A stretch of DNA of 36,791 nt from assembly GCA_024639405.1 (NCBI GenBank), contig JAHEIL010000006.1, positions 1,421-38,211 of the forward strand, written 5' to 3'. The position numbers and the translations under genes were made by a program. Origin of the DNA: Crocinitomicaceae bacterium. Its GTDB lineage: Bacteria > Bacteroidota > Bacteroidia > Flavobacteriales_D > Crocinitomicaceae. Below the pieces are notes generated by a model. The model saw only the letters and a program-made list of their open reading frames with translations. It was not told where the DNA came from and did not search any database. Numbering within the stretch: the first letter of the stretch is position 1; each line of letters opens with the position of its first letter. Positions 1 through 36,791 of this stretch are shown here, piece by piece.

Positions 1-1990
1 GAATAGGTTCCAATTGGAACATTGCTTAAATCTTGAGTTGTATCGCCCGTGTTCCATAAATACGAATACCCGGGTGTTCCAAATTGAACGGTTAAATTTA
101 CAGTTCCATCACTTCCTGCAAAACATTGAACATCAGTATTAGTTATCGATAATACCATATTGTTATTAGGGTCTAAAATTGTTGCAGATATTGTATCAAA
201 ACAACCATGCATATCTGTAACCAAACAGTAGTAAAACCCTTGATTTAAACTATCAATATCAGGAATAGTTTTATTGTTATTCCAGAAATAAGTGTAGGGA
301 CCTGTACCTCCAGTAGCTGTTAAATCAATTGTTCCTTGAACACCTCCAACACATAATGCATCTGTATGAGAAATTGAGAGTGTAAGCGGAGTTAATGGTT
401 GAATAAGTGTAGTTGTAATACTGTCCTTACAACCTTTAAAATCTGTGACAATCACTTCATAACTTCCAACTGTTAATGAATCGATATCTTGTGTTGTTTG
501 TCCATTCGACCAAGAATATGTATAAGGTAAAGTACCTCCTGTTACACTAAAATCAATGGCACCTGTTGAAAATCCATAGCACAAAACATCTGTATTGTTA
601 GTAGATAGAACATAGCTAGCAGCTGGTTGTGGCACAAAAATTACTGAATCATGAATTATACAATTATTTGTATCGGTTACAATTACATTAAAGGTATCTG
701 TAATCAAATTAACAATATCTTGAGTTATTTGTCCATTTGACCAAGCATATGTATAAGGTGCTGTACCACCATTAACTGTTAAATCTATTGCACCATCATT
801 TCCACCAAAACAATTGACGTCATCAACTATGTGTGAAATTGACAAAGGAGCAAGTGGTTGTGGAACATTTATCTGGCTACTAATAAGTACACATTGATTA
901 GTATCAGTTATAGTTACGCTATAATTTCCAGTCAATAAATTAGAAATATCTTCAGAAGTTGCAGTCGACGACCAAGCAAAGGTATATGGAGATGTTCCGC
1001 CACTAGCAGTAATGTTGATAGCACCAGTTGAGTCCCCAAAACAATTAACAGGAGTTACAACAGATGTTAAACTCAATGCATTTTGTGGTTCAGAAATAAA
1101 AACTGTATCATTAAATGTACATAATTTTGAATCTGTAATTACAACAACATATTGTCCGCTAATTAATGTATCGATGTCTTGATTTGTCTGACCATTTGAC
1201 CACAAATAAGTATATGGTGCTGTTCCTCCAATAACACTTAAATCAATAGCACCTGTAGAAAATCCTTTACATAAAACATTTATATGCGTTTCAGAAGAAC
1301 TAATTGGTGCACTTGGCTGTGTTAATGTAATAGATAATGTATCTGTGCAACCATTCGCATCTGTTGCAGTAACACTGTATGTTCCAATAGTTAAATTACT
1401 TATATTTTGAGTCGTGGCAGTATTTGACCAAGAATAAGTAAAAGGTCCAGTTCCGCCATTAACAGATAAGTTAATTGCACCATCACTACCATTGTGACAA
1501 GAAATGTTTTGATGTGTTTCTGTAAGTTGTAACTCTAAAGGTTGAGTTATGTTTATACTTACAGTTTTTGTACATAAATTGTTATCTGTGACTGTAACTG
1601 TATTGTTTCCTGCAATCAGATTTGTAGGATTTGAGCTTGTTGATCCATTGTTCCATAACAATGTGTAAGGGGCTACTCCTCCTGAAGGTAAAACAATTGC
1701 TCCTCCATTGTTACCATTAAAACAACTAATGTTTACACCATTGAAATTAGTTGAATTTGAAACAGTTGCATCAAGTATTGTAGGTTCAGTTATTGTATAG
1801 TTTGCAGTTTTTACACAGGAATTAGAATCTGTTACTTGAACCGTGTATGTGCCTGCAGTTAAAGCTGTTAGTGTATCATTTGTAGTGTTGTTTTGCCATA
1901 AATAGGAATAGGGAGCAGTTCCATTAGTAGCATTTACTGATAAAGAACCAGTATTAAAACTATTACATAAAACATTTGTTTGGTTGGTAA
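1..1990 (-). repeat. Nine tandem SprB-type protein repeats (coding)
   Basis: Within the adhesin gene, a unit of about 228-240 bp recurs. The conserved Trp-containing core is read on the minus strand near positions 60, 290, 518, 748, 980, 1208, 1436, 1660 and 1900. Neighbouring units share a G-G-T-x-P-Y-T-Y-x-W-S-N-G-Q core and an aromatic-x-V-x-V-T-D-x-x-x-C ending, but differ enough not to be recent perfect duplications. More units probably lie to the left of the window. Confidence 0.85.
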
Positions 1991-3842
1991 GGTTGATACT
2001 TGGCAACGGATTAACAGTAACTAATTTTGTTTTATCAATAGCACAATTCAAACCAGGAAATGTTATATGAACGGCATAGATCCCACTATTAGCAACAGTA
2101 GTATTGGAAATACTTGCATTGTTAAATCCAGTTGAAGTGAAGCTGTTTGGCCCAGTCCAAGAATATTGTGCAGCACTTGAATTTGGAATTGAAAGAGATA
2201 AATTTGTACCTGCACAAATTGGTGTATTAGCAGTGATTACATCAGGGGGACAACCAGATACATTTATAGAAAGTACGTTACTAGCTATTGAAGGACAACC
2301 ATTTGGTCCATAAAAATCAGCCAATCCATTGTTGTTAAAGAAATTACCAGAGACGACACTCGTTCCAAAAATATACGCTTTATGATCTAATGTACTATCA
2401 CATTGAAACATTAAACAATCATTAATTACTGTTACTTTGAACTTTACAACAGTACTGTCTGCACCACTATTAGCACTTAACATTTGTCCACCTGTAGTTG
2501 CATTTGCACCGGTTCCAACCCTGAATTGAACAACTTTGCTAGCTGAAAAATATTCAGCTTGGTCGTCTAAAGATACGTCTGTTTTAAGACCAGAATTTGG
2601 CCCTGAAAATATTTGCAAAGAATTGGGTAAATATACTGTTCTTGGATCGAGTGTGTCTCGAATGTAAACACCATTTGCAATATCAGAACCGATGTTTTTC
2701 CCTACAATGGTATATTCTAAAATATCACCTGGCGCAACATTACCTCCATTTAAATCGTTGATAGAAACAGATGCTCTCAAATCAGGTTCATATACATCGA
2801 TAGCAAATGTTACAACTTGTGAAAAATATTGATCTCCAGTACTTGTTTGTGATATCGATGCTGTTGTTGCATTATTGCCGATATATTGTTGAGTAGCATT
2901 ATTAGGTATGAAAATGTTAGCATCATAGCCAAGAGTATTAGCGAATGAAGGATTTCTAAATGGAGTTAAAACACCGTTGTAAGAAATTGTACTGTTGCAA
3001 ACATCATTTACATTATGAATAGCATCGCTGATGTTTAAATTGTTGAATTTTAGTTGATCACCACTAACCCCTCTGTCTCCATCTAAGGTTATAATTCCTA
3101 ATTCAAAACTAACCGGTCCAACTTGTGGAGTTACAAATCCAGAGATTGGGATATTCACTTGATTTGTCCCATTAACAGATGTTAAACCATCATAAACTGT
3201 TAACAAACGTTGTGATTCATAAACATTTTTATATACGACTACTATTGACCAACCACCATATGGGCCATTAGTAGCAACACCTGGAAACTGTGTATGGTTT
3301 AATGAAACTAAATCTGCAATCGTAAAACGAGCCTTTATTCCAGCAGATATTACTAAGGATGTTACATTTTTAAAACAATGATAGGTTTTATAACTTGTAT
3401 TTGTTGATTGATTGTAGATCTCATCTGCAGTTAAAGTAGTATAAGCTCCATTGTTAATTTTAACTTTTACTTTGTCTCTATTTGCATAATTAGTCAAAGT
3501 AGTTTGAATGGCACTATTTCCAACCAAAGCACCCCAATACAATCCAGCCCATAAAATTTCGCTACAGTTATTAAGGTTTAGACTATCACTTGAAGACATA
3601 AATGTTGATGGATTACCATCAATGTCTACATATCCCATCGTTGCTTGATTGTTATAAGCTGTTCCTCCTGGAGGAAGTTGAGAATTTAAGGCACTGTTAG
3701 TTGCGCCTAAAGAAACATTAGAAATTATTCTGATCCCACCTTTTTGAAGGTTTTGATACCTGATTGTGAATGGATCTAACGTTTGAGAAAAACCTAAAAA
3801 ATTTACAACTAAAAAAAGTAATAATAGTATGATGTATCGCAC
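1..3842 (-). CDS. Large secreted SprB-repeat adhesin-like protein, 3' end beyond window
   Basis: An open minus-strand frame runs from 3842 off the left edge (1280 codons visible). No ATG lies between the upstream in-frame stop and the signal peptide, so GTG at 3842 (MRYIILLLLF...GFSQ) is the best start. After the signal peptide comes a Bacteroidota-type N-terminal region containing WAGLYWG, then a DUF11-like domain near residues 345-480 (VYEPDLRASV, GDILEYTIVGKNIGSDIANG). An Ig/PKD-like segment follows near residue 560, then nine SprB-type repeats of about 76-80 residues, each with a core like GGTAPYTYLWSNGQ, a TTQDI/NQDI step and a final VTDxxxC. This architecture is known from T9SS-exported surface adhesins such as gliding protein SprB. 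A T9SS sorting domain would be expected past the edge but is not seen. A weak promoter match is TTG (3935-3933), 23 bp, then TAACTTTA (3909-3902). Confidence 0.88.
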   Translation of the reverse strand, partial: MRYIILLLLFLVVNFLGFSQTLDPFTIRYQNLQKGGIRIISNVSLGATNSALNSQLPPGGTAYNNQATMGYVDIDGNPSTFMSSSDSLNLNNCSEILWAGLYWGALVGNSAIQTTLTNYANRDKVKVKINNGAYTTLTADEIYNQSTNTSYKTYHCFKNVTSLVISAGIKARFTIADLVSLNHTQFPGVATNGPYGGWSIVVVYKNVYESQRLLTVYDGLTSVNGTNQVNIPISGFVTPQVGPVSFELGIITLDGDRGVSGDQLKFNNLNISDAIHNVNDVCNSTISYNGVLTPFRNPSFANTLGYDANIFIPNNATQQYIGNNATTASISQTSTGDQYFSQVVTFAIDVYEPDLRASVSINDLNGGNVAPGDILEYTIVGKNIGSDIANGVYIRDTLDPRTVYLPNSLQIFSGPNSGLKTDVSLDDQAEYFSASKVVQFRVGTGANATTGGQMLSANSGADSTVVKFKVTVINDCLMFQCDSTLDHKAYIFGTSVVSGNFFNNNGLADFYGPNGCPSIASNVLSINVSGCPPDVITANTPICAGTNLSLSIPNSSAAQYSWTGPNSFTSTGFNNASISNTTVANSGIYAVHITFPGLNCAIDKTKLVTVNPLPSINLTNQTNVLCNSFNTGSLSVNATNGTAPYSYLWQNNTTNDTLTALTAGTYTVQVTDSNSCVKTANYTITEPTILDATVSNSTNFNGVNISCFNGNNGGAIVLPSGGVAPYTLLWNNGSTSSNPTNLIAGNNTVTVTDNNLCTKTVSINITQPLELQLTETHQNISCHNGSDGAINLSVNGGTGPFTYSWSNTATTQNISNLTIGTYSVTATDANGCTDTLSITLTQPSAPISSSETHINVLCKGFSTGAIDLSVIGGTAPYTYLWSNGQTNQDIDTLISGQYVVVITDSKLCTFNDTVFISEPQNALSLTSVVTPVNCFGDSTGAINITASGGTSPYTFAWSSTATSEDISNLLTGNYSVTITDTNQCVLISSQINVPQPLAPLSISHIVDDVNCFGGNDGAIDLTVNGGTAPYTYAWSNGQITQDIVNLITDTFNVIVTDTNNCIIHDSVIFVPQPAASYVLSTNNTDVLCYGFSTGAIDFSVTGGTLPYTYSWSNGQTTQDIDSLTVGSYEVIVTDFKGCKDSITTTLIQPLTPLTLSISHTDALCVGGVQGTIDLTATGGTGPYTYFWNNNKTIPDIDSLNQGFYYCLVTDMHGCFDTISATILDPNNNMVLSITNTDVQCFAGSDGTVNLTVQFGTPGYSYLWNTGDTTQDLSNVPIGTY

Positions 3843-3990
3843 AACTGGTCTGTTTATATTTCTACTTGGTATTAAACGTTTAATTGTAAAAAAAGGTTGT
3901 CTAAAGTTAAAAATAATTCAGTATCCATAAATCAATTATTTCAATTAAATTTGAATTGTATTTATTTCTTAAAATAAAATAAAAATTTTT

Positions 3991-5259
3991 ATGCAAAATA
4001 AGAGTCAGATTTCTTGTCCTAATTGCGGCACTTCGATTGATGTTAATGACATATTGACCCATCAATTAGAAGAACAAATACAAAAAAAATACCACGCTCA
4101 ATTAGCAGATTCTCAAAAAGAAATTAAATCAAAAGAATTACAATTAGCAACTGAAAAAGCTCAATTTGAAGAAAAAAAACAGCGTGAAAATGAATTGTTT
4201 CAAGAACGTGTAGATTCAAAGTTGAAGGAAGAACGAAAGTTAATAGAAGAAAAATTAAAAATAAAACTTCAAGCTGATCAGGCTGATCAATTCAAATCTT
4301 TACAAGATGAATTGAATCTAAAATCAGAACAAGTAAAAGAGTTAAATGCCTCTAAAGCAGAGATTGAACGTTTAAAGCGTGAGAAAGATGAAGTAAAATC
4401 TCAGGTTGAGGCGGAAGCTCAAAAACAATTAACAGTTGCGATTCAATCTGAACGAGATAAAATAAAAAAATCGGAGGAAGAGAAGACTGAATTGATAATT
4501 CTTGAATTAAAGAAACAATTGGAAGATCAAAAGCGTTTAACAGAAGAAATGAAACGCAAGCAAGAACAAGGATCTATGCAATTGCAAGGTGAAGTTCAAG
4601 AATTAGCAATTGAAGATTGGTTATCAACTTCTTTTCCGCTCGATACGATTGATGAAATTAAAAAAGGTGCAAGGGGAGGTGATTGTATTCAAATTATCAA
4701 TACGCGTGAACTTCAAAATTGCGGAACTATCTATTATGAAAGTAAGCGTACAAAAGATTTTCAGCCAAGTTGGATTCAAAAATTTAAAGCTGATATTCGT
4801 GAAAAAGGAGCAAATATTGGCGTTTTAGTAACAGATGTTATGCCTGCTGATATGCAGCGAATGGGATTAAAAGATGGTATTTGGATTTGTACTTTTGAAG
4901 AATTTAAAGGGTTGGCAAATGTTTTAAGAGAATCCATTATTCAATTATCTAATGCGATTGTTTCTCAGGAAAATAGAGGAGACAAAATGCACTTGTTATA
5001 TGACTTTTTAACAAGTAATCAATTTAGAATGCAAGTAGAAGCTATTGTTGAAGGTTTTTCTCAACTAAAAAATGATTTAGAAACCGAAAAACGTTCGATG
5101 CAACGCATTTGGAAACAACGTGAAAAACAACTTGATAAAGTGATAACAAATACCATTGATATGTATGGTTCAATCAAAGGTATTGCTGGAAATGCAGTAC
5201 AAGCAGTTCGCGCATTAGAATTAACTTCTTCAGATTTTGATGAGGAAGATGAAAACTAA
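3991..5259 (+). CDS. DUF2130 coiled-coil protein with nuclease-like C-terminal domain
   Basis: This 422-aa protein opens with a zinc-ribbon-like CPNCG motif (residues 9-13). A long charged coiled coil rich in K, E and Q fills about residues 25-205. The conserved DUF2130 block (about 205-330) includes GDCIQIINTRE, YYESKRTKDF and a GVLVTDVMP segment. DUF2130 has been related to PD-(D/E)xK nuclease folds, and the visible E-S-K in YESKRTK fits the ExK half of that motif. The substrate is unknown and no partner gene is adjacent. The start is an ATG behind an A/T-rich leader without a clear Shine-Dalgarno. The gene ends at a bidirectional terminator shared with the convergent secreted-protein gene. 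Confidence 0.85.
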   Translation: MQNKSQISCPNCGTSIDVNDILTHQLEEQIQKKYHAQLADSQKEIKSKELQLATEKAQFEEKKQRENELFQERVDSKLKEERKLIEEKLKIKLQADQADQFKSLQDELNLKSEQVKELNASKAEIERLKREKDEVKSQVEAEAQKQLTVAIQSERDKIKKSEEEKTELIILELKKQLEDQKRLTEEMKRKQEQGSMQLQGEVQELAIEDWLSTSFPLDTIDEIKKGARGGDCIQIINTRELQNCGTIYYESKRTKDFQPSWIQKFKADIREKGANIGVLVTDVMPADMQRMGLKDGIWICTFEEFKGLANVLRESIIQLSNAIVSQENRGDKMHLLYDFLTSNQFRMQVEAIVEGFSQLKNDLETEKRSMQRIWKQREKQLDKVITNTIDMYGSIKGIAGNAVQAVRALELTSSDFDEEDEN

Positions 5260-5280
5260 TTTTATTTAGAATAAAGCAAA

Positions 5281-5313
5281 AAAAAACCGTGAACATAATT
5301 CACGGTTTTTTTT
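5281..5313. terminator. Bidirectional intrinsic terminator
   Basis: An A-run leads into CCGTGAA, a CATAA loop and TTCACGG followed by eight T. It works on both strands and lies between the convergent stops at 5259 (+) and 5324 (-). Confidence 0.85.
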
Positions 5314-5323
5314 GTGTAAAATA

Positions 5324-6889
5324 TTATTCGTTGATTTCTATTTTAATCAACACATCTTCTTTCTTTTTCTTGTAACATTCAACCAACATTTGGTTTTTAG
5401 CTACATCAATTATACGGTCTACTTGGAATTGATATAATTTTATCCCGTCTGCTTTTTTCAAGTCAAACAATGATAATTTTTCAATTGCACCACTTTCGTT
5501 ATCGATTTTGACTGCTGTTAAATAACCACCACGTCCATCTTGATGAACTTTAGGGTATTCGTTTTTAGGAAGATTTAAATTCTTTACATTATCTAAATAA
5601 ATGAAATAGTGACTTTCATCGTTTGAAATGTATTTGTAACCCATTCCACCTCGTCCAGCACCACCAACTTGATTTTTAGCGATCTTTTTCATCCAAGCTA
5701 ATTCACCATCTTTGTCAACTTTTGAAGCCAATATTTCTTGGTAATAATAGGTTGTTCTTGAATTACCTTTTGAGTCATAAGTTGTGATCGTGTAATATTT
5801 TTCAGCAACAAAAATGGTACTTCCATCTGCTTGGTGACGAATTTCTCGTAACACCATATTAGACAAGCTCAAATCTTTTCCTTTGTCTTCAGCTTTTTCC
5901 ATTTTTTTCTGAGCACGCTCAGATGAATTCAACTTAATAATGTCTAAACTAATTTCAAATGTTTTTGAGTCGATTAATGCACCATCTTTTTCTAATTTGA
6001 TCACAAATAATCCGTCACAGTTAAATTCATATTTATTGCTATAAAATCCAGCTAACAATAATTCGCCTTTTGCACCTTCAAAGAATCCTATTTGTGTGAT
6101 TTTTTTCTTTTTTAATTCAATTTCAGCGCTATTTTCTTCAACATCATCAGATTTAATAGAAATAATTTTGTACTTAAATTTTGCATTTCCGTTTTTATCA
6201 TATTTAGTTCTTGATTTCTCAGAGAAAACTTCAGTCAAAATATGAACTGTTCCTTCTTTGTCAACAGCATATGAAATGTTATTCATCATTGCTTCAGTAT
6301 AAGGCATTTCAACAGTTGATGACCACAATTCTTCTAGTTCTTCTGTTACAACATGAATTCCGATTTTATCTTTGTTGATTTTGTCGTTTCTTTTTTCAGG
6401 AGCTAATCGGTATTGGAATAATATGTTTTTCTCATCAAAAGATGTTTCCATTGAAATGTAGCCATTGAATTTTTCTTCTATCGTGAAGATTTTAGTCCCT
6501 TTTCCAACAAATTCACCATTTTCATAAGAAATCTCACGTGCATAAACATCTTTTGTGTCTGATCTTCTTGCTTCTTCAACATAAACATGGAATAATTTAT
6601 TGGCAGTTTTCACTTCTCCAATTACATAATAATTGTCTGGATAATCATCGTATTCATTTACAGATTCTTGGGTTGCTTTGTCTGCATCGAATTTTTGAAT
6701 ATACAATTTTCCTCTTCTAGATTTTACAGCAATTACATTACCATCTTTCGAGAAATAACGTTTGTATCCATCTATTACTTTGTAAGGTGCACCAGCTTTC
6801 ACAGTGAATTCATCAGAGGTCTTAATATCCTGTGCAAATGAATTCAAACAAAACAGCAATAAAATTGCAATTAAATTAATTTTTCTCAT
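5324..6889 (-). CDS. Secreted protein of unknown function, possible beta-propeller
   Basis: This 521-aa protein starts with a clear signal peptide (MRKINLIAILLLFCLNSFAQ, cleavage after residue 20). The rest is hydrophilic and rich in short beta-type stretches with recurring phrases such as KDGELAWMKKI, VDKEGTVHIL and EKDGALIDSK, which suggest propeller blades. I see no T9SS sorting domain, lipobox or membrane segment, so it is probably periplasmic. I do not recognise a characterised family. A -7 element matching TAnnTTTG lies 23 bp upstream of the ATG. Confidence 0.8.
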   Translation of the reverse strand: MRKINLIAILLLFCLNSFAQDIKTSDEFTVKAGAPYKVIDGYKRYFSKDGNVIAVKSRRGKLYIQKFDADKATQESVNEYDDYPDNYYVIGEVKTANKLFHVYVEEARRSDTKDVYAREISYENGEFVGKGTKIFTIEEKFNGYISMETSFDEKNILFQYRLAPEKRNDKINKDKIGIHVVTEELEELWSSTVEMPYTEAMMNNISYAVDKEGTVHILTEVFSEKSRTKYDKNGNAKFKYKIISIKSDDVEENSAEIELKKKKITQIGFFEGAKGELLLAGFYSNKYEFNCDGLFVIKLEKDGALIDSKTFEISLDIIKLNSSERAQKKMEKAEDKGKDLSLSNMVLREIRHQADGSTIFVAEKYYTITTYDSKGNSRTTYYYQEILASKVDKDGELAWMKKIAKNQVGGAGRGGMGYKYISNDESHYFIYLDNVKNLNLPKNEYPKVHQDGRGGYLTAVKIDNESGAIEKLSLFDLKKADGIKLYQFQVDRIIDVAKNQMLVECYKKKKEDVLIKIEINE

Positions 6890-6911
6890 GTTAAAATTTT
6901 AAGTTATGTCA

Positions 6912-6919
6912 CAAAAATA
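6912..6919 (-). promoter_or_regulatory. Candidate -7 promoter element (TATTTTTG)
   Basis: The minus strand reads TATTTTTG, an exact match to the Bacteroidota -7 consensus TAnnTTTG, 23 bp upstream of the ATG at 6889. No TTTG is found at the usual 19-bp spacing, so the call rests on the -7 element alone in A/T-rich DNA. Confidence 0.3.
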
Positions 6920-7012
6920 ATATAAATATCAGCAATTTACTTTTTATTTTGAATGTTCTTTATTTTTAGCAATTTCAATTTTTTAACTAATTTTAAACTT
7001 CAAAAGTAAACC

Positions 7013-7624
7013 ATGAAATTTTTCTTTAGCTTTTTGTTTTCATTTTTTGTCATTCAATCCTTTAATGCTCAAAATTGGGATGTCAATTTATTGAAAGACA
7101 TCAATAAAACATACACAAAAACTGGTGGCTCTATTATGGTAGCTGTAACAGAAACTGGAGGACCTCTTTCATATGCAATGCCAATTGGTTTTTTTGTAGC
7201 AGGAAAAGTACATAAAGACCATAAAATGGTTGTCAATAGTTATGAAATGGCATCTGCAGCACTTTTAAACGGGATTGTAACAACAGTTTTAAAAACATCA
7301 ATACAACGTGAACGACCTTTTGTAACTTATCCAAATGAAGTGACAAAATACAGTTCTGGTGGATCATATTCAATGCCATCAGGACATACTTCTACAGTTT
7401 TTGCTGCCGCAACCTCAGTTAGTTTGCTTTACCCAAAATGGTATGTCATTGCGCCGTCTTATTTATTTGCAGCGAGTGTTGGCTATTCGCGCATGTATTT
7501 AGGTGTTCATTATCCTTCGGATGTGTTGATTGGAGCAGTAATTGGAACAGCGTCTAGTTATGGAGCGCATTTGTTGTTCAAGCAATTGAAAAAGAAATAC
7601 TTTAAAGATCCTATTAAATTGTAA
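7013..7624 (+). CDS. PAP2-family phosphatase (membrane/periplasmic)
   Basis: This 203-aa protein carries all three type 2 phosphatidic acid phosphatase motifs: K94-x6-R101-P102 (KTSIQRERP), P122-S-G-H125, and S159-R160-x5-H166-x3-D170 (SRMYLGVHYPSD). H125 and H166 are the expected phosphoenzyme and proton-relay histidines. An N-terminal signal or anchor segment (MKFFFSFLFSFFVIQSFNAQ) and further hydrophobic stretches near residues 55-65, 125-155 and 170-190 suggest an envelope enzyme dephosphorylating lipid phosphates such as undecaprenyl diphosphate or phosphatidate. The exact substrate cannot be read from sequence. Its stop codon abuts that of the convergent minus-strand gene with no spacer. 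Confidence 0.92.
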   Translation: MKFFFSFLFSFFVIQSFNAQNWDVNLLKDINKTYTKTGGSIMVAVTETGGPLSYAMPIGFFVAGKVHKDHKMVVNSYEMASAALLNGIVTTVLKTSIQRERPFVTYPNEVTKYSSGGSYSMPSGHTSTVFAAATSVSLLYPKWYVIAPSYLFAASVGYSRMYLGVHYPSDVLIGAVIGTASSYGAHLLFKQLKKKYFKDPIKL

Positions 7625-10600
7625 TTAATCTAATATCACTAATTTTCGATTATAGATTTTACTCGAATTTTCAATGTGAAGTAGGTAGTTTCCTTCTGCT
7701 AATCTGGGTATTTTAAGTGTTGAACTAGCAGTAAGTATAGAAGTAAACACCACTTTTCCTTGTGCATCTAAAACACTTATTTTGGAATCAACAGCACAAT
7801 TTTTCAAAGTTAATAGCTCTCCATTTTTCAATGGATTTGGATAGATTTCTAATTCTGAAGTTGCAAGTTCATCTGAACCTAAATCAGATTGAATGTTCAC
7901 ATTGTCTACATAAATATTATTTCCCCAATGTCCCCAATTTCTGAATGCAATGAGCACTTTTGAATGATTTACAAAAGCGGACAAGTTTAGATTTTCTGTT
8001 CGCCATTGATCAGCTGAAGGAACAAAATTTGTTTGGCTACTTGGAGCAGTTGCTAAAGTAGGACCTCCTTTTAAGTAAATACTTGAATAACTTGCGCCAC
8101 AATCTGTTGAAACCAAAACTTCTAACGAATCGGTGTATTGTCCTCCGTATTGACTATGTGCTACATCAAAAGATAGATTTAATTGACTCATGTTTAAGGT
8201 GTTCAATTGTATGTTCAAATCACTTGAATTTCCTGATGCATCGTAATCATAATTGGGGAAAAGGGCACTTTTTGAAGAGTTTCCAAATCCGCCAGTTGCA
8301 GAACTTAAGGACCATTGTCCACCGCCAGATTCGTTTGATAAATACCATCCAGTTGGTACAAATTGTCCCTCAAATCCTTCGCTGATAAATGAAGGCGCCA
8401 CAAAGTTGTTTGTTTGAATGATGAGTGTGTCTGAATCTGTTTGCCCCGTTTGATCTGTAATCGTTAAAATCGCTAAATGATTTCCAGAATTTGGAAAAAT
8501 AACGGATGGATTGCGCAAGTTAGAAGTTTGTGGTGAACCAGTTGGAAATTGCCAACTCCACGTTGTATTGGTATGATTCAAAAAAGAATAGTCTTCAAAA
8601 TAAAAGGAGTCTTGCGCACAGAAAACGGTTTGAGCTAATTTATCAACCGTAATGCGACAAATTGGTTTGCTAGGTGCTTCTTTCAAATTGCTTTGCCACA
8701 TTCCTTTTCCGTAGGAAGCCATTCTTATCTTTCCTGTTTTGTAAAATGGTTTCAAACTGGTCGTACTAATATACGTTGGCAATCCACCGTTTTCAATGGT
8801 CCAAGGTGTTGTAGCATTTCTGTAAAAAACTGCTTTAGAAGTTCCTAAATACAAGCCTTTGTCGGTTCCAGCAATGTGAATTAGAGATTGTAAAAACTCA
8901 TTGTTCAATGTTGGACTCGAAATATTTGTCCATGTTAAACCACCATCAATAGATTCATACACTTTATTGCCATTGCTTCCATTTGGATAGGCAATCCAAA
9001 CTATGTTTTCATTTTCTGGATTAACAGCAATTAATAGCAAACGACTGTTGCCTGCTGGAATGGTTAATTGATTCCAAAGAACGCCTCCATTTGTTGTTTT
9101 CCATAATTTACCAACGTTTGTGCTATTGCGTTGATGAACATACATTACGTCTGGATTGGAAGAAGCTATTTCAAATTGACCTAATTTGTCTGCAGCTGTC
9201 GTGCCAAATTCTTTCAGTAAATTGTAAGATCCACCACCATCAACTGATTTCCAAAGTTTGTTTTCATTTCCAACAAAAGCTACAGAATAACAGTTTGGAT
9301 GAAATTCCATCTCACTTGATTCTGCAGCGTAATAACTTTCATTGGGCGACATGCCACTTGTGAAATTACTGACAGGATCATTAAAATTATAAGGGATTAT
9401 CTTACCACTAATATCAGAATAGTACGTTTTACGGTTATTTCCTGGATTGACATATCCTGTTGGAGCTTCACCACCACCTAATTCTAAGAAATTTCCAGGA
9501 CCATAATTTTCGTGATGCGCCACATTTCCGTTGTGGTATTGACCTCCAACTAATACATCTTCATTCCAGCCACTTCCAAATCCCCAAAAATCACCACCGT
9601 GTACACCATTCATTTTTGAAACGGGTTGCGTACTGACAAAATCTGTAGATTTATAAATTCCACCATCTGTTGTTAACCAAGTAGTATTGTTGATGACTCT
9701 GAAATCTTGGTTATCAACGTGCATGTTAAATGGTCCGCCAATGTAACCAGAAACTGAAGTGAAAGTTGCTCCGCCATCATTAGATCTCCAAGTGTTTAAA
9801 CCACCGATAATTATTGAATCAGCATTTGTAGGAGATGCAATAATGGCACAATTGTAAAAACCTTGGTGGTAGGTCCAACCTGGATTTCCATAAGCAAGAT
9901 TTGGATGTGTTGTTGTGTATGGTCCTCCAACTGGTGTATTTGGCAATGTCCAAGAAGTTCCACCATCGTTACTTCTAAAAACACCAATGTATCCAAAATC
10001 ATCTGTTTTTGATTCTCCAATTAAATAAGCATAAATTCTATTTGGATCAGCTGGTGTAACAGCTAAACGGCCACCACCATCATTTTTAGCAGGATCTGTT
10101 GACGTGTACCAACCTGTTGTTTGAATGTTCCAAGATGCACCATAATCTGTTGAGGAATAAAATTCACATATTTTTTGTGTAGGATTGTTTTTTAACAAAT
10201 ATAATTTACTGTAATCACTTGCATTTGTTTTGATATCATAACAAGCCTGTAAATACAGTTGTGTCCAAGTTGTTCCTCCATTTGTTGAAGCGTACAACCC
10301 TTTGTCAGTAGCCGCATAGATTAACTGATCATTTCCTGGATTGATTAGGATTTCATTGACACCAAAATTGTTTTGAGGTAAGACGTTTGTCCAAGATGAA
10401 CCACCGTCAATACTTTTAAAAATTCCTTTATTGCCACCTGCAAAAACGATCATTCCATTATTAGGGTGAACTTCAACAGCTGAAACGCCACTTCCGAAAT
10501 CAATAGTCATTGATGCAGAGAACCAATTATTTCCTCCATCTATACTTTTATAAACTTCTCCAGGTTCGGTTCCTAAATAACAGTAATTTGGCTGTCCAGC

Positions 10601-11032
10601 GCACTGATCAAAACTGTAAACATTCGTTCTCGTTTTTGTTTGGTCCCCGTTTGCTTGCATGGATGTTAGCGGTCCAATCACCGACCAATTCGTCGCTTTT
10701 TCTCCGCTTTGTTTGGCTAAATATTCCGCTTCAATTTTTGCTTTTTGTGCAGGAGTTAATTCTAGGATAAATCCTTGATCATCAATATTACTTGCAATTG
10801 CTTTTCGCCAACGTTTGTAGTATTGTGTGTGGTATGATTTTACAAATACATTCGATTTGTAATAAGCATTGTACAAAGCATCTACTTCAAAAACATTCGG
10901 TTGATTTCCATACATTTTTTGCGACCAAAGTGGTAAACTTTGAATTTCTATGGCAGATGGTTTCTTTAAATATTGTGAATGACTAATTGTTAAAGTAAAC
11001 AACGCTAGTAAGATGGTAACAACTTGTTTCAT
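7625..11032 (-). CDS. T9SS-exported Asp-box (BNR) propeller protein with PKD and C-terminal sorting domain
   Basis: This 1135-aa protein has a signal peptide (MKQVVTILLALFTLTISHSQ). About ten Asp-box/BNR motifs of the S/T-x-D/N-G-G-x-x-W type (SIDGGNNW, SIDGGSSW, STNGGTTW, SNDGGTSW, SIDGGLTW) spread over residues 160-700 and suggest sortilin/sialidase-like propellers. A PKD-like domain lies near residues 790-870 (TWSWQFPTG). A jelly-roll region near 885-1045 (EGFEG..PTGW, YVDNVNI) resembles choice-of-anchor J. The C-terminus (about 1060-1135: LEIYPNPLKNGE, GKVVF, EGNYLLHI, RKLVILD) is a type A T9SS sorting domain. It should be exported and surface-attached or released. Asp-boxes alone do not imply sialidase activity, and I see no catalytic triad that would support one. 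Confidence 0.9.
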   Translation of the reverse strand: MKQVVTILLALFTLTISHSQYLKKPSAIEIQSLPLWSQKMYGNQPNVFEVDALYNAYYKSNVFVKSYHTQYYKRWRKAIASNIDDQGFILELTPAQKAKIEAEYLAKQSGEKATNWSVIGPLTSMQANGDQTKTRTNVYSFDQCAGQPNYCYLGTEPGEVYKSIDGGNNWFSASMTIDFGSGVSAVEVHPNNGMIVFAGGNKGIFKSIDGGSSWTNVLPQNNFGVNEILINPGNDQLIYAATDKGLYASTNGGTTWTQLYLQACYDIKTNASDYSKLYLLKNNPTQKICEFYSSTDYGASWNIQTTGWYTSTDPAKNDGGGRLAVTPADPNRIYAYLIGESKTDDFGYIGVFRSNDGGTSWTLPNTPVGGPYTTTHPNLAYGNPGWTYHQGFYNCAIIASPTNADSIIIGGLNTWRSNDGGATFTSVSGYIGGPFNMHVDNQDFRVINNTTWLTTDGGIYKSTDFVSTQPVSKMNGVHGGDFWGFGSGWNEDVLVGGQYHNGNVAHHENYGPGNFLELGGGEAPTGYVNPGNNRKTYYSDISGKIIPYNFNDPVSNFTSGMSPNESYYAAESSEMEFHPNCYSVAFVGNENKLWKSVDGGGSYNLLKEFGTTAADKLGQFEIASSNPDVMYVHQRNSTNVGKLWKTTNGGVLWNQLTIPAGNSRLLLIAVNPENENIVWIAYPNGSNGNKVYESIDGGLTWTNISSPTLNNEFLQSLIHIAGTDKGLYLGTSKAVFYRNATTPWTIENGGLPTYISTTSLKPFYKTGKIRMASYGKGMWQSNLKEAPSKPICRITVDKLAQTVFCAQDSFYFEDYSFLNHTNTTWSWQFPTGSPQTSNLRNPSVIFPNSGNHLAILTITDQTGQTDSDTLIIQTNNFVAPSFISEGFEGQFVPTGWYLSNESGGGQWSLSSATGGFGNSSKSALFPNYDYDASGNSSDLNIQLNTLNMSQLNLSFDVAHSQYGGQYTDSLEVLVSTDCGASYSSIYLKGGPTLATAPSSQTNFVPSADQWRTENLNLSAFVNHSKVLIAFRNWGHWGNNIYVDNVNIQSDLGSDELATSELEIYPNPLKNGELLTLKNCAVDSKISVLDAQGKVVFTSILTASSTLKIPRLAEGNYLLHIENSSKIYNRKLVILD

Positions 11033-11093
11033 GATCTTTTGATTTGAATGTTAAAAATAAGCAATAATTTATATTAATTCATAATAAGTAACG

Positions 11094-11101
11094 TACATTT
11101 G
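11094..11101 (+). promoter_or_regulatory. Candidate -7 promoter element (TACATTTG)
   Basis: TACATTTG matches TAnnTTTG exactly and ends 17 bp before the ATG of the M1 aminopeptidase gene. No convincing -33 TTTG is present at standard spacing. Confidence 0.35.
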
Positions 11102-11118
11102 ATTTAAATTTTTCAAGG

Positions 11119-12687
11119 ATGAAACATGTTTTAAACGCTTTGTTTTGTTGTGCATTTCTTTCGATTTTTGCTCAAAACACTTCTATTGATGTGAAACATT
11201 ATTCACTGCAACTTGCTGTAAATGATGCGAATAATAACATTCAATTGAATGAGAAAATCCGATTTGTAGCCTTGAAAAATGCAACAGAAGTGCGTTTTGA
11301 TCTGACACAAACAAATGAGCAACACAAAGGAATGTTCGTTAAAAAGGTGGTTCAACAAAACAAGTCGGTTCGTTTTCGTCAATTTCCAGAACAATTGATA
11401 TTGGAAGGACTTCGGTTGGAAGAAGGTTTGGAATATGAGTTTTATTTTGAGCTGGAAGGAATTCCAACAGATGGTTTGGTTATTGGAAAGAATAAGTTCA
11501 ACCAACGAACTTTTTTTGGGGATAATTGGCCGAATCGTGCGCACAATTGGTTTGCCTGCAACGATCATCCTTCAGATAAAGCAACGATTGAATACGAAGT
11601 AGAAGTCCCATCTCATTATCTGGTAATTGCAAATGGTTTGTTGGAAAGTAAAGTAGAAGCTCCATTTGATAAAGGAAGAATGATTTATCGATATGCGACT
11701 AAAATACCCTTACCTACAAAAGTTTGTGTTGTTGGAATTGCAGCTTTTGAAGTGGAGAACATTGAAAATGAAGTGATGCAATTGTCAAGTTGGGTATATC
11801 CTGAGAATAAAAAAGAAGGGTTTTACGATTTTCAATTGGCTCCACAAATTTTAGTGTTTTATATGAACTACATTGGGAAATATCCGTATGAGAAATTAGC
11901 AAATGTTCAATCTACTACCCGTTTTGGAGGCATGGAAAATGCAAGTTGTATTTTTTACGATGAAAATGCCATCAATGGTAAGCGAACGTGTGAAGCCTTA
12001 ATGGCGCATGAAATAGCACACCAATGGTTTGGAAATTGTGTCACTGAAAAAGATTGGCCACATATTTGGTTGAGTGAAGGTTTCGCAACGTATTTCACGA
12101 ATTTATACCTTCAACAAAGCAAAGGAGAACAAGTCTTTGACGAACAATTAAAACGCGATCGCACCAAAGCCTTGAATTTTTCCAAAAAGTATCAACATCC
12201 TGTTGTAGATTCAACCTATACAGATTTAATGGATTTATTGAATCCTCATTCGTATCAAAAAGGGGGATGGGTGTTACATCAATTGCGCCGAGAAATAGGG
12301 GATAGTACTTTTCAAAAAGTAATTCAAACGTATTATAATTTGTACCAAAATAGCAATGCCAATTCAGAAGATTTTGAACGCGTTGCTATGCAGATTTCTG
12401 GAAAAGATTTACACCAATTCTTTCACCAATGGTTGCGTGTGGCTGAGCATCCTACATTGAAAGTAGTGATTTTTAATGAGCAAAGTGAAATTCAATTGCA
12501 ACAAGTGCAAGCACAGTTGTTTGAATTTCCTATTTCACTTTTAATTGAGTATGAAGATGGAACTTCAAAAATGTATCACAATCGTTTTGATACCAACAAA
12601 TCAGGAATAATTATCAAAGTTCCTAAGAAAGTTAAAGCTGTAAAACTAGATCCAAACGTAGATTTATTTTTCGAAGAAGTGAATTGA
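11119..12687 (+). CDS. M1-family zinc aminopeptidase, secreted
   Basis: This 522-aa protein has an N-terminal signal peptide (MKHVLNALFCCAFLSIFAQ). The M1 exopeptidase motif GGMEN sits at 270-274. The zinc site H297-E-I-A-H301 is followed by E320 eighteen residues later (LSEGFATYF). Y379 in HSYQKGG fits the catalytic tyrosine. The N-terminal saddle domain occupies about residues 20-200. At 522 residues it lacks most of the C-terminal helical domain of long M1 enzymes such as PepN, which is common among short Bacteroidota M1 proteins. It probably removes N-terminal residues from peptides in the periplasm. The gene stands alone between a divergent T9SS cargo gene and a convergent lemA/TPM cluster. 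Confidence 0.93.
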   Translation: MKHVLNALFCCAFLSIFAQNTSIDVKHYSLQLAVNDANNNIQLNEKIRFVALKNATEVRFDLTQTNEQHKGMFVKKVVQQNKSVRFRQFPEQLILEGLRLEEGLEYEFYFELEGIPTDGLVIGKNKFNQRTFFGDNWPNRAHNWFACNDHPSDKATIEYEVEVPSHYLVIANGLLESKVEAPFDKGRMIYRYATKIPLPTKVCVVGIAAFEVENIENEVMQLSSWVYPENKKEGFYDFQLAPQILVFYMNYIGKYPYEKLANVQSTTRFGGMENASCIFYDENAINGKRTCEALMAHEIAHQWFGNCVTEKDWPHIWLSEGFATYFTNLYLQQSKGEQVFDEQLKRDRTKALNFSKKYQHPVVDSTYTDLMDLLNPHSYQKGGWVLHQLRREIGDSTFQKVIQTYYNLYQNSNANSEDFERVAMQISGKDLHQFFHQWLRVAEHPTLKVVIFNEQSEIQLQQVQAQLFEFPISLLIEYEDGTSKMYHNRFDTNKSGIIIKVPKKVKAVKLDPNVDLFFEEVN

Positions 12688-12702
12688 TGCGAAGTTGAAT
12701 CT

Positions 12703-12786
12703 GCGCTAGGGATTGCAAAGAAAAGCCCGCACTCCGACTCCGATAGCTATCGGAGTATCGGAGGAGGACTTGTAATGAAAAGCCCG
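12703..12786. repeat. Palindromic intergenic repeat (CCGATAGCTATCGG core)
   Basis: The 116-bp convergent gap holds a perfect 20-bp palindrome at 12737-12756 centred on CCGATAGCTATCGG. It is extended by a second CTCCGA/TCGGAG pair with an offset. The 10-bp direct repeat GAAAAGCCCG flanks it at 12720-12729 and 12777-12786, and GCGCTAGGGATTG precedes it. From memory, similar GATAGCTATC palindromes with AAAGCCCG flanks recur between genes in Flavobacteriia, so this is probably one copy of a dispersed non-autonomous element. There is no T-tract, so it is not a standard terminator. Confidence 0.7.
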
Positions 12787-12803
12787 TTAAAGCGCCCAAA
12801 AAG

Positions 12804-13625
12804 CTACCAACTTCCGCCGGAGCCACCACCGCCAAAGCCGCCGCCGCCAAAACCACCGAATCCACCGCCTGAACTTCCGCCACCAAAGCCTGAGCCACCT
12901 CCGCCAAAGCCTCCGAAGAAAATTCCGCCAGAACCCATTGTGAATCCTCCTCTGCCACCGCCACGGTTGTTGCGTGCGAAAATAATAACAACAACGATTA
13001 TAACGACAATGATTAAAATTGCGCGACCAATGCTATCTTTTTTCTCGTTTTTTTTTTGGTATTGCTTTGAATTGAATTCGCCTTGTGATAAGCCTTTTAA
13101 AACTTTTAATGCAGCTTGAATACCTTCGTAATAGTTTTCGTTTTTAAAGTTCGGCAGCAATTCGTTATCCACAATTTGATTGCAGGTATAATCAGGAATA
13201 GCGCCTTCTAATCCACGACCCGTCGCAATAAACGTTTTGCGTTCACCCTTGCCACCTGTTGGTTTGATCAAAATAACAATACCATTGTCTTCTTTTTCGT
13301 GACCAACTTTCCATTTATCACCTAATTTTGTTGCGTATTCCCATGGTTCATAACCATTTAAATCATCAACAACCACCACTACAATTTGATTGGAAGTTAC
13401 TTCTGCAAATTCCACCAATTCTTGTTCCAATTGTGCTGCTTCTGGTTCCGATAAAAAGTTTGGAAATTCTTGCGATAAATTCACATACAAGCGAGCAGGT
13501 ATTGGCGCATTTGGAATATCATCTTGAGCAAATGTTGGTGTATTGAAAAAACCTAAAATGATTGAAAACAGTACGATCCATTTTTGAGCAAAACGGTTTG
13601 TATTGGGCATATTTTTATTATTCAT
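12804..13625 (-). CDS. TPM-domain protein, signal peptide, membrane segment, Gly-rich tail
   Basis: The ATG at 13625 (MNNKNMPNTN) is preferred over the upstream in-frame TTG and GTG codons. It overlaps the preceding gene's end as ATGAATAA (8 bp) and gives 273 aa; ATG at 13610 is an alternative. The N-terminus has a signal sequence (WIVLFSIILGFFNTPTFA). The TPM domain (about residues 45-180) contains the typical TSNQIVVVVVDDLNG, DNGIVILI and TGRGLEGAIPD stretches. A membrane segment (AILIIVVIIVVVIIFA) near 205-222 is followed by a tail almost wholly of Gly, Ser and Phe ending GGSGGSW. This is the classic YgcG/TPM arrangement found beside LemA. The proposed role is in envelope maintenance, including photosystem II repair in plants; the biochemical activity here is unknown. 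Confidence 0.88.
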   Translation of the reverse strand: MNNKNMPNTNRFAQKWIVLFSIILGFFNTPTFAQDDIPNAPIPARLYVNLSQEFPNFLSEPEAAQLEQELVEFAEVTSNQIVVVVVDDLNGYEPWEYATKLGDKWKVGHEKEDNGIVILIKPTGGKGERKTFIATGRGLEGAIPDYTCNQIVDNELLPNFKNENYYEGIQAALKVLKGLSQGEFNSKQYQKKNEKKDSIGRAILIIVVIIVVVIIFARNNRGGGRGGFTMGSGGIFFGGFGGGGSGFGGGSSGGGFGGFGGGGFGGGGSGGSW

Positions 13626-14058
13626 CACCAAAAGTTACTTCGTTACTTAATTCATTTTCGTCGTTTTCAAGCAAAGGAAATGCACTTTTTAACTGTTGAC
13701 CAGCTGTTAATATCCCTTCAATCAAACCTTCAGCAAACGCACCTTTTTTAAAAGCTGAAATCATCGCATCGCGAATGGCATCCCAAAAATTTTCTGGTAC
13801 AACAGCATTGATTCCTTGGTCGCCCAAAATAGCTAATTTTTTATCAGCCATCGCCACATAAAACAAGACACCATTGCGTTGAGCAGTCGTATGCATCTTT
13901 AAGTGTTCAAAAACTTGAATGGCTTTTTCCATTGGGTCACCCGCGCATTTTGCATCGATGTGCACACGAATTTCTCCAGAAGTTTTTAATTCTGCTTCAG
14001 CAATCGCAGTTTGAATTGCTTTTTGTTGCGCTTCGTTGATTAATTTATTTTTGCCCAT
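13618..14058 (-). CDS. TPM-domain protein, soluble form
   Basis: Starting at ATG 14058 (MGKNKLINEAQQ) this encodes 146 aa. The longer frame to 14085 would need a TTG inside the terminator hairpin and is rejected. The TPM fold features are SGEIRVHIDAKC, NGVLFYVAMADKKLAILGDQGINAVVP and FAEGLIEGI. There is no signal peptide or membrane segment, so it is predicted cytosolic, unlike the longer TPM protein downstream. The acidic C-terminus (ENDENELSNEVTFGDE) overlaps the next start by 8 bp, implying translational coupling. A Bacteroidota LemA operon with one soluble and one membrane TPM protein is a recognised arrangement. Confidence 0.88.
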   Translation of the reverse strand: MGKNKLINEAQQKAIQTAIAEAELKTSGEIRVHIDAKCAGDPMEKAIQVFEHLKMHTTAQRNGVLFYVAMADKKLAILGDQGINAVVPENFWDAIRDAMISAFKKGAFAEGLIEGILTAGQQLKSAFPLLENDENELSNEVTFGDE

Positions 14059-14066
14059 TGTATCAA

Positions 14067-14097
14067 ATAAAAAAGAGCGTTTCAAAAAAACGCCCTT
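14067..14097 (-). terminator. Intrinsic terminator/attenuator inside the lemA-TPM cluster
   Basis: Read on minus: GGGCGTTT, a short loop, AAACGCTC and six T. It begins about 9 bp after the lemA stop and ends just before the next ATG (14058), so it probably sets lemA expression above that of the TPM genes. Confidence 0.7.
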
Positions 14098-14105
14098 TCA
14101 ATGTG

Positions 14106-14663
14106 TTAGTCAAAATTCACTGTTGGTGCTAGTTCAGAACCAGCTGCAGCTTTGAATGCTTCGCGTTTTGAGAAAACTTCTTTGTTCAAGAACATGCTGT
14201 TGAAGAATCCACGAATGTGTGAATTGAATGCTTTCACAGCGCCGTTATAATCAGAACGTGCTTTGTTGATGCGGTTTTCAGTTCCTTCCAATTGCGCTTG
14301 TAACGCACCAAAGTTTTCTGTTGAACGAATTTGTGGGTATGCTTCAAACGCCAAATTGATAGCCGTATTGATTTTTTTACCCATTACTTCCATGTCTTCT
14401 GGAGTTTTTGCATTCACAATTCCAGCTCTCGCTTCAGTAACACGCGTTAAGATTTCTTTTTCATTTTTAGCAGCACCTTTCACCGTTGCAACTAATTGAG
14501 GAATCAAATCTGCACGACGTTGGTAAGCTGCACCGACATCACCCCACGATTGATCCACTGTTTCTTGTAAATCTACAGCTGTGTTGTAAGTTCCTCTGTA
14601 GCTAAAGAACAAAATGATTGCTAACAAAGCAATTCCACCAAAAATAATATAAGACTTTTTCAT
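14106..14663 (-). CDS. lemA: LemA family protein
   Basis: This 185-aa protein has an N-terminal membrane anchor (YIIFGGIALLAIILFFSY, about residues 5-22) followed by the LemA helical domain: YNTAVDLQETVDQSWGDVGAAYQRRADLIPQL across residues 26-57, then the conserved YPQIRSTENFGALQAQLEGTENRI block near 108-131. The C-terminal domain is predicted outside the cytoplasm. LemA's biochemical role is unresolved in most bacteria, and the consistent association with TPM proteins suggests an envelope function. It is the first gene of the lemA-TPM-TPM cluster. Confidence 0.94.
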   Translation of the reverse strand: MKKSYIIFGGIALLAIILFFSYRGTYNTAVDLQETVDQSWGDVGAAYQRRADLIPQLVATVKGAAKNEKEILTRVTEARAGIVNAKTPEDMEVMGKKINTAINLAFEAYPQIRSTENFGALQAQLEGTENRINKARSDYNGAVKAFNSHIRGFFNSMFLNKEVFSKREAFKAAAGSELAPTVNFD

Positions 14664-14776
14664 TTTTTTAAATTTTAAGTAAAGTTATTTTATTTTCAAT
14701 TAGTGCGAACGACTTTAACAAAAAATGTGAACTAATTTTTCAACACAAAATGGCAAATAAAGCAAAGAAAAATGGT

Positions 14777-14784
14777 TATGTTTG
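14777..14784 (+). promoter_or_regulatory. Candidate -7 promoter element for tRNA-Leu (TATGTTTG)
   Basis: TATGTTTG matches TAnnTTTG exactly and ends 13 bp upstream of the tRNA, predicting a leader of about 7-9 nt. No TTTG is visible at the -33 position. Confidence 0.5.
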
Positions 14785-14797
14785 CAACATAAATGCT

Positions 14798-14879
14798 GCG
14801 CACGTGGTGAAATTGGTAGACATGCCATCTTGAGGGGGTGGTGCCATTAGGTGTGCTGGTTCGAATCCAGTCGTGCGCA
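14798..14879 (+). tRNA. tRNA-Leu (anticodon GAG)
   Basis: A complete class II cloverleaf can be drawn. The acceptor GCGCACG (14798-14804) pairs with CGTGCGC (14872-14878), with discriminator A at 14879. The anticodon stem CCATC/GGTGG encloses the loop TTGAGGG, giving anticodon GAG, which reads CUC and CUU leucine codons. A long variable arm (GCC/GGT) and a T-arm with GGTTCGAATCC follow. The 3' CCA is not encoded (the next bases are CTC), so it must be added after transcription. Confidence 0.95.
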
Positions 14880-14887
14880 CTCTGATC

Positions 14888-14920
14888 AACGCACTTGTTC
14901 GAAAGAACAGGTGCGTTTTT
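14888..14920 (+). terminator. Intrinsic terminator of tRNA-Leu
   Basis: A 13-bp stem (AACGCACTTGTTC with GAACAGGTGCGTT, one G-T pair) around a GAAA tetraloop is followed by a T-run, nine bases after the tRNA end. Confidence 0.9.
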
Positions 14921-14929
14921 AATTTGAAA

Positions 14930-15159
14930 CGAGTCAAACTTTCAGTTTGAACGAGGAACAACTTAAAAACGCAACCGAGCGCGCAGCGCATAGGTGCGAA
15001 GATCCATTGCACGTCGCGCAGACTGGAGATTTACTCCAGTCGAGTATTCGAGTCAAACTTTCAGTTTGAACGAGGAACAACTTAAAAACGCAACCGAGCG
15101 CGCAGCGCATAGGTGCGGAGATCCATTGCACGTCGCGCAGACTGGAGATTTACTCCAGT
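14930..15159. repeat. Two direct copies of a 111-bp G+C-rich structured element
   Basis: Copy 1 is 14930-15040 and copy 2 is 15049-15159, separated by 8 bp (CGAGTATT). The only difference is A at 14999 versus G at 15118. Each copy has a terminal hairpin at both ends: TCAAACT/AGTTTGA near the left and ACTGGAG-ATTTA-CTCCAGT at the right. Between them is a G+C-rich middle (GCGCGCAGCGCA, TTGCACGTCGCGC) unlike the A/T-rich surroundings. I see no transposase gene. The layout resembles REP/BIME-type or other non-autonomous dispersed repeats. The 339-bp gap between tRNA-Leu and the next gene holds only the terminator, this pair and about 59 bp of A/T-rich leader. Confidence 0.85.
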
Positions 15160-15218
15160 TTTTCATAGCGTCAAATTTTTACCTATATTTATACTACAAA
15201 AATTTTTAAACGTTTCAC

Positions 15219-15836
15219 ATGCATAGTAGTTCAAAAACACTATTCCTTTTTTTTCTATTTTTTTCTTTTTTTACATTTTCTCAAAATTTCAATGCAGAAC
15301 GCAATCAATTAGATAAAAAATTAATGGTTGGATTGGGATCATGGGCAACAACAAATTTTCTTGCTAGTGGAATAGGATGGGGATCAATTCCAAGTGGCGA
15401 AGCACATTATTTTCACCAGATGAATGTCATGTGGAATTTTGTAAATATTGGACTTGCAGTTCCCGGGTACTTAAATGCTCGAAATGCGCCAACAGAATTA
15501 TCTTCAGTAGACACCAAATTAAAACAAGAAAAAACTGAAAAGATTTACTTAATTAATGCTTTTTTAGATGTAGGATATATTTCTAGCGGTTTCATTTTAG
15601 GGGCTATTAAAACAGATAATTTAACAAATTCTCAACGTTTTAATGGTTATGGGAAAAGCCTAATTGTTCAAGGAGGATTTTTACTGATTTTTGATTTAAT
15701 GGCTTATGGTTTGCATAAATCACATGCAACTAAAAATTCAAAAGCATTTGTGCAATCATTAGATGTTAGTCCTTCTGGGATTGGAGTTGTGTGGCATATT
15801 CCTTATTCAACAAAAAAAGTGTTCAGCCTCAACTAA
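15219..15836 (+). CDS. Small membrane protein, DUF6992-like
   Basis: This 205-aa protein has an N-terminal signal or anchor sequence (LFLFFLFFSFFTFSQ). About four hydrophobic segments follow near residues 35-55, 68-85, 110-130 and 145-165, with the phrase YFHQMNVMWNFVNIGLAVPGYLNAR between the first two. The HQMNxxWxxVNxxxA pattern recalls the Bacteroidota family I know as DUF6992, but I cannot verify that here. No catalytic motif is visible. It sits alone behind the 111-bp repeats and ends at a bidirectional terminator shared with the AAA+ gene. Confidence 0.8.
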   Translation: MHSSSKTLFLFFLFFSFFTFSQNFNAERNQLDKKLMVGLGSWATTNFLASGIGWGSIPSGEAHYFHQMNVMWNFVNIGLAVPGYLNARNAPTELSSVDTKLKQEKTEKIYLINAFLDVGYISSGFILGAIKTDNLTNSQRFNGYGKSLIVQGGFLLIFDLMAYGLHKSHATKNSKAFVQSLDVSPSGIGVVWHIPYSTKKVFSLN

Positions 15837-15850
15837 ATACACTACTAAAA

Positions 15851-15882
15851 AAAAAGGAGCTTCAATTTAAAGCTCCTTTTTA
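15851..15882. terminator. Bidirectional intrinsic terminator
   Basis: An A-run, AAGGAGCTT, loop, AAGCTCCTT and a T-run lie between the convergent stops at 15836 (+) and 15889 (-). Confidence 0.85.
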
Positions 15883-15888
15883 ATTCAT

Positions 15889-17355
15889 TTAAGACAATCC
15901 CTTCAACAAATTATCATACATATCATTGAAGGAAAGTCCATCTGCAGTTCGTTTCTTTGAAAGTTGTTTGAGTTCCACCAACGCCCACAATATAAATTCC
16001 ATTAAAAAAGGAACGTCAATATCCGCCACTTTTGGTTGGTATTGTTGAATCAAGTCTTTCAACGGTAGTATCGAAAGCAAGGATTTTTTGTAGCTTGTTT
16101 CAGTTGCTTCATCCGACAATTCAAATGCATCTGCTTCAAAAAACCAGTTTAATACAGCGTCGTAAGGTGTTGTTTGTTCTTGTTTTTTTAGTTTTTCAAT
16201 TTTTGGGAAATACTGAAGGAAAAGCGTTTTTGTTGCTTCGCTGATTAAATGTTGTGCTACAAATGAAGTTCCTTCTTGTTCACCTTCGTACACCAACTCC
16301 ATTTTTCCAGTAATTGAAGGAATAATTCCCATTAAATCACTGTAACGAACCGTCGTTTCCTTTTCGTTGTTGAGGATTGCGCGACGTTCGGCTGTACTGA
16401 TTAAATTTTCAAAGGCTGTAATACTCATACGCGCACTAACGCCACTTTTATTGTCGATGTATTCACTTTCACGCGCTTCAAAAGCAATTTGTTCCAAAAT
16501 ATCTCTTGCTAATTCTGGAACATGAACAGTGCAAGTTCTACTTTCTAATTTCTCAGATTCTTGTTGCGTTATTTTCTTAGCAATTTGAATATCTGCAGCA
16601 TAATGAGTTAATATCTGAGAACCAATTCTGTCTTTTAATGGTGTAACAATGCTTCCGCGATTGGTGTAATCTTCTGGATTTGCAGTGAAAACAAATTGTA
16701 AATCGAGCGGTAAGCGCAATTTGAAACCGCGTATTTGAACATCGCCTTCTTCTAAAATATTGAACAACGCAACTTGGATACGTGCTTGTAAATCAGGTAA
16801 TTCATTGATTACAAATAAACAACGGTTAGCACGTGGAATCATTCCGAAATGAATCACGCGTTCGTCAGCATAACTCAATTTTAAATTCGAAGCTTTAATT
16901 GGATCAATGTCACCAATTAAATCAGCAATTGTCACATCTGGTGTAGCCAATTTTTCAAAGAAACGATCCGAACGGTGCAACCAAGAAATTGGTGTATCAT
17001 CGCCTTTTTCAGCAATGATGTCTCTTGCAAAACGACTAATTGGATGAAAAGGATCGTCGTTCATTTCACTTCCTGTAATATAGGGAATGTATTCATCCAG
17101 TAGGTTGACCATTAAGCGTGCGATTCTGGTTTTACCTTGTCCGCGGAGTCCCAATAAATTGATATTGTGTTTTGATAAAATTGCGCGTTCCAATTGCGGT
17201 ACAACCGTATGTTCATAACCAAGCATTCCAGGAAACGTTTCTTTTCCAGCTTGTAAAGCAGCAATTAGATTAGCTCTTAATTCTGTTTTGATATTTTTTG
17301 ATTGGTAGCCAGCAGCTTTTAAAGCGCCAAATGTCGTAATTGTTGTAAGTTCCAT
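15889..17355 (-). CDS. MoxR/Mg-chelatase-like AAA+ ATPase
   Basis: This 488-aa protein has a Walker A motif GLRGQGKT at residues 69-76 and a Walker B-like stretch RCLFVINELPDLQ near 180-192. Further downstream are a sensor-type segment QFVFTANPEDYTNRG and an arginine-rich PLKDRIGSQI, all typical of the magnesium-chelatase I / MoxR group. It starts 3 bp after the stop of the upstream VWA-domain gene, so the two are surely co-transcribed. Such ATPases usually act with a VWA protein to insert metals or remodel protein complexes. The client is not identifiable, and no chlorophyll or cobalamin genes are nearby, so a true Mg-chelatase role is unlikely. Confidence 0.88.
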   Translation of the reverse strand: MELTTITTFGALKAAGYQSKNIKTELRANLIAALQAGKETFPGMLGYEHTVVPQLERAILSKHNINLLGLRGQGKTRIARLMVNLLDEYIPYITGSEMNDDPFHPISRFARDIIAEKGDDTPISWLHRSDRFFEKLATPDVTIADLIGDIDPIKASNLKLSYADERVIHFGMIPRANRCLFVINELPDLQARIQVALFNILEEGDVQIRGFKLRLPLDLQFVFTANPEDYTNRGSIVTPLKDRIGSQILTHYAADIQIAKKITQQESEKLESRTCTVHVPELARDILEQIAFEARESEYIDNKSGVSARMSITAFENLISTAERRAILNNEKETTVRYSDLMGIIPSITGKMELVYEGEQEGTSFVAQHLISEATKTLFLQYFPKIEKLKKQEQTTPYDAVLNWFFEADAFELSDEATETSYKKSLLSILPLKDLIQQYQPKVADIDVPFLMEFILWALVELKQLSKKRTADGLSFNDMYDNLLKGLS

Positions 17356-17358
17356 CGT

Positions 17359-18468
17359 TTAGTTAATTCGTTTTTTTCTATTTGTTTCGTAATCATGAAA
17401 TATCATTTCTCCCAATCCTTTTAAGCCTGTATAAAATGCTTTCCCTTTGTTGGCTTGCGTAAACTGTTCCACAAAAGATTGTAGGTAAGGATCTTGAGCA
17501 ATCATAAAGGTTGTGATCGGAATGTGCATTTTTCTGGCTTGAGCAGCCATGGTGTAACATTTCTCAACGATGTGTTGATCTAAGCCATTGCTATTTTTGT
17601 AGTATTGTCCATCAGGTAAGCGCAAGCAACTTGGTTTACCGTCAGTAATCATAAAAATTTGTTTGTTGGTATTGCGTTTTCTGCGGAGAATATCCATTGC
17701 AAGTTCCAATCCTGCAACCGTGTTTGTATGGTAAGGACCAACATTTAAATAGGGAAGGTCTTTTATTTTTATTGGCCACGCGTCGTTTCCAAAAACAATC
17801 ACATCTAAGGTGTCTTTTGGATAAGAGGTGGTAATCAATTCAGCAAGTGCCATGGCTACTTTTTTAGCTGGCGTAATGCGGTCTTCTCCGTATAAAATCA
17901 TGCTGTGACTGATGTCAATCATTAAAACGGTGCTCATTTGTGATTTGTGGTGCGTGTCCTCAACAACTAAATCTTGTTCCGTCAAACGGAATTCACCTAC
18001 GCCGTTATTAATTTGTGCATTTTTAAGGCTTTCTGTCACCGAAATATTTTCAAAAGAATCACCAAATTGAAAAGCTCTAAAATCGCCTGTTGCTTCATCT
18101 CCAACGCCACTTTTCTTCGATTTATGATTTCCAGCCCCACTTTTTCGGATGTTTCCAAAAATTTGTTCCATGGCATTTTTACGAAGTACGCGTTCTGTTT
18201 TCGCTGTGATGGCTAATTGACCATTTCCATCTGGTTGAAGTTCTTCTCGGAGGTAGCCTTTTTTCTTAAGGTCTTCAATGAAATCCTCCATGGTGTAATC
18301 GTCGGTAGTCAATTTGTATTCTTTGTCAAGAACATTCAACCAATCCAACGCTTCATCAACATCTCCTGAAGTATGCGTAATAAGTTCACTGAAAACGTCA
18401 AATAATCGCTCAAATGGCGATTGATTGGGCGCTTCAAATGGAGTAAATACATAACCTGATTTTCGCAT
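17359..18468 (-). CDS. VWA-domain protein, partner of the AAA+ ATPase
   Basis: This 369-aa protein has a C-terminal von Willebrand A domain (about 178-355) with a MIDAS motif D185-I-S-H-S189, a conserved Thr in HTNT (about 248-250) and the ITDGKPS strand containing D276. The N-terminal 130 residues are helical and charged, followed by a basic Gly/Lys linker (KSGAGNHKSKKSGVG) near 109-123. It lacks a signal peptide and is predicted cytosolic. It is first in the two-gene minus operon, directly before the AAA+ gene. The MIDAS site probably binds Mg2+ and docks on the ATPase or its client, as ChlD/CoxE-type proteins do. Confidence 0.88.
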   Translation of the reverse strand: MRKSGYVFTPFEAPNQSPFERLFDVFSELITHTSGDVDEALDWLNVLDKEYKLTTDDYTMEDFIEDLKKKGYLREELQPDGNGQLAITAKTERVLRKNAMEQIFGNIRKSGAGNHKSKKSGVGDEATGDFRAFQFGDSFENISVTESLKNAQINNGVGEFRLTEQDLVVEDTHHKSQMSTVLMIDISHSMILYGEDRITPAKKVAMALAELITTSYPKDTLDVIVFGNDAWPIKIKDLPYLNVGPYHTNTVAGLELAMDILRRKRNTNKQIFMITDGKPSCLRLPDGQYYKNSNGLDQHIVEKCYTMAAQARKMHIPITTFMIAQDPYLQSFVEQFTQANKGKAFYTGLKGLGEMIFHDYETNRKKRIN

Positions 18469-18620
18469 ACGATGAGAGTTTATTTTAAAACAAAAGTAAG
18501 TGAAAAAGGTTTAATATAATCTAACCAAAAAATGTTAAAAGCCAATTTCATTTCAAAGAAAATCTTGTACATTCAAAAAATCTGATTTTCTTTGTGTTTG
18601 ATATAAACTAAATATTATCA

Positions 18621-20087
18621 ATGAAAAAACTATTCTTTTCGGGAATCCTTGCTACTGTAGCATTTGGAACCCAAGCACAAAAGAAGATTGACTATGTAGA
18701 GTATGATCTTCCAAATGGAATCCACGTAATTTTACATGAAGAACACGCCACTCCAATTGTTGCCGTTTCTATTTTGTACCATGTTGGGTCTAAAAATGAG
18801 AAAACTGATAAAACAGGATTTGCGCATTTCTTCGAACATTTATTATTTGAAGGTTCAAAAAACATTGAACGTGGAAAATATAGTGAAATGGTAGAGAAAA
18901 ATGGTGGAGCATTGAATGCAAACACGTCTCAAGATAGAACGTATTACTATGAAATTCTTCCATCTAACCAATTAGAATTAGGGTTGTGGTTGGAAAGTGA
19001 GCGTTTATTGCATGCGAAAGTTGAAAACACAGGTATTGAAACTCAACGTAGTGTCGTAAAAGAAGAAAAAAGACAACGTGTTGACAACCAGCCGTATGCT
19101 TCTTTTATCACTGAAATGTTCAAACGTATGTTTACAGTTCACCCATACAACTGGGTTCCAATTGGAAGCATGGAGCATTTGAATGCAGCTCAAGAAGAAG
19201 ATTATGTAAATTTCTACAAAACGTTTTATGTTCCTAGCAATGCAACCTTGTCAATTGCTGGCGATTTAAACATTGAAGAAACTAAAAAATGGATTCAAAA
19301 ATACTTTGCAAGTGTTCCTAAAGGTCAAGCAATCAATTTAATGCGTGATTTTGAAAACTATACGGATGCTGATTTCGAAAAGAAATATGGTATTGCTAAA
19401 TCAAAATTCAATGCAAAAGATTTCATGGCTTCTTCAAACCCTGAAGCGAAAAAAATCATTGCACAATATGCTGCAAAAGCGATTGACATTCCTCGTCCTA
19501 AAAAGGATACAGAAAAATTAACAGGGGTTGTTAAAGACATCGTTTATGATAACATTCAATTGCCAGCAATTTTTGTAGGGTACAAATTCCCTGAACAAAC
19601 ACATCCAGATATTTATGCCTTGGATATGTTGAATGAAGTGTTATCTGGTGGTTCTAGTTCACGCATGAATAAAACAATCGTTGAGAAAAAAGAAATGGCT
19701 GTTCAAGCATTCTCATTTAATTATGGTTTAGAAGATGCAGGTGTTGGAATTATTGCAGCAATTGCAGCAAATGGCATTAATTTAGACAGCATTCAAAAAG
19801 AGTTTGATGCTCAAATTGATTTGATGAAAACTACCTTGATTTCTCAAGAAGAATTTGAAAAAGTTCGCAATAGTTTTGAAAACAACTTAGTTTCTTCGAA
19901 TGCATCTGTTGCAGGTATTGCTGAGAATTTGGCAGATAATCACGTGTATTATGGTTCTGCAAGTCGTGTGAACACGCAATTGGCAGGATATTTAAAAGTA
20001 ACAAGAGAAGACATTCAACGTGTTGCTCAAAAATACTTTACACAAGATGCACGTGTCATTTTACATTATTTACCAAAAGAAAAATAA
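18621..20087 (+). CDS. M16-family zinc peptidase, active subunit
   Basis: This 488-aa protein has a signal peptide (MKKLFFSGILATVAFGTQAQ). The inverted zinc motif H69-F-F-E72-H73 and the distal ligand E149 in VVKEEKRQRVDN, 76 residues after H73, are the hallmarks of the active M16 subunit. The second half (about 250-480) is the non-catalytic repeat of the M16 fold. The product should be a periplasmic metallopeptidase cutting small peptides or signal fragments. It precedes an inactive M16 subunit by 57 bp on the same strand, suggesting the known heterodimeric arrangement of bacterial M16B enzymes. Confidence 0.93.
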   Translation: MKKLFFSGILATVAFGTQAQKKIDYVEYDLPNGIHVILHEEHATPIVAVSILYHVGSKNEKTDKTGFAHFFEHLLFEGSKNIERGKYSEMVEKNGGALNANTSQDRTYYYEILPSNQLELGLWLESERLLHAKVENTGIETQRSVVKEEKRQRVDNQPYASFITEMFKRMFTVHPYNWVPIGSMEHLNAAQEEDYVNFYKTFYVPSNATLSIAGDLNIEETKKWIQKYFASVPKGQAINLMRDFENYTDADFEKKYGIAKSKFNAKDFMASSNPEAKKIIAQYAAKAIDIPRPKKDTEKLTGVVKDIVYDNIQLPAIFVGYKFPEQTHPDIYALDMLNEVLSGGSSSRMNKTIVEKKEMAVQAFSFNYGLEDAGVGIIAAIAANGINLDSIQKEFDAQIDLMKTTLISQEEFEKVRNSFENNLVSSNASVAGIAENLADNHVYYGSASRVNTQLAGYLKVTREDIQRVAQKYFTQDARVILHYLPKEK

Positions 20088-20096
20088 AACAGCAGC

Positions 20097-20117
20097 GTGA
20101 ATGAAATGGTCATTCAC
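20097..20117 (+). other. Intercistronic hairpin between the two M16 genes
   Basis: A perfect 8-bp stem GTGAATGA/TCATTCAC with an AATGG loop begins 9 bp after the first M16 stop. No T-tract follows, so it is more likely an mRNA-stability or processing element than a terminator. Confidence 0.6.
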
Positions 20118-20144
20118 CAACATTAAAAAATAAATCATAGAAAG

Positions 20145-22226
20145 ATGAAAAAAATATTTTTAGTATTCGGTTTGATTGCGCCTGCTGTTCTTTTTGGGCA
20201 GTTGGATAGATCCATTCAACCAACACCAGCGAAAGCGCCGACAATCAATATCAAAGATTCAGAGGTTTTTACAACTGAAAATGGTATCACGGTGATATTG
20301 TCTGAAAACCATAAATTACCAAAAGTGGCGTTCAATTTAGTTATGGGTAATAACCCAATTCCTGAAGGAAACAAAGCAGGTTTGTCGGATTTAACAGGTT
20401 CTTTGATTATGTCAGGAACTACAAGTCGAACAAAAGATGTATTAGACAATGAAATTGATTACATTGGAGCGACATTGAATGCATCAAAAAATAATTTGTA
20501 CTTATCGTGTTTAACAAAGCACTTAGACAAAGGATTGAACATCATGTCAGATGTATTGATGAACGCAAATTTCCCTCAAACAGAATTTGACCGTGTTAAA
20601 AAACAAACTGAATCTAGTTTGATGACTGCAAAATCAGATCCAGGAACAATGGCTGATAATGCTGAAAGAGTGGTTAATTTCCCGAATCATCCTTATGGAG
20701 AAAACATGACGGAAGCAACCTTAGGAAATATTACACTAGATGACGTAAATGCATATTATAGAGCAATTTTTACGCCACAAGGTAGTTATTTAGTGGTTGT
20801 TGGAGATATCACAAAAGAACAAGTTACGAAAATGGTAGCGCAGTATTTTGGTGCATGGAAAGGAAATCCAGCGATTAAATTACCAATGGGTAAAGGTCAA
20901 TTTAACCAAGGTAATCGTGTGATTTTTGTTAAAAAACCAGGAGCAGTTCAATCAGTTATTCAAGTTTCATTTCCAATGGATATTGTAACAGGAGATAAAA
21001 ACCAATTGCCATTAACTGTATTGAATGGAATTTTTGGTGGTGGTGGTTTTGGAACACGTTTGATGCAAAATTTACGTGAGGACAAAGCATATACTTATGG
21101 ATGTTATTCTTCATTGAACGTTACTGAAAACGGTTCTTGGTTGTCAATTGGTGGTAACTTCAGAAATGCGGTAACAGATTCAGCAATTACACAAATTTTG
21201 TTTGAATTGGATAACATTACCAAAGGAGTGGTGAAAGACGAAGAATTGAATTTAACGAAATCTTCAATGGCAGGTGGATTTGCTCGTTCATTAGAACGTC
21301 CACAAACAATTGCTCAATTTGCGTTGAACATCATTAAAAACAACTTGAATAAAGATTATTACCAAACATATTTACAACGTTTAGATGCGATTACAAAAGA
21401 AGATGTGTTGGCAATGGCTAAACAATATTTCACTGCTCAAAATTGCAACATTGTTGTAGTTGGTAATGAAGAAGTATTAGCTCGTTTAAAACAATTTGAT
21501 GCGGATGGTCGCATTGAATTATTGGATGCATTTGGACAAGAGGTGAAAGATGTTAAAAAGGCAGATATCTCAAAAGAAAAATTAATCGAAAATTACTTAT
21601 TAGCAGTTTCTAATTCAACTTCAATGAAAGAGTTTGGAAAGAAAATGAAAAAAGTAAAAGCATACGAAGAGAAATTTGAATTGACAATGGCTCAAATTCC
21701 TTTCCCTTTAACTGCAACTAAAATTTGGATGACGCCAAACATGGAAGGTCAAAAAATTGAAGGTCAAGGAATGGTGTTGCAAAAAACATATTTCGATGGA
21801 AAAGCAGGTGCATCTTCAAGCATGCAAACGGGTAAAGTTGAAATGACAGCAGATGAATTAGCTGCAAAAACAAAATCTTTTGGTTTGTTCCCTGAAATGA
21901 ATTTTGCAACTTCTGGAATTGCTTACGAAATTGTTGGAATTGAAAATGTGAAAGGTGTTGATGCGTATGTGTTGAAATCAAACGATGGAACAGCAGAATC
22001 ATTTGATTACTACGATGCGAAAACATTCTTAAAAATAAAATCATTAACAATTCGTAAAGAAGGTGATCAAACATCTGAATCTGGTGTTAATTACAGCGAT
22101 TACAAAGTAGTTGAAGGATTTATGTTCCCTCACGCAATGGAAATGAACATGGGTGGTGCAGTTTTCTCAGGAAAAGCAACCGCAATCACATTGAATGGAA
22201 AGGTAGATTTGAATTCGTTCAAATAA
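20145..22226 (+). CDS. M16-family inactive subunit with extra C-terminal domain
   Basis: This 693-aa protein has a signal peptide (MKKIFLVFGLIAPAVLFGQ). The two-lobed M16 domain spans about 30-455. At the HxxEH position it reads D82-L-T-G-S86, so the zinc ligands are lost. It keeps the late GGGGFGTRLMQNLREDKAYTYG stretch (about 300-320), which carries the R/Y pair used for substrate binding by the non-catalytic partner. Residues about 480-693 are an additional domain (AQIPFPLTATKIWM, GIAYEIVGIENVKGVDAYVL, YDAKTFLKI, EGFMFPHAMEMNMGG). Its beta pattern resembles LolA-like or DUF4292-type lipoprotein-binding folds. It probably forms a heterodimer with the upstream active subunit. Confidence 0.88.
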   Translation: MKKIFLVFGLIAPAVLFGQLDRSIQPTPAKAPTINIKDSEVFTTENGITVILSENHKLPKVAFNLVMGNNPIPEGNKAGLSDLTGSLIMSGTTSRTKDVLDNEIDYIGATLNASKNNLYLSCLTKHLDKGLNIMSDVLMNANFPQTEFDRVKKQTESSLMTAKSDPGTMADNAERVVNFPNHPYGENMTEATLGNITLDDVNAYYRAIFTPQGSYLVVVGDITKEQVTKMVAQYFGAWKGNPAIKLPMGKGQFNQGNRVIFVKKPGAVQSVIQVSFPMDIVTGDKNQLPLTVLNGIFGGGGFGTRLMQNLREDKAYTYGCYSSLNVTENGSWLSIGGNFRNAVTDSAITQILFELDNITKGVVKDEELNLTKSSMAGGFARSLERPQTIAQFALNIIKNNLNKDYYQTYLQRLDAITKEDVLAMAKQYFTAQNCNIVVVGNEEVLARLKQFDADGRIELLDAFGQEVKDVKKADISKEKLIENYLLAVSNSTSMKEFGKKMKKVKAYEEKFELTMAQIPFPLTATKIWMTPNMEGQKIEGQGMVLQKTYFDGKAGASSSMQTGKVEMTADELAAKTKSFGLFPEMNFATSGIAYEIVGIENVKGVDAYVLKSNDGTAESFDYYDAKTFLKIKSLTIRKEGDQTSESGVNYSDYKVVEGFMFPHAMEMNMGGAVFSGKATAITLNGKVDLNSFK

Positions 22227-22241
22227 TAATAAAATTTAGGT

Positions 22242-22277
22242 AAAAAAAAGGCTATCCCATTGGGTAGCCTTTTTTTG
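22242..22277 (+). terminator. Intrinsic terminator after the M16 pair
   Basis: An A-run, AGGCTA-(T)CCC, ATT loop, GGG-TAGCCT and seven T lie 16 bp after the stop. The stem has one bulged T. Confidence 0.8.
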
Positions 22278-22372
22278 TGGTTTTTACTGGATTAATTCCA
22301 AATGTTTTTGGATAATTGTTTTTAAATCACATGATGGGATTATTGGAAGAATATAATATAGCAGCTCTAAAA

Positions 22373-22416
22373 CACGAATAAGCACGAAGGGATTAGTGAA
22401 AATTAGTGTATTCGTG
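22373..22416. repeat. Inverted repeat in A/T-rich convergent gap, possible decayed element
   Basis: CACGAATA (22373-22380) and TATTCGTG (22409-22416) form an 8-bp inverted repeat with a 28-bp spacer containing a second GCACGAA. The 273-bp gap between the convergent M16 and ABC permease genes holds, besides the terminator, only this. Similar CACGAATAAGCACGAA / AGTGTATTCGTGG phrases seem familiar from Bacteroidota intergenic repeats, but that is recollection. No credible gene lies here. Confidence 0.4.
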
Positions 22417-22499
22417 GAAGAAAATAATAAGTATGAATATAAAAATTCGTGTAGGAGAAAATCCAAATTACTATTCAATTAATCCCTAGATTTTAATAG

Positions 22500-23684
22500 T
22501 TACAAAATCGCATTTTCTTTATCGAAGCGTTTGTATGAAAACAACACTGCTAGCGCTGCAAATGAAAGCATGACAAAAAAGCTCCATGCCATTAAACCAA
22601 TCGTTAATGTTCCAGCGATGAGTTCTTTTGTTGCTAAAACAATGTTTATTATAGGAATAGATGCAGTTGCAAAATTGTATTCAATTCCAGGTAAAAAACC
22701 GATCATTACAGGGATAATAATGACAAAATTTAACGGTGCAATCATACTTTGAGCTTCTTTAAAGCTTTTAGCATATATAGCAATTGGAACCAATAATCCA
22801 GCAATAAAAACAATCAAAGGGATTAATAATAAATACAACGAGAAAATGAATTTTAAACTTAAAATACTATGAATTAATGTTGCGATTTCAGGTTCTCCAG
22901 TGAATCCAAAAACTTCAATTTCAAAAAACAATCCTAGGAATCCACACGATGCAGAAATTAAACCAGCAACAACAATGACTAATAATTTACCTACGAGAAG
23001 TCTCCAACGAGCTACTGGGGCAGTTAATAATGTTTCAAGAGTTCCACGTTCTTTTTCACCCGTAAACAAATCGATTGCAGGGTACATGCATCCCATAAAT
23101 CCAAATGTTATGAAAATGTAAGGTAAAAATCCACCCGCTAATTTCCCAATCATTTCTTTTGAACTTGCAATGTTAGTTGCTTTGATGTCTAATGGTTGTA
23201 ATGTAGTTTCATTAATTTTTAATTGTTGAAAGCGTTCCTTTTTTAATTGTTCTTCAATTTGTAGTAAATCGTTATTCATTCGGTCTGAAAAACCCAATTC
23301 TGTATCATTACTGATAAGATGAATACGAGCAGGTTGAAATGTTTTTAATTTCTTCTCAAATGTTGATTCAAGAACTAAAGCAACTTGAATTTTCTTAGCA
23401 TTTAAGGCATTTATCAATTGTAAACTATCTTTGTAGAATAGAAGTTGTTTTTCTTTATTATTGCTTAATTGCTTTAGTTTAGAAGTCAAGAAGTTTGATT
23501 TATCCTTGATTAAACCAATGTGCATTGTTTTCTCAGCTTGATTTTCCTCAATTTTTTTTGTTGAAAATAATATTAAATTGAGCATGACTGGAAATACCAA
23601 AAGCGGAATAATAACCATCATTCGAACCGAACGCTTATCGCGTAAGGTATCAATTAGTTCTTTTTTAAAAATGTTAAAAATCAT
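22500..23684 (-). CDS. ABC-2 type permease, NatB-like
   Basis: The ATG at 23684 (MIFNIFKKELIDTLRDKRSVRMM) is chosen over a TTG at 23708 that would overlap natA; it gives 394 aa. The N-terminal KKELIDTLRDKR cytoplasmic start, a first membrane helix near residues 22-40, a large extracytoplasmic domain (about 45-165) and five or six helices in the C-terminal half fit NatB/ABC-2 permeases. These include FITFGFMGCMYPAIDLFTGEKERGTLETLLTAPV, a signature of the family. It lies 4 bp after the ATPase gene. Bacillus NatAB extrudes Na+; the substrate here could be Na+ or a drug and is not certain. Confidence 0.88.
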   Translation of the reverse strand: MIFNIFKKELIDTLRDKRSVRMMVIIPLLVFPVMLNLILFSTKKIEENQAEKTMHIGLIKDKSNFLTSKLKQLSNNKEKQLLFYKDSLQLINALNAKKIQVALVLESTFEKKLKTFQPARIHLISNDTELGFSDRMNNDLLQIEEQLKKERFQQLKINETTLQPLDIKATNIASSKEMIGKLAGGFLPYIFITFGFMGCMYPAIDLFTGEKERGTLETLLTAPVARWRLLVGKLLVIVVAGLISASCGFLGLFFEIEVFGFTGEPEIATLIHSILSLKFIFSLYLLLIPLIVFIAGLLVPIAIYAKSFKEAQSMIAPLNFVIIIPVMIGFLPGIEYNFATASIPIINIVLATKELIAGTLTIGLMAWSFFVMLSFAALAVLFSYKRFDKENAIL

Positions 23685-23688
23685 ACGT

Positions 23689-24456
23689 TTATTTTGTTGA
23701 AGATTCAATAATTCGAATAAATTCTGCTGTTAAATTCTGCGCTTGCATTTCAGCTCTAAAAGCATTCATTTCTCCTGCATAGACAATTTTACCTTTGTGA
23801 ATAATCGCTAAATCATCACACAATAAATCTACTTCACTCATAATGTGACTTGAGAAAATAACTGTTTTGCCTTGGTCTTTGCAATCTTGAATTAATTGAA
23901 TAATATTTTTTGCTGTAATTACGTCAAGTCCGCTTGTTGGTTCATCAAAAATGACAACTTCGGGATCGTGAATCATTGTTCTACAAATGGAAACTTTTTG
24001 TTTCATTCCCGTACTCAATTTTCCGATTCTTTTATCTTGAAAATCGTGCATGTTTAACAAGGTGTACAAATATGCTTTTCTTTTTTCAAAATCTGAAGCT
24101 GAAACACCGTATAAATCAGCAAAATATTTAATTAATTCATTGGGGGTAAGGCGTGCGTATAAGCCAGTTGAGCCTGTTAGAAAACCAATTTTTCTTTTTG
24201 CTAAATGTGGTTGTTCCAAGGTGTTGATACCACAAATGGAAACTGTTCCTTGCGAAGGTTGAAAGATGGTTGCTAGAATTCTTAGCGTTGTTGTTTTTCC
24301 TGCACCGTTTGGTCCTAACAAAGAAAATATTCGACCAGGTTTACATACAAAAGAGATGCCATCTACTGCAATTGCTTTTGTATCTTTTGTTGCAAGTTCT
24401 TTGCGCTGCTTTTTAGTAAGTTCGAATACTTTTGTGAGTTGATTTACTTCGATCAT
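23689..24456 (-). CDS. ABC transporter ATP-binding protein, NatA-like
   Basis: This 255-aa protein has Walker A GPNGAGKT at 48-55, the signature LSTGMKQK near 148 and a Walker B/D-loop VVIFDEPTSGLD. The switch histidine is in VIFSSHIMSEV. The short C-terminal tail is typical of NatA/CcmA-type exporter ATPases. The ATG at 24456 is well placed. The permease gene follows after 4 bp, so the two form an export unit. It is separated from the MFS gene upstream on the same strand by 33 bp, so co-transcription with that transporter is possible. Confidence 0.93.
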   Translation of the reverse strand: MIEVNQLTKVFELTKKQRKELATKDTKAIAVDGISFVCKPGRIFSLLGPNGAGKTTTLRILATIFQPSQGTVSICGINTLEQPHLAKRKIGFLTGSTGLYARLTPNELIKYFADLYGVSASDFEKRKAYLYTLLNMHDFQDKRIGKLSTGMKQKVSICRTMIHDPEVVIFDEPTSGLDVITAKNIIQLIQDCKDQGKTVIFSSHIMSEVDLLCDDLAIIHKGKIVYAGEMNAFRAEMQAQNLTAEFIRIIESSTK

Positions 24457-24489
24457 TATTCAAGTGATTTTGAATAAAGATAGAAAATA

Positions 24490-25710
24490 TTACTTCTTAA
24501 ACTCCTTTAACGTCCAAGAAATTAATAGAAAGGCAATTAAACCTATAAAACTAGCAACAAAGAATGGAGTTCCTAAACCAATATTTGAATTGGGAACACT
24601 GTTTTTAAATGTATAGAAAAACCACATAAATAGGGGAGGACCAATGATTTCAGCCAAGCTCATTAAACTTGTGAAAATTCCTTGAAGTTCTCCTTGTTCG
24701 TTGTTTTCAACTTGTTGGGAGATAATTGAACGGATAGCAGGATCAACAATTCCAGAAAACGCGTAAGGAATAATGATGGCATACATCATCCAACCTTGAT
24801 TAATTAATCCCATTCCAATAAGTACAAGTATTGAAATGAATAAACCTGCTTTGGCACTTTTTTTCTGTCCAAATTTCTCAACGATTTTACCTGTTAAACC
24901 ACCTTGTACAATTCCAAAACAAACGCCAACAACAGCTAAGGAAATTCCAACTTCTTTGATCGACCAGCCGAATTTTTCAATGGAGTAGAAGTTCCACGTT
25001 GAATGAACCGCCATCGTTGTAATTATCGTTAAAAACGTTACTAAAAACAAGTATTTTAACTTTTTAAATCGTTTAATTTGTTGAATTGCTCCCAATGGAT
25101 TTGCGCGTTTCCAATCAAAAGCTCTTCTGTTTTCAACAGGTAATGATTCTTTCAAAACAATCAAACCATATATAAAATTGCTTATCGAGAAAAATGCAGC
25201 AACTAAAAACGGAGTTCGTGTTCCGAAATCAGCTAATAATCCACCAATCGCTGGTCCAATAACGAAACCAATACCAAAAGCAGCACCAATCATTCCAAAA
25301 TTTTGAGCGCGTTTTTCAGGAGTTGAAATGTCAGCAATATAGGCAGCTGCAGATGTGAAACTAGCGCCAAAAATCCCTGAAATTGCTCTTCCTAGAACTA
25401 GCCAGAACAAATCAGGAGCAAAATACATAACAATGTAATCTAATCCCATTCCTAAAACAGAAATCAATAGAATAGGTCTTCTACCAAAACGATCGCTCAA
25501 ATTTCCAATTAATGGTGAAAAAAGAAATTGCATAAATGCATAGGCGCCCATTACCCAACCAAAGTATTTTGAACCTTCTGAAAAAGGAACATGTGCTGTT
25601 TCTGAAATCAATGTTGGAAATGAAGGGATGATAATTCCTAATCCAATTGAATCGAGACAAATCGTGATTAAAATAAAAATCAATGCGGATTTTGAATTTA
25701 TTGTTTGCAT
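24490..25710 (-). CDS. MFS drug transporter, TetA/TCR-like
   Basis: The real start is ATG 25710 (MQTINSKSALIFILI), giving 406 aa. The frame is open further upstream only because it reads through tRNA-Ser. Twelve hydrophobic segments are visible. Motif A between helices 2 and 3 reads GNLSDRFGRRPILL. Helix 1 (ICLDSIGLGIIIPSFP) and the GIFGASFTSAAAYIADISTPEKRAQNFG stretch match the tetracycline/multidrug branch of 12-helix drug:H+ antiporters. Most chromosomal Bacteroidota members of this group have no proven tetracycline resistance. The gene starts only about 20 bp after the tRNA-Ser terminator. Confidence 0.88.
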   Translation of the reverse strand: MQTINSKSALIFILITICLDSIGLGIIIPSFPTLISETAHVPFSEGSKYFGWVMGAYAFMQFLFSPLIGNLSDRFGRRPILLISVLGMGLDYIVMYFAPDLFWLVLGRAISGIFGASFTSAAAYIADISTPEKRAQNFGMIGAAFGIGFVIGPAIGGLLADFGTRTPFLVAAFFSISNFIYGLIVLKESLPVENRRAFDWKRANPLGAIQQIKRFKKLKYLFLVTFLTIITTMAVHSTWNFYSIEKFGWSIKEVGISLAVVGVCFGIVQGGLTGKIVEKFGQKKSAKAGLFISILVLIGMGLINQGWMMYAIIIPYAFSGIVDPAIRSIISQQVENNEQGELQGIFTSLMSLAEIIGPPLFMWFFYTFKNSVPNSNIGLGTPFFVASFIGLIAFLLISWTLKEFKK

Positions 25711-25730
25711 GTAGTTTGAGAAAATATGAA

Positions 25731-25759
25731 TAAAAAAAAATGCCCTTGAAAGGGCATTT
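25731..25759 (-). terminator. Intrinsic terminator of tRNA-Ser
   Basis: On minus: AAATGCCC, loop TTTCAA, GGGCATTT, then a run of T. It begins about 7 bp after the tRNA CCA end and lies immediately upstream of the MFS start codon. Confidence 0.85.
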
Positions 25760-25766
25760 AAATTTC

Positions 25767-25854
25767 TGGCGGAGAGTGAGGGATTCGAACCCCCGGTACC
25801 TCTCGGTACAACAGTTTTCAAGACTGCCGCAATCGACCACTCTGCCAACTCTCC
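25767..25854 (-). tRNA. tRNA-Ser (anticodon UGA)
   Basis: A full class II cloverleaf: acceptor GGAGAGT (25854-25848) pairs with ACTCTCC (25777-25771), discriminator G at 25770, and CCA is encoded at 25769-25767. The anticodon stem GCAGT/ACTGT encloses CTTGAAA, anticodon TGA, reading UCA and other UCN serine codons. The long variable arm TACCGAGAGGTA is strong, and the T-arm carries GGTTCGAATCC. Confidence 0.96.
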
Positions 25855-25858
25855 GCGG

Positions 25859-25889
25859 CAAAAGTAGTAATACTTTGCGTATTGGCAAG
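25859..25889 (-). promoter_or_regulatory. Promoter of tRNA-Ser (CTTG-N19-TACTTTTG)
   Basis: On minus, CTTG (25889-25886), exactly 19 bp, then TACTTTTG (25866-25859). This is the best match in the window to Bacteroidota TTTG-N19-TAnnTTTG. The -7 element ends four bases before the mature tRNA 5' end, implying almost no leader. Confidence 0.75.
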
Positions 25890-26057
25890 TAAAAATTGAA
25901 AAAAAAATAACTTTTTTTATTTTGAATGTCGCATCTGTTTTGAAAACAAGTATTTAGCACTCGATAAAAATCTATTTTCAACCGTTTAATCAAAAGATCT
26001 ACAATTCAACTTCTATTTTATTGGATTTCTTATCTTTACTTTTTTTAAATACACGAT

Positions 26058-27512
26058 ATGAATTTTCTTCGCTTTTTAATTGTTTTTTGGTTTATTGCTA
26101 GCAGTTCATTTGCTAAAAGTCAGGAATCAACTTTGCGTGCCTATTTAGATATGAAACAATTTTATGCGCCAGGATCGGGCGATTACATGGAATTTTACTT
26201 TCAGTTTATAGGTCCAACAATCAGCTATAAAGGTGTACAAGGTGGTTTACAAGGAGAATTAGCAATTTCATTACTTATTAAAGATGATAAAGGTCAAATT
26301 GCCAACCAGACAGCTTATCGTCTGCAAACGCCATTGATGCGCGATAGTATTGTGGAGGATTTTTATGAACTAAAACGTGTTCTTTTAAAGCCTGGAAATT
26401 ATACTTTAGACATAAAATTTGAGGATTTAAATTCGAGCGCAAGTCCTGTTACAGCATCTCAAAAGTTTGTTGTAGATGCTACTGATGGAACGATCTTTAC
26501 CTCTGACATTGAAGCAATAGAATACGCGTATAAAGGAGATGAAACGTCTTCATTTTATAAATCTGGATATACAATTATACCGCGATTAACAACATTTTAT
26601 CCCAAAGAACTTTCTAAAATCCCTGTATATTTCGAATTATACAACACCAATTTGTTAGAAGATAGTGTTTGTGGTTTGAAACAGTCAATTGTAAATTTAG
26701 AAACAAACACAGAATTGAGTGATTATACTGTGTTCTCAAAATTAAAAACAGCAGCAGTACTTCCTCAATTAAAAACCGTTGACATTGCTAAAATCCCCAC
26801 TGGAAAATATGCGATAAATTATACTTTGTTGTCAAGAAGTATGAAAGAATTAACAACGCAAACCTATAACTTTGAGCGAAGCAATGACATTGAACAGGTA
26901 ATAGATTTTGATAATTTAGTGTTAGATCCTGCATTTCAAGCTTCTATATCCAATGACAGTGTTGCTTTTTACTTGGCGAGTTTATATCCAATTGCTAAAA
27001 ATCAAGAATCACGCAATATTTCTGATGTATTAAAAACAAAAGATCTTCAAAAACAACGTCGCCACATTCAAGCGTTTTGGTTGGTGACGGCTCCCAAAAA
27101 CACATACGAAGCATGGTTGAAATACAAAGGTCAAGTGCAATTAGTACAACGATTGTATTCTAATAATTTCCAAGATGGATTTGAAACAGATCGCGGACGT
27201 GTTTACCTGCAATACGGTTCACCTAGTTCATTAATTGTTCGTGAAACATCTGCTTCAGAGTATCCCTATGAAATTTGGCAATACAATAAAATTGGCATGT
27301 ACAGTAATAGAAGATTTATATTTTACAATCCTGATTTAGTCAATAATACACACCGATTGTTGCACTCAGATATGTTGGGTGAGATTAAAAATCAAGGTTG
27401 GCAACAAGTATTAGTGAAACGTCATACAGATGCTGAAAACATCGATAATCCAAATGGGAAAGTGCAACGCCAGTTTGGAGATAATAGTAATGATTTGTTT
27501 CGTCAATATTAA
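26058..27512 (+). CDS. GWxTD-domain secreted protein
   Basis: This 484-aa protein has a signal peptide (MNFLRFLIVFWFIASSSFAKS). The C-terminal GWxTD domain has its core near residues 373-390, here reading GFETDRGRVYLQYGSP (Phe instead of the usual Trp), followed by YPYEIWQYNK and a final FIFYNPD strand. Residues 25-300 are beta-rich with no recognised domain. The GWxTD family is widespread in Bacteroidota and of unknown function. It lies 31 bp upstream of a glycosyltransferase on the same strand, so the two may be co-transcribed. Confidence 0.87.
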   Translation: MNFLRFLIVFWFIASSSFAKSQESTLRAYLDMKQFYAPGSGDYMEFYFQFIGPTISYKGVQGGLQGELAISLLIKDDKGQIANQTAYRLQTPLMRDSIVEDFYELKRVLLKPGNYTLDIKFEDLNSSASPVTASQKFVVDATDGTIFTSDIEAIEYAYKGDETSSFYKSGYTIIPRLTTFYPKELSKIPVYFELYNTNLLEDSVCGLKQSIVNLETNTELSDYTVFSKLKTAAVLPQLKTVDIAKIPTGKYAINYTLLSRSMKELTTQTYNFERSNDIEQVIDFDNLVLDPAFQASISNDSVAFYLASLYPIAKNQESRNISDVLKTKDLQKQRRHIQAFWLVTAPKNTYEAWLKYKGQVQLVQRLYSNNFQDGFETDRGRVYLQYGSPSSLIVRETSASEYPYEIWQYNKIGMYSNRRFIFYNPDLVNNTHRLLHSDMLGEIKNQGWQQVLVKRHTDAENIDNPNGKVQRQFGDNSNDLFRQY

Positions 27513-27543
27513 TTACTAATATTGCGCACTAAAAAAAACTGCA

Positions 27544-28572
27544 TTGGATTCATTAGCGATTGTTATTTTAAATTGGAATGGAAAAGAATTTCTTGAGAAA
27601 TTTCTGCCAAGTGTCGTTGCGTACTCTAATGGTTCTCAAATAATTGTTGCAGACAATGCTTCTACGGATGATTCTATAAGTTTTGTTCAAAAGTATTATC
27701 CAACAATTGAACTGATTAAAAATGATTCCAACGGTGGTTTTGCAAAAGGATATAACGATGCATTGAAACAGGTGAAATCTGATTTGTATTTGTTGTTGAA
27801 CAGCGATATCGAAGTGACTGAAAATTGGTTAAAACCCCTGTTGGAAGTGATGAAAGATCCAACAGTAGCTGGATGTCAGCCAAAAATTTTATCTTATCAA
27901 AATAAAAATTATTTTGAGCATGCTGGTGCTTCAGGTGGTTATTTAGACCATAATTATTTTCCATTTTGTCGTGGACGCATTTTTAATAAATTTGAAAAAG
28001 ACGAAGGACAATACGAAGGACAGGCTGAAGTATTCTGGGCAACAGGTGCAGCCTTATTAATTCGTGCTGAACTTTTTCACCATGTTAATGGTTTTGATGA
28101 AGCATTTTTTGCACACATGGAAGAAATCGATTTGTGTTGGAGAATAAAAAAAATAGGCTATAAATTTATGGTAGAACCTAAAAGTTTTATTTATCACGTA
28201 GGTGGAGGAACACTTCCTTACTTGTCGCCAAAAAAATCGTATTTAAACTTTAGAAACAGTTTGTTTATGTTGGTAAAAAACCACGAAGGAGCTTTGTTTC
28301 CGAAGTTGGTTTACAGAATGCTATTAGATGGACTTGCGGCTGTTCGCTTCATTGTATTGAGAGAATGGAAACATTTAGCAAGTGTATTCAATGCGCACAT
28401 GGCTTTGTACAAACATTTACCGATTTTACTTCAACAACGGAAAGAAATCCAACAAAATAAAGGGATTACCAATAAAGCAGGATTATACCAAGGCAGTATT
28501 ATTTGGGCACGTTATTTTAAAGGTGTTACCAAATTTAAATCCTTAAATCAACGTTTGTTTGATTCAAAATGA
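27544..28572 (+). CDS. Glycosyltransferase family 2 (rhamnosyltransferase-like), TTG start
   Basis: This 342-aa cytosolic GT-A enzyme begins LDSLAIVILNWNGKEFLEKF. No ATG or GTG exists in frame after the previous in-frame stop, so TTG at 27544 is the likely start. Sugar-nucleotide and metal motifs are IIVADNASTDDS, LYLLLNSDIEV (DxD-like) and WATGAALLIR. The acceptor region FDEAFFAHMEEIDLCWRIKKIGYKF is the strongest family mark. C-terminal helices near residues 230-300 may touch the membrane. It probably transfers a sugar to a polysaccharide or lipid carrier; donor and acceptor cannot be told. The 3' end overlaps convergent aroQ by 25 bp. Confidence 0.88.
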   Translation: MDSLAIVILNWNGKEFLEKFLPSVVAYSNGSQIIVADNASTDDSISFVQKYYPTIELIKNDSNGGFAKGYNDALKQVKSDLYLLLNSDIEVTENWLKPLLEVMKDPTVAGCQPKILSYQNKNYFEHAGASGGYLDHNYFPFCRGRIFNKFEKDEGQYEGQAEVFWATGAALLIRAELFHHVNGFDEAFFAHMEEIDLCWRIKKIGYKFMVEPKSFIYHVGGGTLPYLSPKKSYLNFRNSLFMLVKNHEGALFPKLVYRMLLDGLAAVRFIVLREWKHLASVFNAHMALYKHLPILLQQRKEIQQNKGITNKAGLYQGSIIWARYFKGVTKFKSLNQRLFDSK

Positions 28573-28970
28573 TGTAAGGCTAATCGGTAACTATCTAAGC
28601 CAAAACCAAAAACACAACCAATTGCAACAGGTGAAATTAATGAAGTGTGACGAAATTCTTCGCGTGCAGTAATGTTCGAAATATGAACTTCAATAACGGG
28701 TGTTTGAATTGCTTCTACACAATCTCGGATTGCTACACTCGTATGCGTATAACCACCAGCATTTAATATAATTCCATCGACGTTAGCCTGTTGTAATTCA
28801 TTGATGATTTCACCTTCTACATTCGATTGAATATAAATTAATTCAGTAGTTGTAGTTAATTTCAAGGCCTCAAAAAAGGTTTCAAAGCTTTCTGTGCCGT
28901 ATATTTGTGGTGCGCGCGAACCTAGTAAGTTAAGATTCGGGCCATTAATGATTAAAATTTTCATACGCAT
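28548..28970 (-). CDS. aroQ: 3-dehydroquinate dehydratase, type II
   Basis: This 140-aa protein matches AroQ along its whole length: NGPNLNLLGSR (9-19), with R19 and Y24 as the expected active-site pair, then IQSNVEGEIIN, NAGGYTHTSVAIRD (usually NPGAYTHTS), EVHISNITAREEFRHTSLIS and the C-terminal GFGLDSYRLAL. It converts 3-dehydroquinate to 3-dehydroshikimate in the shikimate pathway in the cytoplasm. ATG 28970 gives MRMKILII; ATG 28964 (MKILII) is an equally good start. Convergent overlap with the glycosyltransferase is 25 bp, and the start codon overlaps that of divergent xerD. Confidence 0.95.
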   Translation of the reverse strand: MRMKILIINGPNLNLLGSRAPQIYGTESFETFFEALKLTTTTELIYIQSNVEGEIINELQQANVDGIILNAGGYTHTSVAIRDCVEAIQTPVIEVHISNITAREEFRHTSLISPVAIGCVFGFGLDSYRLALHHFESNKR

Positions 28971-29868
28971 GTTACATTGGGAACGCTATATTAAGGATTT
29001 TGTTTCGTTCTTGAAAATCGAAAAAGGATTAGCAGAGAATTCAATCTTTGCCTATCAGAATGATGTGCGTAAATTACAAGTGTTTTCTGAGGCACGTAAT
29101 TTAGACGCGAAAGCCATTGAATACGCGCATTTACAAGAATTTATTTCCGTCCTTTTTGACTTGGGATTGCATGCTAGATCACAAGCAAGAATTATTAGCG
29201 GCATCAAACAATTTTTTGTTTTTTTATTAGTTGAAGATGAAATTAATGACGATCCGAGTGAATTATTGGAATTACCAAAAGTTGGACGCAAGCTTCCTGA
29301 AGTTTTAACCATTGAAGAAATTGATGCATTAATTCAAGCCATTGATCGAACAAAAGCAGAGAGTCAACGCAATATTGCAATTCTTGAAACATTGTACAGT
29401 TGTGGCTTGCGTGTTAGTGAATTAGTTAGTTTACGTTTTTCTGATTTGTACTTCGAAGAAGGTTTCATTCGTGTAATTGGAAAAGGAAATAAAGAACGCT
29501 TGGTTCCAGTTAGTAAATCCGTAGAAAAAGAGATAAATCGCTATAAAGCAGATGTGCGCGATCATCAAACTGTTCAACCAGGAAATGAAAACATCGTTTT
29601 TTTGAATCGAAGAGGAGCTAAATTAACCCGTGTAATGATATTTACGATAATTCGACAGTTGGCTGCTGCTATTGGTTTGAAAAAAACAATTTCACCACAT
29701 ACTTTTCGCCATTCTTTCGCGACACATTTAATTGAAGGAGGAGCCAATCTGAGAGCCATTCAAGACATGTTGGGACATGAAAGTATTACTACGACAGAAA
29801 TATACACACATTTAGATCAACGATTCATTCGTGATGCAATCATCCGTTTTCATCCTAGAAATAGTTAA
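28969..29868 (+). CDS. xerD: Tyrosine recombinase XerD-like
   Basis: Starting at ATG 28969 (MLHWERYIKDFVSFL) it has 299 aa, the usual XerC/XerD length. A GTG further upstream at 28894 would lie within aroQ and is rejected. The N-terminal SAM-like core-binding domain covers 1-95. The catalytic set is complete: R148 (GLRVSE), K172 (GKGNKERLVPV), H244-x-x-R247 (HTFRHSF), H270 (MLGHESI) and Y279 (TEIYTHLD). It should resolve chromosome dimers at dif with FtsK. No dif-like site was found nearby. Being single and flanked by housekeeping genes, it looks chromosomal rather than a phage integrase. Confidence 0.94.
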   Translation: MLHWERYIKDFVSFLKIEKGLAENSIFAYQNDVRKLQVFSEARNLDAKAIEYAHLQEFISVLFDLGLHARSQARIISGIKQFFVFLLVEDEINDDPSELLELPKVGRKLPEVLTIEEIDALIQAIDRTKAESQRNIAILETLYSCGLRVSELVSLRFSDLYFEEGFIRVIGKGNKERLVPVSKSVEKEINRYKADVRDHQTVQPGNENIVFLNRRGAKLTRVMIFTIIRQLAAAIGLKKTISPHTFRHSFATHLIEGGANLRAIQDMLGHESITTTEIYTHLDQRFIRDAIIRFHPRNS

Positions 29869-29946
29869 TTTGATACTTATTTAAATTGATTCTTCACTTT
29901 ATTTTATTGAATTTTGTAGCTGTTTTTGAGGGTTAAACGAAATTTT

Positions 29947-31185
29947 ATGAAGCAGAAATTAGAGTTAATGGCACCTGCAGGTTCTTATGAATCACTCAGT
30001 GCAGCAATAAAAGCTGGAGCAAATTCAGTGTACTTTGGAGTTGAGCAATTAAATATGAGAACCAAATCCACACATAATTTTACACTTGAAGATTTGCCTA
30101 AAATTGCTTCATTATGTGCTGAAAATGGAATGAAAAGTTACTTAACGCTAAACACAATTGTTTATGATCACGATATTCAATTAATGAAACGAATAGTTGA
30201 TTCTGCTAAAGAAAGTGGTATAACAGCAATAATTGCCTCTGACCATGCTGTGATGAATTATTGTCGTAAAATAAACATGGTAGTGCATATTTCGACTCAA
30301 GCTAATATTACCAATATAGAAACTGTTGAGTTTTATGCAGTTTTTGCGGATGTAATGGTTTTAGCAAGAGAATTAAGTTTACTGCAAGTACAAGCAATTA
30401 ATAAAGAAATAGAACGTCGTGAAATCACAGGGCCTTCTGGAAACCTAGTTAGAACAGAGGTTTTTGGTCATGGAGCTTTATGTATGGCTGTATCTGGTAA
30501 ATGTTATTTAAGTTTACACACAAATTACTCATCTGCTAATCGAGGCGCTTGCATTCAAAATTGCAGAAAAAGTTATGTAGTAATGGATAAAGATGAGGGA
30601 GTTGAATTTGAAGTTGACAATGAATTTATTATGTCTGCAAAAGACCTTTGTACAATTGATTTCATAGATAAAATTATTGATGCAGGTGTAACTGTTTTAA
30701 AAATAGAAGGAAGGGGTCGAAGTGCAGATTATGTATATACAACGACACAATGTTATCGTGAAGCAATCGATTCTTTTTCCAATAGTACATTTAATCTTGA
30801 AAAAGTTGAAGGTTGGAAAGAACGATTAAGTACAGTGTTTAATCGTGGTTTTTGGGATGGATATTACTTAGGACGAAAAATGGGGGAATGGAGTAATGAT
30901 GCCGGTTCAAAAGCTACGAAACGTAAAGTATACATTGGTAAAGGAATGAAATTTTATGAAACAGCAGGTGTCGGTGAGTTTTTTATTGAGGCTCAAGGTG
31001 TAGAAGTTGGTGACGAATTGATTGTTACAGGACCTACAACTGGTGTTGTTGAACTTGTCCTACAAGAAATGCGTTGTGAAGATCTTTCCGTTAATTCTGT
31101 TAAACGAGGAGCTACAATTACATTTCCCATAAATGAAAAAATAAGACCTTCTGATAAATTGTATAAATTAATTCCTGTCATATGA
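29947..31185 (+). CDS. U32 peptidase-family protein, probable Fe-S RNA hydroxylase (TrhP-like)
   Basis: ATG 29947 gives MKQKLELMAPAGSYES and 412 aa; the TTG at 29926 is rejected. N-terminal LMAPAGSYESLSAAIKAGANSVYFG and VHISTQANI are standard for the family. The U32 signature (about 174-210: EVFGHGALCMAVSGKC, RGACIQNCR) supplies four cysteines C179, C186, C202 and C206. In UbiU/UbiV and TrhP-type members these bind a 4Fe-4S cluster. Family members studied recently are prephenate/O2-linked tRNA or rRNA hydroxylases or ubiquinone hydroxylation factors rather than proteases. Length and layout fit TrhP/YrrO best, but this is inference. The stop codon overlaps the ferredoxin start as ATGA. Confidence 0.9.
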   Translation: MKQKLELMAPAGSYESLSAAIKAGANSVYFGVEQLNMRTKSTHNFTLEDLPKIASLCAENGMKSYLTLNTIVYDHDIQLMKRIVDSAKESGITAIIASDHAVMNYCRKINMVVHISTQANITNIETVEFYAVFADVMVLARELSLLQVQAINKEIERREITGPSGNLVRTEVFGHGALCMAVSGKCYLSLHTNYSSANRGACIQNCRKSYVVMDKDEGVEFEVDNEFIMSAKDLCTIDFIDKIIDAGVTVLKIEGRGRSADYVYTTTQCYREAIDSFSNSTFNLEKVEGWKERLSTVFNRGFWDGYYLGRKMGEWSNDAGSKATKRKVYIGKGMKFYETAGVGEFFIEAQGVEVGDELIVTGPTTGVVELVLQEMRCEDLSVNSVKRGATITFPINEKIRPSDKLYKLIPVI

Positions 31186-31415
31186 TTAGAGTTATTCAAC
31201 ACCGTCATAAATGTATAGGATGCAATGCCTGTGTTGAGGCTGACAAATTCCGTTGGCGTGTTTCTAAAAAAGATGGGAAATGCACACTTATTGGAGGTGT
31301 AGAAAAAAAAGGTTGGTTTTCTGTTTTAGTTGATAATGATGAATTACCGGCATTGGAGGCTGCAAAAATACATTGTCCAGTTAATATTATACGATACGAG
31401 CTACTTGATAAATAA
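31182..31415 (+). CDS. Small single-cluster ferredoxin coupled to the U32 gene
   Basis: This 77-aa protein carries C11-I-G-C14-N-A-C17 and a fourth ligand C65-P66, the pattern for one 4Fe-4S cluster in a small bacterial ferredoxin; C34 is extra. The ATG overlaps the U32 stop (ATGA), so the two are translationally coupled. The likely role is electron delivery to the U32 protein's own cluster, an inference from gene order. It ends 2 bp before the stop of the convergent membrane protein gene. Confidence 0.9.
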   Translation: MIRVIQHRHKCIGCNACVEADKFRWRVSKKDGKCTLIGGVEKKGWFSVLVDNDELPALEAAKIHCPVNIIRYELLDK

Positions 31416-31417
31416 AA

Positions 31418-31960
31418 CTAAACCTTTAGATAGTCTTGATACATTTTTTTATTCCAAAAATAAAAGATAAATGCACAGCCGATAATTAAAACAGAATAAA
31501 TTACCGCAGCACTATGCACATTTTTATACCATTCAGTATAGTTGATTAAAAGCCACATTACGGTTGAAACAATTCCAGCATAGACTAAAAATTTCGACAT
31601 CATTAATCCAAAGTATCGATTGAATCGGTGAATATCTTTCGGGAATTTATAAAAAATAGCTGGCCAACTTTCTTTTTTCCCTAAGTATAAATACGCCACA
31701 AAATTACTGAATGAATATTCTTTTTTAGAAGGGATAAGTGAAATTGGTTTGAAAATAACTAAGAAATAACAATAAAGTGAATAAAAAGTTAGCAGTCCAA
31801 TTGTTACTAACAAAGGCGTCCAATTCATTCCTAAAACAGCAACCAATGGATTACTTTCTTTCGATAAATCAGGTGTTAAATTGTGAGTGCAATAAGCATC
31901 ATATGCTCTCGAAAACAGTATCCAAGCTGAAATTAAGATAAAAGTAGCCGTTTTTTTCAT
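31418..31960 (-). CDS. Membrane protein of unknown function
   Basis: This 180-aa protein has four likely membrane segments near residues 5-20, 50-70, 122-140 and 150-168. The remaining loops are polar, with the phrase LGKKESWPAIFYKFPKDIHRFNRYFG in the middle. I do not recognise a family and see no catalytic motif. Its ATG overlaps the stop of the upstream T9SS cargo gene by 4 bp (ATGA), so the two are translationally coupled. The stop lies 2 bp from that of the convergent ferredoxin. Confidence 0.78.
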   Translation of the reverse strand: MKKTATFILISAWILFSRAYDAYCTHNLTPDLSKESNPLVAVLGMNWTPLLVTIGLLTFYSLYCYFLVIFKPISLIPSKKEYSFSNFVAYLYLGKKESWPAIFYKFPKDIHRFNRYFGLMMSKFLVYAGIVSTVMWLLINYTEWYKNVHSAAVIYSVLIIGCAFIFYFWNKKMYQDYLKV

Positions 31961-33195
31961 AGTTTAATAAAGTTTCTATTAAGAATGCCTTTGTTAGAAA
32001 TCACTGATAAAAAATACGTACCAGGTAAAAGTGACTCTACGTTTAAGGTTGCTTCATTCGCTTCATTTACAGAAGTTTGTAGAACAATTTTACCAAAAAT
32101 TGTAGAAATTACAAATGTTTTAAATGTTAAATTTTCAGAATGAATCGAAATGCTTTGATTTGTTGGATTGGGAGTAAGTGTCAAATTGTATGATTCATTC
32201 AATGTTTCTATATGATTGGTGAGAGAATTGATGTAAGGTTGAAGGAAATTTGAAAGATTCAACGTGTGAAGTTTTTGAGGTATTGTAGCCAAAGCATTAG
32301 AAAAATGTTCATTTGATACGTAATAATCGATTCCATTTTCGGAAGTAATACCTTCTGTCTGGTGAAAAGGTAAATTGAGTCCTACTTTTCGTTTGTTGCC
32401 ACTTTCAAAATTTGTTCCTTGAAAATCATATAAAAGATACAGAAAAGGTTGAAGCAAACTACTGTATCCAATTAAGGTAATCAAACGTTTTTCTTCTTGA
32501 TAATTAGCACCTGTAATTAATCCGTTAACAGGAATCGTTGCTTTCAATTGCGCACTATATGTTCCTGGAATTTTTGGTAATACATAAATTGTTGACTGTT
32601 GATTGAGCCATTGTTTAGTAAAAAGATAAATGCTATCAGATGATACAATAAATGCTTCACAATCAAAATTGGTATTGTTTCCACTTGTTGCAGTAAAATC
32701 TGTTTGATTTGAATACGTAAACCATATCGTGTCAACCGAAATAACTGAAGTAAACAAGCTATTTTTGGCGATTCGAAGAATGTGTAAATCTGTTCGATTG
32801 CCACTTGAATTGTTTCCAAAATCTCCAATGTAAATATAGTTTGCATCTTGTGTTATTTCTTCCCAATCCGTATTGGTGCAATTCAAAATGGATTGAGTAG
32901 TTATTAGGGAAGCATCATTTGGATTGAGTTGATATAAATTGAGATCGTTGTTATCGTTATGTGTCCAAATTGCATTGTTGTAATAAATCAACCCTGAACT
33001 TTCTTGTAAACTTGCAGGTAAATCCAACGAATTAATGACGTTAACTGAAGTAGTTGGATACGAACAGCTTCCATCGTTTAGTTGAGCTGCAGCATTATAA
33101 TTTATAGCTAAAGGATCTGTACAACCAGTAAGTTGCGCATTTAATTGTTGAACACTTAAAACAATCAAACAAACTAAAAACACAAACTTTAACAT
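31957..33195 (-). CDS. T9SS-exported protein with GCTDP motif and propeller-like middle
   Basis: This 412-aa protein has a signal peptide (MLKFVFLVCLIVLSVQQLNAQ). One copy of the Bacteroidota motif GCTDPLAINYNAAAQ..DGSC follows (residues 24-44). The beta-rich middle (about 50-320) has aromatic strands such as IWTHNDNNDLNLYQL, YIYIGDFGNNS and YYVSNEHF, suggesting a propeller or esterase-like fold without a visible catalytic site. A type A T9SS sorting domain ends the chain (about 340-412: LTLTPNPTNQSISI, FGKIVLQT, GTYFLSVISN, RNFIKL). It begins 28 bp after rimO on the same strand and is coupled to the membrane protein gene behind it. Confidence 0.88.
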   Translation of the reverse strand: MLKFVFLVCLIVLSVQQLNAQLTGCTDPLAINYNAAAQLNDGSCSYPTTSVNVINSLDLPASLQESSGLIYYNNAIWTHNDNNDLNLYQLNPNDASLITTQSILNCTNTDWEEITQDANYIYIGDFGNNSSGNRTDLHILRIAKNSLFTSVISVDTIWFTYSNQTDFTATSGNNTNFDCEAFIVSSDSIYLFTKQWLNQQSTIYVLPKIPGTYSAQLKATIPVNGLITGANYQEEKRLITLIGYSSLLQPFLYLLYDFQGTNFESGNKRKVGLNLPFHQTEGITSENGIDYYVSNEHFSNALATIPQKLHTLNLSNFLQPYINSLTNHIETLNESYNLTLTPNPTNQSISIHSENLTFKTFVISTIFGKIVLQTSVNEANEATLNVESLLPGTYFLSVISNKGILNRNFIKL

Positions 33196-33223
33196 GAAGT
33201 ATTCAATGTGTTGAAATTTAGAA

Positions 33224-34537
33224 TTATAGGATTAATTTTCCGTACAAATCATAATGATCAGCAGAGGTAATGTTAACCATTGAAAAGTCACCAATTCTTA
33301 AAAATCCATCTGCTTTTTTCACCAATACTTCATTGTCAACTTCAGGTGAATCAAATTCTGTACGACCAATGAAATAATCACCTTCTGCACGATCAAACAA
33401 AACTTTGAAATCCTTACCAACTTTTAATTGGTTCAAATCGTAACTAATTCCTGATTGCAATTCCATAATTAGATCTGCACGTTCTTTTTTTACTTTCGCT
33501 GAAACAGTATCTTCAAATGAATAAGCATGTGTATTTTCTTCGTGAGAATAGGTAAAGATTCCTAAACGATCAAAACGACTGCGCTCAACCCAATCATACA
33601 TTTCTTGAAAATCAGCTGCTGTTTCTCCAGGATATCCTGCGATTAATGTCGTACGCAAAGCAATTCCTGGAACTTTTTCTCGAATCGTAGCAATTAATTC
33701 TTCTGTTTTTTCACGGGTAATTCCACGACGCATCGCTTGTAAAATCTTTGTTGATCCATGTTGCAAAGGCATGTCCAAATAATTGCAGACATTTGAACGT
33801 TCGCGCATCACATCCAATACATCCATTGGAAATCCAGCTGGAAATGCATAATGCAAACGAATCCATTCGATTCCTTCAATATCAGCCAAACGATTGATCA
33901 AATCAGAAAGCGCTCTTTTTTTGTAAAGATCTAATCCATAGTATGTTAAATCTTGTGCGATTAACATTAATTCACGCACACCTTTAGCAGCTAAACCTTT
34001 TGCTTGTGCGACTAAATCTTCAATAGGAGTTGAAATATTTTTACCTCGCATGATTGGAATCGCACAAAATGAACACGGACGATCGCAACCTTCAGCTATT
34101 TTAAAATAGGCGTAATGGTTGGGTGTTGTCAATAAACGTTCACCAACCAACTCATGTTTGTAATCAGCTTTTAATGTTTTTAACAAACGAGGTAAATCAC
34201 GTGTGCCAAAAAATGCATCTACTTCAGGAATTTCTTTTTCTAAGTCGTCTTTGTAACGCTCAGATAAACAGCCTGTAACGTAAACTTTATCAACCATTCC
34301 GTCTGCTTTTGCTTCAGCATAGCGAATAATTGTATCAATTGATTCTTGTTTAGCATTGTCTATGAAACCACATGTGTTGATGATCACAATTTCTGCATCA
34401 TCATCCATGGATTCATGCTCCACGTCAAAATTATTTGCTTTTAATTGCGCCATTAATACTTCTGAATCAAAGATGTTTTTAGAGCAACCAAGGGTTACAA
34501 CATTAACTTTGTTTTTTTTCAGTGTTTTTGTTTTCAT
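33224..34537 (-). CDS. rimO: Ribosomal protein S12 methylthiotransferase RimO
   Basis: This 437-aa protein has the MTTase N-terminal domain with cluster cysteines C18 (TLGCSKN), C56 (NTCGFI) and C90 (VTGCLSERY). The radical SAM motif C151-DRP-C155-SF-C158 follows, then the TIM-barrel strands and the conserved RLHYAFPAGFP and LDMPLQHGSTKIL. A TRAM domain closes the chain (about 370-437). The NIFDSE and CGFIDNAKQES phrases mark RimO rather than MiaB. It adds a methylthio group to the conserved Asp of ribosomal protein S12. The T9SS cargo gene starts 28 bp downstream, so a shared transcript is possible. Confidence 0.96.
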   Translation of the reverse strand: MKTKTLKKNKVNVVTLGCSKNIFDSEVLMAQLKANNFDVEHESMDDDAEIVIINTCGFIDNAKQESIDTIIRYAEAKADGMVDKVYVTGCLSERYKDDLEKEIPEVDAFFGTRDLPRLLKTLKADYKHELVGERLLTTPNHYAYFKIAEGCDRPCSFCAIPIMRGKNISTPIEDLVAQAKGLAAKGVRELMLIAQDLTYYGLDLYKKRALSDLINRLADIEGIEWIRLHYAFPAGFPMDVLDVMRERSNVCNYLDMPLQHGSTKILQAMRRGITREKTEELIATIREKVPGIALRTTLIAGYPGETAADFQEMYDWVERSRFDRLGIFTYSHEENTHAYSFEDTVSAKVKKERADLIMELQSGISYDLNQLKVGKDFKVLFDRAEGDYFIGRTEFDSPEVDNEVLVKKADGFLRIGDFSMVNITSADHYDLYGKLIL

Positions 34538-34668
34538 ATCAATTTTTCTACCTGTTTACCCTTGATATCGTCTTAAAATAGAATGAATCAAGATGGTGCA
34601 AATTTACGTAAACTAATAGCAGTATCAAATTTTAGCGAATAAAATCGTATATTTGTTTGGACTTAATA

Positions 34669-34676
34669 TAGGTTTG
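34669..34676 (+). promoter_or_regulatory. Candidate -7 promoter element (TAGGTTTG)
   Basis: TAGGTTTG matches TAnnTTTG 69 bp before the lipoprotein start, within the 208-bp divergent gap after rimO. No -33 TTTG occurs at 19 bp, only at about 13 bp. The rest of the gap is A/T-rich without other features. Confidence 0.35.
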
Positions 34677-34745
34677 AAAAGTTGTTTTTTTAAAAAAATC
34701 ACTTCAATTATTAAAATGAAACCATCATAATGTTAGACTTATAAA

Positions 34746-35267
34746 ATGAAAAAAATAGTATTTATTACAGCGTTGTTAATTATCTCAAGTTGTTCGGTTA
34801 GTAAAAATAATCCAACAGAAAACGTAACCATGAACGAAAAGAAAGTGAATACACGAAATTTGGTTGCAATACTTGGTGAAACAAAAATTCAATCTAAAGA
34901 GTTCACCGTAAATAATGCGGTTGTTAATGGAAATATTCTTGAAATTGAAGTCAGTTATTATGGATCTTGTCAAGCGCATGATTTTATTTGTACAGGTTCG
35001 ACTATGATTTCAAAATCGTTTCCACCAATTCGTTCAATACAATTGGTTCATTATGGAAAAGAAGATTCATGCAAAGAATTAGTTACAGAAGTATTAAAAA
35101 TAGACATCACTGCATTTGCATACAAAAAAGAAGATGGTAGTCAAATTAAATTGAATTTATCGGGTTGGCAAGAACAATTAACGTATACATATTCAGCTAA
35201 AAATGCCCCAAAAAAAGTACAACAACACCTTGATTCAAAAGGATTACAAGTAGAGAAAAAGAAATGA
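34746..35267 (+). CDS. Lipoprotein of unknown function
   Basis: This 173-aa protein has a type II signal peptide with lipobox IISSC (Cys16), predicting a lipid-anchored envelope protein. The mature part is a compact beta-rich domain with cysteines near residues 77, 84 and 114, and the segments NILEIEVSYYGSCQAHDF and LKIDITAFAY. I do not recognise a family. The stop overlaps the DUF3817 start as ATGA, making it the first gene of a tight four-gene run. Confidence 0.82.
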   Translation: MKKIVFITALLIISSCSVSKNNPTENVTMNEKKVNTRNLVAILGETKIQSKEFTVNNAVVNGNILEIEVSYYGSCQAHDFICTGSTMISKSFPPIRSIQLVHYGKEDSCKELVTEVLKIDITAFAYKKEDGSQIKLNLSGWQEQLTYTYSAKNAPKKVQQHLDSKGLQVEKKK

Positions 35268-35560
35268 AAAATGTTATTGCTCAATTACGCTTATTTTCTG
35301 TTTTAGAAGGCGTGTCTTATATTGTTTTATTTTCAAACATGTTGTTGGTTAAGCCCTTCAATTTAGAGTTATACCGTAAATTATTGTATCCAATTGGTAT
35401 GACACACGGAATTTTGTTTGTAATTTATTTAGGCTTGGTCTTGATTTGTACCTTCCAATACAAATGGTCATTTTCTAAAATGACATTATTAATGCTTGTT
35501 TCTTTCTTGCCTTTTGGTACATTTTGGTCTGAAAAGAAACTTTTAAGAAATGTGAATTAA
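35264..35560 (+). CDS. DUF3817 integral membrane protein
   Basis: This 98-aa protein has three membrane segments near residues 12-28, 43-62 and 72-88. The conserved phrases LRLFSVLEGVSYIVLF and PIGMTHGILFVIYL and the ending SFLPFGTFWSEKKL identify DUF3817. Its function is unknown. Translation is probably coupled to the upstream lipoprotein (ATGA overlap), and comB follows after 4 bp. Confidence 0.9.
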   Translation: MKNVIAQLRLFSVLEGVSYIVLFSNMLLVKPFNLELYRKLLYPIGMTHGILFVIYLGLVLICTFQYKWSFSKMTLLMLVSFLPFGTFWSEKKLLRNVN

Positions 35561-35564
35561 TACC

Positions 35565-36287
35565 ATGAACGATACACGAAAATTAATCGAAGTTTGTTAC
35601 ACGCCTGGTGAATACGAATATTTCAAAGGAAGTTATGAGATTGTAGTCGTTATTGATGTATTAAGAGCAACTTCAGCCATTTGTGCTGCTTTTGATAATG
35701 GCATTGCATCTATTATTCCTGTCCCAACTGTTGAAGAGGCATGGAAATACAAGAAAAAAGGATTTTTAGCAGGTGCTGAGCGCAAGGGGCAAATTGTAGA
35801 AGGATTTGATTTTGGGAATTCTCCATTTTCATACATGAATCCTGATTTTAAAGGAAAAGATGTTGTGTTAACTACAACGAATGGAACTAAATCACTAGAC
35901 GTGGCAAAAGATGCTGAAGTTGTAGTAGTAGGTTCCTTTTTAAATTTAGATTTCTTATCGAAATGGTTAGAAAAGCAGGATAAGAACATTTTATGTTTGT
36001 GTTCCGGATGGCAAGATAAATTTAATCTGGAGGATACAATTTGTGCGGGAGCAATTGCAGATTATTTGATTTCAACAGGAAATTTCACGTCTGTAGAAGA
36101 TTCATCCATCGCAGCAAAATATTTGTATCAATCTGCAAAAGATAATTATTTTGGATACTTAAAATCGAGTTCGCACCGAAGAAGATTAAAAAATTTAAAT
36201 TTAAACGAAGACATCAAATATTGTTTAACACCCAATCAAACAAATGTTATACCGATCTTAAAAAATGGCAAATTGGTCAATTTATAA
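35565..36287 (+). CDS. comB: 2-phosphosulfolactate phosphatase family protein (ComB-like)
   Basis: This 240-aa cytosolic protein matches the ComB family: VVVIDVLRATSAI (about 27-39), FLAGAERKGQIVEGFDFGNSP (about 67-87), LTTTNGTKSL and a final CLCSGWQDKFNLEDTICAGAIAD. In methanogens ComB makes sulfolactate from phosphosulfolactate for coenzyme M. In bacteria the reaction can serve sulfolactate or sulfonate synthesis. No comA or other sulfonate genes are in view, so the physiological substrate is uncertain. The 3' end overlaps the next gene by 23 bp. Confidence 0.88.
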   Translation: MNDTRKLIEVCYTPGEYEYFKGSYEIVVVIDVLRATSAICAAFDNGIASIIPVPTVEEAWKYKKKGFLAGAERKGQIVEGFDFGNSPFSYMNPDFKGKDVVLTTTNGTKSLDVAKDAEVVVVGSFLNLDFLSKWLEKQDKNILCLCSGWQDKFNLEDTICAGAIADYLISTGNFTSVEDSSIAAKYLYQSAKDNYFGYLKSSSHRRRLKNLNLNEDIKYCLTPNQTNVIPILKNGKLVNL

Positions 36288-36791
36288 ACTGATTGCAATT
36301 AGTACGTTATCACTCTTATTTGCTTTCGAAACCACTTTTACTGATCATTCAGCAAAATGGGGATTTTATGGACATCAACGCATCAATCGAGTGGCAGTTT
36401 TTACCTTGCCTCCAGAAATGTTTGGGTTCTATAAAGAACATATTGAGTTCTTGACAGAACATGCTGTTGATCCCGATAAACGACGCTATGCAGTTGAAGG
36501 CGAAGCACAACGACATTACATTGATTTAGATCATTATTACAAACAAGGTGAAAATCCGTTTGAAATCATTCCTCGAAATTGGTACAAGGCCATTGAGAAA
36601 TTTTCGGAAGATACGTTGCAGGCCTATGGGATTGTTCCATGGCACATTTCGATTATGAAATTAAAATTACAAAAAGCTTTTGAAGCAAAGAATGTAGATT
36701 TAATATTGAAGTATTCTGCTGATTTAGGTCATTACATTGGAGATGCACACGTGCCTTTGCATACAACAGAAAATTACAATGGACAGTTGAC
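36265..36791 (+). CDS. Zinc-dependent phospholipase C/S1-P1 nuclease-like protein, truncated by window end
   Basis: ATG 36265 gives 175 codons to the edge. A hydrophobic leader (LIAISTLSLLFAFETTF) suggests export. The mature part begins with KWGFYGHQRINRVAVFTLPPEM. It continues with EHAVDPDKRRYAVEGEAQRHYIDLDHY and HYIGDAHVPLHTTENYNGQ. The Trp/His near the mature start, the Asp residues in YIDLDH and the H-x3-D-x3-H of HYIGDAHVPLH are the kind of zinc ligands used by the P1/PLC fold. The substrate, phospholipid or nucleic acid, cannot be told from this half. Confidence 0.85.
   Translation, partial: MANWSIYKLIAISTLSLLFAFETTFTDHSAKWGFYGHQRINRVAVFTLPPEMFGFYKEHIEFLTEHAVDPDKRRYAVEGEAQRHYIDLDHYYKQGENPFEIIPRNWYKAIEKFSEDTLQAYGIVPWHISIMKLKLQKAFEAKNVDLILKYSADLGHYIGDAHVPLHTTENYNGQL

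Follow-up and report, generated by a model that had tools for sequence, protein, structure and literature searches.

The window, the whole stretch of 36,791 nucleotides analysed here, contains a tRNA-Leu(GAG) gene followed on the same strand by two copies of a 111-nt direct repeat (14930-15040 and 15049-15159; period 119), the only such repeat family in the window. The two units are identical at 110 of 111 positions, the sole mismatch being an A at 14999 and a G at 15118, and they are separated by the 8-bp spacer CGAGTATT. A match of this extent between two units is not chance, and the pair reported in the preliminary description (two 111-bp copies, one difference, 8 bp between them) was recovered as stated. 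The hairpin it placed at each end of each unit is also borne out by the sequence: unit 1 pairs TCAAAC with GTTTGA at 14934-14950 and ACTGGA with TCCAGT at 15022-15040, and both ends of unit 2 do likewise. The RNA fold of unit 1 has an energy of -35.3 kcal/mol (z -3.20), with 1 of 200 shuffles folding equally well. In an Rfam scan of the window no family except tRNA attained its gathering score, all other matches being sub-threshold.

Relatives in other genomes carry more complete versions of this DNA. The element to which unit 1 belongs is larger: it begins inside tRNA-Leu(GAG), in the T-loop at 14864, and unit 1 forms its right part. Unit 2 is a half-unit lacking both the left end and the first hairpin (H1). 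The features of the locus are as follows.

14798..14880, + strand: tRNA-Leu(GAG), the host gene (ARAGORN; RF00005)
14864..14880, + strand: tRNA 3' end from the T-loop, AATCC...CAC, 17 nt, copied downstream in the family and complementary to the right arm (sequence comparison)
14881..14895, + strand: left-end motif TCTGAT and inner stem (alignment of 26 elements)
14890..14920, + strand: hairpin H1 and T-run, terminator-like on the tRNA strand (-17.7 kcal/mol, z -6.25)
14930..15040, + strand: repeat unit 1, the right half of the full element (repeat search)
14934..14950, + strand: apex of the central palindrome H2, unit 1 (sequence; fold)
14970..14998, + strand: hairpin H3 of unit 1 with an A-run 5' of it, terminator-like on the opposite strand (sequence)
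15002..15015, + strand: right-end motif ATCCATTGCACGTC, unit 1 (covariance model, 54.5 bits; the same sequence is also in the model)
15016..15032, + strand: tRNA-Leu-specific arm GCGCAGACTGGA and loop, complementary to the 3' strand of the tRNA acceptor and T-stem (pairing energies)
15033..15042, + strand: degraded tRNA 3' end copy ACTCCAGTCG (sequence; AATCCAGTCG stands at the equivalent place in genome G006)
15041..15048, + strand: 8-bp spacer (repeat search)
15049..15159, + strand: repeat unit 2, a half-unit without left end or H1 (repeat search)
15121..15134, + strand: right-end motif, unit 2 (46.7 bits)

The copy at 15033-15042 is a degraded version of the tRNA 3' end AATCCAGTCG at 14864-14873. 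A genome-wide count in the source genome (G000; 52 contigs, 98% complete) placed the 111-bp unit at this locus only, as two copies, besides one 36-bp partial match that sits behind tRNA-Val(TAC) and adjoins copies of the tRNA-Val 3' end. The unit is nevertheless not restricted to this DNA, because relatives occur in other genomes. The part of the earlier interpretation that holds is that of a non-autonomous type of element, structured, without genes of its own and duplicated in tandem.

Comparison of the collected elements establishes the anatomy of the full element, which is about 150-180 bp in size and lies directly 3' of its host tRNA. Its left part runs from the T-loop through the 17-nt tRNA 3' end, TCTGATnAAAGC, and H1 with its T-run to the central palindrome H2, and its right part continues with the A-run, H3, the motif GCTTTnATCCAYTGCACGTCG, the arm, a short loop and finally the tRNA 3' end again. 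The conserved ATCCAYTGCACGTC is located after the second hairpin and before the complementary arm, and the arm consists of about 10-12 nt that resemble the tRNA's own 5' acceptor and T-stem strand. CACTCTGAT is invariant in 26 of 26 aligned elements, although for its TCTGAT part this follows from selection, because the elements were collected by this motif. Among 36 full-length elements, a loose positional test found a T-run of at least 5 in the H1 region in all 36 and an A-run of at least 5 before H3 in 34, and the 7-bp inner stem had a mean of 6.39 of 7 positions paired (5 of 7 in the window). The second 3'-end copy, scored in 35 tRNA-linked contexts, matched at 17/17 positions in 8, at 15-16/17 in 5 and at 7-13/17 in 22; that of the window is degraded and that of locus L164 is exact. 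Half-unit tandems recur, with 12 adjacent pairs in 10 loci (window included), and full tandems number 5. The element can fold back on itself, the tRNA 3' end and the right arm forming an outer stem that encloses H1, H2 and H3.

These elements form a family present across several families of one order, the Flavobacteriales. The right-end motif was found at 65 places in 39 of 249 Flavobacteriales genomes (1 for a reversed-pattern control), coding places included, which number at least 11 as judged by eye among 57 contexts (L085, L093, L109, L110, L111 (2), L113, L159, L161, L162, L163); it was also found in 55 of 240 family genomes (control 0), where L231, L240, L262 and L263 were judged coding among the further copies. 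The left-end motif occurred at 37 places in 26 of the 249 genomes (control 1), at least 4 of them coding (L172, L175, L176, L177). The 57 contexts represent the 65 places minus those in G182, G096, G147 and G202, the two window copies, one G006 copy and one identical repeat. A tRNA lay upstream on the same strand within 1.2 kb in 35 of the 57, in 24 of these at 113-132 bp, and several contexts without such a tRNA are second copies within a tandem. For the further copies, 27 of 49 had a same-strand tRNA within 700 bp, a figure obtained by subtraction of 22, many of which are at contig ends.

Host tRNAs are Lys(TTT), Arg(TCT, ACG, TCG, CCG), Val(TAC) and Leu(GAG), to which are added tmRNA (with a variant motif ending GTT) and, by the left end, Ala(GGC). 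In the source genome a covariance model, built partly from that genome's own copies, placed the element at Leu(GAG) twice, Val(TAC) and Arg(ACG). A phylum-wide covariance search of 374 genomes with stricter filters matched 7 genomes, of which only G000 and G060 were true; the five other matches (L197-L201) had no tRNA and were read as coding. Searches of phage, plasmid and viral-contig records by exact patterns and blastn returned no element match. At tRNA-Leu the element is present in some members of the genus and absent from view in several others, and a similar element stands at tRNA-Leu in genera g1 and g32. A search with partial coverage of the literature found no name for this element, which is weak evidence.

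Several other repeats and ORFs lie behind tRNAs in these genomes. In contigs C35 and C41 of the source genome (L043, L044, L024), repeat units of the same plan with other motifs follow tRNAs: three tandem units of ~94 bp at tRNA-Ser(GCT), one unit at Ser(GGA) and two longer units at Arg(TCT), in each case with copies of the 3' portion of the tRNA that begins at the T-loop. Behind tRNA-Leu in G022 (L059) there is a Y1_Tnp-type ORF with palindromic repeats, and no element copy was seen there. A small GIY-YIG nuclease ORF lies between tRNA-Val and further 3'-end copies in G000 (L003, 1033-1269) and G006 (L081, 164-442), and a weaker GIY-YIG match lies behind tmRNA in G191 (L125, 1804-2094); as a candidate mobility enzyme these ORFs were set aside as too few cases. 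Contigs G019:C110, G024:C59, G022:C465, G008:C78 and G014:C56 terminate at elements or within about 250 bp of them, and therefore draft assemblies may break there.

The right arm is specific to the host tRNA. Given 26 aligned elements, RNAalifold chose a structure in which the right arm pairs with the tRNA 3' end. In this structure 90.4% of cells were paired (shuffled, 72.0; 0 of 500 shuffles), 56 cells were changed on both sides (19.4 +- 3.4; 0 of 500 shuffles) and the covariation score was 0.441 (0.137; 0 of 500 shuffles), scores that are flattered because the structure derives from the same alignment and related sequences inflate them. Pairs changed on both sides (6 vs 5.0; 36 of 500 shuffles) and pair types (15 vs 15.1; 322 of 500) were not above shuffles. 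Sliding the partner by one column lowered pairing to 37.7-41.5%. When each arm was paired with the 3' ends of the different tRNA types, 30 of 32 elements bound that of their own tRNA best; the two misses were L096, which has a degraded arm, and L105, a near tie, and the 32 are the elements with an intact tRNA end before TCTGAT, 6 of 38 being omitted. The window's arm pairs with its own tRNA 3' end at -22.0 kcal/mol, the next best type reaching -8.7.

Ends can differ between elements that are otherwise close. Genome G123 holds three copies with body identities of 90.8-93.8% that bear Lys or Arg(TCG)-type ends, and the remaining 35 collected elements are at most 72.4% like its Lys copy. Of the three, one is bounded by tRNA-Lys ends, L146 terminates with the 3' end that tRNA-Arg(TCG) has in G019, and L157 with a degraded form of that 3' end; no tRNA-Arg(TCG) was found within the 19-kb stretches read around L146 and L157. 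Flanks vary as well: at tRNA-Leu, G000 and G006 agree in the element and on the upstream side but have different DNA on the downstream side. By eye, the displaced copies L146, L157, L164 and L243 have a common left flank of ~45-50 bp across genera. At tRNA-Arg(ACG) of G060 (L203), a two-unit insert is flanked on either side by a 51-bp block made up of tRNA 3' end and terminator.

Recombinase, restriction or CBASS genes lie near several copies away from tRNAs. In L164 a 9.4-kb insert starts at tRNA-Lys and finishes with another, exact copy of the 17-nt 3' end of that tRNA. The element makes up the last ~175 bp of the insert, which has genes for a tyrosine recombinase, a BamHI-type endonuclease and a DNA methylase. 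L171 carries a Tyr recombinase (177.7 bits against TIGR02249, below the cut-off of 265) and a D12 methyltransferase. In L165 a resolvase accompanies type II CBASS genes (effector, cyclase, E1-E2, JAB), which stop 0.2 kb ahead of a shortened element, and in L170 CBASS genes with a NucC-type effector lie about 5 kb from another; in these two genera the shortened element is to the right of the CBASS genes. Both shortened elements (L165, about 12993-13090; L170, about 18384-18480) consist of the left end, H1 and the right end only. In L169 a PDC-S06 gene and a helicase lie at distances of 3-7 kb, in L166 a large serine recombinase adjoins tRNA-Lys 12.6 kb upstream of the copy, and in L241 two half-units flank 5.9 kb that include PDC-M64 genes. 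Half-units around cargo have REs 1.8 kb apart in G083 and 5.9 kb apart in G689. No defence gene was named in L167, L178/L144, L173 or L234.

PADLOC at E<=1e-20 assigned 67 families among 63 case ORFs and 0 among 68 control ORFs, a contrast that is strong but not blind because some of the genes were already known when the cases were chosen and the control contains near duplicates (L227/L233, L251/L255). The cases were 12 displaced loci, one without an ORF and some previously known to hold defence genes, with L150, L168, L174 and L235 excluded for having little left flank; the control comprised 9 loci left of tRNA-adjacent copies, with L239, L242, L244, L245 and L247 left out. The neighbouring recombinases differ from one another, being Tyr (weak arm-domain match), Xer-like, large serine and small resolvase. 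NCBIfam identifies the tyrosine recombinase encoded in the window itself (28894-29868) as XerD, at 331.5 bits to TIGR02225 with a cut-off of 329.6, and this gene is therefore not a partner. A PF00589 search of the source genome gave 5 matches, one of them identified.

Among known systems, tRNA-targeting integrative elements, whose att sites include a T-loop class, share with this family the breakpoint in the T-loop, the restoration of the tRNA 3' end where the copy is intact and, in L164, an exact 17-nt direct repeat around an integrase-bearing insert. They differ in that most copies here are gene-less and bring a tRNA-specific complementary arm, a terminator-like hairpin and half-unit tandems; an integrase gene is present in L164 and L171, and none adjoins the window's element. 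At the tyrT/rtT locus of E. coli, too, a tRNA is followed by tandem repeats that include its 3' end. The present family differs in occurring at many tRNAs and in having a conserved motif and an antisense arm, and the Rfam scans gave no rtT match. Integron attC sites and cassette arrays are similar in their same-strand arrays, fold-back sites and cargo between sites (L144, L241). Their core pair RYYYAAC ... GTTRRRY occurred in 0 of 38 elements, a test of low power because the shuffled mean is only 0.4 of 38, and as a candidate IntI the L171 recombinase falls short of the TIGR02249 cut-off. MITEs and fold-back elements are likewise short and gene-less with inverted arms, but the present elements are placed at tRNA or tmRNA 3' ends or in islands and their arm tracks the host tRNA. 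Tycheposons are mobile islands linked to tRNAs in another phylum, and we know of no comparable fold-back end in them.

There are several possible explanations for such an element. The pair could be a functional RNA or terminator module in which H1 ends the tRNA transcript and H3 ends convergent transcription, and in which an arm reached by read-through anneals to the 3' end of the tRNA and influences processing, the whole being maintained by selection for pairing at the RNA level. The nearly universal T-runs and A-runs, although scored by a loose positional test, fit this account, as do the covariation of tRNA 3' end and right arm, the excess of G.U cells (16) over A.C cells (5) that we counted in the outer stem of related sequences, and the similar element at tRNA-Leu in genera g1 and g32. 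H1, however, should halt transcription ahead of the right arm; the element is unseen at tRNA-Leu in several members of the genus; half-unit tandems, copies without a nearby tRNA and the company of defence genes are unexpected; and no Rfam family beyond tRNA reached its gathering score. We regard this module as unlikely, if still a serious contender. It is also conceivable, though quite unlikely in our judgement, that no dedicated enzyme is involved and that fold-back template switching at tRNA and terminator hairpins produced sense-antisense-sense copies, with tandems added by slippage. The plan of the element is indeed sense-antisense-sense of tRNA 3' end and terminator, L203 and L081 show 3' end and terminator on both sides, and units of the same plan with other motifs stand at other tRNAs of the source genome; copying of this kind does not account for a non-complementary motif common to different tRNAs, genera and families, for the exchanged ends in G123 or for the location near recombinases and defence genes.

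Alternatively, the element might be a passive resident of tRNA tails that was displaced when unrelated islands integrated upstream at the same tRNA. Integration at tRNAs is widespread, and the host tRNA lies 9.2 kb (L164) and 3.2 kb (L167) upstream. Against such displacement, which we consider improbable, there is no tRNA in the 13-18 kb left of L165, L169 and L170, the Arg(TCG)-type ends of G123 occur without such a tRNA in the 19-kb stretches, and three displaced copies have, by eye, a left flank in common. The REP/BIME pair proposed in the preliminary description, mobilised by a RAYT transposase, is the part of that interpretation that did not survive and in our view is scarcely credible. 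Copies are palindromic, intergenic and paired, and PF01797 (Y1_Tnp/RAYT) occurs in 17 of 26 genus genomes; yet the search for a neighbouring RAYT gene gave 0 matches to PF01797 in the 98%-complete source genome, and also 0 in G004 and G017, which carry the element, the unit has not spread through the genome, and the element is linked to the 3' ends of tRNAs, following the tRNA on the same strand in all 35 tRNA-linked contexts.

The reading that we prefer, and to which we give a little short of an even chance, invokes a family of integrative elements that target tRNAs and tmRNA in Flavobacteriales; the pair would be a right-end array from this family, either remnant or empty. Joining of element and tRNA within the block formed by the T-loop and 3' end would fall to a site-specific recombinase that usually acts in trans and uses inverted tRNA-like half-sites. 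The full element would bring a terminator-like hairpin and, where intact, end in another copy of the tRNA 3' end. Larger forms would carry defence genes and solo and half copies would be leftovers; half-units could flank cargo or, as in the window, nothing, and the second unit of the window probably came from a recent tandem duplication. Several observations speak against this integrative role. The right arm to the left of the copied 3' end differs from the T-loop, and a strict common core would need identity there; the 51- and 68-bp direct repeats around the inserts of L203 and L081 exceed the yield of a core exchange; and the second 3'-end copy reaches only 7-13/17 in 22 of the 35 tRNA-linked contexts. 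No recombinase is common to the copies and none lies beside the window's element, and two of the five covariation measures fail to exceed shuffles.

A bolder proposal, rather doubtful as it stands, is that the family represents a cassette system hitherto undescribed. The T-loops of tRNAs and tmRNA would serve as its landing platform, recombination would take place at the folded tRNA-mimicking end, made up of the conserved ATCCAYTGCACGTC and a target-complementary arm, and next to this end defence modules (CBASS, restriction-modification, candidate systems) would be loaded. Target choice would then be written in the arm and re-written on moving to another tRNA.

The element may mark how anti-virus genes get added to tRNA genes. 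If so, a short recognisable sequence would flag the attachment of defence islands to tRNA genes in Flavobacteriales and provide a handle for discovering new defence systems, and retargeting between tRNAs by a change of the complementary arm would become testable. It would also explain the odd repeats behind tRNA genes at which several draft-genome contigs end.
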